64,000 nt of DNA, from positions 62,001-126,000 of the forward strand of contig NZ_JAKCFB010000007.1 of NCBI RefSeq assembly GCF_024198235.1. The letters run 5' to 3'. This DNA comes from Myxococcus dinghuensis. GTDB lineage: Bacteria; Myxococcota; Myxococcia; Myxococcales; Myxococcaceae. Each line of letters starts with the position of its first letter. Position 1 is the stretch's first letter. Position numbers and translations under genes: made by a program. The notes beneath the pieces are model-generated. The model worked only from the letters and a program-made list of their open reading frames with translations, was not told the DNA's origin and did no database searches. This document shows positions 1 to 64,000 of the stretch, piece by piece.

Positions 1-2
1 AG

Positions 3-1667
3 GCGGTGCGCGACCTGTCGGTGGGGGACCCGCGCGGGGTCACCTGGAACGCGCGGGGCACGCGCGCCTTCGTGACGGGCATGGGCTCCAACAACGTGGT
101 GGCGGTGGGGCCCACCGGCGCGCGGCTGGGGCAGGTGGACGTGGGCGAGGGCCCCACGGGCATCGTCTACGACGCGGGCCGCGACCGGCTCTACGTCCTC
201 AACCGCTTCGCGGCGAGCATCTCCGTGGTGAGCGCGGACCGGCTGCGCGAGCTGTCGCGGGTGGCCTTCTTCGACCCGTCCCCCACCGCCATCAAGGCGG
301 GCCGCAAGCACCTGTACGACACGCGCAAGACGTCCGGCCTGGGCCACCTGGCCTGCGCGTCCTGCCACATCGACGCGCGCATGGACCGGCTGGCGTGGGA
401 TTTGGGCGACCCCTCGGGCGAGATGAAGTCGCTGGAGGGGCAGAACCTGGGCATGGGCCTGCTGATGCCGCCGTTCGAGCCGTTCCACCCGATGAAGGGC
501 CCCATGACGACGCAGACGCTCCAGGACATCATCGGCAAGGAGCCGCTGCACTGGCGGGGAGACCGCGCGAGCCTCGAGGAGTTCAACCCGGCCTTCGTGG
601 GGTTGCAGGGTGACGACACGCAGCTGACGCCGAAGGAGATGGGGGAGCTGCGCTCCTTCCTCGCCACGCTCTCCTTCCCGCCCAACCCCTTCCGCGACCT
701 GGACAACGCGCTGCCGCGCGACCTGCCGCTGCCCGGCCACTACACCACGGGCCGCTTCGGGCCCGCCGGCCAGCCGCTGCCCAACGGCAACGCCCAGCGC
801 GGCATGGCGCTGTTCCGCCCGCCGAACCTGCTGGCCATGGGCCTGTTCGCCTGCAACACCTGCCACACCTTCCCCACGGGCCTGGCGGTGGACATGACGT
901 GGGATGGCTCCCAGTGGCTGGCCCTCCCCAAGGGGCCCATGGGGGAGTCCCGCCACGCGCTGGCGTCCACCGACGGCAGCACCAACGTCTCCCTCAAGGT
1001 GCCGCAGCTGCGCAACCTCTACGAGAAGGTGGGCATGGAGCTGAGCCAGAAGGAGAGCCTGTCCGGCTTCAGCTTCCTGCACGACGGCAGCGTGGACTCC
1101 ATCGCGCGGTTCGTCGCGGAGCCGCCCTTCAACCCGGAGAGCGACCAGCAGGTCGCGGACATCGTCGCGCTGCTGCTGTCCTTCTCCGGCGGCGACCTGC
1201 CCAGGGGCTCGCTCACGGACATGTACCTGCCGCCCGGTCCGGACAGCAAGGACTCGCACGCGGCGGTGGGGCAGCAGGTGACGCTCTCGGACGTGACGCC
1301 GGCGGAGCTGGCGCGCGCGCTGCGCTTCATGTCGCTGGCGGACAGCGGCAAGGTGGGCCTGGTGGTGAAGGGCCGCCGGCTGGGGCTCGCGCGGGGCTAC
1401 ACGTACCTGGGCAACGGCCAGTTCCAGTCGGACCGCGCCTCGGAGCGGGTGAACGCCTTCCTGCTGCTGGCGAGCGCGGCGGCGGGCAGCGAGCTGACCT
1501 TCACCGTCGTGCCCTCCGGCAGCGAGTGGCGCATCGGCGTGGACCAGGACGAGGACGGCATGTACGACCGCGACGAGCTGGACCGGGGCCGTCGTCCGGA
1601 CCAGCCGAACGACAGCCGCCGCTTCGTCGGCGGGGTGAGCTCGCCGCTCGCGACGCTGGTGCCGTAG
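3..1667 (+). CDS. Dihaem cytochrome / beta-propeller protein, 5' end cut
   Basis: The reading frame is open to the left edge, so the true start and any signal peptide lie outside the window. The visible N-terminal ~90 residues carry repeats typical of YVTN/YncE beta-propeller blades. Two CXXCH haem-binding motifs follow, CASCH near visible residue 117 and CNTCH near 283, in a layout like bacterial dihaem cytochrome c peroxidase/MauG relatives. The C-terminus has an acidic DQDEDGMYDRDELD stretch resembling a calcium-binding thrombospondin type 3 repeat. Family knowledge suggests a periplasmic or outer-membrane electron-transfer or peroxidase-like role; the substrate cannot be read. It converges on the next gene. 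Confidence 0.8.
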   Translation, partial: AVRDLSVGDPRGVTWNARGTRAFVTGMGSNNVVAVGPTGARLGQVDVGEGPTGIVYDAGRDRLYVLNRFAASISVVSADRLRELSRVAFFDPSPTAIKAGRKHLYDTRKTSGLGHLACASCHIDARMDRLAWDLGDPSGEMKSLEGQNLGMGLLMPPFEPFHPMKGPMTTQTLQDIIGKEPLHWRGDRASLEEFNPAFVGLQGDDTQLTPKEMGELRSFLATLSFPPNPFRDLDNALPRDLPLPGHYTTGRFGPAGQPLPNGNAQRGMALFRPPNLLAMGLFACNTCHTFPTGLAVDMTWDGSQWLALPKGPMGESRHALASTDGSTNVSLKVPQLRNLYEKVGMELSQKESLSGFSFLHDGSVDSIARFVAEPPFNPESDQQVADIVALLLSFSGGDLPRGSLTDMYLPPGPDSKDSHAAVGQQVTLSDVTPAELARALRFMSLADSGKVGLVVKGRRLGLARGYTYLGNGQFQSDRASERVNAFLLLASAAAGSELTFTVVPSGSEWRIGVDQDEDGMYDRDELDRGRRPDQPNDSRRFVGGVSSPLATLVP

Positions 1668-1686
1668 CCCGCGCGGGCGGCGCGGG
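1668..1686. terminator. Hairpin between convergent genes
   Basis: A 6-bp stem, cccgcg (1668-1673) with cgcggg (1681-1686), fills almost the whole gap between two converging stop codons. There is no T-tract, so intrinsic termination is only a guess from position. Confidence 0.3.
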
Positions 1687-2253
1687 TCAGCCCTGGGGCT
1701 TGGGGGCGGACCAGACGCGCCGGGGGGCCTCGTCGCCGCGCGCCACCCACACGGTGGCGCCGTCGATGAGGTCCTCGGAGTCGAGCGCCAGCTCCACGGC
1801 GCGCACGGCGGCGTCCGCGTCCATCACCCGGCAGTGGACGCGCAGGTGGCCGTCGCCCTGCTCGCCGCCCTCCACCTCGCCGTTGCCCGTCCAGCCCAGC
1901 GCGTCGGTGAGCAGCTCCTCCACCGCGACGCGCTTCTCCAGGTCATGGCCGGAGCCCGGGCCCTCCACGTCGTACTGGACGATGAGGGTGTCCATGGCGT
2001 CGGGGTCGGGTTCGTCGTAGCCGTCGTCCACCAGGGGGCCGGCGGCCTCGGCGAGGGCGAGCTCCGGGTCCTCCTCCTCGGGAGGAATCGGCAGCTCCTT
2101 CTGCTCGCCGACCTCGCCCACGGTGCCCCAATGCAGGGTGAGCACGCGTTCGTGGACCCAGGCTTCCCAGTAGCGAAGGCTTCCGCCTTCCTTCTTGTAG
2201 AGCTTCAGCAATCGCTCAATCCCAATCCCAAGCGGTGTGGCGGCCGGCCTCAT
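1687..2253 (-). CDS. WGR-like domain protein
   Basis: A 188-residue soluble protein. Near residues 15-45 it has a tryptophan/glycine pattern (YWEAW, then LHWGTVGEVGE) resembling the WGR domain found in PARPs and in small bacterial proteins. The middle is acidic (EEEDPELAL, DDGYDEPDPD). The C-terminal ~90 residues look like an independent fold. The start is an ATG 26 bases after the upstream SDR stop, so it is probably the last gene of a hydrolase-SDR operon. Specific function is unknown; WGR domains are thought to bind nucleic acid or protein partners. The WGR assignment is by eye. Confidence 0.6.
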   Translation of the reverse strand: MRPAATPLGIGIERLLKLYKKEGGSLRYWEAWVHERVLTLHWGTVGEVGEQKELPIPPEEEDPELALAEAAGPLVDDGYDEPDPDAMDTLIVQYDVEGPGSGHDLEKRVAVEELLTDALGWTGNGEVEGGEQGDGHLRVHCRVMDADAAVRAVELALDSEDLIDGATVWVARGDEAPRRVWSAPKPQG

Positions 2254-2279
2254 AGCACGGGGCGTGCCCGCCGCCGCGC

Positions 2280-3050
2280 TCAGAAGGCGCGGCCCTGTCC
2301 ACCATCCACGGGGAGGGTGGCCCCCGTCACCCACCGGGCGCGGGCCGAGCAGAGGAAGGCCACCACGTCCGCCACCTCCTCGGGCGTGCCGAAGCGGCCC
2401 CAGGGCAGCTCGTCCCGCAGCACCTTCGCCACCTTCTCCGGGTCCGCCTTCTGGCGTTTGTCCCAGCTCCCCCCGGGGAAGAGGATGGAGCCGGGGGCCA
2501 CGCCGTTGACGCGGATGTGGTGCCGGGCGAGGTCCACCGCCATCTCCTTGGTGAGGGCGGTGAGGCCCGCCTTGGCGGCGGTGTAGGGCGCGCTGGTGGC
2601 GTACTCGCGGCCGAAGATGGAGTTGATGTGGATGATGGTGCCGCCGCCGTGCTGGCGCATGTGCTCCACCGCGCGCTGGCTGCACCAGACGGCGGACAGG
2701 AGGTTGCGGTCCAGGACGGAGGTCCACTGCTCGCCGGTGGCGACGTCGAAGGCGCCCGCGCCGCCGCTGCCGCCCACGTTGTTGACGAGGATGTCCAGCG
2801 TGCCGAAGGCGCGGAGCGCCGCGTCCACCGCCGCCACCGCGCCGGGCTGGGTGGACACGTCCGTGACGACGGTGGAGACCACCGCGCCGGCGGCGCGCAG
2901 CTCCGTGGCGGTGGTCTCCAGGGCTTCGACGCCCCGGGCGGAGAGACATACCTTCACGCCCTCGCGGGCGAGCGCCGCCGCGGTGGCCCGGCCGATGCCC
3001 CGGCTGCTGCCGGTGACGAGGGCCACTTTTCCTCTGAGCTCCAGGTCCAT
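2280..3050 (-). CDS. SDR family NAD(P)-dependent oxidoreductase
   Basis: A classical short-chain dehydrogenase of 256 residues, the usual length. It has the cofactor motif TGSSRGIG (residues 13-20), the NNVGG motif (about 90-94), catalytic Ser144 and the Y156-x3-K160 pair. The C-terminus WVTGATLPVDGG is the normal SDR end. The substrate is not readable; close relatives include 3-oxoacyl-ACP reductase-like enzymes. It lies 17 bases downstream of an alpha/beta hydrolase on the same strand and is probably cotranscribed with it. A divergent LysR gene is the likely regulator. Confidence 0.9.
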   Translation of the reverse strand: MDLELRGKVALVTGSSRGIGRATAAALAREGVKVCLSARGVEALETTATELRAAGAVVSTVVTDVSTQPGAVAAVDAALRAFGTLDILVNNVGGSGGAGAFDVATGEQWTSVLDRNLLSAVWCSQRAVEHMRQHGGGTIIHINSIFGREYATSAPYTAAKAGLTALTKEMAVDLARHHIRVNGVAPGSILFPGGSWDKRQKADPEKVAKVLRDELPWGRFGTPEEVADVVAFLCSARARWVTGATLPVDGGQGRAF

Positions 3051-3067
3051 GGACCTGGCGTTCTACT

Positions 3068-4039
3068 TCAAGCCGCCTTCACCGGCCGGCTCGTGAGGGC
3101 CTGGTGTGCGAGCCACTCGACGGCGTCCTCCCACAGCGTCTGGCGGAAGGTCTCCCGGAAGAAGCCGAAGTGCCCGATGGGCTGGCCTCCCACCTGCCGG
3201 GGCGTGACGTGGCAGTGCTCGACGAGTGCGTCCGCGTAGAAGTCCAGCAGGTGCGACACGGCGGCCTCGGAGGCGATGGGGTCGTCCGAGAAGCTGTAGG
3301 CGCGCAGCGGCAGGTACAGCGACGCGTAGGCCTCGCGGCGCGCCTCGCCGCCCTCGCTCATCATGTACTCGGGGGAGAGGCACCAGCGGGCCCACTGCTC
3401 CGCGACGCCCGCCGGCAGGTCCTCCGCGGTGCCGGCCCAGCCCGGGAGCTTGCCGAAGGCGCGAATCAGCGTGGGGGCGATGACGCGCCAGTTGAGCGCC
3501 ATGCGCAGCCGCTGGGGGAAGAGCTTGTAGTAGCCGGAGCCCGCGGCGACGTTGAGCAGCGCGGACACCTCGTTCGCGTTGTGCGCGAGGCCCAGCAGTT
3601 GGCCTCCCACGCTGTGGCCGACGAGGACCAGCCGGCGGCGCGGGAAGCGCTCGCGCACCGTGGCGATGGCGCCCGCGAGGTCCTGGCTTCCCCAGTCCTC
3701 CATGCGCGCGGGGAATCCCTCCAGCTTCTCGGGGCGGGAGTCGCCGATACCGCGGTAGTCGTAGGTGATGGTGGGGAAGCCGCGCCGGGCGAGGAAGGCG
3801 GCGAAGCGGGCGTAGTAGCGTTGGCGCGCCCCGGTGGCGCTGGTGATGAGGGCCACGGCGCCGACCTCGGCGCCCTCGTGGGGGAAGAGCTTGCCGCCCA
3901 GCGGGTAGCCGTCGAGCGCGCGGATGGGGAAGTCGAGGCCGGGCGTCGTGTCGGACGTCACCACCGTGAGGCGGTCTCCCCGAGGGAGGTCGCGGCCCAG
4001 CGGGGCCACGTCCGGGTCCAGCACCGTTGCATGAGACAT
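3068..4039 (-). CDS. Alpha/beta hydrolase (serine hydrolase)
   Basis: A 323-residue alpha/beta hydrolase with the nucleophile elbow GHSVGG (Ser143) and a YDYRGIGDSR segment near residue 93, typical of the S33/lysophospholipase-like group. No signal peptide is visible, so it is probably cytoplasmic. The chosen ATG (MSHATVLD) faces the LysR gene. The same frame is open further upstream, but that part crosses the LysR gene and is not protein-like. It heads an operon with an SDR and a WGR-like gene. The substrate is unknown. The intergenic dyads at 4109-4145 suggest control by the neighbouring LysR protein. Confidence 0.85.
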   Translation of the reverse strand: MSHATVLDPDVAPLGRDLPRGDRLTVVTSDTTPGLDFPIRALDGYPLGGKLFPHEGAEVGAVALITSATGARQRYYARFAAFLARRGFPTITYDYRGIGDSRPEKLEGFPARMEDWGSQDLAGAIATVRERFPRRRLVLVGHSVGGQLLGLAHNANEVSALLNVAAGSGYYKLFPQRLRMALNWRVIAPTLIRAFGKLPGWAGTAEDLPAGVAEQWARWCLSPEYMMSEGGEARREAYASLYLPLRAYSFSDDPIASEAAVSHLLDFYADALVEHCHVTPRQVGGQPIGHFGFFRETFRQTLWEDAVEWLAHQALTSRPVKAA

Positions 4040-4108
4040 GATGTCCTCCAGTGGCGCGGGGCTGTCGGGCGTGCCGCCGCTGCATCCGGGTCGGAATAGC
4101 GCCAGGGG

Positions 4109-4145
4109 GGCTGCACGGATGCAGCCCTTTGCTGCACCATTGCAG
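4109..4145. promoter_or_regulatory. Two tandem dyads, likely LysR operators
   Basis: Two inverted repeats share the core CTGCA-N4-TGCAG. The first is 4109-4126 (7-bp arms around cgga); the second is 4132-4145 (5-bp arms around ccat). Their centres are 21 bp apart, about two helical turns, so they face the same side of the DNA. A further half-site (ctgcatccg) starts at 4080. The second dyad ends 2 bases before the LysR start codon. This fits autorepression and control of the divergent hydrolase operon, but binding is inferred. Confidence 0.55.
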
Positions 4146-4147
4146 GC

Positions 4148-5044
4148 ATGGATATGCGATGGGACGACCTCCGCTACCTGCTCGCGGTGGCGAGACGGGG
4201 CTCGCTCGCCGGAGCGGCCCGTGAGCTGCGCGTGGACGCCACGACGGTGGGACGCAGGCTGGCCGCGCTGGAGAAGTCGCTCGGGACGAAGCTGGTGTTG
4301 CGCGGCGCGCGCACGTTGGGGCTCACGGAGGGCGCGGAGGCGGTCGTCGCGCGGGCGCGGGAGATGGAGGAGGCGCTGCGCTCGTTGCACGGCGCGGTGG
4401 TGGACGAGGCCCGCGTGGAGGGCTCGGTACGCGTGGCGGCGACGGAGTACCTGGCGCAGGCGCTGCTGGCCGCGAACATGGACCTGCTGCACTCACGTCA
4501 TCCGAAGCTGGACGTGGAGCTGGTGGTGGGCACGGACATGGTGGACATCCAGCGAGGCGACGCGGACCTGGCGTTGCGGTTGGTGGCTCCGAAGGGAGAT
4601 GCGCTGGTGGTGCGCAAGGTGGGGGAGCTGGCCTTCGCGATGTATGCGTCGCGCGGCTACCTGCGCCGCCGGGGGGCGCCGAGGCCGGGGGATTTCCGGG
4701 GACACTCGGTGCTCGTGTACCGGGAGACGCTGACGTCGGGCGCGGAGTCCGAGGAGCTGAAGCGGCTGACGGCGGGAGGGCGGCGGCTCCTGCGCAGCAA
4801 CAGCTCGCCGGTGTTGCGTGAGGCGGCGGCCTCGGGGCTCGGTGTCGCGCTGCTGCCGTGTCTCTCCGGGGAGCGGGATGCGCGACTGACGCGTGTGGGG
4901 GCGGGCATCATCGCGAAGCGGCCCCTGTGGCTGGTGCTGCACAAGGACCTGCAGCGAAGCCCCCGCGTGCGCGCCGCGTCGGACTGGGTGGCGGAGCTGT
5001 GCCGCCGCGAGAAGGCGGGGCTCGCGGGGGAGGTTTCGCGGTAG
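4148..5044 (+). CDS. LysR family transcriptional regulator
   Basis: 298 residues, the normal LysR length. The N-terminal winged helix (about residues 5-65) shows the family pattern: LAVARRGSLAGAARELRVD, VGRRLAALEKSLGTKL. The C-terminal half is the effector-binding fold. An alternative ATG lies two codons downstream (4154). It is divergent from the hydrolase-SDR operon, the classic LysR arrangement, with two matching dyads between them. The effector is unknown. Confidence 0.9.
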   Translation: MDMRWDDLRYLLAVARRGSLAGAARELRVDATTVGRRLAALEKSLGTKLVLRGARTLGLTEGAEAVVARAREMEEALRSLHGAVVDEARVEGSVRVAATEYLAQALLAANMDLLHSRHPKLDVELVVGTDMVDIQRGDADLALRLVAPKGDALVVRKVGELAFAMYASRGYLRRRGAPRPGDFRGHSVLVYRETLTSGAESEELKRLTAGGRRLLRSNSSPVLREAAASGLGVALLPCLSGERDARLTRVGAGIIAKRPLWLVLHKDLQRSPRVRAASDWVAELCRREKAGLAGEVSR

Positions 5045-5054
5045 GGGTGGGCTG

Positions 5055-5960
5055 TCAGGCGGGATGCTGTGCCCGTGCGAGCGCGGCCCACTCGATGGGC
5101 GTCGACTTGCGGAAGCGGGCCGGGGATGCGCCCACCTCTCGGCGGAACGTGTTGATGAAGTTCGACAGGTCTCCGAACCCCACGTCGAACGCAATCTCCG
5201 TCACCGGACGGTTCGTGTCTCGCAGCAGCTCCAGCGCGCGGCGCACCCGTGTCTGCAATAGGAAGCGGTGGGGCGTGACGCCTGTCTCACGCTTGAACAC
5301 GCGCAGGAAGTGATACGGGCTCAGCCCCGCGATGTTCGCGAGGTCCCCCAGGGCGAGCTCCTCCGTGGACGAGGCCTCGATGGCCGCGAGCGCCGCATAG
5401 ATGCTGTCGCGAGTGCCCCGGCTGTCTCGCGGCGACTCGTGCTTGGGGACGCGCCCCATCTGCGCGGCGACCGTCGTCGCGAGCGCGAGCCCCAGCTCCT
5501 CCAGTCCCATCGTGGGGCTCTCGTCCGCGAGCCGCTGCTCCGCGAGGTGTCGGATCGCGTCGACCTTCGGGATGGGAGGGAGCACGGCCTTGTCGAAGTA
5601 GCGTCGCGGGGCGCCATGGCGCGGGCTGTCCACCAGCTCGTTGATGGCGGTCTCGTCGAAGCGGAAGACGATGCACCGGTCCCCGCCCGCGTGCTCGTGC
5701 GAGATTTCATACTGCTGGCCTGGATTCGACAGCAGCGCGAAGCCCGTGGTGAGGAGCTGTGGGCTGCGCGCGTTCCGGAAGCCGAAGACCCCCGAGCGAA
5801 CGAGGCTGATGGCGGGGAAGGTGAACTGCTCCGGCTCGATGGGCGCGTTCTTCGCCGCGTGGCAGCAATACTCGAAGACCCGCACGAGGCTCGTGCGCGC
5901 CAGTTCGCGCTTCGAGGCGGGTTGGGTGGTCGCGAGCGGAGTCCCCTGCGTGCGGCTCAT
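5055..5960 (-). CDS. AraC family transcriptional regulator
   Basis: 301 residues. The C-terminal ~100 residues hold the two AraC helix-turn-helices: LGDLANIAGLSPYHFLRVFK, then the signature around VTEIAFDVGFGDLSNFINTF. The N-terminal ~190 residues look like a cupin-type effector domain (GFALLSNPGQQYEISHEH). It converges closely with the LysR gene and is divergent from an exported alpha/beta hydrolase, its most likely target. The ligand is unknown. Confidence 0.9.
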   Translation of the reverse strand: MSRTQGTPLATTQPASKRELARTSLVRVFEYCCHAAKNAPIEPEQFTFPAISLVRSGVFGFRNARSPQLLTTGFALLSNPGQQYEISHEHAGGDRCIVFRFDETAINELVDSPRHGAPRRYFDKAVLPPIPKVDAIRHLAEQRLADESPTMGLEELGLALATTVAAQMGRVPKHESPRDSRGTRDSIYAALAAIEASSTEELALGDLANIAGLSPYHFLRVFKRETGVTPHRFLLQTRVRRALELLRDTNRPVTEIAFDVGFGDLSNFINTFRREVGASPARFRKSTPIEWAALARAQHPA

Positions 5961-6112
5961 GGGCGCAGCCTAGCAGTCCATGGACACGGGACGTCACCCC
6001 GGTTCGGGATGCACTCCCCGTCTACGGGGCCTGCGCAATTTTCACCAAGTGGATGCCACGGAGGCCTCGGTACAAGCCGGGCCGTTCGCACTCTGGCGCG
6101 AAGGTCAGGCAC

Positions 6113-7135
6113 ATGGACGCGACGAATCACGAGGTGAGGTCAGGGGTGGTCGGGATGCGGCGCAGGACGTTCCTCGAGCTGATGGCGGGGACACTCGCGT
6201 TGGGAGTGTCCCAGGGTTGCGCGGGACGAAGCGGGCAGGGCGGTGCTCCGCGAGCACACGGCCCGTTGGACGCGACAGCCTGGCGTGCCGAGCGGCGCTA
6301 TCTGGAGACTCGCTTCGGTCGCATCGCATACGTCGAGCGAGGGACAGGGGCCGCCGCCTTGTTCCTCCATGGCTTCCCACTGAATGGCTTCCAGTGGCGA
6401 GGCGCCATCGAGCGGCTGTCCGCGCATCGGCGCTGCGTGGCCCCGGACTTCCTGGGACTCGGCTACACCGAGGTCGCCGAGAGCCAGAGCTACGCCCCCT
6501 CCGAGCAGGTCGACATGCTCGTCACCGTGTTGGACAAGCTCTCCATCTCCACCGTGGACGTCGTCGCGAATGACAGCGGTGGCGCCATCGCGCAGCTCTT
6601 CGTCACCCGTCACCCGGACCGTGTGCGGACCTTGCTCCTCACCAACTGTGACGTGGAGACGGAGTGCCCTCCGGCGGCGGTGCTCCCGGTCATCGAGATG
6701 GCGCGCAAGGGGGCATACGTGGACCAGTGGCTCGCCCCGTGGCTCGCGGACAAGGCGCTGGCCCGCTCCGACCAGGGCATCGGAGGCATGACGTACACAC
6801 GCCCCGCCGAGCTGTCGGACGAGGCCATCGAGACCTACTTCGCGCCGCTCGTGCGCTCACCACGAGGCCGGGACCAGGTGCATGCGTACACCCTGGCGTT
6901 GGAGGCGAATTCCCTGGCGGGCATCGGGCCCGCGCTCGCGCGCAGCACCGTCCCGACGCGCATCCTCTGGGGAACGGGCGACACCATCTTCTCGCAGTCG
7001 AGCGCCGACCACCTCGACCGCGCCTTCGGCAACTCGCGGGGCGTGCGGCGTGTCCCCGGTGCGCGCCTCTTCTTCCCGGAGGAATACCCCGACCTCATCG
7101 CCGAGGAGGCCCGTGCCCTGTGGGGCGTGCGCTGA
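6113..7135 (+). CDS. Exported alpha/beta hydrolase, haloalkane dehalogenase/epoxide hydrolase-like
   Basis: 340 residues from ATG 6113; ATG 6155 (just before the twin arginines) is an equally good start. The N-terminus has a Tat-like signal, MRRRTFLEL, then a hydrophobic stretch ending SQGC, which may be a lipobox. The catalytic domain shows the oxyanion motif LHGFP (about 85-89). The nucleophile elbow is VVANDSGG, giving an aspartate (Asp154) instead of serine, as in haloalkane dehalogenases and epoxide hydrolases. It is divergent from an AraC regulator. The substrate is unknown; an ester hydrolase is less likely given the Asp. Confidence 0.75.
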   Translation: MDATNHEVRSGVVGMRRRTFLELMAGTLALGVSQGCAGRSGQGGAPRAHGPLDATAWRAERRYLETRFGRIAYVERGTGAAALFLHGFPLNGFQWRGAIERLSAHRRCVAPDFLGLGYTEVAESQSYAPSEQVDMLVTVLDKLSISTVDVVANDSGGAIAQLFVTRHPDRVRTLLLTNCDVETECPPAAVLPVIEMARKGAYVDQWLAPWLADKALARSDQGIGGMTYTRPAELSDEAIETYFAPLVRSPRGRDQVHAYTLALEANSLAGIGPALARSTVPTRILWGTGDTIFSQSSADHLDRAFGNSRGVRRVPGARLFFPEEYPDLIAEEARALWGVR

Positions 7136-7159
7136 CGCTCCGCATCCCTGGAACACGAA

Positions 7160-7190
7160 CGCCCGGCCCCTCCGAGGAGAGCGCCGGGCG
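7160..7190. terminator. Hairpin between convergent hydrolase and pgi
   Basis: Perfect 8-bp arms cgcccggc (7160-7167) and gccgggcg (7183-7190) lie between two converging genes. A short inner ctc/gag pairing is possible. No T-tract follows on either strand. It is a likely bidirectional transcription stop by position. Confidence 0.42.
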
Positions 7191-7219
7191 CCGACGGGAC
7201 TCGCGCGTCGTGGAGCCGC

Positions 7220-8809
7220 TCAGCCCGCGCGGAACCGCGCGCCCGCGGGACCGGGCTGCCCGGAGCGCTGGATGCCACGCTCGGGGTTGGCGGCGAGGTG
7301 CTCCAGAATCTTGAACACCGTCTCCACCTCGTCCGGCTGGCCGATGTCGCCGGCGAGCTGCTCGGCGGTGCGCGCCTCCGCGCGGGCCTCCTTCAGTCGC
7401 GCCATCAGCTTCTTCTGGAGCTCCAGCACGGACGTGGCGGCCTTCTTGCCGGCCTCGACGCCCGGCTGGTGGTACGCGTTGATGTGCACGAGGCTCGCGT
7501 AGAAGCCGACCGCGCGCTCGTACAGCGCGACGAGCCCGCCCAGCGTGCGCGCGCTCACGTCCGGCACGGTCAGGGTGATGGACTCGCGGCCCTTCTCGTA
7601 CAGCGCGCGGCGCGTGCCGAGCAGGAAGCCCAGCAGGTAGTCACCGCTGGTGATGCCGCCCTCCACCTCCATGGACGGCCCTCCGCGGTCCTTCAACACC
7701 TCGATGAACGTGGCGAAGAAGTTCGGCACGCCCTCGCGCAGCTGCTGCACGTACGCGTGCTGGTCCGTGGAGCCCTTGTTCCCGTAGACGGCGATGCCCT
7801 GGTTCACCACCTTCCCGTCCAGGTCCTTCTCCTTGCCCAGCGACTCCATGACGAGCTGCTGGAGGTAGCGCGACATCAGGAGGAGCCGGTCCTTGTACGG
7901 CAGGATGACCATGTCCTTCAGGCCGCGCCCGTCGCCCGCGTGGAACCACATCAGCGCGAGCAGCGCCGCCGGGTTCTTCACCGGGTCGCGCTCGCGCGTG
8001 GCGATGTCCATCTCCTTCGCGCCCGCGAGCATCGCGTCGATGTCCAACCCCTGGAGCCGCGCGGGCAGCAGGCCCACCGCGGACATCACCGACGTGCGCC
8101 CGCCGACCCAGTCCCACATGGGGAAGGTGCGCAGCCAGCCCTGCTTGCGCGCGTGCTGGTCCAGCTCGCTGCCCGCGCCGGTGACGGCCACCGCGTGCTG
8201 GCTGAAGTCGAGCCCCCGCGCCTTGTACGCGCGCTCGGCCTCCAGCATGCCGTTGCGCGTCTCCTTGGTCCCGCCGGACTTGCTGATGACGACCGTCAGC
8301 GTCTCCGCGAGCCGGCCGCCCAACTGGCCCACCACCCGGTCCATGCCGTCCGGGTCGGTGTTGTCGAAGAAGGAGACCTGCATCGCGTCGTCGCTCGACG
8401 TCAGCGCGTCCGCGACCAACTGCGGCCCCAGCGCCGAACCGCCGATGCCCACCAGGAGCAGGTGCGTGAAGCGCTGCGCCTTCTGCGGCTTCACCCGCCC
8501 GTCGTGCACGTCCTTGGCGAACGCGTGGATGGCCGCCACCGTGTCGGTGATCTCCTTCGCCAGCGCGGGCTCCGGGGCCAGCTCCGGCGCGCGCAGCCAG
8601 TAGTGGCCGACCTTGCGGTTCTCATCCGGGTTGGCGATGGCGCCCTTCTCCAGCGCCTCCATCTGGGTGAAGGCCTCTTCGATGCGCGGCCGCATCCGCT
8701 CCACGAAGTCCGCCGCGAAGTTCATGCGGGAGACGTCGAGCGTGAACCCCAGGGTCGGGACGACGCTCAGATATCGCTGATACCGCTCCCACAGCTCACG
8801 CTCGGTCAT
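7220..8809 (-). CDS. pgi: Glucose-6-phosphate isomerase
   Basis: 529 residues. Recognised by [10 protein letters not shown] (sugar-phosphate-binding region), [10 protein letters not shown] (the SIS phosphate-binding loop), the [13 protein letters not shown] segment and [11 protein letters not shown], all hallmarks of PGI. It interconverts glucose 6-phosphate and fructose 6-phosphate in the cytoplasm for glycolysis and gluconeogenesis. It stands alone, with convergent and divergent neighbours of unrelated type. The ATG start matches the family's N-terminus. Confidence 0.95.
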
Positions 8810-9000
8810 GTCACCCCTCCACCTTGGGTTGCTCGCGCAGAAAGTGGGGGTGGCTTAGCGCCTCCGCCCGCTCGATGGAAGTCGAACACGACGCCCGGGC
8901 GCGAGCGGACACGCCTGGGCGGCCAGTGCTCAACACCTCCCGCGCGGGAGTGAGCACGGGGCAACCCCGGAGCGGCCGCCGTCCCCACGCCTCCCGGGGC

Positions 9001-9909
9001 TCAGGCGGAGGTCCGCGCGGGCTCCGGCGACGGCGCGGGACCGGAGGGCGGGCTCGGCGGAAGGCCCTCCCCGGGCTTCCAGGCCGGGTTGCGGAAGATG
9101 TAGCCCAGCCGCTGCTTCCACGGGCCCGGCTTGAGCGCGTCGCGCGCGATGGCGACGAACTCGTGGGTCGCGATGCGCAGCGGATTGAACGTCTGGAGGT
9201 TCTTCGTCAGCCCGTACACGGGCCGCTCGGTCTCCGGCTCGAAGGTGCCGAAGAGCCGGTCCCAGACGATGAGGATTCCCGCGTAGTTCTTGTCGAGATA
9301 GCGAGGATTGGAGGCGTGGTGCACGCGGTGGTGTGACGGCGTGTTCAGCACGAACTCCAGCGGACGCGGCAGCCGGCCGATGGTCTCCGTGTGGATCCAA
9401 TACTGGTACAGCAGGCTCACCGACTGCTGGACGACGATCATCACCGGGTGGAAGCCCAGGAGCGCCAGCGGCGCCCAGAACGCCCAGCCCGTGGGCGGCG
9501 TCCACGTCTGGCGCAGCGCCGTGGACAGGTTGTAGTGCTGGCTGGAGTGGTGCACCACGTGCGACGCCCAGAAGAAGCGGCTCTCGTGATGGACGCGGTG
9601 GAACCAGTAGTAGCAGAGGTCCTCCGCGAAGAAGAGCAGCACCCAGGCGCCCAGGCCCGTGCCCAACCGCAGCGGCGTCAGCTTGTAGAGCGCGAGGTAG
9701 CCGGCGAACGCCACGCCCTTCCACACCACGTTGATGAACACGTTGCCCAGGCCCATGGAGAGGCTGGCCGCCGAGTCCTTCAGCGTGTGCCCCGCCACGT
9801 CCCTCCCTTCATCCCGCAGCTTCTTCACCCAGAGGGCCTCGGCGAGCACCGTGATGATGAACACGGGAATGGCCGGGGTGATGAGGTCGGGAATGTGTGT
9901 GGAGTCCAT
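9001..9909 (-). CDS. Sterol desaturase / fatty acid hydroxylase family protein
   Basis: 302 residues with several membrane segments (about residues 8-26, 50-75 and 85-102). It carries the family's histidine clusters: HRVHH (104-108), HVVHHSSQH (117-125) and SHHRVHH near 195. These bind a di-iron centre that hydroxylates or desaturates lipids at the membrane. A strong ribosome-binding site (aaggaggt) lies just before the ATG. It is the second gene after a tetR-type regulator (21-base gap), so regulation by that repressor is likely. The lipid substrate cannot be read. Confidence 0.9.
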   Translation of the reverse strand: MDSTHIPDLITPAIPVFIITVLAEALWVKKLRDEGRDVAGHTLKDSAASLSMGLGNVFINVVWKGVAFAGYLALYKLTPLRLGTGLGAWVLLFFAEDLCYYWFHRVHHESRFFWASHVVHHSSQHYNLSTALRQTWTPPTGWAFWAPLALLGFHPVMIVVQQSVSLLYQYWIHTETIGRLPRPLEFVLNTPSHHRVHHASNPRYLDKNYAGILIVWDRLFGTFEPETERPVYGLTKNLQTFNPLRIATHEFVAIARDALKPGPWKQRLGYIFRNPAWKPGEGLPPSPPSGPAPSPEPARTSA

Positions 9910-9930
9910 CAGGGACCTCCTTCGTGTGAC

Positions 9931-10605
9931 TCAGGAACGGGTGCGTCGAGGGCGTGGGCTCACGGGTGGAGTGAAGGCGCTGCGCATGAAGCGGGTGAGG
10001 GCGTCGAGCATGCGGCGATGGGCCGGGTCGTCCGGTCGGGCGCTGCCACCCACCGCCGCGCCCTGCACGGCGTCCAGCGCCAGCTCCACCACCGCGTCGA
10101 AGTCCGGGTGCTCGGAGGCGGCCTCCGGGAACAGCTCACGGGCCACGCGGTGCAGGTTCTTGCGGTGCGGACCGTCCACCGCGGCCAGCGCCACCTGGAG
10201 GCCGGTGTCCGTGCGCGCCGCGACATACAACTCGATGGCCGCCTGGAGCTCCGGGCGCTGGTAGGCGGACCACAACATGTCCACCGCGGACGCGATGCGG
10301 TCCTTGCCGGAGGGACGCGCCCCCACGCCCGCCAGGTAGTCCTGGATGATGCGCGGGAACAGGTGCTCCACCGCCGCGGCGAGCAGCTCCTCCTTCGTGT
10401 CGAAGTGCGTGAAGAGCGCGCCCTGCGACACGCCCGCCCGCCTCGCCACCTCCACCGTCGTGAGCCGCGCGTGGCCCAGCTCCACCAACGTCTCGATGGT
10501 GGCGTCCAACAGCTTGCGGCGGGTCGTCTCGCGACGCTCCTGCTGCGTGCGCCGCGGCGGACGCGAAGCAGGCTCGGGCGGTGGTGGAGGAGTCCGGTTG
10601 GCCAT
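9931..10605 (-). CDS. TetR family transcriptional regulator
   Basis: 224 residues. After a proline-rich start comes the TetR DNA-binding domain (about residues 22-75), with TTVEVARRAGVSQGALFTHF and DTKEELLAAAVEHLF matching the family. The C-terminal part is a helical ligand-binding domain with no recognisable specificity. It lies upstream of, and on the same strand as, the fatty acid hydroxylase gene. A 9-bp inverted repeat sits 22 bases upstream of its start codon, a typical autoregulatory site. Confidence 0.9.
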   Translation of the reverse strand: MANRTPPPPPEPASRPPRRTQQERRETTRRKLLDATIETLVELGHARLTTVEVARRAGVSQGALFTHFDTKEELLAAAVEHLFPRIIQDYLAGVGARPSGKDRIASAVDMLWSAYQRPELQAAIELYVAARTDTGLQVALAAVDGPHRKNLHRVARELFPEAASEHPDFDAVVELALDAVQGAAVGGSARPDDPAHRRMLDALTRFMRSAFTPPVSPRPRRTRS

Positions 10606-10626
10606 CCTCGAAAATCATAACGACAT

Positions 10627-10652
10627 ACTTAGTGAGTGACCAGTCACTAAGT
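10627..10652. promoter_or_regulatory. Inverted repeat, probable TetR operator
   Basis: Perfect 9-bp arms acttagtga (10627-10635) and tcactaagt (10644-10652) are separated by 8 bases. A second, nested palindrome gtgac-ca-gtcac spans 10636-10647. The site is an AT-rich island in otherwise GC-rich DNA, directly upstream of the tetR-hydroxylase operon. Size and place fit a TetR-family operator overlapping the promoter; binding is inferred. Confidence 0.65.
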
Positions 10653-10969
10653 TGACGACCCGCGTCGAACCAGCATGATGCGCTGCGCCGAGCGCCTGGC
10701 ACGTAGGCCGTGAGACGGCGGGCGGCATTTTCCGATCGGGATGCCACGCCGCCGCGGGCTGCGTAGCGGGCGTTCGCGTCAGGCCCCCCAGCGAGCGAGG
10801 CGACGAGGGCCCGTTCGTCGAGGACGGGTGGCTCACTCCGGCGCCCGCGGTTGGGACCGGGCGGCCGAGCGGGCAGGGCATGGGGCCCCTGGTGATAGGC
10901 CACGGAGGCGCGCGATAATTCGCACAGGAAATACCAGGGCCACTTGTCACCGTTGTCCGCCAGCCCGAT
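10653..10969. other. Intergenic region between tetR and M23 peptidase genes
   Basis: 317 bases between divergent genes. Open frames here are GC-rich shadows without family features. The only visible local structure is a short AT-richer patch (gataattcgcac, near 10913), which could belong to the peptidase promoter. No RNA gene is seen. Confidence 0.5.
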
Positions 10970-11764
10970 ATGAACCTTTCCTCTGCCCTTCTCGTCGGCT
11001 CCTTGCTGGCTTCCGCGCCGGCGGCTCCCAACTCGATTGCCTCTCCTCCGAGCGACGCGCCGGAAGTCGGTGTCCCGTTCGCGTGTGGCCGCATCTATAC
11101 GGTGAGCCAGGGGCACGACACCGGCAGCCATCAGCACAACGACACGTACGCGTGGGACTTCCGCATGCCGGAGGGCACGCCCATCGTGGCGGCGCGCGAC
11201 GGCGTGGTGCGCATGTCCCGCGGTGACAGCACGCAGGGTGGCTGCGACGAGAAGTTCGCGCCGTACGCCAACTACGTCGTCATCCAGCACTCGGATGGGT
11301 TGGAGACGCAGTACCTCCACTTCAGCGCGGTGGTGGTGAAGTCCGGTGAGCAGGTGAAGGAGGGGCAGTTGATCGGCTTCTCCGGCTCCACGGGCTGGGC
11401 GTGTGGCGCGCACCTGCACTTCAAGGTGGCGCGCAGCGTGGGCAAGGGGTGGAACAACCCCTCCGTGCCCGCGCGCATCGTGGGCTATGGGGACCCAGTG
11501 CGCGAGACGCGCGTGTCCGCGCCCATCTGCCGCGACTCCGGCGCGAACACGCTGATGGCCACCAGCAACGGCACGCACGAGCCGGGGCAGCCGGTGGTGT
11601 CCATGTCACCGGAGCGCCAGGATGCGCCGCGCGGCCTCCCGCCCGGGGCGAAGGCCATCATCGACGGCCTCTCCCAGCCTCCGGCCCAGGGCGGCCAGGG
11701 ACTCGACAAAGCGGCTCCGACCGGCGGCTCCCGCACGGCGAGCGGCCCCAGCGAGACTCGCTGA
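10970..11764 (+). CDS. M23 family metallopeptidase, secreted
   Basis: 264 residues with an N-terminal signal peptide (MNLSSALLVGSLLASAPAA). The M23/LytM fold is clear: HQHNDTYAWDF (metal ligands among His54/His56 and Asp63), PEGTPIVAARDGVV and the HLHF motif (148-151). Such enzymes cut peptidoglycan cross-links or glycine-rich peptides in the periplasm or outside the cell. The last ~53 residues are low in complexity and overlap, antisense, the end of the GTPase gene on the other strand. They may be read-through rather than a folded part. Confidence 0.85.
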   Translation: MNLSSALLVGSLLASAPAAPNSIASPPSDAPEVGVPFACGRIYTVSQGHDTGSHQHNDTYAWDFRMPEGTPIVAARDGVVRMSRGDSTQGGCDEKFAPYANYVVIQHSDGLETQYLHFSAVVVKSGEQVKEGQLIGFSGSTGWACGAHLHFKVARSVGKGWNNPSVPARIVGYGDPVRETRVSAPICRDSGANTLMATSNGTHEPGQPVVSMSPERQDAPRGLPPGAKAIIDGLSQPPAQGGQGLDKAAPTGGSRTASGPSETR

Positions 11765-13303
11765 CGCCACGAGCACGCCCGCTCCGGCGAGCAGCGCGAA
11801 CAAGGCCCCCGCGTTGACGAAGTAGTCGAGCGGCAACAGGGGGCCCTCCACGTAGGCGCGCACCACGCGATAGCCCACGTGCCCCAGCAGCGCGAGCAGG
11901 GGCAGGTTGATGAGGGGCAGCACCAGCCAGCGCGCGGTGCGCCACCAGCCGGCCACCGCCTCTCCCACGCCCGTCGTCGCCGTGTAGCGCCAGGCGCTGG
12001 CGCGCGCGGCGCGGACCTCCTCCAGCATCACCTCCACGTCGGGGACGCCGACGAGCGCCGGGTCCAGGCCGCTCGAGCGCACCACGCTGCGCGCCTCCGC
12101 GAGCGCGGTCCGCGCCGCGGACTCCACGCCGAAGTCGTCCTCGAAGGGCTCCACCACCACGCTCTCCGCGGCGCGGGCCCGGGTGTGTCCGCGCACCGCG
12201 TCCACCACGGTGGAGGCCGCCGCCACCGCCAGCCCCGCGGGCAGGCTGCGCCGTCCGACGAAGGCCGCCGCGCCCAGGCCACTCGCGCCCCAGATGGACA
12301 GGCGCAGCCCCCACGCGGCCGGGCCCCAGAAGCGGCCTCCGGCTTGTCGGCGCACCTCGGCCGCGAGGTGTCCATGCGCCAGGTGCAGCCGCGTGTCGAA
12401 GTCGGCGCGCAGCCCCTCCGAGGCCTTCTCCAGGCCGGAGAGCAGCGCCGCCTGCGTGCGCGCGAGCAGGGCGTCGGTCTCGTCCAGCGCGGCCTTCACC
12501 TTCGCGCGGATTTCGTCCAGCGCGCCCAGCGCGTTGCCGTGGCGCACGCGCGCGGCCACGGCCTGCGAGGCGAGGCCCCGCAGGTGGAAGAGGAGCGCGC
12601 CGAACTCGCCGGACACGTCGCGGCCGTCCCGGGCGGCGAGCGCGCTGATGGCGAAGACGGGGACGTCCTCCTGCGCGAGGCCATGCTGCTCGGAGGCCAC
12701 GCGGCGCACCTGGGCCTTGAGCGTCTGGCGTGACTCGGCGGACAGCTCGTCCGCGAAGTTGAGGATGAACACGAGGGCGCGGCGGCGCGCGAACTCCGAC
12801 AGGAACTCCACCTGCGTGGCCTCCGCCACGCTGCCCCGGTGCATGACCACCAGCGCCACGTCCGCGCGCTCCAGCGCGGCGCGCGCCACGTCGCGGTGGG
12901 TGGTGGCCACGCTGTTCAGGTCCGGCGTGTCGACGAAGACCTGTCCGCCCCACAGGGCCTGGGGGCCGGAGGCGTAGCGCAGCACGCGCGCGCCGGACTT
13001 CGCCAGCTCCCCCACGTCGGAGCCGTCGGGCGCGAAGACGGTGGCGGCGGTGCTGGTGGGGCGGTCCACGCCTTCGCGGGAGAGGGACTGGCCGGCGAGC
13101 GCGTTGAGGAGGGTGGACTTGCCCGCGCCCGTCGCGCCGACCAGGGCCACGGCGAGGGGGGCGTCCTTGCGCGCCACGCCCCGGGCGTAGTCGTCCACGA
13201 GGCGCTCCAGGCGCGCGGCGTGGGGCTGGAGCGACGGCAGCTCCAGGGCGGTCTTCAGGAGGGACCGCAGGGCTTCGGGCTCGGGCAGGGGCGTCTCGTC
13301 CAC
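11606..13303 (-). CDS. Dynamin-like GTPase with C-terminal membrane segments
   Basis: 565 residues. The N-terminal GTPase domain has G1 GATGAGKS (56-63), G3 DTPDLNS (about 126-132) and a G4-like NFAD. A long helical middle region follows, then hydrophobic segments around WLVLPLINLPLLALLGHVGY and FVNAGALFALLAGAGVLV that probably enter the membrane. This layout fits large bacterial GTPases of the dynamin/YfjP type involved in membrane remodelling or septum-linked processes. The 3' end overlaps the convergent M23 peptidase gene by 159 bases. A second protein of similar design is encoded at 32377-34119. Confidence 0.75.
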   Translation of the reverse strand: MDETPLPEPEALRSLLKTALELPSLQPHAARLERLVDDYARGVARKDAPLAVALVGATGAGKSTLLNALAGQSLSREGVDRPTSTAATVFAPDGSDVGELAKSGARVLRYASGPQALWGGQVFVDTPDLNSVATTHRDVARAALERADVALVVMHRGSVAEATQVEFLSEFARRRALVFILNFADELSAESRQTLKAQVRRVASEQHGLAQEDVPVFAISALAARDGRDVSGEFGALLFHLRGLASQAVAARVRHGNALGALDEIRAKVKAALDETDALLARTQAALLSGLEKASEGLRADFDTRLHLAHGHLAAEVRRQAGGRFWGPAAWGLRLSIWGASGLGAAAFVGRRSLPAGLAVAAASTVVDAVRGHTRARAAESVVVEPFEDDFGVESAARTALAEARSVVRSSGLDPALVGVPDVEVMLEEVRAARASAWRYTATTGVGEAVAGWWRTARWLVLPLINLPLLALLGHVGYRVVRAYVEGPLLPLDYFVNAGALFALLAGAGVLVASASLAGAARRAGAAGRSRFVESLAALGRRLGEAVDDGLRPGREAARRILALR

Positions 13304-13428
13304 GGGAGGCAGAGCCTCTCCCGACCCGAGGGCGGGGGCCAGCCTGAATGCGCCGCCGCGTGTGCCAGCGTTCAGTGCGTGGCGGGGGTGGGGTGACGCG
13401 GCGGGGGCGCGGAGGGTAGAAGCACGTC

Positions 13429-14328
13429 ATGGTGGACCTCTTCCTCATGTCTCCGCCGGGGCGCGGCTGGGCGCTGCGCGGACGCAACAACTTCCGCAGC
13501 CGCGAGGCGCCGCAGGTGGACGCGCGCGAGGCTCGGAAGGAGTGGCTGGCGTTGGCGCGAGCCATCGAGGCGCGCGGCGGCACGGTCGTGGCGCTGCCCT
13601 CGCCGTCGGACCTGCTGACGGGCATGCCGTATTCGGCCGAGTGTGGCCAGGTGGTGCCGCGCCCGGGCGCCGCGCCGCTGTTCCTGCTGCCTCGGATGAT
13701 GAGCGCGCACCGTCAGGCGGAGCGGGAGCACTGGGCGCCGCTGGCCCGGCGCATGGGGTTCGAGGTGGTGGACCCGGACGTCGGGGTCTGGGAGGCGCAC
13801 GGCGACGTGGCGACCTTCGACGGCGTCACGCTGTTGTTCTGGGGAGGGCGCACGACGCGCGAGGGATTGGAGGCGGCGGCGCGGTACTTCCCCGGGGAGG
13901 TGGTGCGCGTGCAGGTCCGTGAGCCCGCGTTCCACGGCAACATGGCCGTGCTCCCGCTGCCGGCCGTGGACCGGCTGATGGTGTGTCAAGACGTCATCGC
14001 TCCGGACTCGCTGGCGCTGTTGCGCGAGCGCTTCGGCGAGGCGCGGCTGCTGGCGGTGACGGAGGACGAGACGCGCGGCTACGCGACGAATGGACTGCCC
14101 ATGGGCTGGGATTTGCTGGCCCCCTCCGTGGTGCCGGAGTCGGTGCGCGTGCGGTTGGAGGGCATGGGTATGCGCGTGGTGTCGCTCACGATGCGTGAGC
14201 TGTGTGAGAAGGGGGGCGGCTCCTCGCGCTGTCTGGTGTCGCGGGCGCGGGTGGAGGAGGGGACGTTCCAGCTTCCCGACGAGGCCCGGCTGTCCGCCGT
14301 GGCGGAGGACATCGAAGCCGATGCGTGA
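13429..14328 (+). CDS. Amidinotransferase / dimethylarginine dimethylaminohydrolase family enzyme
   Basis: 299 residues. The guanidino-modifying enzyme fold is indicated by EAHGD (122-126, substrate-binding acids), FHGNMAVLPL with His169, ATNGLPMG near 220, and GGGSSRC ending in the probable nucleophile Cys268. Family members hydrolyse arginine, methylarginines or citrulline-type compounds, or transfer amidino groups. The residue after His169-Gly is Asn rather than the more usual Asp, so exact activity is uncertain. No signal peptide. Its last 8 bases overlap the start of the next gene, indicating translational coupling. Confidence 0.75.
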   Translation: MVDLFLMSPPGRGWALRGRNNFRSREAPQVDAREARKEWLALARAIEARGGTVVALPSPSDLLTGMPYSAECGQVVPRPGAAPLFLLPRMMSAHRQAEREHWAPLARRMGFEVVDPDVGVWEAHGDVATFDGVTLLFWGGRTTREGLEAAARYFPGEVVRVQVREPAFHGNMAVLPLPAVDRLMVCQDVIAPDSLALLRERFGEARLLAVTEDETRGYATNGLPMGWDLLAPSVVPESVRVRLEGMGMRVVSLTMRELCEKGGGSSRCLVSRARVEEGTFQLPDEARLSAVAEDIEADA

Positions 14329-15112
14329 CTCGCGCTCGCTGACGCGGCAGGCGGAGGACTTCTTCTCCCGGCATCCGGGCGTCTCGCTCATGGCGCTCGG
14401 CTCGGGGGAACATGTCGAGTCGCTGGACCTGTCGCCGCTCGGGTTGCCCGCGACGTACCTGCCGGCGGAGCAGAACCTGGAGCTGGCGGCGCAGTACCTC
14501 GTGTTGAACCAGTTCGCCTTCGGCGGCATCGGCGTGCCGCGTTGGGTGCTGTCGGACCTGTACCTGTTGCCGGGCGCCATCGGGCTGCTGCGCTGTCCGG
14601 CGCGGATGCTGGAGCCCCGCGCGCGAGAGCGACTGGGGCTGGCGGACGAGGACCCCGCCATCGGCGCGGCGTACTACGCGGCCCCTTCGTTGACGCCGGG
14701 GCTCTTCATCGGTGTCTCGCTGATGAGCTTCCTGCCGGGTGGCGGAGCGGGGGCGTGGGTGAAGCTGCTCACGCTGCGCATGCTGCGCGCGAAGCGGCTG
14801 CGGGGCGTGGCGCAGTGGGACAACCCGAGTGTTCGCGTGCACGCGCGGCTCGGGCCGCTGCGACTGGTGGGGCGTGTTCCCGGAGGGCACGAGTATGGCG
14901 AGCGCACCTTCGTCTACGAGACGGACGTGTCGGACGATGCTCGCGTGGTGGCCGCGATGGAGCGCCGTCTTGTCTTGGAACCCACGCGTCGTGTCGCCGT
15001 CACGGACCTTCCCGCGTTGAGCGGGCTGCTGGACCGGGCGGATGCGGGGGAGGTGCTGCACCTCGTGCCACCCGGCGTGAGCGATGGGCAGGTGCTCGTG
15101 CGTGAAGGGTGA
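14321..15112 (+). CDS. Uncharacterised protein coupled to the amidinotransferase-family gene
   Basis: 263 residues from ATG 14321, which overlaps the previous stop codon in another frame; the frame is open upstream but that part lies inside the neighbouring gene. I do not recognise a family. There is no signal peptide and no strong membrane segment, although LFIGVSLMSFLPGGGAGAWV is moderately hydrophobic. A conserved-looking core is NQFAFGGIGVPRWVLSDLYL. The overlap suggests it works with, or is produced together with, the amidino-group enzyme. It converges on the next gene. Confidence 0.75.
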   Translation: MRDSRSLTRQAEDFFSRHPGVSLMALGSGEHVESLDLSPLGLPATYLPAEQNLELAAQYLVLNQFAFGGIGVPRWVLSDLYLLPGAIGLLRCPARMLEPRARERLGLADEDPAIGAAYYAAPSLTPGLFIGVSLMSFLPGGGAGAWVKLLTLRMLRAKRLRGVAQWDNPSVRVHARLGPLRLVGRVPGGHEYGERTFVYETDVSDDARVVAAMERRLVLEPTRRVAVTDLPALSGLLDRADAGEVLHLVPPGVSDGQVLVREG

Positions 15113-15121
15113 GGCCTCGAC

Positions 15122-15919
15122 TCAGCGCGCGCGGCGGTCGCGCCGGGCCTGGGGGAAATGCCGGGCGAGGTGATTGCGGACGGCGGGCTCCGCCGGGGAG
15201 GCGTGGGTGATTCCCGCGCCGGTGCGCAAGAGGTCGTAGATGCCCACGGTCGCGTGCAACGCGCGTCCGCAGTCCTCGGGTACGGGCCGAGCGACGGTGT
15301 CCTCGAACTGGGGCCCGTCGGGCGGCAGGCGCGTGCCCAGCTCGGAGAGGAGGGTGCGGGGCGGTGCTCGCACCACGGCACGGAGCATGGGGACGAGGAC
15401 CTGCTCTCGCAGCGTGCCCAGCAAGGTGATGCAGTCGAAGACACGGCGCTGCTGCGCCATGCACGCGGCCTGATGGACCCAGACCCAGAAGCGCCCCTCG
15501 AACCAGTGCGGAGGCGGAGCGTCGTCCGGGCCGGACATCGGTCGTTCGAGCCGCGCCGTCAGCGCGCCGCTGTGCTCCCAGACGACGGAGGTCTTCCCCT
15601 CGAGATGCCCCAGCTCCGTGAGCGTGGCGAAGTCCAGCTCCACGTGGATGAGCGGGCGGTCGTAGAGGCAGGTGAGCCGTCGTGAATCCTCGGAGAAGGC
15701 CTGGAGCAGCGGGCCCGCGGCCTTCGCCAGGTCGAGCCGCTCCGCGAGGACCCCGGCGAGCGCCTCGTCGCGACAGACGAGCACCAGCACCAGCTCCCGC
15801 GTTCCGTCGATGTACGTCGGCCTGTGGCCATCCGCGCGCGCCACGCCCAGGAGGCGCGCATCGGTGGACCATGCCCTCACGGCCCCATCGAGGAAGCGGG
15901 CCCGGATGTCCAAATCCAT
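15122..15919 (-). CDS. Uncharacterised protein, possibly nucleotidyltransferase-like
   Basis: 265 residues, soluble. The N-terminus (residues 4-60) reads like a degenerate nucleotidyltransferase domain: helix, then LLGVARADG where active enzymes have GSxARG, then alternating hydrophobic strands RELVLVLV. The acidic pair expected for metal binding is not clear, and the later LIHVELDF could supply one acid. This assignment is tentative. It lies downstream of, and on the same strand as, a beta-lactamase-fold gene, 31 bases away. Confidence 0.65.
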   Translation of the reverse strand: MDLDIRARFLDGAVRAWSTDARLLGVARADGHRPTYIDGTRELVLVLVCRDEALAGVLAERLDLAKAAGPLLQAFSEDSRRLTCLYDRPLIHVELDFATLTELGHLEGKTSVVWEHSGALTARLERPMSGPDDAPPPHWFEGRFWVWVHQAACMAQQRRVFDCITLLGTLREQVLVPMLRAVVRAPPRTLLSELGTRLPPDGPQFEDTVARPVPEDCGRALHATVGIYDLLRTGAGITHASPAEPAVRNHLARHFPQARRDRRAR

Positions 15920-15950
15920 CCAGGCAGTCTACCCAATCGCGGAGGGCGCT

Positions 15951-16604
15951 TCAGGGCGCGGGCGCGGCGGGGGCCTCCATGTCCTCCTCCAGCGCGCGAC
16001 GCAGGGCGGCCGCGCCGTCGCGGACGATGGGCGCTCCATGGGCGAAGCAGACGGTGTCCACGGTGAGGTGGTCCAGGATGCGCTGGACGCTCTGACGGGT
16101 GCGCAGCGGGTCGTCCTGGTACTCACTGGGGACGAACTCCGGCGTGCCCTTGTCGTCGTGGACCAGCAGGTCGGAGATGAAGGCGACGCCGCGCGGGTGT
16201 CGCTGCATCCACAGCGTGTACATGGCGATGGCCGGGCCGGGCGTGTGGAAGGGCATCAGCCCGGCGGGGAGCGTGTCGCCCGCCACGTAGGTGAAGTCCG
16301 GCGTGTCCTCGAGGCCATGGGCATCCTCCGGAGCCCACACCGGCGCGCCGAGCTCCTTGCGGAAACGCCACGCGGAGCGCTGGTGGTTGCCCGCCGTCAG
16401 GAGGATGGCGGTGATGTCCCCCAGCTCGCGGAGCTTCGCCTCGTCGATGGGCAACGGGTCGATGAGGACGACCGCGCCGTCGTCATCCACCACCGCATAG
16501 GCGTCACTCCGGCTCCCGCCGATGCGGTCATCGGACACGCTCCAGTGATGGACGCCGGGCACCACCTCGACCAGTCGTCGTGCCTTCCCCTTGGGCTCGC
16601 TCAT
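15951..16604 (-). CDS. Metallo-beta-lactamase fold protein lacking the usual metal motif
   Basis: 217 residues. The fold is suggested by VPGVHHWSV, AYAVVDDDGAVVLIDPLP, AGDTLPAGLMPFHTPG and a late FAHGAPI. The canonical HxHxDH after the second strand set is replaced by AGNHQR, so the normal zinc ligands are missing at that place. FISDLLVH could supply a later acid. Variants with such a sequence occur among MBL-fold proteins, but their activity is often unknown. Cytoplasmic. Confidence 0.7.
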   Translation of the reverse strand: MSEPKGKARRLVEVVPGVHHWSVSDDRIGGSRSDAYAVVDDDGAVVLIDPLPIDEAKLRELGDITAILLTAGNHQRSAWRFRKELGAPVWAPEDAHGLEDTPDFTYVAGDTLPAGLMPFHTPGPAIAMYTLWMQRHPRGVAFISDLLVHDDKGTPEFVPSEYQDDPLRTRQSVQRILDHLTVDTVCFAHGAPIVRDGAAALRRALEEDMEAPAAPAP

Positions 16605-16762
16605 GCGGAGAAGCTAGGCACCGCGTCCCGAAGACCAGGGGCCGTCCGCGCGCGGCGCGCCTGCCCGGTCGGTCTCCCTCCCCCGGAGCGGCCACCCTCC
16701 CGCGACCGGGCGCGGCCAGGGCCTCCGGGCACACGCACACTTCCGGGAAGGAGGAAGGCCAC

Positions 16763-18670
16763 ATGCGCGCGATGGCTTTCGACCCATCCCCTCGACCCCT
16801 CGTCTTCTACGACGGCGACTGCGGCTTCTGCCGTCGCTGGGTGGCCCGTTGGAGCGCGCGCACGCAGGGGCGTGTGCGCTTCCTGCCGGGCAGCGACTGG
16901 AGGCGGCGGCTCCTCGGTATCTCCTCGAAGGACATGCGCGGGGCCATGCAGCTCGTGGAGCCCTCGGGTCGGTTGTCCCGGGGCGCGGAGGCGGCCTTCC
17001 GCGCGCTCACCTGGTCGCCCCGCTGGACGACCCGTGTCGCGGCGAGGCTGGGCCTGCTGCCCGGCGTGCTCCAGGCGGCGCGAGGGGTCTACGGTGTCAT
17101 CGCCCGGAACCGGACCGCGGCGTCACGGGTGGACCGCTGGCTCTTCGGCCGGAGCGTGGCGCCACGGGAGTACCGCTGGGTGCGCTGGGGCTTCCTCCGG
17201 TTGATGGGCGGCGTCTACCTCATCGCCTTCACGTCCCTGGGGAGGCAGGTCCTCGGGCTCATCGGCTCGCGCGGCATCCGGCCCGCGAAGGAGCTCCTGG
17301 ACACGGACCGCTCCGGCCTGACCGCGTTGGAGCGCTGGCGTCGGTTGCCCACGGTGTTCTGGCTCGATGCCTCCGACGAGGCGCTGGTGCGCGGATGTCG
17401 CGTGGGACAGGGGTTGTCCCTCGCGGTGCTGCTCGGCCTCGCGCCGCGTCCCGCCCTGGCGCTGCTGTGGGGCCTGTACCTCTCCTATGCCTCCGTGGGC
17501 CGCGAGTTCCTGTCGTTCCAGTGGGACGTGCTGCTCCTGGAGATGGGCCTCCTGTCGGTGCTCACCGCGCCGAATGGCTTGCGACCCGGACTGGGACGCG
17601 GCGGGCCCGGTGCGTTCGACGTGTTCCTCTTCAGGCTGCTCACCTTCCGGCTCTACTTCGGCTCTGGCATCAGCAAGTGGCAGTCCGGCGACAGGACGTG
17701 GCGCGAGCTGACGGCGTGTCGGCACTATTACGAGACGGCGCCGCTGCCCACGCGAGGCGGCTGGTATGCGCACCACCTCTCCTCGTCCATGCAGCGGGCC
17801 TCGACGGGAGCGGTGCTCGCGCTGGAGGTCGGAGGACCGTTCTTCGTGTTCCTCCCACGCCGCCCGAGGATGCTCGCCTTCGGCGCCTTCACGGGCCTCC
17901 AGGCCGCCATCGCCGCCACGGGCAACTATGGCTTCTTCAACCTCCAGTCGGCGGTGTTGGGATTGTGGCTGCTGGACGACGAGGCCCTGCGGCGCGTGCT
18001 TCCACTGAGGCGGGCGTCGCCCCTGGCGCCGCGTCCCGGGTGGCGCACGGCGGTGTCGGCCGCGCTCGTCTCGCCGCTGGTGGTGCTCGGGGCCGCGGAC
18101 GTCTTCCTTCGCTTCGAGCGGGGCGCTCGCTTGTCGGCGCGGGTGATGCGCCCGCTGACGTGGTTGCATGGCTGCGCGCGTCCGCTGCGCTCGGTGAACC
18201 GGTATGGCCTCTTCAGCGTCATGACGGTGGAGCGGCCGGAGGTCGTCGTGGAGGGCTCGAACGACGGCGAGCACTGGATGGCCTATCCCTTCCGCTACAA
18301 GGTGGGCGCCGTGGACCGGCCTCCGTCGCAGGTCGCCCCACATCAGCCCCGGTTGGACTGGCAGATGTGGTTCGCCGCCCTCTCCGCTCCACCCACCTGG
18401 TTCGTCGCCTTCCTGGCGAGGCTGCTCCAGGGTTCGCCAGACGTGCTCGGACTGCTCGCGGGCAATCCCTTTCAAGACACGCCTCCCCGGCAGGTGCGCG
18501 CCGTGCTGTACGACTACCGGATGACGGACCTGTCCGAGCGGCGGCGGACCGGCGCCTGGTGGCGGCGCGAGCGCCTGGGCCTCTATGTCCAACCCCTGTC
18601 CCTGGCCCCGGGACCGCAGCCCTCCGGCCGCATCCCCCGGCTGGCATGGCAGGCATCGCACGGGGTGTAA
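16763..18670 (+). CDS. DCC thioredoxin-like domain fused to a lipase maturation factor
   Basis: 635 residues. The start is ATG 16763, chosen for the strong purine-rich ribosome-binding site just upstream (gggaaggaggaagg). Residues ~12-135 are a DCC/DUF393 domain with YDGDCGFCRRW (Cys20, Cys23), a predicted thiol-disulfide unit. Residues ~150-600 match lipase maturation factor: several membrane segments, then RYGLFSVMT, VVEGSNDGEHW and APHQPRLDWQMWF. In animals LMF1 helps fold dimeric lipases in the ER. The bacterial role is presumably folding of exported proteins at the membrane. The fusion joins a redox motif to the chaperone part in one chain. Confidence 0.85.
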   Translation: MRAMAFDPSPRPLVFYDGDCGFCRRWVARWSARTQGRVRFLPGSDWRRRLLGISSKDMRGAMQLVEPSGRLSRGAEAAFRALTWSPRWTTRVAARLGLLPGVLQAARGVYGVIARNRTAASRVDRWLFGRSVAPREYRWVRWGFLRLMGGVYLIAFTSLGRQVLGLIGSRGIRPAKELLDTDRSGLTALERWRRLPTVFWLDASDEALVRGCRVGQGLSLAVLLGLAPRPALALLWGLYLSYASVGREFLSFQWDVLLLEMGLLSVLTAPNGLRPGLGRGGPGAFDVFLFRLLTFRLYFGSGISKWQSGDRTWRELTACRHYYETAPLPTRGGWYAHHLSSSMQRASTGAVLALEVGGPFFVFLPRRPRMLAFGAFTGLQAAIAATGNYGFFNLQSAVLGLWLLDDEALRRVLPLRRASPLAPRPGWRTAVSAALVSPLVVLGAADVFLRFERGARLSARVMRPLTWLHGCARPLRSVNRYGLFSVMTVERPEVVVEGSNDGEHWMAYPFRYKVGAVDRPPSQVAPHQPRLDWQMWFAALSAPPTWFVAFLARLLQGSPDVLGLLAGNPFQDTPPRQVRAVLYDYRMTDLSERRRTGAWWRRERLGLYVQPLSLAPGPQPSGRIPRLAWQASHGV

Positions 18671-18680
18671 CCGACACCCC
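18662..18680 (+). terminator. Hairpin at the end of the DCC-LMF gene
   Basis: Perfect 7-bp arms ggggtgt (18662-18668) and acacccc (18674-18680) with a 5-base loop overlap the stop codon. The run ccctgt follows, with no long T-tract. A plausible weak terminator before the kinase gene. Confidence 0.42.
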
Positions 18681-18727
18681 CCTGTCACCGAGTTGCGTGA
18701 GGACCTGAAGGGAACTGGCGTAGGCCC

Positions 18728-21700
18728 ATGTCGGCTGGCTACCGTGTGCGTGCGATGACGCCCGCGAGCAGTCCGGTTCCCCTGGTCTTCGGCCGCTATG
18801 CGGTGCTGACCCGCCTCGCGGTGGGCGGCATGGGGGAAATCTTCCTGGCGCGCCAGGTGGGCGTCAGCGGCTTCGAGCGGCTGGTCATCCTCAAGAACCT
18901 CCTGCCGGACCTGCTGGACCAGGAGGGCTCGCTGGAGATGTTCCTCGACGAGGCGCGCGTGGCGGGCCGCCTCAACCACCCCAACGTCGTCTCCGTGTTC
19001 GAGGTCGGGGAGTGGGGCGGCACGTACTACATCGCCATGGAGTACATCGAGGGGGAGAACCTGGGGCGTCTGGCGCGCGCGGCGGTGCGGTCCGCGTCGC
19101 CCCTGAGTCCTCGGGTCTGCGCCGAAATCATCCGCGACGCGGCGCTGGGGTTGGACCACGCGCACGCGGCGGTGGACACGCAGGGCGCGCCGTTGGAGCT
19201 CGTGCACCGCGACATCAGCCCGCAGAACATCATGGTGCGGTTGGACGGCGTGACGAAGGTGGTGGACTTCGGCGTGGCCAAGGCGAGCAACCGCTCCACG
19301 CGCACACGCACCGGCATCCTCAAGGGCAAGCTGCGCTACATGTCGCCGGAGCAGGTGCGCAACCAGCCGCTCGACGGGCGCAGCGACCAGTACGCGCTGG
19401 GCGTGGTGCTGTGGGAGCTGGTGACGCGGCGTCCGCTCGTCGAGAACGACAACCCGGCGGAGGCGATGCGGCGCATCGCGCTGACCCCCGCGCCCCGCCC
19501 CTCGACGGTCGTGGATGGCATCCATCCGCTGCTCGAGAACATCATCCTGCGCATGCTGGCCAAGGCGCGAGAGCAGCGCTTCGAGCGCTGCGCGGAGGTC
19601 GCGCGCGCCCTCCAGGTCTACCTGGACGAGTCCGCCCGGCAGGGCGAGCCCGGGGTGTCGGCCACCGCCGAGCGGCTGGTCGGAGAGGCGGTGCGCGCCC
19701 GGCTGCGCGAGCCGAGCGTGGGCCTCGAGGGCGTGCTGCTGCGGGCTCCGGGCTCCACCGTGTCGTGTCCGCGCTGCGGTCAGTCCACCAGCGGGACCAG
19801 CCGCTTCTGCCCGCACTGTGGCAGCGCGCTCGCGCAGGCGGCCCCGACGCCTCCGTCCGGCGCGTCCTCGTCTCCGTCGGTGATTTCGTCCTCGGCGCTC
19901 ATCTCGGTGCCGTCGCGCGACGTGGCGCCGTCCATGGTGCAGCCGCTGGAGCCGGAGACCACCACCACGCCCTCGGCGGAGTCCCCGACGGCGCTGCACG
20001 ACTCGGAGTCGGGCCTCGACGTCGGGTTGGAGACGGCGGCGTTGGGGGACTCGTCGCCGGAGCCCACCGTGCAGGTGCGGGGGCGCGAGGGGGGCGCGCT
20101 CCGGCGCAAGCTCGTCGTCGTCACGGTGGATGTCACGGGCTCGGACGCGCTGCGACGCAAGCTGGGGGAAGAGGAGGGGATGGAGGCGGTGGGGCGCATG
20201 CTCGACGTGGCGGCCTCCGTCGCGGAGCGCCACGAGGCGGAGGTGGTGCAGCTCACCGAGACGCGCTGGAGCCTGGCCTTCGGTCTGCCGGTGGCGCGCA
20301 GGGATGACCCGCTGCGGGCGGTGCGCTGCGCCCTGGAGCTGCTGCGCTCGGTGGAGGGGATGGGGCTGTCCCCCATGCCGGTGGTCCGGGCGGGGCTGGA
20401 GTTCGACGCGGTGCTGGTGAGCGGGGGCGGCGGGCGCGTGCCCTGGCGGGTGACGGGCGCGGCCCTGGAGCGCTCCATCTCGCTGGCGTCGGCGTCCACG
20501 CCGGGCGAGGTGCTGGCGGGCGCGTCGGCGAAGTCGCTGCTCGAGGAGGGCGTGCGCTTCGCGGAGGCCCCGGACTTCGAGCCCGGGACGGCCTGGCGCG
20601 TGGAGGGGCTGGGCGGCGTGGTGCGCTCGGTGCCGTTCGGTGGTCGCGACGACGCGCTCGCGCTGGCGGATGCCGTGGTGGCCGGTGTCCGAAGCGGCTC
20701 GGGCGGCGCGCGGCTCTTCCTGGGCGCGGCGGGCATGGGCAAGAGCCGCCTGCTGGAGGCCATCGCGGAGGGCGCCGGACGCGCGGCGGGGCTCCGGGTC
20801 ATCCGGGTCAGCGCGGAGGACCTGCACGGCGCGGGTGCCATGGGGTTGATTCGCTCGGTGCTCACCGGGCTGGCGCGGACGCTGGGGAGCGTGACGGAGG
20901 TCGCGCCGCTCCAACCCCTCGCCGCGTTGGGGCTCACCCCGCAGGAGGTCTCCGCGCTGTGGCGTCGGCTCGCGCACGGCGGGCCGCAGGGGCAGCTCCA
21001 GGCGTCGGATGCGGCGGTGACGGACGCGCTGCTGCGCGCCGCGCGTCCGGATGGGTTGCTGTTGCTCGTGGACGACATCCACCGCGCGGACGTGCCCTCG
21101 GTGGAGCTGGTCGCGTCGCTGCTGGGGGCCTCGGGTTCGGGCGTGGGGCTCGTCGCGACCTCGGCGCCGGAGGGCGTGCCCGCGTCGCTCGTGTCGCTGC
21201 CCGCCACGTCCCTGGAGGGGCTGCCCCGGCTGGAGCTGCGAGGGCTGCTCGCCGAGGCCTTCGGTGCTCCGCCGGGCCTGGAGGTGGAGCGGGTGGTCTT
21301 CGAGCGCTCGCAGGGCAATCCCTCCTTCGCGCTGGAGTTGATGCGGGCGCTGGTGGAGCGCGGGGCCGTGCAGCGGTTGGGGGGCGCGTGGCAGGCGACG
21401 GCGCCCCTGGCCGAGGTGGGCCTCCCGGACAGCCTGGGGCTCGCGCTGGGGGCCCGGCTGGACCTGCTGCCCCCCACCGCGCAGCGCTTCCTGGCGCGCG
21501 CCTCCGTGGAGGGCGCCGTGTTCTCCTCGGTGCTGGTCCAGGCCTCGCTCGTGGGCGAGGACGTGGGCGACGCGCGCGAGGTGCTGGTGGCCGATGGGTG
21601 GCTGGTGGCGCTGGTGGACCGCCCCGGCTGCTTCCGCTTCGCGCTGGAGCAGGCGCGCCAGGTGCTGCTGGAGCGACTGCCGGCGAGCACGCTGCGTCGG

Positions 21701-22705
21701 GCGCACGAGGAGCTGGCGGAGGCGCTGTCCCGGGACTTCTTCGCCGCGGAGCCGGCGCGCGAGGTCCGCGTGGCGGACCACCTGCTCGCCGCCGCGTCGC
21801 CCGCTGCCGCCTCGGCGTGTGAGCGCGCCGGAGAGCGACTGGCGGCGCGAGGCGAGTGGCGCGCGGCCGCGGAGTACTTCCTGCGCGCGATGGGCGAGAC
21901 GCCCGGGGCCACGCCGCCCGCGCGAGCGTGGCAGCTGGGCATGCTGACGCGCGCGCTCACCTGCATGACGCAGGTGGACCCGGGGGCGGTGGAGGTGCTG
22001 GCGCGTCCCTGGCTGGAGCGGCTGCCGGACGCGGAGGCCCTGGCGGCGCGCGCGGAGGTGATGCGGCGCGTGGCCATCGCGGACCTGAAGCTGGGCCGGG
22101 TGGCCGCCGCGGAGGCGCGCCTGGTGACGGCCCGTGACGCGGCCGCCACGGACCCGGAGGTGGAGGCCTGGGTGTTGGGCGAGCGCGCCCGCGTCCGCGA
22201 GGCCCGGGGCGACGTGTCGGGTGCGGTGGAGCTGCTGACCCAGGCCTTCCAGCGCATGGGCGGACGGCCCGCGCGGGCGCCCGACTTCTATTGGGAGCAC
22301 CTCAACCTGTTGGGTCGCCTCCAGCTGCGCCTCAACCAGCCGGAGCGCGCGCGTATCACCTTCACCCACGCCTCCGACCAGGCGCGCGCCGTCTCCAGCG
22401 CGGTGGGCCAGGCGCGTGCGCTCTCCAACCTCGCGGGGCTGCGCGTCTTCGCGGGTGAGCACGCCGCGGCGCTGGCCGAACTGGAGCGGGCGCTCGTCCT
22501 CGCGGAGCAGGGCGGCGACGCCCAGGAGGCCGCCCGCATCCACTACAACGTCGGGCGACTGCTCGGGGCCCAGGGCCGCGCGGCCGAGGCGCGCGAGCGT
22601 CTGGAGCGCGCTCGCGAGCGGGCGCGCACGGCCGGCTGGCGGGAGGGAGAGGCCCTCGCCACCCAAGCCCTGGGTGCCCTGGAATCACAGACCCCTCGCC
22701 CCTGA
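18728..22705 (+). CDS. Ser/Thr kinase fused to zinc ribbon, cyclase-like, AAA-type ATPase and TPR domains
   Basis: 1325 residues; ATG 18755 is an alternative start. The kinase domain (about 23-305) is complete: glycine loop GGMGE, Lys56, HRDISPQN (160-167) and DFG (180-182). A zinc ribbon follows with Cys347/350/361/364, then a low-complexity Ser/Pro linker. Residues ~457-615 resemble a class III nucleotide cyclase (VVVTVDVTG), but the second metal-binding Asp is absent (QLTETRW), so cyclase activity is unlikely. An ATPase domain has the P-loop GAAGMGKSR (near 666-674) and Walker B LLLLVDDIH. The C-terminal ~300 residues are TPR-like. The architecture recalls kinase/cyclase fusion proteins of myxobacteria. 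It probably integrates signals in the cytoplasm; partners are unknown. Confidence 0.85.
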   Translation: MSAGYRVRAMTPASSPVPLVFGRYAVLTRLAVGGMGEIFLARQVGVSGFERLVILKNLLPDLLDQEGSLEMFLDEARVAGRLNHPNVVSVFEVGEWGGTYYIAMEYIEGENLGRLARAAVRSASPLSPRVCAEIIRDAALGLDHAHAAVDTQGAPLELVHRDISPQNIMVRLDGVTKVVDFGVAKASNRSTRTRTGILKGKLRYMSPEQVRNQPLDGRSDQYALGVVLWELVTRRPLVENDNPAEAMRRIALTPAPRPSTVVDGIHPLLENIILRMLAKAREQRFERCAEVARALQVYLDESARQGEPGVSATAERLVGEAVRARLREPSVGLEGVLLRAPGSTVSCPRCGQSTSGTSRFCPHCGSALAQAAPTPPSGASSSPSVISSSALISVPSRDVAPSMVQPLEPETTTTPSAESPTALHDSESGLDVGLETAALGDSSPEPTVQVRGREGGALRRKLVVVTVDVTGSDALRRKLGEEEGMEAVGRMLDVAASVAERHEAEVVQLTETRWSLAFGLPVARRDDPLRAVRCALELLRSVEGMGLSPMPVVRAGLEFDAVLVSGGGGRVPWRVTGAALERSISLASASTPGEVLAGASAKSLLEEGVRFAEAPDFEPGTAWRVEGLGGVVRSVPFGGRDDALALADAVVAGVRSGSGGARLFLGAAGMGKSRLLEAIAEGAGRAAGLRVIRVSAEDLHGAGAMGLIRSVLTGLARTLGSVTEVAPLQPLAALGLTPQEVSALWRRLAHGGPQGQLQASDAAVTDALLRAARPDGLLLLVDDIHRADVPSVELVASLLGASGSGVGLVATSAPEGVPASLVSLPATSLEGLPRLELRGLLAEAFGAPPGLEVERVVFERSQGNPSFALELMRALVERGAVQRLGGAWQATAPLAEVGLPDSLGLALGARLDLLPPTAQRFLARASVEGAVFSSVLVQASLVGEDVGDAREVLVADGWLVALVDRPGCFRFALEQARQVLLERLPASTLRRAHEELAEALSRDFFAAEPAREVRVADHLLAAASPAAASACERAGERLAARGEWRAAAEYFLRAMGETPGATPPARAWQLGMLTRALTCMTQVDPGAVEVLARPWLERLPDAEALAARAEVMRRVAIADLKLGRVAAAEARLVTARDAAATDPEVEAWVLGERARVREARGDVSGAVELLTQAFQRMGGRPARAPDFYWEHLNLLGRLQLRLNQPERARITFTHASDQARAVSSAVGQARALSNLAGLRVFAGEHAAALAELERALVLAEQGGDAQEAARIHYNVGRLLGAQGRAAEARERLERARERARTAGWREGEALATQALGALESQTPRP

Positions 22706-22777
22706 GGAACGCCTGCACAGGTGGAGAGTGGTTTCCGGTTTTTGGGTCATGGCAAGAATTGTTGGTATTCCATTGCC

Positions 22778-24520
22778 ATGCCTGTCTCCGTCCCCAGAGG
22801 CCCTTCGGTCCTGCCCACTGTCGGGGCGCAGCCCATCCAGACGGCCGGCGAGGCCGCGTCGGAGGTAGGGCATTCGCTGAGCAAGGCATTGAACGCGTAC
22901 CGCTTCTATGCGGAAGGGCACGCGAGCCTCGTGGAGGTCCAGCAGCGCCTCTGGGAGGCGATGCATCGCTATCACGGCGTGTCGGGCGAGGCCGTGGTGC
23001 TGCACGTGCGCTCCACGATGCTGGTGTTGCGGGACGTGCCCTTGCTGGAGGTCACCTCGCCCCGGGACTCGATGACGCGTCCGCTGTTCCTGGAGGGGGT
23101 GCAGGAGGTGTTGTTGCAGCCGGGCCTGGAGCAGGACGAGCTGAATGCCTTCTTGAGCCTGTGGTACCGCGCGCTGCAGCGGACGTTGCCGCCGGAGTAC
23201 GACTTCTACACGTGCTTCTGGGAGCGGGGCTTCGAGGACATCGAGCTCGTCGTCGCGGAGGTCCCCGCGGCGGTGGAGGCGGGCTCGGACGCGGCGAAGG
23301 ACGAGGCGCTGCTGGCCGAGCGGGAGGAGCAGTTGTTCGCGGAGCTGACCCGCCGGGAGTCCTCGGGCCGGGGGCGCCGCCGCCCCGTGGGGCACGACGA
23401 GTGGCTCGCGCGCCTGGAGGCGGAGGTGCTGGCGCCGGTGAACGCACAGGACCTGACGCGCTCGGATGCGCAGGGCTTCGCGGGCGCCACCGACGCGGAG
23501 CTGGCGGAGCTGCGCGCGCTGATGGAGCGGGAGCGCTCCGCGGACGGGCTCCACGAGCGGGGCTTGTGGATGGTGTGGGGCCTGCTGGCGGTGTGCCGGG
23601 AGGAGGAGCGCGCGGAGCTGCTGGGGTGGGCGGAGGAGCTGCTGGCGGGGCTCGCGACGCATGGGCGGTGGACGGAGCTGTCGCAGGTGGTGCAGGGGAT
23701 GACGCGGGATGCGCGCGCCGCGCAGGCCCGGACGCCGGACCTCTACGCCGTCGCGCGGCTGTTCTTCCGCGAGCAGATGCGCTTCGCGCTGGCCAGCGCC
23801 ACGGCCCAGCCCGGGGTGCTGCTGAAGGTGTTGGAGCTGTTGAGTGTGTTGCCGCGCGACGCGCTGCAGGTCGCTCCGGAGCTGGTGTTCGAGCTGCCCT
23901 CTCCGCAGGCCCGGGGGACGCTGGCGAAGCTGCTCGTGCGTCGCGGCATCCCGCTCGGAATCCTGGTGCCGCGCATCGCGTCGCTGAACGAGAAGGACCT
24001 CGACTGGCTCCAGCCCCTGCGGGAGTCGGGGCCGGAGGCGCACGCGCTGACGGCGGCCCTGCTCGGGCATCCCCGCCCGCAGGTCCGCATCGCCCTGTTG
24101 TCACGGCTGAGTCCGAAGGACGTGGAGCAGCACCGCTCCGCGCTCCTGAAGCTGCTCGCGGACCCGGACCCGGGCGTCCGTGGCGCGGTGCTGGTGCTGC
24201 TGGTGCAGCACGGCGTGGAGGCCGCGGTGGGGACGTTGGTGGCCCGCCTCGAGGTGAAGCTGGAGGCGCGCGAGCGGATGGCCGTGCTGCGCGCGCTCGC
24301 GGACCTGGGGGGGCCCGTCGCCGCCGCCGCGCTGCGCACGACCTTCGAGCGCGAGCAGGACATCGACATGAAGACCCACTGCGCCCGCTGCATCGGCGTC
24401 CTGGGGGACCCTCGGGCGCGGCCGCTGCTGGAGGCGGTCGCCGGCAAGCTCTTCGCGCCCCGAGCGCTCAGACAGGCTTGCAAGGAGGCGCTGGCGCAGC
24501 TCGCGCCAGTGGGAGGTTAG
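22778..24520 (+). CDS. HEAT-repeat protein
   Basis: 580 residues from ATG 22778 (MPVSVPRGPS); the frame is open 57 bases further up, but that part is not protein-like. No signal peptide. The C-terminal third has HEAT/armadillo-type repeats such as LLGHPRPQVRIALLSRL, LADPDPGVRGAVLVLLV and LGDPRARPLLEAVA. The N-terminal half is helical and acidic, with no known family recognised by eye. It sits between the multi-domain kinase and an HD-domain gene, all on one strand with short gaps. It may be a scaffold for a shared signalling pathway. Confidence 0.75.
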   Translation: MPVSVPRGPSVLPTVGAQPIQTAGEAASEVGHSLSKALNAYRFYAEGHASLVEVQQRLWEAMHRYHGVSGEAVVLHVRSTMLVLRDVPLLEVTSPRDSMTRPLFLEGVQEVLLQPGLEQDELNAFLSLWYRALQRTLPPEYDFYTCFWERGFEDIELVVAEVPAAVEAGSDAAKDEALLAEREEQLFAELTRRESSGRGRRRPVGHDEWLARLEAEVLAPVNAQDLTRSDAQGFAGATDAELAELRALMERERSADGLHERGLWMVWGLLAVCREEERAELLGWAEELLAGLATHGRWTELSQVVQGMTRDARAAQARTPDLYAVARLFFREQMRFALASATAQPGVLLKVLELLSVLPRDALQVAPELVFELPSPQARGTLAKLLVRRGIPLGILVPRIASLNEKDLDWLQPLRESGPEAHALTAALLGHPRPQVRIALLSRLSPKDVEQHRSALLKLLADPDPGVRGAVLVLLVQHGVEAAVGTLVARLEVKLEARERMAVLRALADLGGPVAAAALRTTFEREQDIDMKTHCARCIGVLGDPRARPLLEAVAGKLFAPRALRQACKEALAQLAPVGG

Positions 24521-24544
24521 CGGGCGATGTCCGGGGGGACACAC

Positions 24545-25897
24545 ATGAACGACTCGGCGGCGGCACAAGCGGACAAGTCGCAGGTGGGCCTGAAGCTCAT
24601 GGCGCTCGTCGTGCGATGTCTGAACACGGTGTCGCTGCACGACGTGGACAACTCCAGCTCGAAGGAGACCATCGAGGAGCTGGGCGTGTTGCTGGACGCG
24701 GAGCTACGCCAGCAGAAGTCGGTGGAGCTCCAGTGCGTGGGCGGCATCCCGTTCCTCAATGGCGCGCGCCTGAAGATGGGCGAGGAGCACCTGGAGACGG
24801 CGGTGGCGCTGCGGCGCTATCTGGAGCACCTCCAGGTGCAGGAGATTTCGTTCGGCGCGGGGCTCCGGCGTGAGCACCTGCGCGGCTTCTTCCTGGCGTT
24901 CCAGAAGCATCGCCGCGCGCCCAAACCCCAGGCCATCTTGCAGGAGAAGCTGGGGCTGGTCCGGCTGCGCGAGACGCTCTCCGCGTCGACGGTGCTGACG
25001 CCGCGCGAGGTGCTGTTGCGCTACTACGCGCGGCTCGTCGTGTTGCTCAAGCACGTCATCGGTTCGCAGACGCCGGTGCGCGTCGAGCGCTTCCGTCGCG
25101 TGCTCCAGCGGCTGGCCGAGGCCTCCGTCGGACACGAGGCCCTGCTGGTGGGGCTGACGCGCTTCCACCGCAAGGACGTGGATGGGGGACAGCACGGCGC
25201 CGCGGTGGCGGTGCTGGTGTTGTTGATGGCGCGCAGGATGGGGATGCCCCGGGCGCAGCAGCTCGACCTGGCCCTCAGCGGCCTGTTCCACGACCTGGGC
25301 CGGGGGACCTCGGCGCTCCCGCCGGAGCGGGAGTTCGACCGCTCCTCGCACGAACTCCTGGCGCGACGGGGACCGTTGAAGACGGCGCTCCGGATGTTGC
25401 AGCGTCCGCTGGACCCCGGGCGGCTGGAGCGCGTGGTGGCGGCGCATGATTGCCTCCAGCCGGCCTGGAGCGGTCCGGTGCAGCGGCCGGTGGGGCTGGC
25501 GGGGCGGATGCTGGCGGTGCCCTGCGCCTTCGACCTGCTGACGTTCCCGGCGCCTCCTCACCCGGGGCTGCCGCCGGACACGGCGCTGCGGCTCATCAGT
25601 CACCGGGCCGGGACGCGCTTCGACCCTCGGGTCGTGCGGCTCTTCACCGCGGTGGCGGGCTTCTATCCGGTGGGGACGCTGGTGCGCCTGTCCGGCGGCC
25701 AGCTGGGCGTGGTGATGGACGTGCCCACGGACCCGGCGCAGGCGGCCCGGCCTCGCGTCCGCGTCGTCCAGGGCGCGGGGAGGACGAAGGCGGACTACGT
25801 GGTCGACCTCGCCGAGCCCGGGCAGCGACTCACCATCGTCGCCTCCCTCGACTCGACGGAGAGCGACCTCAACGTGCCCCACTTCCTGTTCTCCTGA
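24545..25897 (+). CDS. HD-domain protein, HD-GYP-like but degenerate
   Basis: 450 residues from ATG 24545, which has a G-rich ribosome-binding site 4 bases upstream; GTG/ATG codons further up are less well placed. The centre contains His217 (GGQHGAAV) and the HD pair His249-Asp250 (LFHDLGRG), as in HD phosphohydrolases. The GYP triplet of c-di-GMP phosphodiesterases is not seen, so the enzyme may be inactive or act on another substrate. The N-terminal ~140 residues are an unrecognised helical domain. It follows the HEAT-repeat gene by 24 bases and is probably cotranscribed. Confidence 0.7.
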   Translation: MNDSAAAQADKSQVGLKLMALVVRCLNTVSLHDVDNSSSKETIEELGVLLDAELRQQKSVELQCVGGIPFLNGARLKMGEEHLETAVALRRYLEHLQVQEISFGAGLRREHLRGFFLAFQKHRRAPKPQAILQEKLGLVRLRETLSASTVLTPREVLLRYYARLVVLLKHVIGSQTPVRVERFRRVLQRLAEASVGHEALLVGLTRFHRKDVDGGQHGAAVAVLVLLMARRMGMPRAQQLDLALSGLFHDLGRGTSALPPEREFDRSSHELLARRGPLKTALRMLQRPLDPGRLERVVAAHDCLQPAWSGPVQRPVGLAGRMLAVPCAFDLLTFPAPPHPGLPPDTALRLISHRAGTRFDPRVVRLFTAVAGFYPVGTLVRLSGGQLGVVMDVPTDPAQAARPRVRVVQGAGRTKADYVVDLAEPGQRLTIVASLDSTESDLNVPHFLFS

Positions 25898-25921
25898 GGA
25901 GGGCGGGGGCTCGGGAGGACC

Positions 25922-25939
25922 GCACGCCTGGATGCGTGC
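25922..25939 (+). terminator. Hairpin after the HD-domain gene
   Basis: gcacgc (25922-25927) pairs with gcgtgc (25934-25939) over a 6-base loop, and ttgt follows. It is short, but lies 24 bases after the stop codon. Confidence 0.3.
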
Positions 25940-26053
25940 TTGTGGACGCTTGGGGCTCCAGCGGCTCGGGCGCGGAACATCCCTGCTCGCGTGCGTGGTG
26001 GTGGGCGTGTTTAAGATGGGCGCCTCTCCCGCTCCTGTTCCGTTGTCGCCGCC

Positions 26054-26887
26054 GTGAAGACGCCGCGCACTCTCATTCGTTCCGTCGTTCCTTTGGCGCT
26101 CGGGCTGCTGATGGCCTGTGGGCCGACGCCGACCTCCATCACGCTCCAGCCGCTGGAGTCGAAGTTCCTGCGCACGCCCGGGCAGAACGTGAAGCTGGAC
26201 TACGTGGTCCTCGATGACGAGGGCAACCGCATGTCCGAGCCGAAGCTGCGCTGGACCAGCTCCGCGCCGGAGGTCGCGCTCGTCCAGGATGGAGTGGTGA
26301 CGGTGCGTCGGTCGGGGAAGACCGTCATCGGCGTGACGGGAGGCAAGGTGCGCGAGGCGCTGCCCCTGGACGTGGTCATCCTCAACTCGCTGGACGTGCG
26401 CGCCCCCGGGGCGGACTTCCTCGAGGTGGGGCGGACCATCAAGCTGCGCGTGGTGGCTCGCAACGAGCAGGGGGCCTCGCTCGCTGACGCGATGCCGGCC
26501 TTCACCTCGTCGGACGAGACGGTGGCGCGGGTGGAGGACGGGCAGTTGGTGGCGGTGCGCCCGGGCTCGGCGACCGTGAGCGCGACGCTGGGGCACCTGT
26601 CGCGACACATCGCCGTGCAGGTGGTCCCCGCGGACTTCGCGCGCCTGGGGCTCAACCTGACGCACCACCAGTTCCAGCGCCGGGGCCAGTCCGTGATGCT
26701 CCAGGCGCGGGCCTTCAACCGCAGTGGCGTCGTGCTCGACACGGTGCCGCTCGAATGGTTCTCCTCGGACGCGAACGTGGTCTCCGTGTCCCAGGATGGG
26801 CGGGTGACGGCGGTGGGGACCGGACGCGCCGTCGTCTCCGTCGTCGCCGGTCGTCGCCGCACCGCCGCGGAGTTCGTCGTTCCCTGA
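26054..26887 (+). CDS. Lipoprotein with three Ig-like (BIG2) domains
   Basis: 277 residues from a GTG start. The signal peptide ends in LLMAC, a lipobox, so it is probably a membrane-anchored lipoprotein. Three repeats of ~85 residues follow, each with the bacterial Ig-like (BIG2) signature: W/F-x-SS-D/A-x-x-V-A near the middle (WTSSAPEVALV, FTSSDETVARV, WFSSDANVVSV) and G-x-A/T-V near the end. Such domains are found in surface adhesins and cell-surface structural proteins. It converges on traB but has no clear link to it. Confidence 0.85.
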   Translation: MKTPRTLIRSVVPLALGLLMACGPTPTSITLQPLESKFLRTPGQNVKLDYVVLDDEGNRMSEPKLRWTSSAPEVALVQDGVVTVRRSGKTVIGVTGGKVREALPLDVVILNSLDVRAPGADFLEVGRTIKLRVVARNEQGASLADAMPAFTSSDETVARVEDGQLVAVRPGSATVSATLGHLSRHIAVQVVPADFARLGLNLTHHQFQRRGQSVMLQARAFNRSGVVLDTVPLEWFSSDANVVSVSQDGRVTAVGTGRAVVSVVAGRRRTAAEFVVP

Positions 26888-27013
26888 CGGGTGGGGCGTC
26901 GCCTCCTCGAGGCGGTGAGGCGCGTGCCGCCCGTGTGGGGCCTGGCGTGACGGCCCGGCTGCCCGGCGCAGGGCAGGGGCCGCTCCGTCCACGGTGGGTT
27001 TGAGCTGGGGTGG

Positions 27014-27050
27014 GCCCGGCTCGACCAGGGTGACCCCGTCGAGCCCGGGC
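27014..27050. terminator. Strong hairpin between the Ig-like lipoprotein gene and traB
   Basis: Arms at 27014-27025 and 27038-27050 pair over 12 positions with one bulged G, and the loop can extend the stem by ggg/ccc pairing. It lies between convergent genes, just past the traB stop codon. No clear T-tract. The likely end of the traAB transcript. Confidence 0.52.
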
Positions 27051-27056
27051 GTCGCT

Positions 27057-28697
27057 CTACGGCGTGGGGGCCGGGCTCCCGGTGTTGGGCCGGGAGACGG
27101 GCGCCTTCTGCGGCTTGGGGCGCTTGCCCTTCTTGTCCGTCGGCTCCTCGGGGCACGGCGGGCGGGGGCCCTCGCTGGGCGGCTGGATGGTGAACTCGAC
27201 GCGGCGGTTGAGGGCCATGCCCTCCTCCGTCGTGTTGTCGGACAGCGGCCGGCTGCGGCCGAAGCCCTGCGAGCACAGCCGCTCGGCGACCACGCCGCTC
27301 TCGACGAGGAAGCGCATGACGCTGGAGGCGCGGCGGCGCGACAGCTCGAGGTTGTACGCGTCGCTCGCGCGGGCGTCGGTGTGGCCCTCCACGAGGATGC
27401 GGTCGACCTCCTTGTTCTCGTTCATCACCCGCGCCACCTCCTCCAGGATGGGGAAGGACTCGGACAGGATGACGTCCTGGTCCGTGGCGAAGTTCACCTG
27501 CTCCAGGATGACGATCTTGTTCCCGTCGCGGCGCGCGAGCGGGCAGCCCTCGCGGCCGCGGCTGTTGGCCGGCTGGTCCGGGCACTTGTCGAGGCGGTCC
27601 ACCACGCCGTCGCCGTCGCGGTCGAAGTCCGGGCAGCCCGCGTTCTCCACGGGGCCGGGCACGTCCGGGCAGCGGTCGGTCACGCCGATGACGGAGTCGC
27701 CGTCGGGGTCGATGAGGGGCGCGGGCGGCGGGGGCGGCTCCGGGGGCTCCTTGAAGCGCTCCAGCGCCTCCCACTCGCGCGTCTTCGCGGGAATCCAGAT
27801 GATGGACGTGAAGAAGCTGAGCGTGGGCGAGGCGAGCGAGCAACCACAGCCCGCGCCGCCGCCGAAGGTGAACGTCAAGCCGGTGGAGCTGTACCAGCGC
27901 AGGCCGATGAGCAGCTCCGCGGGCACCTGACGCTCCTGGCCGGGGGCCTTCTTGAGGCCCACCGCGCCGTTGACCATGCCCAGGGCCATGACGCCGCTGC
28001 CGCGGAGGATGGGGACCTCCGCGCCCACGCCGAAGGGCATCATGTCGCCGAGCTGCACGTCGTCGAACACGCGGTCCGGCCGCTTCCAGAAGCCACCGTT
28101 GAGCGCGAGCAGGATGCCGTTGCCGAAGCGGTAGTCGACCACGAGGCCCGGGGCCCACGTCAGCTCGCCCTCACCCGCGAAGGCGTCCTGGGCGCCGGTG
28201 GGGAAGCTCACGTTGAGCGTCAGCGCGGCGCCGAAGCCCTTGCCCTCCGCGGGGCGGCGCAGGCCGGGGATGGCCACCTTGCCGGAGATGCGCAGGTCGC
28301 CGAGCACGAAGCTCTCCACGCTCCCCTCGGTGCCGATGACCTCCAGGTTCTGGCCGCCCTGCGCGAGGATGAGCGGCATGTCCACGCCGACCTCGGCCCA
28401 GTCGAACAGGCCGACCATGGCCATGACGTCGAGCTGGAGGCGGTTGCCGACGAGGCTGATCTTCTCCAGGTCACCGCCCTCGGGGATGAGGGTGAGCGGG
28501 TTGAGCGAGTAGCTGAAGTACGGCCCCGCGGCCACGGTGGCGTGCGAGAGCGGCCGGGACTGCGTCACGACCACGAGGTCCTGGGGACCGGCGGAGGGAC
28601 GGAACAGCTGCACGTCGAAGCGCGCGTCGGGCTGGGCGGCGGCGAGGGTGGACCATCCCAGCGCCGCGAGGAGGAGGGGCAGGCGGGAGGTCTTCAT
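27057..28697 (-). CDS. traB: Outer membrane exchange accessory protein TraB (OmpA-like)
   Basis: 546 residues. It has a signal peptide (MKTSRLPLLLAALGWSTLAAA), an N-terminal ~300-residue region with alternating strands typical of an outer-membrane barrel, then calcium-binding thrombospondin type 3 repeats (DPDGDSVIGVTDRCP, DFDRDGDGVVDRLDKCP). The C-terminus is an OmpA peptidoglycan-binding domain (VEGHTDARASDAYNLELSRR, RRVEF). In Myxococcus, TraB acts with TraA in fusion and exchange of outer-membrane proteins and lipids between kin cells. The ATG overlaps the traA stop by 4 bases, so the two are translationally coupled. The assignment rests on domain order plus the traA neighbour. Confidence 0.88.
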   Translation of the reverse strand: MKTSRLPLLLAALGWSTLAAAQPDARFDVQLFRPSAGPQDLVVVTQSRPLSHATVAAGPYFSYSLNPLTLIPEGGDLEKISLVGNRLQLDVMAMVGLFDWAEVGVDMPLILAQGGQNLEVIGTEGSVESFVLGDLRISGKVAIPGLRRPAEGKGFGAALTLNVSFPTGAQDAFAGEGELTWAPGLVVDYRFGNGILLALNGGFWKRPDRVFDDVQLGDMMPFGVGAEVPILRGSGVMALGMVNGAVGLKKAPGQERQVPAELLIGLRWYSSTGLTFTFGGGAGCGCSLASPTLSFFTSIIWIPAKTREWEALERFKEPPEPPPPPAPLIDPDGDSVIGVTDRCPDVPGPVENAGCPDFDRDGDGVVDRLDKCPDQPANSRGREGCPLARRDGNKIVILEQVNFATDQDVILSESFPILEEVARVMNENKEVDRILVEGHTDARASDAYNLELSRRRASSVMRFLVESGVVAERLCSQGFGRSRPLSDNTTEEGMALNRRVEFTIQPPSEGPRPPCPEEPTDKKGKRPKPQKAPVSRPNTGSPAPTP

Positions 28698-30877
28698 TGG
28701 ACGCGGCGGTGGGAGCGCAGGAGCAGGAGGCCGGCGGCGAGCAGGAAGAGCATGGCGGCGCTGCCCGCGGGCGTGGCGTCGGCGGTGGTGCCGCAGCAGA
28801 AGGCGCCGCCCTGTGGGTCGGTGCCGGGTTTGCGTCGACCACGTTCACACGCCTGGGTCTTCGCGGAGCAGTGCTGGACACCGAGGCAGTCCTCGCTGTC
28901 CGTGCAGGAGCTGGAGCAGGTGTTGGTGCCGAGGTCGCACGTGCCGCCGCAGGGGCAGTGGGCGTCGGCGAAGCACTGGACGCAGGACTCGCCGTTGCAG
29001 ACGAGCCCGTCATCGCAGGTCACCGCGCAGGCACCGGCGTTCTCGCAGGCGCGGGTGGTGGGGTTGCACTGGCCGCTGCCGCAGTCGTCGTTGTTGCGGC
29101 AGCCGACGCAGGCGCTGTTCTGCACGGAGCCGTCGGACAGGCAGAAGGGCGTGTCGCCCTCGCACGCGCCGCAGCGCGCGCCACAGTGCCGGTCGGTGGT
29201 GCACGAGCTGCACTCACCGCTGAGGCAGAACTGACCGTCGCCGCACTCGAGGTCGGTGCGGCACTGGACGCAGACCTCGCCGTCGAGGCAGTAGGGCCGC
29301 TCGCCGGGGCACTTCGAGCAGCCAGGGCCACAGGCATCCGCCGTGTTGCACTTGGGCAGCTCGGCCACGCAGCGGCCGTTGAGCGGATCGCACTTCTCGC
29401 CCGTGGCGCACTGGCTGTCGGTGGTGCACTCGACGCAGGAAGGGGAGGCGCCGGGCGTGAGGGCGGAGCACTGGGTGCCGTTGGGGCAGCAGTTGCAGGA
29501 GTTGCCCGCGCAGGCGTCGTTCGTGTTGCAGGGGACGCACTGGTGATTGGAGCAGGCCTTGCCGCGGGCGCACTGCTCGTCGACGTTGCACTCGACGCAG
29601 GTGTGCGTCTCGGGAGCGCAGGTCTGGCCATTGGGGCAGTGGGTGTCGTCGGTGCACTGGACGCAGGTGGAGGACTCCTCGTCGCAGGTCGCTCCCGGAC
29701 AGTCGGAGTCATCGTTGCAGCCGGTGCACTGGTTCGTCTCGAGGTCGCAGCGGCCGTTCTCCGGGCAGTCGGTGTCCTCGTTGCAACCGCGGCACATGTT
29801 GTCGGTCAGGTCGCAGCGGCCGTTGGGGCACTGCGAGTCCTCCGTGCACTGCACGCACTGGGTGTTGCCGTTGATGTTCGCGCAGTACGGCGTGGACTGA
29901 CCGCAAGGCGAGCAGGCCGAGCCGCAGAAGAGCGCGGAGTCGCAGGGCGCGCAGAGGGCGGCGGAGTTGCAGTGGTAGTACGAACCGCAGCCACCGTTGT
30001 TCGGTGCGTTGACGTTCGCGCGGCCGCACTGCTCACAGCGATTCGGATCCGTGGGGAAGGACGGCCGGCCGTTCTCCGTCTGGAAGAACTGCGCTGGCTG
30101 CAGCAGTTGGAAGCCCGAGCTGTAGAGGTTGATGATCGGCGGCTGATTGGCTGCGCGCTCGAAGTCGGAGAATGCGCCTACGTACATCGACATCTCTAGC
30201 GCGGCGTGCTCGCCCACCTCGGCATAGAGGATCTCGACGGCATACAGGCCCGGATTGGTGAACGTGACAGTATTCGTCGTTCGCCACGTCGGGAACCCCA
30301 ACTGAGGGGGGCGGTTGACGACCACATGCGCTTGCGAACGGTCGTAGATGACTAGGCTGACGGCATCATCAGCGTAGATGCCGAGGTGCAGCGCCTGGCC
30401 TGTCAGCGTGCTCGGTACATTCAGGTAGCCACGAAATCGCGAGACGAACGGCGTGAATGCATCGTTGTCGTTAATGACGTTGAAGCTGCATCCTCCCGTC
30501 GCACATCCAGGTGCATTGACCTGATTGACGAAGTCGCCATAGCTCAGCGTCCGTCCGTCGTTGAGGTTGTTCGAGATGTCGAACGGCGTTCGCAGGACCG
30601 TGGTGACACGATTCAGCTTGCTCGTGGGCTCTTCGATAAAACCATTGATGCCGTCGAGGAAGGTGCCACGTGTTTGAGGGTACTCGCTCGCGGAGCGCGT
30701 CCACACATTCGACGCGACACAGAGCCCCTGTCCGCTCTCACTCAGTGCGGGGGCGATGGGGGGGCCTGCGACGACGACGTCCGGCAGCTTCTGCTGGCCC
30801 AGAGCGGGGGATGCCGTGAGGCACACCGATAGGACGGCGAGCGCGGCACGCGCGATGCGGAACGAGGGGAGTTTCAA
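28694..30877 (-). CDS. traA: Outer membrane exchange receptor TraA, MYXO-CTERM protein
   Basis: About 727 residues from a TTG start (MKLPSFRIAR), chosen because it gives a clean signal peptide ending SPALG; the frame is open 246 bases further and the start is uncertain. Residues ~40-275 form a PA14-like lectin domain, the polymorphic part that sets recognition specificity in Myxococcus. From residue 281 come many Cys-rich repeats (patterns such as CVQCTEDSQCPNGRC). The end has FCCG, a hydrophobic segment and RSHRR, the MYXO-CTERM sorting signal for surface display. Like-like TraA binding between cells triggers outer-membrane fusion and exchange. Base composition over the PA14-like part is visibly lower in GC than in the flanks. 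Confidence 0.92.
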   Translation of the reverse strand: MKLPSFRIARAALAVLSVCLTASPALGQQKLPDVVVAGPPIAPALSESGQGLCVASNVWTRSASEYPQTRGTFLDGINGFIEEPTSKLNRVTTVLRTPFDISNNLNDGRTLSYGDFVNQVNAPGCATGGCSFNVINDNDAFTPFVSRFRGYLNVPSTLTGQALHLGIYADDAVSLVIYDRSQAHVVVNRPPQLGFPTWRTTNTVTFTNPGLYAVEILYAEVGEHAALEMSMYVGAFSDFERAANQPPIINLYSSGFQLLQPAQFFQTENGRPSFPTDPNRCEQCGRANVNAPNNGGCGSYYHCNSAALCAPCDSALFCGSACSPCGQSTPYCANINGNTQCVQCTEDSQCPNGRCDLTDNMCRGCNEDTDCPENGRCDLETNQCTGCNDDSDCPGATCDEESSTCVQCTDDTHCPNGQTCAPETHTCVECNVDEQCARGKACSNHQCVPCNTNDACAGNSCNCCPNGTQCSALTPGASPSCVECTTDSQCATGEKCDPLNGRCVAELPKCNTADACGPGCSKCPGERPYCLDGEVCVQCRTDLECGDGQFCLSGECSSCTTDRHCGARCGACEGDTPFCLSDGSVQNSACVGCRNNDDCGSGQCNPTTRACENAGACAVTCDDGLVCNGESCVQCFADAHCPCGGTCDLGTNTCSSSCTDSEDCLGVQHCSAKTQACERGRRKPGTDPQGGAFCCGTTADATPAGSAAMLFLLAAGLLLLRSHRRVQ

Positions 30878-31094
30878 GGCGGCCAAGCATCCTACATCCG
30901 TCTGACGAGGGCAATTCTCGGAACGCTGGGCATTCGCCGTATCCGGGACGACGTAACAGGTCATGTGCGCCATCGGGAGGGAGGTCCGGCACCGAGCCGA
31001 TTCAAATATCGGGAACAGCTCGAAAAACAGGCCACCGGGGCATGTAGGCCCGCGACATGTCGAGGTGTGGGTCACCGCGTCGTGACGGCGCGCA

Positions 31095-32168
31095 TCACGC
31101 CCGGCGACATGCCACGTCGCCATCCTGCGAGCGGATGAACGCCGTGGTCAGCTCGGAGCCCACCGCGGCGCACAGCACCTCGTAGGTCCGTCGCCGCGCT
31201 CCGCCGACGACCGACGGCTGGTGCGCGAGCGTCTCCGGATGCCGGACGAAGATGTTGTAGCCCACGATGCAGCCATCCGCGCGCAGCACGGTGATGCCGT
31301 CGGTCGCCATCATCCCGCGCAGCAACTGCCCGGTGGCGCGCACCGCGGTGGCGGCGGCGTCCGTCGGGTCCACGTGGTAGCGCTCCAGCAGGGCCACGGT
31401 GTCCAGCGGTCGCGGCAGGATGATGCCGTCGACGAACAGGCTCGAACCCGCGCGCTCCCGAGGCAGCACCGCGACCAGCGTCCCGTGTGAGCCTTGCATC
31501 ACCTCGAACAGCACGCGCCGGAAGAACCCGCGCGCACGCTCTCGCGCCGCCGAGGCCACGCCCTCCGTGATGGCCTCCGCCAGCTCGTTGAGCACCATCG
31601 GCGGCGACGCCGCCTCGACCCGCGCGCCCGACAGGTACACGTGCCGGCACAGGCCGCCCCCGGCCCGCAGCTCCAGCATGTTGTCCGCCAGTTGGAGCAC
31701 GCCGATGACGCCCGCCTGCGTCTCCTCGGTCTTGCGCAGCCGCTCCAGGGGGGACTCGGCGAGCGGGAAGGGGTCGGTGCGGAAGACGCCGTACGCGAAG
31801 CCCTCGGGCACGCGGAGGAAGTACAGGGCCCACCAGCGTCCCTGGCCCAGGGGCGCGCACTGCTTGAGCGCGCGCTGCACGGTGGCGCGTGTGCGCGGCC
31901 CGATGCCGATGGCGATGGGGTCGTGCCCGCCGAGCAGCCCGAGCATCTGCCCCAGGTCGTCCCCCACGAACGCCATGGGGAACAGGGGCGCGCCCTCCTC
32001 GCGATAGCGCGACAGCGTGACGATGAGCTCGCCGATGGAGTCCGCCGTCTGCGCGCACGTCATCCCGGCTTCGTCCAGGAACGTCCCGACAGCGTCGGTC
32101 AGCAGGTGGCGGAAGGAGAGGATGGGCGGTGGGCTGCCCGGGGCGCCGGAGTCCGAGCCGGTCGTCAT
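31095..32168 (-). CDS. DACNV-like sensor protein (diadenylate-cyclase fold)
   Basis: 357 residues from ATG 32168; ATG 32189 is an alternative. No signal peptide. The C-terminal ~130 residues resemble the DisA_N/diadenylate cyclase fold: TDGITVLRADGCIVGYNIFV stands where cyclases have the DGA motif, and GGARRRTYEV where they have GTRHRAA. The first motif is DGI and the second lacks the His, so synthesis of c-di-AMP is doubtful. The pattern fits the predicted sensor family DACNV. The N-terminal part is unrecognised. It sits between traA and a dynamin-like GTPase on the same strand. Confidence 0.65.
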   Translation of the reverse strand: MTTGSDSGAPGSPPPILSFRHLLTDAVGTFLDEAGMTCAQTADSIGELIVTLSRYREEGAPLFPMAFVGDDLGQMLGLLGGHDPIAIGIGPRTRATVQRALKQCAPLGQGRWWALYFLRVPEGFAYGVFRTDPFPLAESPLERLRKTEETQAGVIGVLQLADNMLELRAGGGLCRHVYLSGARVEAASPPMVLNELAEAITEGVASAARERARGFFRRVLFEVMQGSHGTLVAVLPRERAGSSLFVDGIILPRPLDTVALLERYHVDPTDAAATAVRATGQLLRGMMATDGITVLRADGCIVGYNIFVRHPETLAHQPSVVGGARRRTYEVLCAAVGSELTTAFIRSQDGDVACRRA

Positions 32169-32376
32169 GACTCGCCCAGCATGGCGCATCGGCGCCGGAC
32201 ACGCACGGCCGGAATGACACTCCGTCTATGCGTCCCAGTGCCTTCTCCCCTCAGTCCCGGTAGGGCCGGCGTTCGAACGTCCCCACCAGCCGAGGACGGC
32301 CCGTCACCTTCCGAGCACTCGTCTCGCCGCTCGGGGCGCCCCGCCACCAGACGGCGATGGCGTCGGGAGGTCCTCG

Positions 32377-34119
32377 TCAGGTGAGCGCGACGCGGGTGGC
32401 CTCCAGCCGCGTGGCCGTGCGGTTCCAGTCCTCGGCCAACCCGTCGAGGTGTCCCAGCACGTCGGCGAAGAACCGCCGCTCCAGGGCGTGGGAGAGGGTG
32501 GCGCCGTGGGCATCCGCCCACTTCCGGGTGACGCGGGCGCGGACCTGCGCGCCCAGCAGGTCCACGAAGCGCTCCATCAACGGCGTGGACAGCAGCGTGC
32601 CCGCCCACACCACCGCGTCGTGGCCGAAGCCCCCCGTGGCCACCGTGACCACCGCCGCCGCGCCCGACGGAACCGAATACACCAGCGTCGTCAACGCCTG
32701 GAGCAGCTCCTCCCGCATGCCGCCCTGGAGCTCCTCGGCCACCAGCTCGCGACAGTAGGCATACAGCGCCGCTCGGTCCGCCGCGTGCGCGTGGAGGGCG
32801 TCGAAGCCCAGCGGCTCCTCCAGCCGCGCCAGGGTCGCCGGCCCGAAGGCCTCCGCCAGCTTCTCTCGCGTCCGTGCATCCCCGCGCCACGCGGCCACCT
32901 CCGGAGCGAAGGCCTCCACCAGCCGGCGCACCCCATCCGTCAGCGTCGCGTCCACCGCCTGCACCGGCGTGTCCGCGCCCTGGGGCTCGGGGCCGGTGAA
33001 GGACTGGCGCACCTTGCGGCTCACGAAGGTGAGCGCCGTGGCCAGCCCGCGAAATGGCAGACGCACCCACTTGTGGAACGTGCTGCGCGCATCCAGCTCG
33101 TCGCGGAACGCATCGATGAGGATGTCCGCCGGCACGGCCTTGAGCGCCGCCGCGCCGCCCACGCCCGCCAGTTCGTGCCGCAGCCGCTGACGCAGTCGCT
33201 CGGGCTCACGCGCGGACCGGGTCGCCGCGCTCGCCACGGCCTCCAGCTCCGCGCGCGCGTCTGCGAGCGAGGCCTCCAGCGCGCGCGCCTTCAGCTCCCG
33301 TGCGTGCTCGGCCCGTCCCAGCAGCGCGTTCAACGGGGGCCGTCCATCGAGTGGCGCCGTGGACAAGGGGACGAGGCCGGCCTCCACGTCGGGCTGATGG
33401 GGCGCCAGATAGCGCGCGAGCGGCGGGTGCCCCACGTCCGCGGCGAGCTTGTCGAGGTGGCCCCGCGCCACCTCCTCGCGCGAGGCCTCGTTGTAGACGA
33501 GCAGGTACGGCCGACCGTGGCCCACGGCCGCGCGCAGGAAGTCCACCAGCGCCGCGTTCTGGTACGTCTGCCGGCTGACCACGAACACCAGCACGTCCAC
33601 GGTGACGAGCAGCGCCTCGGCGCGCTCGCGGTTCTCGCGGTACACGCTGTCGAAGTCCGGCGTGTCCATGACGAGCAGCCCGCGCGGCACCGCCTCCGCC
33701 AGCACCAGATACAGCCGCCCCGCGGGGCCCGGTTGGTCCACGGGCGCGTCGGCCCCGGGCGCCACCGGCACCGTGTCGTAGCGCCGCGTGAGGAACTCCC
33801 GCAGCGTCCCCGTCCAGGTCTCCGGGTGCGCGGCGGCCAGGCACTGCTTGGTGAGGCCCCCCTCGGGCCGCGCGGGCGACAACGGCGCGCCCACCAGCGC
33901 GTTGAAGAGTGTGGACTTGCCCACATTGTTCGGCCCGGCGATGGCCACCAGCAGGAGCGGCGCGTCGGCGGAGCCCAGACGTGGGAGCAGGTCGCGACGC
34001 AGGCGCTCGGCCAGTCGGCGGGCCATGTCCGCGTCCGCTGCCTCGGCGAAGCGCTCGGGGGCGGGGAGCGCGTCCAGGGCGGACGCGAGGGAGTCGCGCA
34101 GGGTGTACGGGTCTCTCAT
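32377..34119 (-). CDS. Dynamin-like large GTPase
   Basis: 580 residues from ATG 34119 (MRDPYTLRDSL). G1 is GPNNVGKS (62-69) and G3 DTPDFDS; G4 is weak (YNEAS in place of NKxD). A long helical stretch follows, with a basic segment near VRLPFRGLATALTFVSRKVR and a hydrophobic glycine-rich segment (SGAAAVVTVATGGFGHDAVVWAG) that may touch the membrane. The overall plan resembles the GTPase at 11606-13303, but sequence outside the G motifs differs. Bacterial relatives remodel membranes or act at division and envelope stress. It is the first gene on the strand that continues with the DACNV-like gene and traAB. Confidence 0.75.
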   Translation of the reverse strand: MRDPYTLRDSLASALDALPAPERFAEAADADMARRLAERLRRDLLPRLGSADAPLLLVAIAGPNNVGKSTLFNALVGAPLSPARPEGGLTKQCLAAAHPETWTGTLREFLTRRYDTVPVAPGADAPVDQPGPAGRLYLVLAEAVPRGLLVMDTPDFDSVYRENRERAEALLVTVDVLVFVVSRQTYQNAALVDFLRAAVGHGRPYLLVYNEASREEVARGHLDKLAADVGHPPLARYLAPHQPDVEAGLVPLSTAPLDGRPPLNALLGRAEHARELKARALEASLADARAELEAVASAATRSAREPERLRQRLRHELAGVGGAAALKAVPADILIDAFRDELDARSTFHKWVRLPFRGLATALTFVSRKVRQSFTGPEPQGADTPVQAVDATLTDGVRRLVEAFAPEVAAWRGDARTREKLAEAFGPATLARLEEPLGFDALHAHAADRAALYAYCRELVAEELQGGMREELLQALTTLVYSVPSGAAAVVTVATGGFGHDAVVWAGTLLSTPLMERFVDLLGAQVRARVTRKWADAHGATLSHALERRFFADVLGHLDGLAEDWNRTATRLEATRVALT

Positions 34120-34230
34120 CACCGGAGGTCCTCGCACACCACAGCATGCGCGGAGGCGGGTGCCCAGCGGCTTGAGTGCGCCGACGTCGGCGGGGGACAC
34201 AGGCCCGGGGGCGCGCTAGGGTGCCACCCC

Positions 34231-35592
34231 ATGCGAACCCATGCCGCCTGCCTGCTGCTGCTGGGGCTCGTCGCCTGCACCGCCGCGAACACCAACGCGC
34301 CCGCGGAGCCGACGCACGCTGGAGCCCCATTGCCGTTCATCGAGGATGACTACGCCCGCGCGCTCGCGGAGGCGAAGTCGAAGGGCATCCCCCTCTTCGT
34401 CGACGTCTGGGCGCCGTGGTGTCACACCTGTCGCTCGATGAAGGCGTACGTCCTCTCCGACAGGTCCCTCGCGCGCCACGCCGGCCGCTACGTCTGGCTG
34501 CAGGTGAACACCGACCTGACGCAGAACGCGGCCTTCCAGGAGAAGTTCCCAGTCGAGTTCTGGCCCACGCTGTACGTCATCGACCCGCGCGAGGAGAAGC
34601 CGCTCCTGCGCTTCGCCGGGAGCGCCACGGTGTCCCAGCTCGAGAAGCTCTTCGAGGACGGTGAGCGCGCCTACAAGGGTGGCGTCACCGGCGCGGAGGC
34701 CCTGCTGGCCCGCGGCGACGCGCTGTATGGCGAGGGCCGCTCCGCCGAGGCCGCCGAGACGCTGACGGAGGCCCTGGCCGAGGCTCCCGCGGACTGGTCG
34801 CGCCGTGGACGCGCGGTGGAGTCGCTGCTGACGGCCATGTACGGCGCGAAGCAGTACGAGCCCTGCGCCCGCAAGGCCCTGGAGGTGTTGCCCGGCACGC
34901 CGCGCTCGCTGTCGTGGGCGAACGGCGCGCTGCTCGGCCTGTCGTGCGCGCTGTCGCTGCCGGAGGACCAGGCGGGCGGCAAGGAGCTGCGCGCCGCGCT
35001 CGACGCGAAGGTGGCCGAGGCCCTGGCGCCGCCCGCCATCGAGATGGCCGCGGATGACCGCTCCGGCCTGTACGAGGTCCGGGTGCAGGCGCGCGAGGAG
35101 GAGAAGGACGAGGCCGGCGTGAAGGCGCTCGCCCAGGAGTGGCTCGCCTACCTCGAGGCCGAGGCGGCGAAGGCGCCGAACCCGGACGCGCGCTCCGTCT
35201 TCGACTCGCACCGCATGCTGGCCGCCATGAAGCTGGGCGCACCCGAGCGGGCCGTCCCCGCCATCGAGCAGAGCGAGAAGGACCTGCCCCGCGACTACAA
35301 CCCGCCCGCGCGGCTCGCCACGCTCTACCGCCTCCAGGGGCGCCTGGACGATGCGCTCGCCGCGAACGACCGCGCCCTGGCCCTCGTGCAGGGCTCGCGT
35401 CGGCTCTCCGTGCTGTCCGGCCGCGCCGACATCCACGTCGCCCGCAAGGACCCCGCCGCCGCGGCGAAGACGTTGGAGGAGGCCATCGCGTTCGCGAAGA
35501 CGCTGCCCACCTCGCAGGTGTCCCCGCGCGCGGTGAGCGGCCTGGAGAAGAAGCTCTCCGGTCTCCAGGCGGCGGCCCGGCCCGCGCCGTAG
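34231..35592 (+). CDS. Thioredoxin-fold lipoprotein with TPR-like region
   Basis: 453 residues from ATG 34231; the frame is open far upstream, but that part is antisense to the GTPase gene. A signal peptide ends in the lipobox LVAC (Cys16). Residues ~35-140 are a thioredoxin domain with WAPWCHTC (Cys64, Cys67) and FWPTLYVID. The rest is helical with TPR-like pairs (LARGDALYGEGRSAEAAETL, ATLYRLQGRLDDALAANDRA). It is likely a periplasm-facing disulfide or redox protein, perhaps in a complex through its TPR part. Confidence 0.85.
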   Translation: MRTHAACLLLLGLVACTAANTNAPAEPTHAGAPLPFIEDDYARALAEAKSKGIPLFVDVWAPWCHTCRSMKAYVLSDRSLARHAGRYVWLQVNTDLTQNAAFQEKFPVEFWPTLYVIDPREEKPLLRFAGSATVSQLEKLFEDGERAYKGGVTGAEALLARGDALYGEGRSAEAAETLTEALAEAPADWSRRGRAVESLLTAMYGAKQYEPCARKALEVLPGTPRSLSWANGALLGLSCALSLPEDQAGGKELRAALDAKVAEALAPPAIEMAADDRSGLYEVRVQAREEEKDEAGVKALAQEWLAYLEAEAAKAPNPDARSVFDSHRMLAAMKLGAPERAVPAIEQSEKDLPRDYNPPARLATLYRLQGRLDDALAANDRALALVQGSRRLSVLSGRADIHVARKDPAAAAKTLEEAIAFAKTLPTSQVSPRAVSGLEKKLSGLQAAARPAP

Positions 35593-35595
35593 TCG

Positions 35596-36759
35596 TCAGC
35601 GCGCGGCCGTGACGGCGGCGCGGGTGTCCAGGTCGAACAGCTCGTAGTCCTCGACCGGGCACTCGCGCATGCCGCCATCCGTGAAGACGAGCACCGCCTG
35701 CCCCGGCGTCGTGGGCGGCGGTGCTCCCCACGCGTAGTCCGCGCGGTCCCCCGTCATCACCAGGTGGCGCACCACGCCGTTGCGTGGGGGCTGCGGCGTC
35801 GCGCCCAGCGTCTCGCGCGTGCGCTTGTCGCGTGTGTGACCCAGCACCTGCGTGAGGCCCGTGGGGAGGTGCCGGGGGTCGAAGCGTCGTCGAGGCGTCG
35901 GACGGGTGCGCTCCGCGTCCTCGGGCTTCAACGTGGGACGCTGGTAGAAGATGCCCGTGCCTTCTCCTCGGGACGCGTTGCCCGGGAGGTGCAGGCCCGG
36001 CAGCTCCAGGGGCCCGCGGCTCCACCCGCGCACGGCCGCGTCCATCACCTCGTTCAGCGTCCGCGCCACCGCGCCCGCGTCCGCGTGGTGCGCGGGAGCG
36101 AGCGCCGCCACCTCCAGGTCCTCGCGCGTGACGCCCGCATGCAGCACCACGAGGTCGGGGGCCGCCGCGTGCGCCACGCGGAAGCGACGGGCGCGCAGCA
36201 GGTGCGCCACCCAGGCGCGCTGGACCTCGCGGAAGTTGCCGAAGTCGCGGGCCACCAGCTCCGCGCTCGGCGCCTGGGGCCAGCGCGCGAGGAACTCCCG
36301 CTCCTGCACCTCGTCCGTGTGGCCTCCCTGGTAGACGCGGTCCGCCTCCTCCTGGGCGGCGGCGAAGGTCGCGTCGGTGAAGTCCGCCAGCTCTCCCACG
36401 CGGCCCAGGTCGTGGTTGCCCAGCAGCAGCACCACCTGGTCCTCGGGATGCGCGGACAGCCAGGCCACCAGCTCCAGCGCGCTCGTGGCGGCGGTGTCGC
36501 GCTCCTCGGGCCTGCCCCAGTCGAAGTGGTCTCCCACCGAGACGAGCTGCACGTCCGGCTTCAGCCAGCCGTCCTCGCCCAGCAGGTCGTGGTGGTCGAG
36601 GATGCGCAGGACCTTGTCGAACTCCGCCTGGGGGTCGCCCATGGCGATGCGGCGGCGACGGGGGACGCCGTCGGCGGGCGCGGAGAAGGGGCCGGTCGCC
36701 ACCGCCTCCCTCGCACGGGAGCGGGCGGCCTGGATGCGGATGTCACGGGTGTCGTTCAC
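35596..36759 (-). CDS. Metallophosphoesterase (calcineurin-like)
   Basis: 387 residues. It has the metal-binding series AMGDPQ (first Asp), VGDHFDWG (GDxxD), LLGNHD (Asn-His) and later histidines in VVLHAGV and LGHTRD. This is the calcineurin-like phosphoesterase fold. The first motif is GDPQ rather than the usual DxH. No signal peptide is visible. Substrates in this family range from phosphoproteins to dinucleoside polyphosphates and cannot be read here. It is on the same strand as, and downstream of, a LuxR-type regulator. Confidence 0.85.
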   Translation of the reverse strand: MNDTRDIRIQAARSRAREAVATGPFSAPADGVPRRRRIAMGDPQAEFDKVLRILDHHDLLGEDGWLKPDVQLVSVGDHFDWGRPEERDTAATSALELVAWLSAHPEDQVVLLLGNHDLGRVGELADFTDATFAAAQEEADRVYQGGHTDEVQEREFLARWPQAPSAELVARDFGNFREVQRAWVAHLLRARRFRVAHAAAPDLVVLHAGVTREDLEVAALAPAHHADAGAVARTLNEVMDAAVRGWSRGPLELPGLHLPGNASRGEGTGIFYQRPTLKPEDAERTRPTPRRRFDPRHLPTGLTQVLGHTRDKRTRETLGATPQPPRNGVVRHLVMTGDRADYAWGAPPPTTPGQAVLVFTDGGMRECPVEDYELFDLDTRAAVTAAR

Positions 36760-36802
36760 CGCCCCATTCTAGACGCGGGACGCCTCGCGTCGCGCGAGTT
36801 GC

Positions 36803-38014
36803 TCAGGACGACTGGAAGAAGCGCGCGATGAGCGCCGAGCGGCTCTCCACCTGTGCCTTGGCCAACAGGTGCGTGACGTGGACCTCCACGGTGCGCTCGG
36901 CGCAACCCAGCCGTCCGGCGATGGCCTTGTTCGTCTCGCCCTGCACGATGTGCGTGAGGACCTCCGACTCGCGCGCGGTGAGCGACCAGCGCGCGGCCAG
37001 CGCCTGCACGCGCGCGGCGGCGCTGGAGGCGGTGCCCGTGTCGATGGCCAGGTAGTGCGCGGGGAGCCCCGTGGTGCGCAGCGGCGTCAGCGTGAGGGGC
37101 CCTGAACACGGCACGCCCTGAGCGCCGCGCTTGAGCTGCTCGGCGAGCTCCGGCTCGCCCCGCTCCAGCCACACGCGGCCCGCGCTGTTGGCGTGGACGA
37201 CCCGGCCGCTGCCGCTCACCACCCACGCGGCGCGGCCGAGCGCCTCCATGGCCACCTCCAGCGCGGTGGACATGAGGCCCGACTCGCGCAGCCGCGTCTC
37301 CATCGTCAGCCGCCGCTGGAGCGTGGGCGTCAGCGCCTGGAGCAGCCGCTGCTCCCGCTCGGTGAAGGGCTCCTCGCGCGTCAGCCCCACCCAGCCCAGC
37401 AGCGCGGGGCCCTCGCACACCAGCGTGCGCAGGAAGGCCATGCGCTCCATGCCCAGTTGCCGGAACACCGCGCCGGAGCGGTGGTTCACCCGCTCGCGCT
37501 GCGCCGCCAGCTCACTCTCGCTCCAGCCCAGCCGCCGCCCCACCTCGTACGCGGGCACGTCGTGCAGCGGCATCTGCTGCGCCTCGGACTCCTTCAGCGA
37601 GCGGAAGTGCAACGCGCGGTTGCGCTGCACCGGAGCGGGCCGGGCGGGATCATACCAACCCCACGGACTCTCCCGCTGCGACATGAACGTGTCGAGCGCC
37701 TCGAAGATGGCCCCGGGCTCCTGCGGGAAGCCCGAGCTGAAGGAATAACTCACATGGTAGCGATCCGGCCCCACGTCGACGCCGTAGGCCACCGCGCGCT
37801 CCGCCTTCAGCGAGTCGCGCAGTGCCCCCAGCACCGTAGGCAGGGATTCCGCCCCAGGCTCCGCCTCTATGAGCAGGGCCTCCAAATCAGACAGGAGGCG
37901 CTGCTCCTCGGAATTCAAACGAATCAAGATTTGCTGAGTATACGCTGACAATGCGTGGCGCCCAGTCCCCGGCCCGTGGTCTGGGAATGAGAGGTGTTGA
38001 GCGCCAGGCCGCAA
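36803..38014 (-). CDS. LuxR-type HTH transcriptional regulator
   Basis: 403 residues. The C-terminal ~65 residues are a LuxR/FixJ DNA-binding domain: LTARESEVLTHIVQGETNKA, IAGRLGCAERTVEVHVTHLL. The long N-terminal region may be a GAF/PAS-like sensor (around VVSGSGRVVHANSAGRVWLE) without a phosphoacceptor receiver. The start is unsure: the ATG at 38014 is used, but shorter starts near LNSEEQRLL are possible. The signal and targets are unknown; the phosphoesterase gene follows it on the same strand. Confidence 0.85.
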   Translation of the reverse strand: MRPGAQHLSFPDHGPGTGRHALSAYTQQILIRLNSEEQRLLSDLEALLIEAEPGAESLPTVLGALRDSLKAERAVAYGVDVGPDRYHVSYSFSSGFPQEPGAIFEALDTFMSQRESPWGWYDPARPAPVQRNRALHFRSLKESEAQQMPLHDVPAYEVGRRLGWSESELAAQRERVNHRSGAVFRQLGMERMAFLRTLVCEGPALLGWVGLTREEPFTEREQRLLQALTPTLQRRLTMETRLRESGLMSTALEVAMEALGRAAWVVSGSGRVVHANSAGRVWLERGEPELAEQLKRGAQGVPCSGPLTLTPLRTTGLPAHYLAIDTGTASSAAARVQALAARWSLTARESEVLTHIVQGETNKAIAGRLGCAERTVEVHVTHLLAKAQVESRSALIARFFQSS

Positions 38015-38461
38015 CCCTCCCTCTGGTCCTGGGTCTTGGGGTGGAAGTCGACATCAGGGCTTCCCCGGATGGAATTTTCGACAGCGACCAAAGGACAATG
38101 AACCGCCGGCCCACCGGGGGGGAGGGCCGCCATCGCGGTATGTTTCATGTGAGCGCGCGCCGGGGTCGGATTGTCGACGCCCGGCGCGCCGCCCTTGAGC
38201 GCTGCGGGGCTCCCTGGGATTGCTGTCAGCCTGGAAAACTCTGGCGTGCATGACATTTCGCACGAGGAGCCTCCAGGCGCGAAGTGTTCGACGCACGCTT
38301 GTGACGCGTGTTACGCGCCTTGCCGCGGTGGGTCACCCGCAAGGGCGCGAAAAGCCATCCGTCGGTGCGTCGGCACGTCCTTGGCTATGCGGTTCGGTGA
38401 GGCAAACGCTCACATGAAGCCCACCAGAACGAATGGTCATTCACCGTCACGGGTGTCTGGA
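38015..38461. other. Intergenic region between luxR-type gene and serine-rich lipoprotein gene
   Basis: 447 bases between divergent genes. Open frames here show no protein family and no convincing start signal. The stretch is less GC-rich than coding DNA in places (for example gaattttcgacag near 38071) and should contain both promoters. No RNA gene or strong repeat is recognised. Confidence 0.5.
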
Positions 38462-39244
38462 ATGAAGACGAAGAGCCTGGCGAAGCGAGCCGTCTGCCTG
38501 GTGTTGCTGATGACTGCGGGAGGCTGCCGTACGCCAGGGGCGATGGGGCAGCAGGGAATGAGTGCGTCGGAGAACTCCTCGGACGGCTCGAACTCGAACT
38601 CGGGTTCGGGCGAGTCGTCGGGTGACTCGAACCACTCCTCCAATGAATCAGGCGAGTCGAGCGAGGGCTCGAACCACAGCTCGGAGGAGGGCGGCTCCAG
38701 TGAGTCACGCTCCAGCAAGCAGAGCGAGTCGGGCTCCAGCGAGTCGGAGAGTGGAGGAGAGGGCAAGGACTCGCGCTCGGAGACGAGCAACCGCGGGAAC
38801 AAGGACGGACGCATCGTCTCCGCGACGACAGTGGCGGCCACGGTACTAGGGCTCGGCGTGGTCATCTGGCGCGCCTACGTCGCATCCGAGCGGCGGGAGC
38901 GGGCCCGCGCGGAGGAGGTGGGACGCGCCGCCCAGGTCTATCTGCGAGCCCGCACGCACCAACTGCGCGAGGACCTGGCCCTCGGCGCGGGCCCCACGGT
39001 GGAGGACCTGGCGGAGGCGGCGCACATCCGCCGGGAGAACCTGGGCACGTTCGGCCGGCTGCTGCGCACGCACCGCCGAGAGCTGCTGGAGATGGCGGAC
39101 GCACGCACCCTCACCCCCGACCGGGCCTTGGCGTGGCTGGAGCGGGTGGGCGAGCTGGCGCGCTCCGATGCTCGACTCGACGAGGACCGACGGGCCTTCC
39201 TCTCCGCCAGGAATCAGGAGGCCTCGGCGGAGGTGGCGCGGTGA
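38462..39244 (+). CDS. Serine-rich lipoprotein with one later membrane segment
   Basis: 260 residues from ATG 38462; ATG 38414 is an alternative. The signal peptide ends TAGGC, a probable lipobox. Residues ~30-110 are almost entirely Ser, Gly, Glu and Asn in short repeats (SSEGSNHSS, SGSSESESGG), likely an extended linker. A hydrophobic helix follows (TTVAATVLGLGVVIWRAYV), then a charged helical domain of ~120 residues. Family unknown. Its stop codon overlaps the GTG start of the DUF4105 gene, so the two are coupled. The linker could span the periplasm between two membranes; that is an inference. Confidence 0.75.
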   Translation: MKTKSLAKRAVCLVLLMTAGGCRTPGAMGQQGMSASENSSDGSNSNSGSGESSGDSNHSSNESGESSEGSNHSSEEGGSSESRSSKQSESGSSESESGGEGKDSRSETSNRGNKDGRIVSATTVAATVLGLGVVIWRAYVASERRERARAEEVGRAAQVYLRARTHQLREDLALGAGPTVEDLAEAAHIRRENLGTFGRLLRTHRRELLEMADARTLTPDRALAWLERVGELARSDARLDEDRRAFLSARNQEASAEVAR

Positions 39245-42171
39245 CGTCGGGCCGCGCCGGGGTGCTGGCGCTGCTCTGCCTGCTGCCGACCTTGTCGGTG
39301 AGTGCGCCCGCGTGGGCCGTGGATGGGGGCGCCGGGCCGTCGACCTCACGAGGGCCAGCCCGTCCGGACGCCCTGATGACTGCTGTCCCTCGGGACGTGG
39401 CTTCCCCGGCGCGTCCCGACGACGTGGACCCTGTCGCCACCGGGCTGGTGACGCGACTCCAGGCCTTGGAGCGACGGGGACTCCTGCTGCGTGGCTCCGA
39501 GGCATGGGACGCGGCCCTCGTCTCGGACGTGGAGGCGGGCCTCGCGGCGTTGCCACCCGCGATGCGCCGCTTCCCTGGGGGGCCCCTGGAGCTGGTCCTG
39601 CACGCGGCGTCCGCGCCGTTGGGGTTGGGGGATGGAAGCCCCGAGCGTCCCGACTGGTCGGAGGGGCGGGGGCGCTTCCACCTCTACCGTTACGCCCCGT
39701 CCTCCGAGCGGCGGGCGATGCTGCGGCTGTCGCGACTGACGGACGTGGAGGCGGAGCGGCTGTGGCGACGGCGCGCGGTGGTGCACGCGGTGGTGCAGCG
39801 GTGGGACGACGCGCTCGGGTGGAGTCGCGACGCGCAATGGCGGCGCCTCTCGGGTTGGATGAACCCGTTCGAGCGTCCCCTCGTCTGGAAGGAGCAGGCT
39901 CGCCTCCATTATGCCGGTGCCTTCAGCCGCGCATTGGGCGCGCGGAGCGCGTCGCTCGACCTCGTCACCTTCGCGGAGGAGCTGCTCGTCCCCGTGGAGT
40001 CGCTGCGCGAGGACGCGTTGAACGTCGATGACCGCGTGAGGTGTCAGGAGTTCTCCAAGGCCGGTGCGTTCGCGCGATTGGTGGAGGACTCGGGCCTGGG
40101 GGCCTTGGCGTGGCGCGGAGCGTGTCCGGCCTTCGATGCCTGGGCGGAGCTGGACCTGCTCTCCCACTTCGAGGTGTTGCTGGTGGCCGCGACCGGGCGC
40201 CAGCCGGAGTCCCTCTTCGGCCACCTGTTGCTGAAGCCCGTCTGGCGCGAGGGCGCGCGGGTGCGTGGGCCGACGTTCGAGCGCGTGGTGCAGCTCGTGG
40301 CCCTCACGGGCATGGAGCCCCGGGGGCTGGGGTACGTGGTGAAGGGGATGACGGGCGGCTACGACACCGTCTTCCTCACCGGGACGATGGGAGACCTCGC
40401 GCACGAGGCGCTGGAGCTGGAGCAGCGCACCATCCGTCGTTTCCACCTCCGGCTGACGCGAGGCGAGGAGGCGCGGATGCTGGAGCGGGTGTGGGAGCTC
40501 GAGCGTCGCGGGTACATGGGCTACTACTTCTTCACGGACAACTGCGCGAGCGCGCTCCTGTTCCTCCTCAATGGTGTGCTGGAGCAGGGCCGCGAGGTCC
40601 GAGCCCCCGGGACGTTGTGGGTGCTGCCCACCGCCACGCTCGACGTGTTGGCGCGCGTGGAGGTGCTCGGCAAGGACGGTCGCGCGGGGCCGTTGCTGGC
40701 GCTCGTGCCAGATGCCTTCGAGTCGACGGGGGACCGCGCGGTGCGCGCGAGCGTGTCGAGGGACGCGGCGCTGGATGGGCTCGTGGGGAAGGTGGATGAG
40801 ACAGGGCTCGCGAGGCTGAGACGCCTGGACGAGCGACTCCAGTCACCCGAGCCCGAGGCGCGGCGCGCGGCCTATCTCGAGTTGCCAGCGCTCGTGCGCG
40901 GGGTGCTCGGTTCGTCGACGGGGGCCGCTCGGCGTTCCGTGCGTGAGCTGCTGCACGCGTATGTGGCGCACGCGGTGCGGGTGGAGCGCGCGGCGGTGGA
41001 CCGCGCCGAGGGAGAGCGGCTGCGCATCGATCGCACCCGGCTGCTCTCCGTGAATGCACCGGTGGAGGGCTCCGCCGCGGCGGGCCTGCGTGAACGTCAG
41101 CGCGTCTTCGAGCGGGAGGACGCGCTCCAGCGGAAGCTGGCGGTGTTGGACCGGACCACCGTGTTCCAGGACGCGTTGGCCACCGCCCCCAGACGTCTGC
41201 CCACGCCCCAGGAGTTGAAGGCCCTCGTCCGGGCCGAGCGCACCGAGGCGGCCTTCGCCGCCGCGACCGACGCACAGGGCGAGCTGAACGACGGCGTGTT
41301 GTCGGAGGTGGACCCGATGGCCTTCCTGGGGGAGGACCATCGACGCAAGGTGGCGGCGGAGTCCGCATGGGCCGCGTCGGCGCTTCGGGACTCCGGCGCG
41401 GGGCGCACCGTGGTGAGCGTGGGCATGGACTTCCCCGACGTGGGGGGGCCCAGGCCCGTGGTCAGCGTGCGGACGGCGGGCATGGCGGAGGCGCTGGGCG
41501 ACGCGAGGCTGCACGGCTTCCAGCCGAGCAGCGAGCTGCGGGTCCTGGATGGTGAGCTGTCGGTGGAGCCGCGTTGGGGCATGCCCCGGTTGGTGTCCAC
41601 CGACATGACGCTGCTGGGCTACCGCACGTTGCAGCGCGAACTGCCCCGCTTTCGCGAGTCGGTCTGGGATTCGCTGGGCTGGGGCGCGGAGGCGCGGGTG
41701 GCCTCGGATGCCTCGCGGCCTCTGCCCTATCGGGCCACGGTGCAGGCGGAGGCGTTGGTGGTGGTGGACGAGGCGGAGCGCTTCTCCCGCTTCACCGCGC
41801 TGGGCATCGGTGGTCTGGCGCGCATGCACTGGAGCGAGGGCATGCTGGCCCCTGCGGCGGGGCCCCGCTTCTCACTGGTGCATCGGTCGGGGCTGCCGGG
41901 TTCTGGGGCCAATGCGGTGCGCGTCGAGGCGGCCTATGCCCCCACCTGGCGCATGGGGGATTCGCGCTTCGTCCACGAGGCGGGGGCCTCGCTCCAGGTG
42001 GAGTGGTGGCTGGGCCGCGCCGGGCCCTTCGGTGTGTTGCTCACTCCTCGCGCACAACTGCGCTGGGAGGGGACACTGTCTCCACCCGCTCGACACGAGT
42101 CACCGTCTCGGTCCTCATGGTGGGATGGAACCGTGGACCGCCGGCTGGCAGTAGGTCTCGAGGTCCGGTGA
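39241..42171 (+). CDS. DUF4105 domain outer-envelope protein
   Basis: 976 residues from GTG 39241, overlapping the preceding stop by 4 bases. It has a signal peptide (ALLCLLPTLSVSAPAWA). The middle (about 320-450) matches the DUF4105/Lnb N-terminal periplasmic domain, with FGHLLLKPVW and YMGYYFFTDNCASALLFLL, whose Cys and upstream His could form a papain-like centre. The last ~300 residues alternate in polarity and end RLAVGLEVR, as in an outer-membrane barrel. Probably an envelope enzyme anchored in the outer membrane. Its 3' end overlaps a convergent gene by 131 bases. Confidence 0.8.
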   Translation: MTSGRAGVLALLCLLPTLSVSAPAWAVDGGAGPSTSRGPARPDALMTAVPRDVASPARPDDVDPVATGLVTRLQALERRGLLLRGSEAWDAALVSDVEAGLAALPPAMRRFPGGPLELVLHAASAPLGLGDGSPERPDWSEGRGRFHLYRYAPSSERRAMLRLSRLTDVEAERLWRRRAVVHAVVQRWDDALGWSRDAQWRRLSGWMNPFERPLVWKEQARLHYAGAFSRALGARSASLDLVTFAEELLVPVESLREDALNVDDRVRCQEFSKAGAFARLVEDSGLGALAWRGACPAFDAWAELDLLSHFEVLLVAATGRQPESLFGHLLLKPVWREGARVRGPTFERVVQLVALTGMEPRGLGYVVKGMTGGYDTVFLTGTMGDLAHEALELEQRTIRRFHLRLTRGEEARMLERVWELERRGYMGYYFFTDNCASALLFLLNGVLEQGREVRAPGTLWVLPTATLDVLARVEVLGKDGRAGPLLALVPDAFESTGDRAVRASVSRDAALDGLVGKVDETGLARLRRLDERLQSPEPEARRAAYLELPALVRGVLGSSTGAARRSVRELLHAYVAHAVRVERAAVDRAEGERLRIDRTRLLSVNAPVEGSAAAGLRERQRVFEREDALQRKLAVLDRTTVFQDALATAPRRLPTPQELKALVRAERTEAAFAAATDAQGELNDGVLSEVDPMAFLGEDHRRKVAAESAWAASALRDSGAGRTVVSVGMDFPDVGGPRPVVSVRTAGMAEALGDARLHGFQPSSELRVLDGELSVEPRWGMPRLVSTDMTLLGYRTLQRELPRFRESVWDSLGWGAEARVASDASRPLPYRATVQAEALVVVDEAERFSRFTALGIGGLARMHWSEGMLAPAAGPRFSLVHRSGLPGSGANAVRVEAAYAPTWRMGDSRFVHEAGASLQVEWWLGRAGPFGVLLTPRAQLRWEGTLSPPARHESPSRSSWWDGTVDRRLAVGLEVR

Positions 42172-42619
42172 AGTACTCGGACGTGATGGGCCGGCTGGCG
42201 GCCCCCGTCGCCGCGCCGACGAGGACGCTGATGAAGTGCAGCACCGCCCAGACCCAGAAACCGAGGCCGGAGTAGATGCGCAGCGAGTTGTTGCCGGCGA
42301 GGAAGGTCGCGAGGGCGATGATGAGCGGCACGCCCACGCCACACACGACCGCCGCGGAGAGGGCCCGCTTCATCCGGCCCGCGTGGTATCCGCCGAGGGC
42401 GCCCGCGAACAGCCCGTTGAAGAGGGGCGCGAAGAAGAGCGGGAGGCTGGTGATGAACATCACCGCCACGCTGACGAGGAAGCGCTTGTGGCGAAGCTGG
42501 AAGTTCTCGTCCCGCATCCCGATACCGGGTGGCAGCTCCTCGTAGCGGTAGTCGCGACGGACGTCCCGGACGTAAGGGGGCGTCGCGGACTTCCTGTCGG
42601 TGCGAATCATCTCGACCAT
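42041..42619 (-). CDS. Small integral membrane protein
   Basis: 192 residues. A polar N-terminus (to ~45) precedes three or four hydrophobic helices around FLVSVAVMFITSLPLFFAPL, LFAGALGGYHAG, AVVCGVGVPLIIALATFLAG and FWVWAVLHFISVLVGAATGA. The polar C-terminal ~40 residues fall in the overlap with the DUF4105 gene. No family is recognised; it resembles DUF-type membrane proteins with a short glycine-rich helix bundle. It starts divergently from a small lipoprotein gene 237 bases away. Confidence 0.7.
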   Translation of the reverse strand: MVEMIRTDRKSATPPYVRDVRRDYRYEELPPGIGMRDENFQLRHKRFLVSVAVMFITSLPLFFAPLFNGLFAGALGGYHAGRMKRALSAAVVCGVGVPLIIALATFLAGNNSLRIYSGLGFWVWAVLHFISVLVGAATGAASRPITSEYFTGPRDLLPAGGPRFHPTMRTETVTRVERVETVSPPSAVVREE

Positions 42620-42856
42620 GACTCCAGGCCTCCCTGGGGGACGAAGTTCCCCGGTTGTTTCTCAGGTGGCATCGGCGGTGGAGATGCGGAAGGGCCGCCG
42701 TCCGCCTCGGAAGCCGGGCCTGCTTGCGGCCCCCCGACTCCTTCCCCTGGATTCTCGGGAATGCAGGGCACGAGGCGTCGTGGCGGGCTTGGCGGGAGGG
42801 TGACTGCGGCTATGCTGCGCGGCCCGTTGTCCCCTTCACGTCCATCTGGAATCGCC

Positions 42857-43318
42857 ATGAGCCTCCGTCGAGCCCTGCTGACCTCCGCCCTCGTTGCCTC
42901 CTCCCTGCTCTCCGCCTGTGCGCTGCGCCCGACCTACCAGCAGGTCGTGCAGGCGCCCGGCTCCGACAGCGTCACCGCGGGCCAGACGGTGGTGCTGCGC
43001 GTGGTGGACGGCGCCGGCAAGCCCGTCGAGGGCGCCCGCGTCCTCGCTGGTGAGGGCCGCACGCGCCTGTCCGCGACCAGCGACGCGGAGGGCATCGTGA
43101 AGGTCGAGGTCTCCGGCACGTTGCTGAAGGAGAACCCGCTGGTCGAGGTCATCAACCCGCGCGGTGTGACGTCCTACCGCATCGTGCCGGTCCCCACCGT
43201 CGAGGCCCCTGTCGCGCCCGAGACGCCGGCGGCTCCCGAGACCGAGCCGAGCGCTCCGCAGACGCCCGCCGCTCCGGAGGCGCCTTCCTCCGCGACCCCG
43301 CCCGCCCCGGCGACCTGA
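42857..43318 (+). CDS. Small lipoprotein with Ig/carboxypeptidase-regulatory-like domain
   Basis: 153 residues from ATG 42857. The signal peptide ends LLSAC, a lipobox. Residues ~40-110 form one beta domain (VVLRVVDGAGKPVEGARVLA, LSATSDAEGIVKVEVSG) of the carboxypeptidase-regulatory or invasin-like type. The C-terminal 40 residues are Pro/Ala/Glu-rich. Function unknown; probably a surface or periplasmic structural lipoprotein. A strong hairpin terminates the transcript 15 bases after the stop. Confidence 0.8.
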   Translation: MSLRRALLTSALVASSLLSACALRPTYQQVVQAPGSDSVTAGQTVVLRVVDGAGKPVEGARVLAGEGRTRLSATSDAEGIVKVEVSGTLLKENPLVEVINPRGVTSYRIVPVPTVEAPVAPETPAAPETEPSAPQTPAAPEAPSSATPPAPAT

Positions 43319-43843
43319 GTCGCTTCCCGGTCCTCCACGCGAGCCCTGCTGTCGCCTCGCGTGGAGTCTCCTCACGGAGTCGCGGTCCGCGCGGAGCGGG
43401 CGAAAATCGTCCCCGCGTGACCCGGATGTCCACGCACGTGAACAGCGTCGCCTCCGAGGGGACTCGAGTTCCCTCGTGAAGGGGGATTCACCGCTCGCCA
43501 TGACGAGGGCGTTGCGCCTCCAGGTTCCCCGGGAGTGCCGCGCGTCGTCGTGAGCGGCCTCCCAACGCGCGAAGCGGTCTCACGCGCGGACCCTGCGTGT
43601 GCGCTCGGGCGACGAGTGGCTGATGCGCGCTCGAAGCCCGAGCAAGCCCTGGTATCAGGCGGGCGCTCCAGGAGACGCCTCCACGGAGCCACGGGCTTGC
43701 CTGTCTTCGCCCGTATGCACTCCTTGAACGTGAGCGGCCTGTGAAGGCGCGGGATGGGCGCCACCGCTTCCTCCCCCACCTGGAGGGCGGGCGCGGTACA
43801 TCTCGTGAGCGGGACGTCCTCGGACGGGGGAGTGGAGAAGGGC
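43319..43843. other. Gene-free region before the GreB-like gene
   Basis: 525 bases. It begins with the terminator hairpin at 43333-43366. Beyond that, frames on both strands are rich in Arg/Pro/Ser and look like shadows. I see no RNA gene, repeat or mobile element. The promoter of the GreB-like gene should lie near its right end. Confidence 0.5.
43333..43366 (+). terminator. Strong hairpin after the small lipoprotein gene
   Basis: A perfect 11-bp stem, ctccacgcgag (43333-43343) with ctcgcgtggag (43356-43366), has a 12-base loop and is followed by tctcctc. The distance from the stop codon and the stem strength fit a factor-independent terminator. Confidence 0.6.
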
Positions 43844-44350
43844 ATGTCGAAGGCATTCACGAAGGAGGACTCGGGCGGGGACGACGTGGTGGTGCCGCCG
43901 CGCCCCCGGTCCGAGTCCGGCGAGAAGCGCTACATCACCCCCGACGGATACCGCGCGCTGCAGGAGGAGCTGTCGGCGTTGCAGGGGCCGGATGGTGGGG
44001 CGGAGGGGCTCACGCCCCTGGAGGCCGGCGTGCGCCGCAAGGAGCGCGAGCGTCGGGTGCAGCAGCTCGCGGCGACCTTGGAGGAGGTCCGCGTGGTGGA
44101 GCCGGACGGCTCGCGGGCCGGGCGCGTGTTCTTCGGCGCCTGGGTGGTGTTGGAGGACGAGGACGGTGCGCGGACGCGCTACCGCATCGTCGGCCCTGAC
44201 GAGGCGGACGTGAAGTCGGGGCGGCTGAGCGTGGAGTCCCCCCTGGCGCGGGCGCTGCTCGGCAAGGAGGTGGGGGACGCCGTGCTGGTGGAGCGTCCCC
44301 GGGGCGCCGTCGAATACACCGTGGAGGCGGTGGACTACACGGCGCGGTGA
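43844..44350 (+). CDS. GreA/GreB family transcript cleavage factor
   Basis: 168 residues from ATG 43844, with a ggagaagg ribosome-binding site. The N-terminus MSKAFTKED and PPRPRSESGEKRYITPDGYR match GreB-type factors. Residues ~30-85 form the coiled coil, whose acidic tip would enter the RNA polymerase secondary channel. Residues 90-168 form the FKBP-like domain (YRIVGPDEADVKSGRLSVES, PLARALLGKEVGD). It rescues backtracked RNA polymerase by stimulating RNA cleavage. It is more GreB-like than GreA-like by the start of the protein. Confidence 0.85.
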   Translation: MSKAFTKEDSGGDDVVVPPRPRSESGEKRYITPDGYRALQEELSALQGPDGGAEGLTPLEAGVRRKERERRVQQLAATLEEVRVVEPDGSRAGRVFFGAWVVLEDEDGARTRYRIVGPDEADVKSGRLSVESPLARALLGKEVGDAVLVERPRGAVEYTVEAVDYTAR

Positions 44351-44439
44351 GTCGCGTGCATTTGCGGGCCCCGTGCGACGCGGATGGTTATCGTGCCACC
44401 CCGTCTCCCACACCCCGCTGTGTCCGTCGGAGCTCCCCC

Positions 44440-45345
44440 ATGAGAAGCGTCCTCGCCGTCCTCGTCGCGGCGCCCTCGCTGGCCCTCGCCCAACCCACGG
44501 GCTTCGAGAAGGTGCAGGTGACGAGCACCCCCGTCGCCGGCAACGTGCACCTGCTGATGGGCGCGGGCGGCAACATCGCCGTGTCGGTGGGCCCGGACGG
44601 CCTGCTCATCGTCGATGACCAGTTCGAGCCGCTGGCGCCGAAGATCCACAAGGCGCTCGACAAGCTGAGCAAGGCGAAGATCTCCTACGTGCTCAACACG
44701 CACTGGCATCCCGACCACACCGGCGGCAACGCGGTGTTCGGGCGCGAGGGCCGCATCGTCGCGCAGCGCGAGGTGCGGACGCGGCTCGTCGCGGGTCGGA
44801 ACGACGGACCGGGTGGGACCATCGCCCCCGCGAAGAAGGAGGCGCTGCCGGTCATCACCTACGACACGGGCATGTCGCTGTACTTCAACGGCGAGGAGGT
44901 TCGCCTCACGCACCTGCCCGCGGGCCACACGGACGGCGACACCCTGGTCTACTTCACGAGCTCCAACGTGATGCACACCGGTGACCAGTTCGTCCTGGAC
45001 GCGTTCCCCTTCATCGACGTGGGCAGCGGTGGCTCGCTGGACGGCTACGTCCGCAACGTGGAGCAGGTGCTCCAGACGCTGCCGCCGAACGTGAAGATCA
45101 TCCCCGGCCACGGCGCGCTGACGGACCGCGCGGGCCTGGAGCGCTTCGTGGCGATGCTGCGCGAGACGGTGTCGCTCGTGCGCACCCGGCGTGACGCGGG
45201 CAAGACGCTGGAGCAGGTGAAGGCCGAGGGCCTGCCGGAGAAGTACAAGTCCTACGGAGAGGGCTTCATCAAGCAGGACGTCTGGCTGGAGTCGGTGTAC
45301 CGCGGCCTGGAGAAGGGCGCGGCGAAGGCCACCGACGGCAAGTAG
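44440..45345 (+). CDS. Secreted metallo-beta-lactamase-fold hydrolase
   Basis: 301 residues from ATG 44440. A signal peptide (MRSVLAVLVAAPSLALA) sends it to the periplasm. The zinc motif is complete: HWHPDH (His88, His90, Asp92, His93), then PAGHTDGD, MHTGDQF and PGHGAL. It is a true metal-binding MBL-fold enzyme of the cyclase/quinoprotein-relay-like group rather than an obvious antibiotic lactamase. The substrate is unknown. It lies 89 bases after the GreB-like gene on the same strand and converges on a methyltransferase. Confidence 0.85.
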   Translation: MRSVLAVLVAAPSLALAQPTGFEKVQVTSTPVAGNVHLLMGAGGNIAVSVGPDGLLIVDDQFEPLAPKIHKALDKLSKAKISYVLNTHWHPDHTGGNAVFGREGRIVAQREVRTRLVAGRNDGPGGTIAPAKKEALPVITYDTGMSLYFNGEEVRLTHLPAGHTDGDTLVYFTSSNVMHTGDQFVLDAFPFIDVGSGGSLDGYVRNVEQVLQTLPPNVKIIPGHGALTDRAGLERFVAMLRETVSLVRTRRDAGKTLEQVKAEGLPEKYKSYGEGFIKQDVWLESVYRGLEKGAAKATDGK

Positions 45346-45348
45346 CGC

Positions 45349-46065
45349 TCAGCGCTTCGTGGCGATGACCGTCGCCAGCGGCGTGAAGGGTGGGGGGAGG
45401 ATGCCGTCGCGCACCTCGACGGTGAGGCCCTCCGCCTCCAGCAGCGCCCGGGCCCGGGGCACCAGGAACGTCAGGTAGTACATGACGAAGGGCGGCTTCC
45501 ACAGCGCGTTGCGCACGCGCATGGCGGCGTTGAAGCCCCTGGCCATCCAGAGACCCGGATGAAGCAGGGAGGGCGGGTGGCCGGTGACGAAGAGGAACCG
45601 ACCGCCGGGCCGCAGCGCCCGAGCGATGCCTCGCACCAGTCGGGGCTCGTCCTCCTCGAGGATGTGGCCGAACGCGCCGAAGCTGGTGACGACGTCGAAC
45701 GCCGCGTCGTAGGGCAGGTCCAGCGCGTCGCCCCGGGCGAACTCCAGCGCCGCGGTGCCGGGCGCGCCGGACAGCCGCCGCTCCGCCTCCTCCAGCATGC
45801 CCTGGCTCAGGTCGAAGCCGACGACGCGCTCGCGGGCGAGCGGGCGCAGCATGCGCATCGCGGCGCCGGTGCCGCAGCACACGTCGAGCGCGTCGCGCAC
45901 GCTGCCCGGTGGCCCCAGGGCCTCGACGGCGGCCTGGAGCACCGGGTCCGGCGTGCGGAACGGCGTGTAGTCGAACTTGGGGGCGAGCAGGTCGTAGCCT
46001 CTCTCGACGGACGAGAAGGCCTGCTCGGCCAGCTCCAGCAGGGTGGGCCCTTGGCGGTGGAACAT
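45349..46065 (-). CDS. Class I SAM-dependent methyltransferase
   Basis: 238 residues. The AdoMet-binding motif I is ALDVCCGTGAAMRML, followed by VVGFDLSQGMLEEAERR, FARGDALDLPYDAAFDVV and RALRPGGRFLFV, the usual class I order. Acceptor unknown. The upstream ATG region contains no signal peptide, so it is cytoplasmic. It follows the aldo/keto reductase gene on the same strand, 38 bases away, and may be cotranscribed. Confidence 0.85.
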   Translation of the reverse strand: MFHRQGPTLLELAEQAFSSVERGYDLLAPKFDYTPFRTPDPVLQAAVEALGPPGSVRDALDVCCGTGAAMRMLRPLARERVVGFDLSQGMLEEAERRLSGAPGTAALEFARGDALDLPYDAAFDVVTSFGAFGHILEEDEPRLVRGIARALRPGGRFLFVTGHPPSLLHPGLWMARGFNAAMRVRNALWKPPFVMYYLTFLVPRARALLEAEGLTVEVRDGILPPPFTPLATVIATKR

Positions 46066-46103
46066 GGTGCTCCCCGGTGTACCGCATCCCGGGGAGGAAG
46101 GGG

Positions 46104-47117
46104 CTACGCCCGCTTCTCGCTGTCCAGGTGCGCCATGGCGGCCTGGGGGTATCGCTCGCCCGCGGCGGCGCCGGCTGGCACGGCCTGTTCGATGGCTTGC
46201 AGATCCGCGGCGGTGAAGGCGACCTCGGCGGCCCCGAGCGCCTCGGTGAGCCGCTTGCGCGAGCGCGCGCCGACGAGCGTGACGATGTCGTCTCCTCGCG
46301 ACATCACCCAGGCGATGGCCGCCTGCGCGACCTCGATGCCGCGCGCCCGCGCCACCTCGCGCAGCGCCTCCACGAGCGCGAGGTTGTGCTGGAGGTTGTC
46401 GCCCTGGAAGCGGGGGCTGTTGACGCGGAAGTCCCTCGAGGTCAGCTCCCGCCGCGGGTTCCAGTGGCCCGACAGCAGGCCTCGTGACAGCACGCCGTAC
46501 GCCGTCACGCCGATACCCAGCTCACGCGCGGTGGGGAGGATGTCCGCCTCGATGCCGCGCGACAGCAGCGAGTACTCGATCTGGAGGTCGCAGACCGGGT
46601 GCACGGCGGCGGCGCGGCGCAGCGTGCTGGCGCCCACCTCCGACAGGCCGACGTGGCGCACGTAACCCGCCTTCACCAGGTCCGCGAGCGTGCCCATGAC
46701 CTCCTCGACCGGTGTCTCGCCCGCGATGCGCGCCGGACGGTAGATGTCGATGTAGTCCGTGCCCAGTCGCTTCAGGCTGTACGCCAGGAAGTTCTTCACC
46801 GCCTGCGGGCGCAGGTCCACCGGACCGAAGTTGCCGGCCGGGTCGCGCATCGCGCCGAACTTCACCGACAACACGACCTTCTCGCGGTTGCGGCCCCGCA
46901 GGGCCTCGCGGATGAGCAGCTCGTTGTGGCCGGAGCCGTAGAAGTCCCCGGTGTCGATGAGGGTGATGCCCGCGTCGAGCGCCGCGTGAATCGTGGCGAT
47001 GCTCTCCGCCTCGTCCGCCGGGCCATAGAAGTCGGACATGCCCATGGCCCCGAGGCCGAGGGCGGAGACGGTGGGGCCCGTGCGGCCGAGCCGACGGGTG
47101 GTCATCTGGGTCGTCAT
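46104..47117 (-). CDS. Aldo/keto reductase
   Basis: 337 residues from ATG 47117, which has a good ribosome-binding site (aaggag). Family motifs: LGLGAMGMSDFYGP, DAGITLIDTGDFYG (Asp and Tyr of the catalytic tetrad), VVLSVKFG (Lys), RLGTDYIDIY and GARSRKRL (NADPH binding near the end). After DYIDIY the usual Q/H is replaced by RPARI, so the catalytic His position is atypical. A divergent LysR regulator with a 19-bp palindrome lies upstream and probably controls it. The substrate is unknown. Confidence 0.9.
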   Translation of the reverse strand: MTTQMTTRRLGRTGPTVSALGLGAMGMSDFYGPADEAESIATIHAALDAGITLIDTGDFYGSGHNELLIREALRGRNREKVVLSVKFGAMRDPAGNFGPVDLRPQAVKNFLAYSLKRLGTDYIDIYRPARIAGETPVEEVMGTLADLVKAGYVRHVGLSEVGASTLRRAAAVHPVCDLQIEYSLLSRGIEADILPTARELGIGVTAYGVLSRGLLSGHWNPRRELTSRDFRVNSPRFQGDNLQHNLALVEALREVARARGIEVAQAAIAWVMSRGDDIVTLVGARSRKRLTEALGAAEVAFTAADLQAIEQAVPAGAAAGERYPQAAMAHLDSEKRA

Positions 47118-47263
47118 GGCGCTGCTCCTTGAAGGAAGAACCTGGGTGCGACATCCCGCTCCCGCCGCTCCAGCGCCGCTGGCTGGCCGCTGGAACACCG
47201 TGCGCGGTGAGCCAGATGTATTGTTCGGCGCACGGGCGATAAACTGCGCCGCATGGAATGGGC

Positions 47264-47282
47264 TGGTCGGAATTTCCGACCA
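47264..47282. promoter_or_regulatory. 19-bp perfect palindrome, probable LysR operator
   Basis: Arms tggtcggaa (47264-47272) and ttccgacca (47274-47282) flank a single central T. It lies 23 bases before the LysR start codon, in the intergenic region shared with the divergent aldo/keto reductase. Its symmetry and place suggest a regulator-binding site; the bound protein is inferred. Confidence 0.6.
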
Positions 47283-47305
47283 ATCCGGGCAGGGAGGCGA
47301 GCGCG

Positions 47306-48277
47306 ATGGACAGGTTTCGGGCGATGGAGCTCTTCCTCCGGGTGGTCGAGACGGGCTCCTTCACCGCCGCGGCCCAGGCGCTGCGGATGCCGCGCACCAG
47401 CGCGACGACCGAGCTGCAGGCGCTGGAGGCGCATCTCGGTGTGCGGCTGCTCCACCGCACCACGCGGCGCGTGTCGCTCACCACCGACGGCGCGCTCTAC
47501 TACGAGGAGGTCCGCCGCCTGCTGAAGGACCTGGCGGAGGTGGAGTCGGGGCTGGGGCACTCCGCCGCGAGCGCGCGCGGCCGCATCCGGGTGGATGTCC
47601 CCGCGGCGGCCGGGCGCCACCTCATCGCACCGGCCCTGCCCGGGTTCTTCGCGCGCCACCCCGACATCGTCCTGGAACTGGGCTCCAGCGACCGCCCGGT
47701 GGACCTGGTGGCGGAGGGCGTGGACTGCGTGGTGCGCGGCGGCGACGTGCACGACGAGTCGCTCGTGGGCCGCCGGTTGGCGCACCTGCCGGTGGTGACG
47801 TGCGCCGCGCCGAGCTACCTCGCCGCGCGGGGCACGCCGCGCACGCCCCACGAACTCGAGGGCCATGTCTTCGTGAACTACTTCTCCTCGCGCACCGGCC
47901 GCGTGTTCGAGGTCGACTGGCGCCCACCGGGCAGCGGACCGGACGCGCAGCCCGTGGTGCGGATGGCGCGTCACCTCGTCGCCGCGAACGACTCCGACAC
48001 GTGGATCGCGCTCGCCATCGCCGGGTTGGGCATCCTCCAGACGCCGTGCTCCGCGGACGTGCGCGCGCGCCTCCAGCGCGGCGAGCTGCGCCTCCTCATG
48101 CCCGGCTGGCACAGTGAGCCGCTCCCCTCCAGCATCCTCTACCCCGCCTCCCGCCACCTGCCCGCGCGCGTCCGCCTCTTCATCGAGTGGCTCACCGCGC
48201 TCTACGTGGACGAGGCCCGGACCGCCGAGCGCTTCGTCGCCGAGGCGGAGGCCCGCGCCCTGTCCGGGGGGATGTAG
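47306..48277 (+). CDS. LysR family transcriptional regulator
   Basis: 323 residues from ATG 47306 (MDRFRAMELFLRVVE), with an agggagg ribosome-binding site 8 bases upstream. The winged-helix N-terminus is standard (SFTAAAQALRMPRTSATTEL, LGVRLLHRTTRRVSLTTDG), and the rest is the LysR substrate-binding domain. Its type resembles regulators placed next to oxidoreductases. It is divergent from the aldo/keto reductase and probably controls it in response to a small molecule not identifiable here. Confidence 0.92.
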   Translation: MDRFRAMELFLRVVETGSFTAAAQALRMPRTSATTELQALEAHLGVRLLHRTTRRVSLTTDGALYYEEVRRLLKDLAEVESGLGHSAASARGRIRVDVPAAAGRHLIAPALPGFFARHPDIVLELGSSDRPVDLVAEGVDCVVRGGDVHDESLVGRRLAHLPVVTCAAPSYLAARGTPRTPHELEGHVFVNYFSSRTGRVFEVDWRPPGSGPDAQPVVRMARHLVAANDSDTWIALAIAGLGILQTPCSADVRARLQRGELRLLMPGWHSEPLPSSILYPASRHLPARVRLFIEWLTALYVDEARTAERFVAEAEARALSGGM

Positions 48278-48373
48278 GACCTACATCGGAGCCATGCCTC
48301 ATCTCCGAGGGATTGAATGTTCCGGAGGGACCCCCGTCAGAAGGTTCAACACGGACGACGGAGGTTGAAGGAC

Positions 48374-48856
48374 ATGGCTTTCAAGACTGCGATCGCGACC
48401 CTGGTTCTCGGCACGATGTTCTTCGGCTCCACGGCGGCCCAGGCGGCGGACGGCAGCGTGCGCGACTGGGCGGGGCAGCAGGCCCGCCGCGACGACCGCC
48501 GCGACGATCGCCGGGATGACCGCCGCGACAACCACCGCGACTACTACGAGGCCCACGTCCACTCGCGCGACTGCCACCACGCTCCCGCGCCGCGTCCTCC
48601 GCCGCGCGCCCAGGGGCGCTACGAGATGCAGACGGTGAATCGCTGGGTCGAGGGCCGCTACGAGCGGGTGTGGGTGCCCGAGGTCTGCACGGAGCAGCGT
48701 CGGGGCCGCCATGGCCGGGTGACGCACTGCACGGAGGGCCGCTTCGAGCAGCGCTGGGTGCCGGGCCGGTACGAGCAGACCACGGAGTGGGTCTGGGTGT
48801 CGCACGAGCGCAACGACTGGCGCCCGGTCTACCGCACGGCCAGCTACCACCCGTAG
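48374..48856 (+). CDS. Secreted basic protein with RRDD repeats
   Basis: 160 residues from ATG 48374 (ribosome-binding site gttgaagga). A signal peptide (ATLVLGTMFFGSTAAQA) is followed by about four and a half RRDD/HRDY repeats (residues 38-57), then a Tyr/Trp/Arg-rich beta region with repeated phrases such as RWVEGRYERVWVPEVC and RFEQRWVPGRYEQT. Two Cys residues (EVC, THC) could pair. This resembles small myxobacterial and proteobacterial secreted proteins of unknown role. It is followed by a strong terminator. Confidence 0.8.
   Translation: MAFKTAIATLVLGTMFFGSTAAQAADGSVRDWAGQQARRDDRRDDRRDDRRDNHRDYYEAHVHSRDCHHAPAPRPPPRAQGRYEMQTVNRWVEGRYERVWVPEVCTEQRRGRHGRVTHCTEGRFEQRWVPGRYEQTTEWVWVSHERNDWRPVYRTASYHP
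48485..48544 (+). repeat. 12-bp tandem repeat inside the secreted-protein gene
   Basis: Five units of 12 bases (consensus cgccgcgacgac) at 48485, 48497, 48509, 48521 and 48533, with the last two degenerate. They encode RRDD, RRDD, RRDD, RRDN and HRDY. The unit is a multiple of three, so copy-number change would keep the frame. Confidence 0.8.
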
Positions 48857-48904
48857 TCGACGGGGATTGAAGGAATCGTTCCGGGGGGAACGGGAAGAAG
48901 CGAG

Positions 48905-48953
48905 GGGCGGTGCCGGGATACGGGGGTATCCGGCATCGCCCTTCGTGTTTCTC
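48905..48953 (+). terminator. Intrinsic terminator after the RRDD-repeat gene
   Basis: The left arm 48905-48921 and right arm 48926-48941 pair over about 16 positions with one bulge and one G-T pair, around a gggg loop. A T-rich run follows (cttcgtgtttctc). This is the clearest factor-independent terminator in the window. Confidence 0.7.
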
Positions 48954-49000
48954 AGTCCGCCGGTGCCTTTCGCGGCGCGGCCTGTTAGTCAGTGCGCCGC

Positions 49001-49726
49001 ATGGGCACCGCATTCATCACGGGGGCCGGCATCCGCGTGGGCAGCGCGGTGGCTCGGGCTCTCGCTCATGCCGGGTATGACCTGGCGCTCCACGCGAATC
49101 GCTCCATCGTCCCGCTCGAGGCGCTCGCCGAGGAGCTGCGGGCCCTGGGCCGCCGCGTCACCCTCCACGCCGCCGACCTGGGTCAGCCCGACGCCGTGGA
49201 GCTCCTGGCCGCCCGGGTGCGCGAGGCCTGGCCCGCGCTCGACGTCGTGGTGCACAACGCCGCCCTCTACGAGCGCGTCGACTTCGCCGCCATCACCCGC
49301 GCGCAGTACCACACGATGCTCGCGGTGAACCTGGACGCGCCGTTCTTCCTCACCCAGGCGCTGCTCCCCGCGCTGCACGCCGGCAAGGACCCGCTGGTGG
49401 TGCACATCACCGACATCGGCGGCGAGCGGCCGGTGAGCCACTACGCGCACTATTCGGTGAGCAAGGCGGGGCTGCTCATGCTGACGCGGGCGCTCGCGGT
49501 GGAGCTGGCGCCGCGCGTGCGCGTCAACGCCGTCTCGCCCGGCGTGGCCGCCTTCCCGGAGAGCTTCGACGAGGCCGCGCGGGAGGAGGTGCTCCGCCGC
49601 GTGCCCATGGGCCGCTCGGGCACGGTGGAGGACATCGCGCGCACGGTCGTCTTCCTCGCGCGCGAGGCGCCCTACATCACCGGCCAGGTCATCGCCGTCG
49701 ACGGCGGCAGGAGTGTGCAGCTATGA
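49001..49726 (+). CDS. Pteridine reductase-like SDR
   Basis: 241 residues from ATG 49001; GTG 48992 is an alternative. It is a short-chain dehydrogenase whose cofactor loop reads TGAGIRVG, the TGxxxRxG form of pteridine reductases (PTR1, FolM), rather than TGxxxGxG. HNAA, ITDIGG, Y-SVSK and GQVIAVDGG are present. Such enzymes reduce dihydropterins or dihydrofolate. The next gene, overlapping by 4 bases, encodes a FolB-type aldolase, which supports a role in folate/pterin metabolism. Confidence 0.85.
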   Translation: MGTAFITGAGIRVGSAVARALAHAGYDLALHANRSIVPLEALAEELRALGRRVTLHAADLGQPDAVELLAARVREAWPALDVVVHNAALYERVDFAAITRAQYHTMLAVNLDAPFFLTQALLPALHAGKDPLVVHITDIGGERPVSHYAHYSVSKAGLLMLTRALAVELAPRVRVNAVSPGVAAFPESFDEAAREEVLRRVPMGRSGTVEDIARTVVFLAREAPYITGQVIAVDGGRSVQL

Positions 49727-50568
49727 GCGCGGAGCAGGCGTTCCAGCCCCCCAACGTCACCGATGCCCACGGCCGTCCGCTGGACATCATCGAGCTGCGC
49801 GGCCTCACCGTCGACTGTGTCGTGGGCATCTACAACCGCGAGCGCGTGACGGCCCAGCCCCTGCGCCTGGACGTGGCGCTCTTCCTCGACACGCGCAGCG
49901 CGGCGACGGGCGGGCGGCTGGCGAACACCGTGAACTATGGCCGGCTGACGGGCGAGCTGCGCTTCCTCCTGGAGGCCTGTCGCTTCGAGCTGCTGGAGTC
50001 CTCCGTCGAGGCGGTGAGCCGCTACCTGCTGGCGCCGCCCACGGGGGATGCGCCGCGCGCGCAGGTGCTCGCGGCCACGGTGCGCGTCATCAAGCCGCTG
50101 GCGCTCGGTGGCGTGGCGACGCCGTCGCTCCAGGTGCACCGCACCGCGGAGGAGATGGTGTACGCGAGCGAGGAGCGGTCCTTCGGCAGGGTGGAGGCCA
50201 TCCACGAGGGCGCGGGTTACGGCATCTACCGCCTGCGCGTGAAGCCCGGCGGCGGCGTCCCCGCGCGGGCGAACCCCCGCATAGAGGAGAGCGAGCTGGT
50301 GCTCGGGCCCGGGCTGTTGTCCCAGGGGCGACCGGTCGAACGCGGCATGGCCTTCCACTGGCCCCGGGGCTTCCCGCACCGCTACGACAACCCGTCCTCG
50401 ACGGAGCAGACGGTGCTGTGCGTGTACCGGCCGCGCTACCTGCCCCTGGAGTCGGACGCCCTCTCCGACGAGCCGCCCGTGACGCCGCTGGAGCCCGTGG
50501 CGGGGACCTCGTACTACCCGCACGACGAGCCCGCGGCGCCGGGACTTCACGCCGAGCGTCACCTCTGA
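49723..50568 (+). CDS. folB: Dihydroneopterin aldolase fused to a cupin-like domain
   Basis: 281 residues, more than twice the usual ~120 of FolB. Residues ~20-135 are the aldolase/epimerase: IIELRGLTVDCVVGIYNRER (Glu40), NTVNYGRL (Tyr72) and RVIKPLAL (Lys124). Residues ~150-240 read as a cupin barrel: GYGIYRLRVKPGGGVPA, ESELVLGPGLL, FHWPRGFPHRY. Dihydroneopterin aldolase makes 6-hydroxymethyl-dihydropterin in folate synthesis. The cupin part may regulate or modify this, or act separately. The ATG overlaps the pteridine-reductase stop by 4 bases, so both are produced together. Confidence 0.85.
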   Translation: MSAEQAFQPPNVTDAHGRPLDIIELRGLTVDCVVGIYNRERVTAQPLRLDVALFLDTRSAATGGRLANTVNYGRLTGELRFLLEACRFELLESSVEAVSRYLLAPPTGDAPRAQVLAATVRVIKPLALGGVATPSLQVHRTAEEMVYASEERSFGRVEAIHEGAGYGIYRLRVKPGGGVPARANPRIEESELVLGPGLLSQGRPVERGMAFHWPRGFPHRYDNPSSTEQTVLCVYRPRYLPLESDALSDEPPVTPLEPVAGTSYYPHDEPAAPGLHAERHL

Positions 50569-50579
50569 GGGCGGGCGGG

Positions 50580-50620
50580 AGCCCGGGCCCCACCCGGCTC
50601 GTCCGGTGGGGCCGGGGGCT
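50580..50620 (+). terminator. GC-rich hairpin after folB
   Basis: Arms at 50580-50594 and 50605-50620 (cores ggccccacc and ggtggggcc) form a long stem 11 bases after the folB stop. No T-tract follows, so it may work as a weak terminator or a leader structure of the downstream transporter gene. Confidence 0.42.
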
Positions 50621-50679
50621 ACTGCTGGACGAGGCAGGCGCGGTATGACGCGGGCTCGGCTCACAAGGAAGAAGACAGG

Positions 50680-51429
50680 ATGAACCTCGACAGGCGGATG
50701 CAGCTCTTCGTGGTGCTGGCGGCGGTGTTCGTCACCTCGCTCGTCGTCGGAGACCTCATCGGGGTGAAGCTCTTCGAGGCGCACCTCGGTCCCGTCGTGG
50801 CCGTGATGTCCATCGGGATGCTGCCCTTCCCGGTGACGTTCCTGCTGACGGACATCCTCAACGAGTTCTACGGCAAGAAGGCCGCTCGCTACGTCACCTG
50901 GGTGGGCTTCTTCATGGCCATCTTCGCGTACGGGGTGATCGCCATCGCCGTGCAGGTGCCGTGGGCGCCGCTGACGCGCGCGCCGGACTTCAAGGGCACC
51001 GTGGAGAGCGCGTTCAACAACGTCTTCTCCGGCTCGCAGCGCATCCTGGTGGCGTCGATGGCGGCCTACCTCGTGGGCCAGTTCGCGGACATCGCCATCT
51101 TCAACCTGCTCAAGCGCGTCACGAACAACCGGCTCCTGTGGCTGCGCGCCACGGGCTCCACGCTGGTGTCGCAGCTCATCGACACGACGGTGGTGCAGTT
51201 CGTCGCGTGGTCGGGTGTGCTGCCCACGGCCACCATCTTCAGCATCATCTACACGTCGTACTTCGTGAAGCTGTTGATCGCCGTGGGCCTGACGCCGTTC
51301 ATCTACCTGGGCCACGGCTTCGTGGAGCGCAAGCTGGGCATCAAGCCCGTGGTGCTGGGCGCGGACGGAGAGCCGCTCCCGGAGTCCCCGGAGCCCGTCC
51401 CCGTCCCCGTCGCGTCGAACACGCTGTGA
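50680..51429 (+). CDS. yhhQ: Queuosine precursor transporter (YhhQ/VUT family)
   Basis: 249 residues with about six hydrophobic helices. Family motifs: VTSLVVGDLIGVKLF, the loop LPFPVTFLLTDILNEFYGKK, and SQLIDTTVVQFVAW with the polar pair in the membrane. YhhQ-type proteins import queuine precursors (preQ0/preQ1) for tRNA modification. The C-terminus has a short Pro/Val tail. It is downstream of folB on the same strand, with a hairpin between; pterin and queuosine pathways share GTP-derived intermediates, so the adjacency may be meaningful. I see no obvious preQ1 riboswitch. Confidence 0.88.
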   Translation: MNLDRRMQLFVVLAAVFVTSLVVGDLIGVKLFEAHLGPVVAVMSIGMLPFPVTFLLTDILNEFYGKKAARYVTWVGFFMAIFAYGVIAIAVQVPWAPLTRAPDFKGTVESAFNNVFSGSQRILVASMAAYLVGQFADIAIFNLLKRVTNNRLLWLRATGSTLVSQLIDTTVVQFVAWSGVLPTATIFSIIYTSYFVKLLIAVGLTPFIYLGHGFVERKLGIKPVVLGADGEPLPESPEPVPVPVASNTL

Positions 51430-51432
51430 GGT

Positions 51433-52740
51433 TCACGGCACCCAGCGCTGCAGGAACAGGTCCGAATCATCCGCGGTGAAGTCTCCGCCGCTCGCGAAAC
51501 TGTGCGTGCCGCGGAAGCTCCCCACGCCCACCACGTCGCCGCCGGAGACGAAGGTGAGGTCCGTCAACGACGGGGAGGCCGCGCACGGCTCCGCGACGTG
51601 CGCCTGATGCCACAGGGGCTCGCCCCGGGGCGACAGCCGCGTCAGCTCCGCGCCGCACGTGCCGCGCCAGAGCACCGCGCCACCACCCTCCGGGTCTGGC
51701 GCCACGCGCGCTTCGAGCGAACCCTCGAGGCCACCGCTGTCCGCCACGTGGCTCCAGAGCGGCCGCCCGGCGGCATCCGCCGCGAGCACGAAGGCCGTGC
51801 GCGGGCAGACGTCGTCCACGCAGGTGGGGGACAGCACGGCGCCTCCCCAGTGGAGCGGGGCGCCGAGGTCGCCGGTGAGCAGCATGCCTCCGTCGTGGGT
51901 GAACGCCACCTGGGTGAAGACGGGCGCGTCCGGCCCCACCTCCAGCTCCCAGTAGATTTCCCCCACGGGGGACACGCGCGCGATGAAGCCGATGCTCTCG
52001 AAGGGGGTGACGGGACGGCGCCCGGCCAGCACCGCGCCTCCGTCCGAGTCCAGCGCGACGGCGGACGCGGAGGTCATCGCCGGAATCTCCTGGGACCAGC
52101 GCGCGGCGCCTCGGGGGTCGTAGCGCGTGACGAGCCGTCCGTGGGCCACCAGGACCTCGCCGTCCACGTCCGGCGTCACCGCCTTCACCGCGCCCGTGGC
52201 GCGCGCCCACAGCGGCGTGCCGTCGTCGGCCAGCTTCGCGATGAAGTGGCTGTCGGTGACCAGGCTCTCTCCCAACCTCAAGCGACCCTCGACCCTGCCC
52301 CCGAGGAAGAGCTCACCCGTGGGGCCCACGGCCAACCAGGTGCCGTGCGCGCTGGCCACCGTGGACTCCGAGGGCTCGGGGACGAACCGCCGCGCCCACA
52401 CCACCTGTCCCTCCGCGCCGTGGTGGGTGAGGGTGAGCACCCGGTCCCCCGCGTCGGACGCGGAGGTCCCCTCCTCCGTGGGCGTGGAGCTCCCGAGGAC
52501 GACGACACCGCCCAGGCCGTCGGAGGCCACCGCGATGGCGTCCTGTCCGCCCGCCGTCCGGGTGTGCACCGTCCAGCGGGTGTCTCCGGGGCGGGGCTTC
52601 GGTGGGGTGGGGGGCTCGGGTTCGGGAGGGGGCTCCTCCTCGACGGGGGGCTCCGGCGGGGAGGCGTCACCGCCACCACAGCCGAGCACCAGACCCGCGC
52701 AGAGCGTCAGCGTCGCCGTGCCTTGCCACCACCGTCTCAT
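51433..52740 (-). CDS. Lipoprotein with beta-propeller-like repeats
   Basis: 435 residues. The signal peptide ends GLVLGC, a lipobox, followed by a Pro/Glu-rich linker (PPEPPVEEEPPPEPEPPTPP). The rest consists of repeated beta segments of the PQQ/SBBP type, such as AVASDGLGGVVVLGSS, LAVGPTGELFLGGR, VALDSDGGAVLAGRR and AFTHDGGMLLTGDL. Four Cys occur in the later half (CVDDVC, TCGAE, PCAAS). Surface or periplasmic; function unknown. Many such lipoproteins occur in myxobacteria. Confidence 0.8.
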   Translation of the reverse strand: MRRWWQGTATLTLCAGLVLGCGGGDASPPEPPVEEEPPPEPEPPTPPKPRPGDTRWTVHTRTAGGQDAIAVASDGLGGVVVLGSSTPTEEGTSASDAGDRVLTLTHHGAEGQVVWARRFVPEPSESTVASAHGTWLAVGPTGELFLGGRVEGRLRLGESLVTDSHFIAKLADDGTPLWARATGAVKAVTPDVDGEVLVAHGRLVTRYDPRGAARWSQEIPAMTSASAVALDSDGGAVLAGRRPVTPFESIGFIARVSPVGEIYWELEVGPDAPVFTQVAFTHDGGMLLTGDLGAPLHWGGAVLSPTCVDDVCPRTAFVLAADAAGRPLWSHVADSGGLEGSLEARVAPDPEGGGAVLWRGTCGAELTRLSPRGEPLWHQAHVAEPCAASPSLTDLTFVSGGDVVGVGSFRGTHSFASGGDFTADDSDLFLQRWVP

Positions 52741-52835
52741 GTCGACTCCCCGAGATGAAGTCCGCCCTCCGGCCGGACGCCAAGCTGGGGTGCCCGGCGC
52801 TCCGAGGCAAGGTGGGCGTCGGGGAGTGAACGCTC

Positions 52836-53603
52836 TCAGCCCGCATCGGCGCGCGAGGTGAGGCCGGTGAGCTCACACCAGCGCGCGACGGTGAGTGCCG
52901 TGTAGTCGACGGAGGGCAGGCCATAGGCGCCCAGCGAGAAGCCGTCGTTCCACTCCACCAGCGCCGTCTCTCCCGTGTCGAGCACGCCGAAGTCGAGCGC
53001 GTAGCCCGCCGTCGCCTCGCCGGAGGACTCCAGTCGTCGCACGGCGTCCTCGACGAGGGCCGGGTCCACGGACACGGTGGGGTCGCCCGCGTAGTGGCGC
53101 AGCCCCACCAGGGCGCCCCGCACGACGAAGGCGCGGGACTCACTGCGGAAGCGCACCACCGTCGAGCAGAGCAGCGGTGTGCTCGCCCCGGCCCGCTCCA
53201 GGTACAGCAGGTCGTCCGCGTCCTGGAACACGTGGCCGGTGAAGCGCTTGCGACGTCCCAGCGGCTTGGCGAACACCGGGGCGCTCGCGGTGTCGAGCAG
53301 GTCGGCCGTGAGCTGCCGCACCGTGCTCCGCCACAGGCGCCGGTGGAGGAGGGACTGGAGGCTCGCGGGGTAGTCGTTCGTCGGCGGTGGCTCGAGGCCG
53401 AGCTGCTTCAAGGCCCCCAGCACGGAGGGGACGTGACCCGCGACGAGCGTGTCGGGGGCCAGGGGGAGTTGGCGTCGCTCCAGGCGCTTGGGGGTGAAGC
53501 ACTCGGTGGGGATGCCCAGTTCATGCAGCCCCTCCAGCAGTTGACGCATCTCGGGCTCCATCCGCCCGTGACCTTCCTCCTGGATGAAGGCCCGCTGGAG
53601 CAT
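52836..53603 (-). CDS. ATP-grasp domain protein
   Basis: 255 residues from ATG 53603, which has the better ribosome-binding site (gagga); a GTG at 53618 is 5 codons upstream. Features of a small ATP-grasp enzyme: VFAKPLGRRKRFTGHVF (Lys of the nucleotide site), LLCSTVVRFRSESRAFVVRG and the C-terminal GYALDFGVLD...ALVEWNDGF with metal-binding Asp/Glu/Asn. Substrate unknown. It is the last gene of a packed minus-strand group that begins with the PHA-synthase genes. Confidence 0.75.
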   Translation of the reverse strand: MLQRAFIQEEGHGRMEPEMRQLLEGLHELGIPTECFTPKRLERRQLPLAPDTLVAGHVPSVLGALKQLGLEPPPTNDYPASLQSLLHRRLWRSTVRQLTADLLDTASAPVFAKPLGRRKRFTGHVFQDADDLLYLERAGASTPLLCSTVVRFRSESRAFVVRGALVGLRHYAGDPTVSVDPALVEDAVRRLESSGEATAGYALDFGVLDTGETALVEWNDGFSLGAYGLPSVDYTALTVARWCELTGLTSRADAG

Positions 53604-53619
53604 GCCCGTCCTCGTCACC

Positions 53620-54537
53620 TCATGCGCCCGGGCGCGTGAGCGGCGCGAGGATGTCGCGCCAGTGGGGATAGAGGGAGAAGTGCCCGCCGCCCGGGAGGAA
53701 GTGGGGCACCGTGCGGGGGATGCGCGCCGCGAGATACCGCCCCATCTGCGGCGGGACGATGCTGTCGCCCTCCCAGTACCAGAGGTCCACCTCCTGGCGA
53801 ATCTCCTCCAGGGGGACCTCCCACGGGGACGCGAGGATGTGGGCCTCGCGTCGCATGCCGGCCACGCCTCGCCGGGTGGCCTCGCGTCGCCAGCCGTGCA
53901 CCTGCGCGGCGATGAGGGGATCCGCCAGCACCTCGCGGTCCGCCGGGGACGAGTGCGAGATGAGCCCCGCGAGCGCCCGCTCGGGGTTGGCGCGCACCTG
54001 CCGGTCGTGCATCGCCATCAACGGGTGGAGCAGCCACTCGGGCCAGGCGGCGAGCGAGTAGGCGTTGCGGTACTCGCGGTTGACGCCCTCCATCGCCCCC
54101 GGGCGCTTGAGCGGAGAGGCGCCGGAGACGATGGCCACGCGGGTGATGCGCTCGCCCAGCCGCCACGCGGACGCGGCGACGTACGGGCCACCTGCGGACA
54201 CGCCGAAGAGGGCGAAGCGGCCCACCTTCAGCGCGTCGGCCAACTGCTCCAGGTCGCCCGGGAAGTCGAGCAGCGTGCGCCCGGGCTGGTAGTCCGACAG
54301 GCCATAGCCGGGCCGGTCCGGGATGATGAGGCGCACGCCCAGCGCATGGGCGATGCGGTCGTCCGGGTGGCGCATGTAGCGCGAGCCGGGGTTGCCGTGG
54401 ATGAAGAAGACCGGGAGGCCGTCGAGGTCACCGGCCTCGACATACGCCAGGCGGCGGCCGTCGCGCAGGCGCACGTGGCTCTCGCGAACCCGCACGCCCG
54501 TGCCGGAGGAAGCGTCGTTGCTGGAGGAGGGAATCAT
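53620..54537 (-). CDS. Alpha/beta hydrolase in the PHA-synthase cluster
   Basis: 305 residues. The nucleophile elbow is FGVSAGGPY, the oxyanion region FFIHGNPGSRYM, and a late GGHFSLYPHW supplies the catalytic His. It resembles proline-iminopeptidase/esterase-type hydrolases. It starts within the last codons of the PHA synthase gene (4-base overlap) and ends 16 bases before the ATP-grasp start codon. Co-location suggests a role in polyester turnover or acyl-substrate supply; this is inference. Confidence 0.85.
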   Translation of the reverse strand: MIPSSSNDASSGTGVRVRESHVRLRDGRRLAYVEAGDLDGLPVFFIHGNPGSRYMRHPDDRIAHALGVRLIIPDRPGYGLSDYQPGRTLLDFPGDLEQLADALKVGRFALFGVSAGGPYVAASAWRLGERITRVAIVSGASPLKRPGAMEGVNREYRNAYSLAAWPEWLLHPLMAMHDRQVRANPERALAGLISHSSPADREVLADPLIAAQVHGWRREATRRGVAGMRREAHILASPWEVPLEEIRQEVDLWYWEGDSIVPPQMGRYLAARIPRTVPHFLPGGGHFSLYPHWRDILAPLTRPGA

Positions 54538-55658
54538 GGCTCCATCGACTGGGAGCGCGCGGCGATCCACGCGGAGATGGAGGGCCACACGAGCGTGGGG
54601 CCCTTGCTGGAGGCGGACAGGCCGATGTGGCCCACGGGATAGCGCCGCGTCTCCTTGTCCTTGGAGGCGACGAGCCCGAGCAACGGCTCGCTCATGGCGG
54701 GGAAGGCGATGGTGTCCTGCTCGGCGATGACGTTGAGCAGGGCGGCCTGGATGCGCCGCAGGTCGATGGGGTCGCCGCCCACCTTCATTCGGCCCTGGTG
54801 GAAGAGGTTCTGCTGGTAGCAGTCCTTGATGTACTGGCGATACACCTCGCCGGGGAACGGCACGGGGTCGGAGCCCCAGCGCTCCATGGCGAGGAAGGTG
54901 GAGACGAAGTCCGGGTCGTCGATGCGCCGGCACACCTCCAGCCAGCGCGTGAGGCGCTGCACGGGCGCGGCCATGAGGAAGCCGCTCTCCAGCACGGGCG
55001 TGGGCACGTTGCCGTAGGCGTCCACCAGCGAGTCCACGTCGAAGTGGCTGGACGACGTCCACAGCGTGTAGAGCCCGCCCTTGCTGAAGTCGACCGGCGT
55101 GGCCTGGGCCACCAGGTTGCGCACGCCCTCCGGATAGAGCGACGTGTAGGCCAGCGCCATGGTGCCGCCCATGCAGTAGCCGTAGAGCGTCAGGTCGCGG
55201 CTCTTGCTCACGCGCAGCGTCCAGCGCACCGCCGTCTGGATGAGCCCGCCGAGCAGGTCCGACCAGGTGAGCCGCTCCTCCTCCTGGCCCGGGATTCCCC
55301 AGTCGATGGCGTAGACGTCGAAGCCGTCGCGCGTGAGGTGCTCGATGAGGCTGCGGCCGGGCTGGAAGTCGAGGATGTACCAGCGGTTGATGAGCGAATA
55401 GACGAACAGGATGGGCGTGCGGTGGCGGCGGCGCGGCGCGGCGTAGCGCAAGAGGCGCATGCTGCCGCGCGTGTACACCACCGTGTGGGGCGTGGCGCTG
55501 ATGGGGGGCTCGCGCACGCCCGCGGCCCGTTCGATGAAGGGCTTGAGGTAGGGGTACGGATTGAAGGGGCGGCTCTTGAAGGCGTGGGCGACGGCCCGGG
55601 TGAGCTCGACCTGTCCCGTGACGAAGGAGCGCAGCCGCTGCGTGGTGGACGCGGTCAT
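54534..55658 (-). CDS. phaC: Polyhydroxyalkanoate synthase, class III-like
   Basis: 374 residues, close to class III PhaC (~355) and shorter than class I (~590). The lipase-like box is GYCMGG with nucleophile Cys162. ILFVYSLINRWYILD, YAIDWGIPG, AEQDTIAFP (catalytic Asp) and VGHIGL (catalytic His) follow the family pattern. It polymerises hydroxyacyl-CoA into storage polyester at the granule surface. Class III enzymes need a partner PhaE; the gene directly upstream, overlapping by 4 bases, encodes a small coiled-coil protein that could play that part. Confidence 0.88.
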   Translation of the reverse strand: MTASTTQRLRSFVTGQVELTRAVAHAFKSRPFNPYPYLKPFIERAAGVREPPISATPHTVVYTRGSMRLLRYAAPRRRHRTPILFVYSLINRWYILDFQPGRSLIEHLTRDGFDVYAIDWGIPGQEEERLTWSDLLGGLIQTAVRWTLRVSKSRDLTLYGYCMGGTMALAYTSLYPEGVRNLVAQATPVDFSKGGLYTLWTSSSHFDVDSLVDAYGNVPTPVLESGFLMAAPVQRLTRWLEVCRRIDDPDFVSTFLAMERWGSDPVPFPGEVYRQYIKDCYQQNLFHQGRMKVGGDPIDLRRIQAALLNVIAEQDTIAFPAMSEPLLGLVASKDKETRRYPVGHIGLSASSKGPTLVWPSISAWIAARSQSMEP

Positions 55659-56086
55659 GTCGGGTCGCTGGACTTGGGGGTCGTGTCGGCAGGCGCGGAG
55701 GCGTGCTCGGCGGCTTCCTGCTTGTGGAGCAGGTCCACCACCACCTCCAGTTGGGAGCCGAGCGCCTCGACCTGGTCGTTCACGCGGCGCAACTGGTCCT
55801 GGAGCAGCTCCACCTCGGAGGCGGTGGGCAGTCGCAGCGAGCGCAGGGCGCCCTCCACGAAGCTGTTGCGCCGGATGCGGGCATTGAAGCCCTGGCGCAT
55901 GAGGGTGCCGCTGGCGCGCAGGTACGTGGGGCTCTCGGTGACGCGGGCGAGGGCGCGCGTGAGGCCCTGCTCGGCGCGGGTGAAGAGGCGACCCGAGCGG
56001 GTGTCCGGGTGGGTGAGGTGGCCCAGGGCTTTCAGCCCCCGGACGAGGAGCCCCTTGGGGTGTGGCGGGCGATCCGAGTCACTCAT
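55655..56086 (-). CDS. Small coiled-coil protein, candidate PhaC partner
   Basis: 143 residues, basic N-terminus, then a helical region and a heptad-like C-terminal helix (SEVELLQDQLRRVNDQVEAL). No signal peptide or membrane segment. The helix resembles the C-terminal part of PhaE/PhaR-type subunits and of phasin-like granule proteins, but it is much shorter than PhaE and similarity is by pattern only. The gene starts the cluster and its stop overlaps the phaC start by 4 bases. Confidence 0.75.
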   Translation of the reverse strand: MSDSDRPPHPKGLLVRGLKALGHLTHPDTRSGRLFTRAEQGLTRALARVTESPTYLRASGTLMRQGFNARIRRNSFVEGALRSLRLPTASEVELLQDQLRRVNDQVEALGSQLEVVVDLLHKQEAAEHASAPADTTPKSSDPT

Positions 56087-56126
56087 GCCGCCCAGGTTAG
56101 CCCAAGGCGCGCCGGGGACGCAGGGG

Positions 56127-56691
56127 TCAGCGCCCCCAAAGTGAATGGAGGTTCATGTTTTTGACCTCGAAGGGCTCGGCACGTACCTGTGCGTCACCCG
56201 TGTACGACCCCAGCCGTTCCCACGTCCCGTCACGAAGCGCGAAGACCTCCAGCGTCTGGATACGTGGGTCCACGAACCAGAGGTGCTTCACACCCTCCCG
56301 GGCGTAGACCTCCATCTTCCGTCCGTGGTCGCGCACCTCGGTCGACGGTGACAGCACCTCGCAGACCCAGTCCGGGGGGAGGGTGAGGGCCGCATCCCGA
56401 GGCAGCGCCGGCATGTGTTCCCGTCGCCACCCCGCCAGGTCCGGGACGAGGATGTCTCCCCGCGTCAGATACAGTTCTGGCTCGTCCAGGATGATCCAGC
56501 CCCCGAGCCCCTCGCTGCCCAGGTCGAACGGGCCGAGGAGCACCCCCAGCCTCGTGGCCGGAGCGGACATGGGGAAGCGCGGGTTGGGGGCTGATGTGAA
56601 GCTCGCCATCGATGATTTCCGCGTGGACGTGCTCCGGAAGCCGCTCGAACTCCTCACGGACGCTCGGCGGTCGCGGTGGCTTGTCGCTCAT
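56127..56691 (-). pseudogene. Frameshifted Uma2-family (DUF820) nuclease-like gene
   Basis: The gene starts at ATG 56691 (ribosome-binding site agggag) with MSDKPPRPPSVREEFERLP and EIIDGELHISPQPALPHVRS, the usual Uma2 N-terminus. The rest of the family pattern (ATRLGVLLGPFDLG, GGWIILDEPELYL, VPDLAGWRRE, WVCEVLSPST, KMEVYAREGVKHLWFVDP) continues in another frame. Removing one G of the gg at about 56560-56561 would join the frames as RS-ATRLG. The PD-(D/E)xK-type acids are intact in the downstream frame. It is either a recent frameshift or a base-calling error. Confidence 0.8.
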
Positions 56692-56830
56692 GGCGCTCCC
56701 TGCACTCCGCTCGTCCTGCCCTCGCTCGCCACGCCCGTCGCCCTGCGCCTGGAGGTTCTCGTTCATCCGTGCAGGATGCACCATACCTCTGACATCCTGG
56801 GGACAGGCAACGACCTGTGAGGTGACGAGG

Positions 56831-56865
56831 CGCGGAGGCGGACTCCGAAACGAAGTCCGCCCGCG
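56831..56865 (-). terminator. Hairpin downstream of ydfG
   Basis: Perfect arms ggcggact (56837-56844) and agtccgcc (56854-56861) are extended by outer cgcg/cgcg pairing with a small bulge. It lies 12 bases or so past the ydfG stop. No T-tract is seen on the minus strand. Confidence 0.48.
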
Positions 56866-56872
56866 TTGCGTC

Positions 56873-57622
56873 TCAGCCCTGTCGCTTCACCGGGAGCGGC
56901 CCGAAGGACTGCGAGACCGGCATCAGCGACATGACGTTGATGTTCACGTGCGCGGGGCGCGTCGCGACCCAGTGGACCGCGTCCGCGATGTCCTCGGGCG
57001 TGAGCGCCTGCGTGTTCGCGTACACCGACGCGGCGCGCGCGTCGTCGCCCCGGAAGCGGATGTTGGAGAACTCCGTCCCACCCACCAGCCCCGGCTCGAT
57101 GTCCGTGACGCGCACGGCCGTGCCCAGCAGGTCCGCGCGCAGGTTGAGGCTGAACTGCTGCACGAACGCCTTCGTGGCGCCGTACACGTTGCCTCCCGGA
57201 TACGGATACTCCGCCGCCACCGAGCCCATGTTGACGATGTGGCCCCGGTTGCGCGCCACCATGCCGGGCAGCACCGCGTGCGTGCAGTACAGGAGCCCGT
57301 TCACGTTGGTGTCGACCATCACCTCCCAGTCGTCCAGCTTCGCCGACTGCGCCGGCTCCAGCCCCAACGCCAACCCCGCGTTGTTGACCAGCACGTCCAC
57401 CTCCGCGAAGTCCGCGGGCAGCCCTCCGACCACCCGCTGGACCGCGTCGCGGTCCGTCACGTCGAGCGTCACCGGCAGCAGCCGCTCCCCCAACTCCTCC
57501 CGCAACTTCTCCAAGAGCTCCGTGCGCCGCCCGGTGGCGATGACCTTCGAGCCATCCCGGACGAAGCGACGCGCGATGGCCAGCCCGAAGCCGGCCGTGG
57601 CCCCTGTCACCAACACGATCAT
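56873..57622 (-). CDS. ydfG: NADP-dependent 3-hydroxy acid dehydrogenase (YdfG type)
   Basis: 249 residues from ATG 57622 (MIVLVTGATAGFG), almost the same length as E. coli YdfG. It is an SDR with TGATAGFG, NNAGLALGLEPAQ, GSVAAEYPYPGGNVYGATKA (Ser, Tyr, Lys) and IEPGLVGGTEFS, the latter two close to YdfG. It oxidises 3-hydroxy acids such as L-allo-threonine, serine and malonic semialdehyde-related compounds. The open frame extends upstream, but without an SDR pattern. Stands alone. Confidence 0.88.
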   Translation of the reverse strand: MIVLVTGATAGFGLAIARRFVRDGSKVIATGRRTELLEKLREELGERLLPVTLDVTDRDAVQRVVGGLPADFAEVDVLVNNAGLALGLEPAQSAKLDDWEVMVDTNVNGLLYCTHAVLPGMVARNRGHIVNMGSVAAEYPYPGGNVYGATKAFVQQFSLNLRADLLGTAVRVTDIEPGLVGGTEFSNIRFRGDDARAASVYANTQALTPEDIADAVHWVATRPAHVNINVMSLMPVSQSFGPLPVKRQG

Positions 57623-58035
57623 GGCCTTCCCCTCCGATTCGACGTCCTCGCCGCTACATTGCACGCGTCCCCCGCTCGCGCACAGGGAAACGCGGAGGCC
57701 AGCCCCCGCCTCCCCGCCGTGCCGCGACCCGCGTACGGGCTCACGTGACGCCTCTGCCTGCCCCTCGCACGCCCGCTCGCGAATGCAGGAGTCACGCTTC
57801 TCCCCGCGTGAAGACACACCGTTCCCGACCCAGGTGCCTGCTCGCCCACGCTGACGCGTGAAGGCGCGCCTCGCGTCCTCCAACCTCGCGGAATCGCATC
57901 ACCTGCCTTCTTCCCCCTCGGCCCGACAGGCGAGGGTTGCGACCGGGCCGGGGAATGAACAGGGCGCGTGCCCCGATTGGCGGCCGTCCTCGCGAGCGCC
58001 TCGTGCATCGCGACCCACACGAGGAGTCCGACAGG
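57623..58035. other. Divergent intergenic region between ydfG and the beta-helix lipoprotein gene
   Basis: 413 bases. Frames open here on both strands are Arg/Pro-rich shadows with no family signal. The right end has the ribosome-binding site gaggag of the lipoprotein gene. Promoters are expected, but no clear operator or RNA gene is seen. Confidence 0.5.
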
Positions 58036-59688
58036 ATGCGCCAACGCCCGACGCTGCTGACGACCTGCTGCTCCGCCGCCCTGCTCGCCCTGCTGGCATG
58101 CAATGGCAAGGGCGAGTTCACCCTGACCACGGGAGCGCCACCCGTCACCGGTGAATCCCCCTCCACGGGCTCGCCGCAGACCCCCTCGCCGTCGACGCCG
58201 AACGTGCCCGAGTCCCCCGGCGAAGCACCCGCTCCCACGCCGACGCCGACGCCCGAACCCACGCCGACACCGACCCCCACACCCGAGCCCGAACCCGAGC
58301 CCACGCCGCCTCCCGCGCCCACCTACTCGCGCATCCTCTGGGTGTCGCCCTCCGGCAGCGACAGCGCCTCGGGCACCGAGTCCGCGCCGCTGCGCACCGT
58401 GTCGCGCGCGCTGACGCTCATCGCGCCGGGTGAGGCCATCTACCTGAAGACCGGAACGTATGCGGAGCGCCTCAAGCTGGAGGAGCGCGGTGGCACCGCG
58501 TCCAAGCCGCTCACCGTCAAGGCCGCTCCCGGCGCGTCGCCGGTGGTGAAGCCGGGCGCCAGCGAATCCGCGCTGGTGGACGTGCGCGGCGCCTACTGGA
58601 CCGTCGACGGCCTCACGCTGGACGCCGCCGGCACCCCCACCTTCGCCGTGTTGTGGCGCGGCGCGGCCACGCACCACGGCGTGTTGCGCAACTGCGTGGC
58701 GAAGAACGGCACCGCGGGCGCGGGCCTCAACGTGTCGGAGAAGGCCAGCGACATCCTCATCGAGCGCAACACCATCTCCCACTTCGACAAGGGCAGCAGC
58801 GACAGCCACGGCGTCATCGTGCAGACCACCGCGCGCAACGTGGTGGTGCGCGGCAACGACATCCACCACAACTCCGGTGACGGCGTGCAGTGCATCGGCC
58901 CGGAGGGAGGCGCCACCGTGACGGGCACGCCCTTCGACAACCTCCTCGTGGAGGACAACGAGCTGCACGAGAACCGGGAGAACGGCGCCGACATCAAGAC
59001 CTGCACCCGCGTCACCCTGCGCGGCAACGTCATCTGGGGGCACAAGGCGACCTCGACCTCGCGGGGCGAGGGCGTCGTGGTCCACCTCTCCGCGTCCGAC
59101 GTCACGCTGGAGGACAACGTCTTCTACGGCAACGGCCGCGCCATCAACATCGGCGGCACCCGCGTGAACGCGCCGCCCACCCGCATCACCGTCCAGCGCA
59201 ACCTCATCCGGGATGGGCTCGGCGGGAGCGAGGACGGCGGGGGCATCCGCGTGGACACCTCCAACACCGTCAAGGTGCTCCACAACACCGTGTGGAACAT
59301 GCCCGGCGCGTGCCTCACCTTCGGTCATGGCGACACCGGCGCCAGCGCGAGCCTCGATGTCCGGAACAACATCTTCGCGGGCTGTGGCCTGGGGGTCCGT
59401 GCGGGCTCGGGGCGCTCCGGCGCCGTCGTGGACGGCAACCTCTACTTCAGCACGTCCGGCGCCGCGCGCTTCCAGCTCGACGGCTCCGAGCGGGGATTCG
59501 CTGACTGGCGCTCCTCGAGCGGACTGGACCGCCGCTCGATGGAGAAGTCCCCGGCCTTCGTCAACATCGACACAGGTGACTTCCGCCTGGGTCCGACCTC
59601 GCCCGCGAGGAACGCGGGACTCGGGGTGGGCCTGACCTTCTGCGGTGGCGCCCCCGACCTGGGGGCATTCGAGTCGGACTGCCCCTGA
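58036..59688 (+). CDS. Lipoprotein with right-handed parallel beta-helix
   Basis: 550 residues from ATG 58036. The signal peptide ends LLALLAC, a lipobox. A Pro/Thr/Glu linker follows (repeats of PTPTPEP, residues ~60-100). From ~110 the sequence is a right-handed beta-helix with the polysaccharide-lyase entry motif WVSPSGSDSASGTESAPLRT and repeated rungs (NTISHF, NDIHHNSGDGVQ, NELHENRENGADI, NVFYGNGRAI). Such proteins bind or cut polysaccharides. No clear catalytic triad can be assigned by eye. Surface-exposed by its lipid anchor. Confidence 0.85.
   Translation: MRQRPTLLTTCCSAALLALLACNGKGEFTLTTGAPPVTGESPSTGSPQTPSPSTPNVPESPGEAPAPTPTPTPEPTPTPTPTPEPEPEPTPPPAPTYSRILWVSPSGSDSASGTESAPLRTVSRALTLIAPGEAIYLKTGTYAERLKLEERGGTASKPLTVKAAPGASPVVKPGASESALVDVRGAYWTVDGLTLDAAGTPTFAVLWRGAATHHGVLRNCVAKNGTAGAGLNVSEKASDILIERNTISHFDKGSSDSHGVIVQTTARNVVVRGNDIHHNSGDGVQCIGPEGGATVTGTPFDNLLVEDNELHENRENGADIKTCTRVTLRGNVIWGHKATSTSRGEGVVVHLSASDVTLEDNVFYGNGRAINIGGTRVNAPPTRITVQRNLIRDGLGGSEDGGGIRVDTSNTVKVLHNTVWNMPGACLTFGHGDTGASASLDVRNNIFAGCGLGVRAGSGRSGAVVDGNLYFSTSGAARFQLDGSERGFADWRSSSGLDRRSMEKSPAFVNIDTGDFRLGPTSPARNAGLGVGLTFCGGAPDLGAFESDCP
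58237..58330 (+). repeat. Pro/Thr/Glu linker repeat
   Basis: Short tandem units of cgccgac/cccgagccc type encode alternating Pro-Thr and Pro-Glu residues. It is a spacer between the lipid anchor and the beta-helix domain of the lipoprotein, and a likely place for in-frame length variation. Confidence 0.7.
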
Positions 59689-59739
59689 GCCGCTGGTGCG
59701 TGTAGAGTAGGGCTCCCCCCACTGGACCCTACTCGCCAC

Positions 59740-61708
59740 GTGCCGTCCTCGCTGGAATTCGCTCTCGGCATCACCCTGGTGCCTCCCGCCTCGGCCGCGC
59801 GGGAGGTGCTCGCGGCGGCGGCCGCGCGTGCGGGGCTGCGCGTGGTGGATGGCGTGGAGGGCGCGTCCCTGGCGCTGGTGGACCTCACCGCGCCGGGCAG
59901 CGGCCCCGCACTGGCCGCGCTGCTCGACTCGCCCCGCGCGCCGCGCCTCTCCCTGGTGGTGCTGGTGGAGCCCGGGGAGCAGGGCTTCGCCGCCGCCGAG
60001 CCCCTGCGCCCGCTGGACGTGCTCACCACGCCCGTGGTGGCGCACGAGCTGGTCTTCCGGCTCCAGCGCGCCGCCAGCCGCCACATGGAGCGCGAGAGCC
60101 AGGAGCGCGGCCAGGAGGACATGTCGCTCCTGCTCGAGCTGACGGCGGACTACGCGGAGAGCCCCGACGTGGAGGCGCTCCTGTACGGCGTCACCCGGCG
60201 ACTGGCGGAGAAGCTGGACATCGCCCGCGCCACGCTGGTGATGCTCGGGCGCAGCGCGGACGAGGGCATCATCGTCGCGGCCAGCGACGACCCGGCGCTC
60301 AAGGACCTGCGCATCGAGCTGTCGCGCTACCCGGAGATCCGCGAGGTCATGCGCACCGGGCGCCCCGTGGTCATGGAGGAGGCGCCCACGCACCCGCTGC
60401 TCGGCGACGTGGAGCGCCGCGCGGTGGCCGCCCGGGGCATCCACGCCATCGCCGCGCTGCCGCTGCCCGTCCGGGGCCAGGTGCGCGGCGTGCTGCTCCT
60501 GCGCGCGGCGGGACGGCGGCGCACCTTCACGCCCCGGGAGATCGACTTCCTCACCACCGTGGCGCACGCGACGGCGGTGGCGCTGCGCAACGCCTCCGTG
60601 CTCCAGACGGTGCGGGGCCAGACGGAGGCGGAGAAGACGGCGCGCCTGGCCGCCGAGGAACAGGCCGCCTCCTTCAAGCCCTACCAGCTCTTCTTCGCCA
60701 ACGTCAGCGAGGGCGTGGCCATCCTCGACGACAAGGCGAGCGTGTTGTCGCTCAACCCCTCCGGCGCGGCGATGCTGGACATGCCCGCGGACATGGCGCG
60801 AGGGCGGCACCTGCACCAGGTGACGCAGCCGGTGGACGACGGCGTGTTGATGGAGCTGGTGACGGCCGCGTCCCGGGGCGAGGCCCGCTCGGGCGTGGAC
60901 GTGGAGGTGTGCACCGCGCTGGGGCGCCGCCTGACGCTGTCCATGTCCGCCGCGCCGCTGCGCGACGAGGACGCCGCGACCATCCTCTCCTTCCGCGACG
61001 TCACCGACGCGCGCAAGCTGGAGGACGAGCTGCGCCAGACGAAGGACTTCCTGGAGCGGCTCATCGACTCGTCCGTGGACGCCATCATCGCCGCGGACCT
61101 GAAGGGGCGCATCATCCTCTTCAACAAGGGCGCGGAGGCGCTCGTCGGCTACACCGCCCAGGAGGCGATGAGCAGCCTCACCGCGGAGCGGCTGTATCCG
61201 CCCGGCGTCGCCCGCCGCATCATGGCCACGCTCCGGGGGACCGAGCACGGCGGCAAGGGGCGCATGTCGCTGACGCGCGAGGACCTCATCCACCGCTCCG
61301 GTGAACGGGTCCCCGTCAACATGACGGCGTCCATCGTCTACGAGACCGGGCGCGAGGTCTTCAGCGTCGGCATCTTCACGGACATGCGCGACCGGATGAA
61401 GCTGGAGCGCAAGTTGTCGGACGCGCAGACGCGGTTGGAGGAGAGCGAGAAGAGCGCGGTCATCGTCGCGCTCGCCGGCACCGCCGCGCACGAGCTGAAC
61501 CAGCCGCTCACCTCCGTCATGGGGTACGCGGAGTTGCTCAAGCGCAAGTTGAAGGAGGAGGACTTCGCCTGGAAGCCGGTGGACATCATCTACCGCGAGG
61601 CGGAGCGCATGGCGGAGATCGTGCGCAAGATCGGCAAGATCACCCGCTACGAGACGAAGTCGTACATGGGGGAGCAGCAGATTCTCGACCTGGACAAGGC
61701 CACCTCCC

Positions 61709-61719
<11 letters not shown>
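59740..61719 (+). CDS. GAF/PAS sensor protein with HisKA domain but no ATPase domain
   Basis: 659 residues from a GTG start. The N-terminal ~115 residues are receiver-like but lack the usual acidic phosphoacceptor pattern. A GAF domain follows (about 150-290), then two PAS domains (near 315-430 and 440-560). The C-terminus has the dimerisation/phosphoacceptor helix GTAAHELNQPLTSVMGY with His584. The protein ends about 75 residues later with no N, G1 or G2 boxes, so it cannot bind ATP itself. It overlaps the next gene, a complete kinase, by 11 bases. Confidence 0.85.
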
Positions 61720-63631
<1,912 letters not shown>

Positions 63632-63651
63632 GGTGGGGCCTCGCTCCGGCT

Positions 63652-64000
63652 TCAGTCCCAGCCCTGGAGCTGGATGCGTACCCGACGCACCAGCAGCTCC
63701 CACTCCTGGCGCTTGAGCGTCGCCAGGATGCGTCCGCCGATGAGCACGAGCCCGGTGAGCGTCATGACGAGGAAGCCCACGCGGTGGTCGCGAAGCCCCG
63801 CGTCGAGCAGGTTCGCCACCACGTCCAGCGTCAGGAAGAGCGTCCCCAACGCCAGGTAGGCGCGAATCTGGAGCAGCATGCCCACGATGACGCCCAACAG
63901 GCAGACGCCGCCGAAGACGAGCGCGTACGTCCCGTCCGGCGCCTCGCCCACGCGCATCGCCACCTTGGCCGCGGCCGGCACGTAGAGCAGCAACCCGCCG
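63652..64000 (-). CDS. Membrane protein, N-terminus cut by the window edge
   Basis: The frame is open to the right edge, so only the C-terminal ~115 residues are visible. It has three hydrophobic segments (ALVFGGVCLLGVIVGMLLQI, AYLALGTLFLTLDVVANLL, GFLVMTLTGLVLIGGRILA) and a basic amphipathic tail (LLVRRVRIQLQGW). No family is recognised. It converges on the histidine kinase gene, 20 bases from its stop. Confidence 0.75.
   Translation of the reverse strand, partial: GGLLLYVPAAAKVAMRVGEAPDGTYALVFGGVCLLGVIVGMLLQIRAYLALGTLFLTLDVVANLLDAGLRDHRVGFLVMTLTGLVLIGGRILATLKRQEWELLVRRVRIQLQGWD

Follow-up and report, generated by a model that had tools for sequence, protein, structure and literature searches.

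Myxobacteria have very many kinases, and few of these have known partners. We analyzed three adjacent genes from a stretch of 64,000 nucleotides of Myxococcus dinghuensis (the window), which encode a kinase fusion protein (KIN), a HEAT-repeat protein (HEAT), and an HD-domain protein (HD). The TOMM system kinase/cyclase fusion protein (TIGR03903) also has an N-terminal Ser/Thr kinase and is, by name, a kinase/cyclase fusion. However, KIN scores 140.9 bits against that family's cut-off of 705.75, and the trio has HEAT and HD partners. No TOMM families were reported among the eight window proteins that were scanned. The solved HD-GYP proteins (V-cGAP3 or 5z7c, Bd1817 or 3tm8, and 4mcw) belong to the same superfamily as HD, by profile, and HD shares their first His and their HD dyad. 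Unlike them, HD lacks the GYP motif, has lost other ligand positions, and shares an N-terminal module with HEAT, whose gene adjoins it in all 24 trio-type loci that we found.

The ternary conflict systems with VMAP, as presented in the part of PMC7159879 available to us, also follow a three-gene logic, occur in multicellular bacteria, and combine NTPases, degenerate cyclases, and kinases with HEAT and TPR repeats. The vWA, MoxR, and VMAP components that define them in that text have no Pfam match in the three trio proteins. In the open-licence literature, we found no description of the kinase/HEAT/HD domain set, which agrees with the first-pass annotation's impression that the trio is not a described system.

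The three genes and their domains

All three open reading frames lie on the forward strand and look like coding sequence (GC3 of 0.93-0.94; Table 1). The reading frames, GC3, and Pfam matches agree with the earlier description of three co-oriented genes. N-terminal conservation suggests later starts, so KIN, HEAT, and HD are probably shorter than annotated, by 9, 19, and 6 residues.

Table 1. Genes and domains of the trio, in window coordinates.
Feature	Coordinates	Strand	Details
KIN	18728-22705	+	1325 aa (start probably at 18755); Ser/Thr kinase - Zn ribbon - pseudo-cyclase - STAND ATPase - TPR
Hanks-type Ser/Thr kinase domain	18785..19642	+	KIN residues 20-305; VILK/HRD/DFG intact
Zinc ribbon CxxC...CxxC	19754..19825	+	KIN residues 343-366
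Degenerate class III cyclase-like domain	20093..20632	+	KIN residues 456-635
AAA_16/STAND ATPase and following region	20633..21907	+	KIN residues 636-1060; both Walker motifs (A and B) intact
TPR region	21908..22702	+	KIN residues 1061-1325; on average 81% identical to nine orthologues
HEAT protein	22721-24520	+	599 aa; probable start 22778
N-terminal module of HEAT	22844..23290	+	residues 42-190; homologous to HD N-module; no Pfam match
C-terminal HEAT repeats	24044..24517	+	best Pfam stretch residues 442-527
HD protein	24527-25897	+	456 aa; probable start 24545
N-terminal module of HD	24572..24946	+	residues 16-140; homologous to HEAT N-module; no Pfam match
Degenerate HD-GYP-superfamily domain	25133..25651	+	HD residues 203-375; H223, H255-D256 kept, C333 replaces last Asp, no GYP
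Conserved C-terminal region of HD (YPVGTLVRLSGGQLGVV motif)	25652..25894	+	-

KIN has a complete Hanks-type Ser/Thr kinase domain, as the first-pass annotation had it: residues 27-286 match Pkinase (E = 1.4e-31, 110.3 bits versus a cut-off of 31.7), with the VAIK lysine (in VILK), HRD (in HRDISPQN), and DFG all present. HRD and DFG are kept in all 17 of the KIN rows that cover this region, and Lys56 is kept in the 10 close rows that are readable there. With a mean identity of 88% between the window and nine orthologues (G010 and G025 were excluded), the kinase domain is the most conserved of the segments that we compared. The proposed zinc ribbon is visible as CPRC...CPHC, with a Pfam score (23.8 bits) below the cut-off of 27. 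The ATPase and the TPRs were also borne out. Residues 637-804 match AAA_16 (46.6 bits versus a cut-off of 32.6) and contain both Walker A (GAAGMGKS) and Walker B (LLLVDD), as expected for a STAND/AAA_16 NTPase, and TPR repeats were matched as well.

The region of residues 456-635, between the zinc ribbon and the ATPase, has no Pfam match to a cyclase, even at E = 0.1, but aligns to relatives that retain the class III cyclase signature. It had been described as cyclase-like but without a metal-binding Asp, and this is correct: the second metal Asp is replaced by Thr512 in the window, and by T, S, A, or E across the 11 readable close rows. Asp468, the first of the two, is kept by the window and by Citreicoccus, but the remaining 9 of these 11 rows have E, V, or G there. 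In the wider alignment, the four close rows all lack the Asn/Arg pair. Thus, KIN lacks the combination that we would expect of a class III nucleotide cyclase (PF00211), namely a match in Pfam together with both metal Asp residues and an Asn/Arg pair.

HD matches HD_5 (E = 1.7e-8, 34.9 bits versus a cut-off of 27.2) and, as proposed, has no GYP motif. Relative to the metal-binding positions of 4mcw, which we take as the reference, ligands are lost at G282, A306, and C333, so the motif set of an HD-GYP phosphodiesterase is incomplete. H223 and H255-D256 are invariant in 9 rows, some of them distant; the last Asp of the domain is C333 in the close set; and position 219 is D or E in many rows. In other relatives the dyad itself is altered, to HQ (G162 and G159), AD (G078 and G076), HE (G068 and G186), or ID (G074), while the C-terminal motif is still recognisable. 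Genes for GGDEF, EAL, and HD-GYP proteins are described in M. xanthus (PMC4877007).

The first-pass annotation also held that several nucleotide-handling domains look inactive. This fits the cyclase-like and HD domains, which have lost catalytic residues, but not the kinase or the ATPase, whose motifs are intact. As that annotation suggested, the degenerate domains may serve sensing rather than catalysis, and the HD fold probably functions without phosphodiesterase activity.

HEAT and HD share an N-terminal module

The second protein does contain HEAT repeats (HEAT_2, E = 2.8e-10). HEAT repeats are also reported for PomY of M. xanthus. The HEAT repeat profile also hits designed alphaRep proteins in PDB.

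The N-terminal modules of HEAT and HD are homologous to each other (hhalign probability 97.6, E = 4e-12; six control segments gave E = 0.12-0.59), and in one genome (G035) HEAT and HD are fused into a single protein. AlphaFold models of HD and HEAT, from five rows each, were too poor to use (mean pLDDT of 35.5 and 54.7).

A second, paralogous HEAT-HD pair is widespread in the phylum (for example, L025:8211-11282). It is homologous to the trio's HEAT and HD across most of both proteins (hhalign probabilities 99.8 and 99.6), although its N-modules compared on their own gave no match (E = 0.08). HEAT is again upstream of HD in the four loci where we viewed the order. In contrast to the trio, the second pair has no full KIN nearby in the 14 loci that we viewed with tblastn, where the sole kinase-domain match was about 7 kb away (in L032). 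Its HD protein lacks the YPVGT C-terminal region and is present in all 26 congeners, so it is not patchy like the trio.

Conserved linkage and loss of the trio

A lack of conservation in the three-gene order had been named beforehand as one result that would refute the first-pass annotation's reading; we looked for it, and the order proved to be conserved. The full trio is found in this order in 10 of 26 congeners, and its neighbourhood survives rearrangement farther away. The other 16 have no intact member, though scraps of the genes remain in two of them, and no congener has a partial set. On the locus tree, this pattern implies at least five changes. M. eversor and M. qinghaiensis are among the species that carry the trio.

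We sought the unit in the genomes of the phylum; a scan of the whole collection detects close relatives only. Among 195 genomes, there were 24 loci with a trio-type HD protein. HEAT adjoins HD in every one of these, and 21 of them have a kinase-STAND-TPR gene no more than 2 kb away. Of the remaining three, two are truncated at contig edges and one (G031 C689) has no KIN. All 22 genomes with a trio-type HD also contain KIN (at least 350 bits). The orientation of the genes switched at least twice with the neighbourhood retained. In the three-gene tree, Citreicoccus is nested inside Myxococcus (AU p = 5e-7; this was tested after the HD tree had pointed to it). Purifying selection is seen in the HD domain, with dN/dS of 0.04, 0.01, and 0.09 in three close pairs. 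For the HD N-module, by contrast, the ratio reached 0.28 in one pair.

More distantly, a STAND-TPR gene neighbours two of eight HEAT-HD loci (G068 and G171). A different kinase gene adjoins HD in G078 and G074 and lies 4.9 kb away in G076. The stretches viewed in G186, G077, and G035 contain neither kind of neighbour. Conversely, the genus g31 keeps KIN, although 15 of its 16 genomes lack a trio-type HD and the loci that we viewed there contain no HEAT. These cases speak against a strict unity of the three genes. The P-loop of the STAND domain is lost in g31. We considered this as proof that STAND needs HEAT-HD, but it is only suggestive, because the loss happened once in evolution and the P-loop Lys is kept in 6 of 7 distant STAND relatives without HEAT-HD in the stretch viewed.

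Alternative explanations

Chance adjacency of the three genes is scarcely credible; we saw nothing in its favour and rejected it, given the linkage, the co-occurrence, the absence of the block as a whole, and the changes of orientation with the neighbourhood kept. Also, only one other match to the STAND-TPR part of KIN passes E = 1e-12 in the window's genome, and it is weak, so repeated chance adjacency is very unlikely. It is unlikely, if not implausible, that HEAT-HD is self-sufficient, with KIN as a loose partner that can be swapped and an output other than phosphorylation of HEAT or HD. The second pair has no full KIN nearby in the loci viewed, g31 has KIN alone, and distant loci have a different neighbour or none; but KIN lies so close in 21 of 24 trio-type loci despite the orientation changes, and is present in 22 of 22 genomes. 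We also doubt that HD is an active, if atypical, phosphodiesterase and that cyclic-nucleotide turnover is what the unit does. H223, H255-D256, and C333 could form a putative metal site, which the D/E at position 219 and the profile hits to solved HD-GYP proteins would suit, but more ligand positions are gone and the dyad varies in relatives that keep the C-terminal motif.

A conflict or anti-phage role is improbable. The trio is patchy, was lost repeatedly, and apparently moved between genera, and STAND NTPases and kinases are found in conflict systems (in the available part of PMC7159879). The kinase domain of KIN matches the PD-T4-6 and MAD6 defence kinases, at up to 226.5 bits among the matches listed. 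The PADLOC matches listed for KIN (25 of 32 families) all fall on the kinase domain, which is what support for defence comes down to. HEAT has one weak PADLOC match (E = 0.007) and HD has none. Furthermore, the site is stable in Myxococcus and g31, evolution is slow, and none of the three proteins has a Pfam match to vWA, MoxR, or VMAP. It is very unlikely that the unit serves outer membrane exchange. The unit shares its site with traAB in Myxococcus, as KIN does in g31, but TraB is present in all 23 genomes of the genus that were searched, 13 of which lack an intact trio, and three genomes (G158, G147, and G057) hold the unit with no TraB above the family cut-off. In G115 and G143, TraB is on another contig. 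We therefore rejected this link as the main reading; traAB is a mere neighbour of the trio.

A proposed signalling unit

Given that the three genes remain linked despite rearrangement and mostly vanish together in relatives, KIN, HEAT, and HD very probably form one signalling unit (we estimate a probability of about 0.85). We propose that HEAT and HD pair up, probably as a heterodimer via their homologous N-modules, and that the HD domain is a pseudo-enzyme that would bind a ligand or a protein. A signal might be received by the TPR end of KIN, by the HEAT-HD pair, or by both. Binding of ATP by the AAA/STAND domain would then change the assembly of KIN, with the degenerate cyclase fold as a possible regulator, and this change would switch on the N-terminal kinase, whose first substrates are likely to be HEAT and/or HD. 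We give this full model, with a pseudo-enzyme pair and a STAND-TPR switch that drives the kinase, about an even chance.

Here, genome linkage by itself points to likely partners for one class of kinases. Natural losses are available in G011 (which the locus tree places closest to the window), G005, and G022, as is g31 with the kinase gene alone. The shared module of HEAT and HD is a candidate pairing domain that can be tested as such.

More tentatively, and with the odds somewhat against it, STAND-TPR and HEAT-HD may be a phylum-wide chassis that began with cyclic-nucleotide enzymes, which became pseudo-enzymes in the Myxococcia as the output passed to the N-terminal kinase; the N-module would then be an undescribed pairing domain. 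The family offers a natural series from a protein with the cyclase signature to a pseudo-enzyme. The distant member in G068 retains the class III cyclase signature and has an added, degenerate GGDEF.

Anatomy of the unit

In the window, a gene for a Ser/Thr kinase joined to a zinc ribbon, a cyclase-like region, a STAND ATPase, and TPRs (KIN) is followed by genes for a HEAT-repeat protein (HEAT) and an HD protein (HD). The cyclase-like region has no match in Pfam, even at E = 0.1. The repeats of HEAT are at its C-terminal end. HD matches solved HD-GYP proteins and retains H223, H255-D256, and C333, without the GYP motif and with several ligand positions missing. In the open-licence literature, we found no description of this unit when searching by its set of domains, or with TOMM kinase/cyclase terms.

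Features of the trio and its flanking genes in the window
Feature	Position	Strand	Description
LMF	16580-18670	+	Lipase maturation factor (LMF1) protein with a fused DCC1-like thiol-disulfide domain
KIN	18728-22705	+	ORF, co-oriented with HEAT and HD
Pkinase	KIN residues 27-286		Pfam
Zinc ribbon	KIN residues 343-366		Pfam, under the cut-off
Cyclase-like region	KIN residues 456-635		
AAA_16	KIN residues 637-804		Pfam
TPRs	C-terminal part of KIN		Pfam
HEAT	22721-24520	+	ORF
HD	24527-25897	+	ORF
BIG	26054-26887	+	Big_2-repeat gene beside traB
TraB	27057-28697		996.3 bits (cut-off 700)

Linkage across the phylum

We searched 195 genomes of the phylum with a profile of HD, scoring at most eight candidates per genome, and found 24 loci in 22 genomes above 400 bits. 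HEAT adjoins this trio-type HD at all 24 loci, and KIN lies within 2 kb at 21 of them. KIN is co-oriented at 15 loci (11 from Myxococcus, including the window, and G115, G143, G162, and G159) and convergent at six (G158, G147 twice, G157, G057, and contig C775 of G031); orientation changes at least twice on the HD tree. One or two predicted ORFs intervene in G147 C28 and G031 C775. The KIN of G031 is split by a contig break, the contig of G057 starts after the kinase domain (so the kinase of that KIN is outside the stretch seen), and the trio-type genes of G027 and G030 are at contig ends. The trio-type HD locus on C689 of G031 has no KIN. When we searched the same genomes with the ATPase-TPR part of KIN, scoring at most five candidates in each, matches of at least 350 bits were found in all 22 genomes with trio-type HD and in 15 others, all from another genus (g31). 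The window's genome has only one other match to the ATPase-TPR part under E = 1e-12 (E = 2e-13).

HEAT and HD have a module in common at their N-terminal ends, about 110 residues long. hhalign gave a probability of 84.9 with nine rows each and of 97.6 (E = 4e-12) with 33 HEAT and 25 HD rows, against E = 0.12-0.59 for six control segments. Without a second, paralogous HEAT-HD pair, the probability was 97.0 (E = 8e-11), and the likeness did not emerge from four-row profiles built on the second pair only (E = 0.08). Homology between the second pair and the trio pair spans most of both proteins. The HD of the second pair was matched in 26/26 congeners, with HEAT beside it at all four loci annotated for HEAT. 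The HD of this pair (L025:8211-11282 and counterparts) is also widespread in the phylum, and the literature searched gave no role for the pair.

We also viewed eight distant HD loci (180-287 bits in the HD profile search). G068 has a gene with a zinc ribbon, a class III cyclase (Pfam E = 2.9e-30), AAA, TPRs, and a GGDEF domain that lacks its motif, and G171 has an AAA-TPR gene without a kinase; both genes are convergent with HD-HEAT. A kinase-MshEN-receiver-DUF4388 gene adjoins HD in G078, and a kinase of this kind is 4.9 kb from HD in G076, with two predicted ORFs intervening. In G074, a receiver-kinase is 3' of HEAT-HD. Neither KIN nor a kinase was found in the stretches viewed in G186 and G077. 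In G035, HEAT and HD matched within a single 1033-residue ORF on a 3.9-kb contig (L083:361-3462), in which Pfam finds only HD_5, under the cut-off.

Catalytic residues and constraint

Eleven close KINs (10 from Myxococcus, including the window, and one from Citreicoccus) could be read at the metal aspartates of the cyclase-like region. The second is replaced in all of them (S in seven, T in two, A in one, and E in one); the first is E in seven, D in two (the window and Citreicoccus), V in one, and G in one. In a wider alignment of 16 rows, both aspartates, the Asn, and the Arg are kept only in G068 and a second KIN of G057; G147 C28 keeps the second Asp and G027 keeps the first. The region is unmatched in the KINs of G147 C121, G162, and G159. 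The dyad of HD is replaced by HQ (G162 and G159), AD (G078 and G076), HE (G068 and G186), or ID (G074), with the C-terminal motif still recognisable in all seven. Across three close pairs, dN/dS (Nei-Gojobori) was 0.04, 0.01, and 0.09 for the HD domain; 0, 0.08, and 0.28 for the N-terminal module of HD; 0.09, 0.12, and 0.24 for the pseudo-cyclase; and 0.14, 0.23, and 0.26 for AAA. The flanking genes gave 0.18-0.21 (LMF) and 0.10-0.20 (BIG). The pseudo-enzyme folds are under constraint despite their unkept catalytic residues.

KIN without HEAT-HD

KIN is present in 15 of 16 g31 genomes. The HD profile search found trio-type HD in none of the 16, and HEAT was unmatched at the 15 KIN loci, to which that search was confined. 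Matches to LMF, BIG, and TraB flank KIN at all seven g31 loci tested. The P-loop lysine is Arg in all 14 readable g31 copies, which amounts to one evolutionary event. HRD and DFG are kept in all 11 g31 KINs that cover that region, and the two copies inspected have a deletion in the pseudo-cyclase. GKS is kept by 12/12 close KINs with HEAT-HD, and the distant ones that we read have GK followed by S or T. This pattern would suit a STAND domain acting together with HEAT-HD. Against it, the change in g31 is a single event, and the lysine is also kept in 6/7 distant relatives with no HEAT-HD in view.

STAND proteins usually have repeats as their sensor, a switch that works with NTP, and an effector at one end. 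Applying this logic to KIN and going beyond the anatomy, we infer that the TPRs would be the sensor, AAA the switch, and the kinase the acting effector. HEAT-HD may be a partner pair that brings or reads the signal, with the HD fold as a binding site within it.

Presence and site of the trio

All three proteins were matched in 10 of 26 Myxococcus congeners (G001-G026), with the gene order of the window (the KIN of G025 is cut at residue 568 by a contig end). In the remaining 16, HEAT went unmatched (E up to 0.001), trio-type HD is present at most as scraps, and KIN is absent at E = 1e-60 apart from a partial 210-bit relative in G022. Scraps of the trio are found in G005 (the end of HD) and G011 (the start of KIN and the end of HD). 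The layout of the site is LMF, trio, BIG-TraB-TraA. LMF directly adjoins BIG in 10 of the 11 trio-less congeners seen at traB; in the eleventh, G019, the site is rearranged. The site was viewed in all congeners except G023, G024, and G026. Presence of the trio changes at least five times on a tree of LMF, BIG, and TraB from 30 genomes. Because the trio site and KIN are common to g31, we read this patchiness as repeated loss of the whole block.

The Citreicoccus trio (L023 of G115) sits at a different genomic place from the Myxococcus site. Citreicoccus, a separate genus in the classification used by the genome collection, nests inside Myxococcus in the tree of KIN, HEAT, and HD (AU p = 5e-7, for a group chosen after the HD tree had pointed to it). 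The nesting suggests that the trio was transferred as a block. A further Ser/Thr kinase gene (L023:11451-13358) is immediately 3' of this trio.

The unit is away from TraB in G115 and G143, and it is present without TraB above the cut-off in G158, G147, and G057. We named traA in the window from its place and from a four-base overlap of the kind described in PMC3325183. Its product has no match in Pfam. LMF usually borders the trio site on its left. Of the 23 congeners viewed, only G019 has a broken BIG; the gene is intact in the other 22, trio-less ones included. It is near TraB at seven g31 loci, and in G002 it is apart from traB, with about eight predicted genes between them (L067:2797-9743). 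BIG may have an accessory role in outer membrane exchange.
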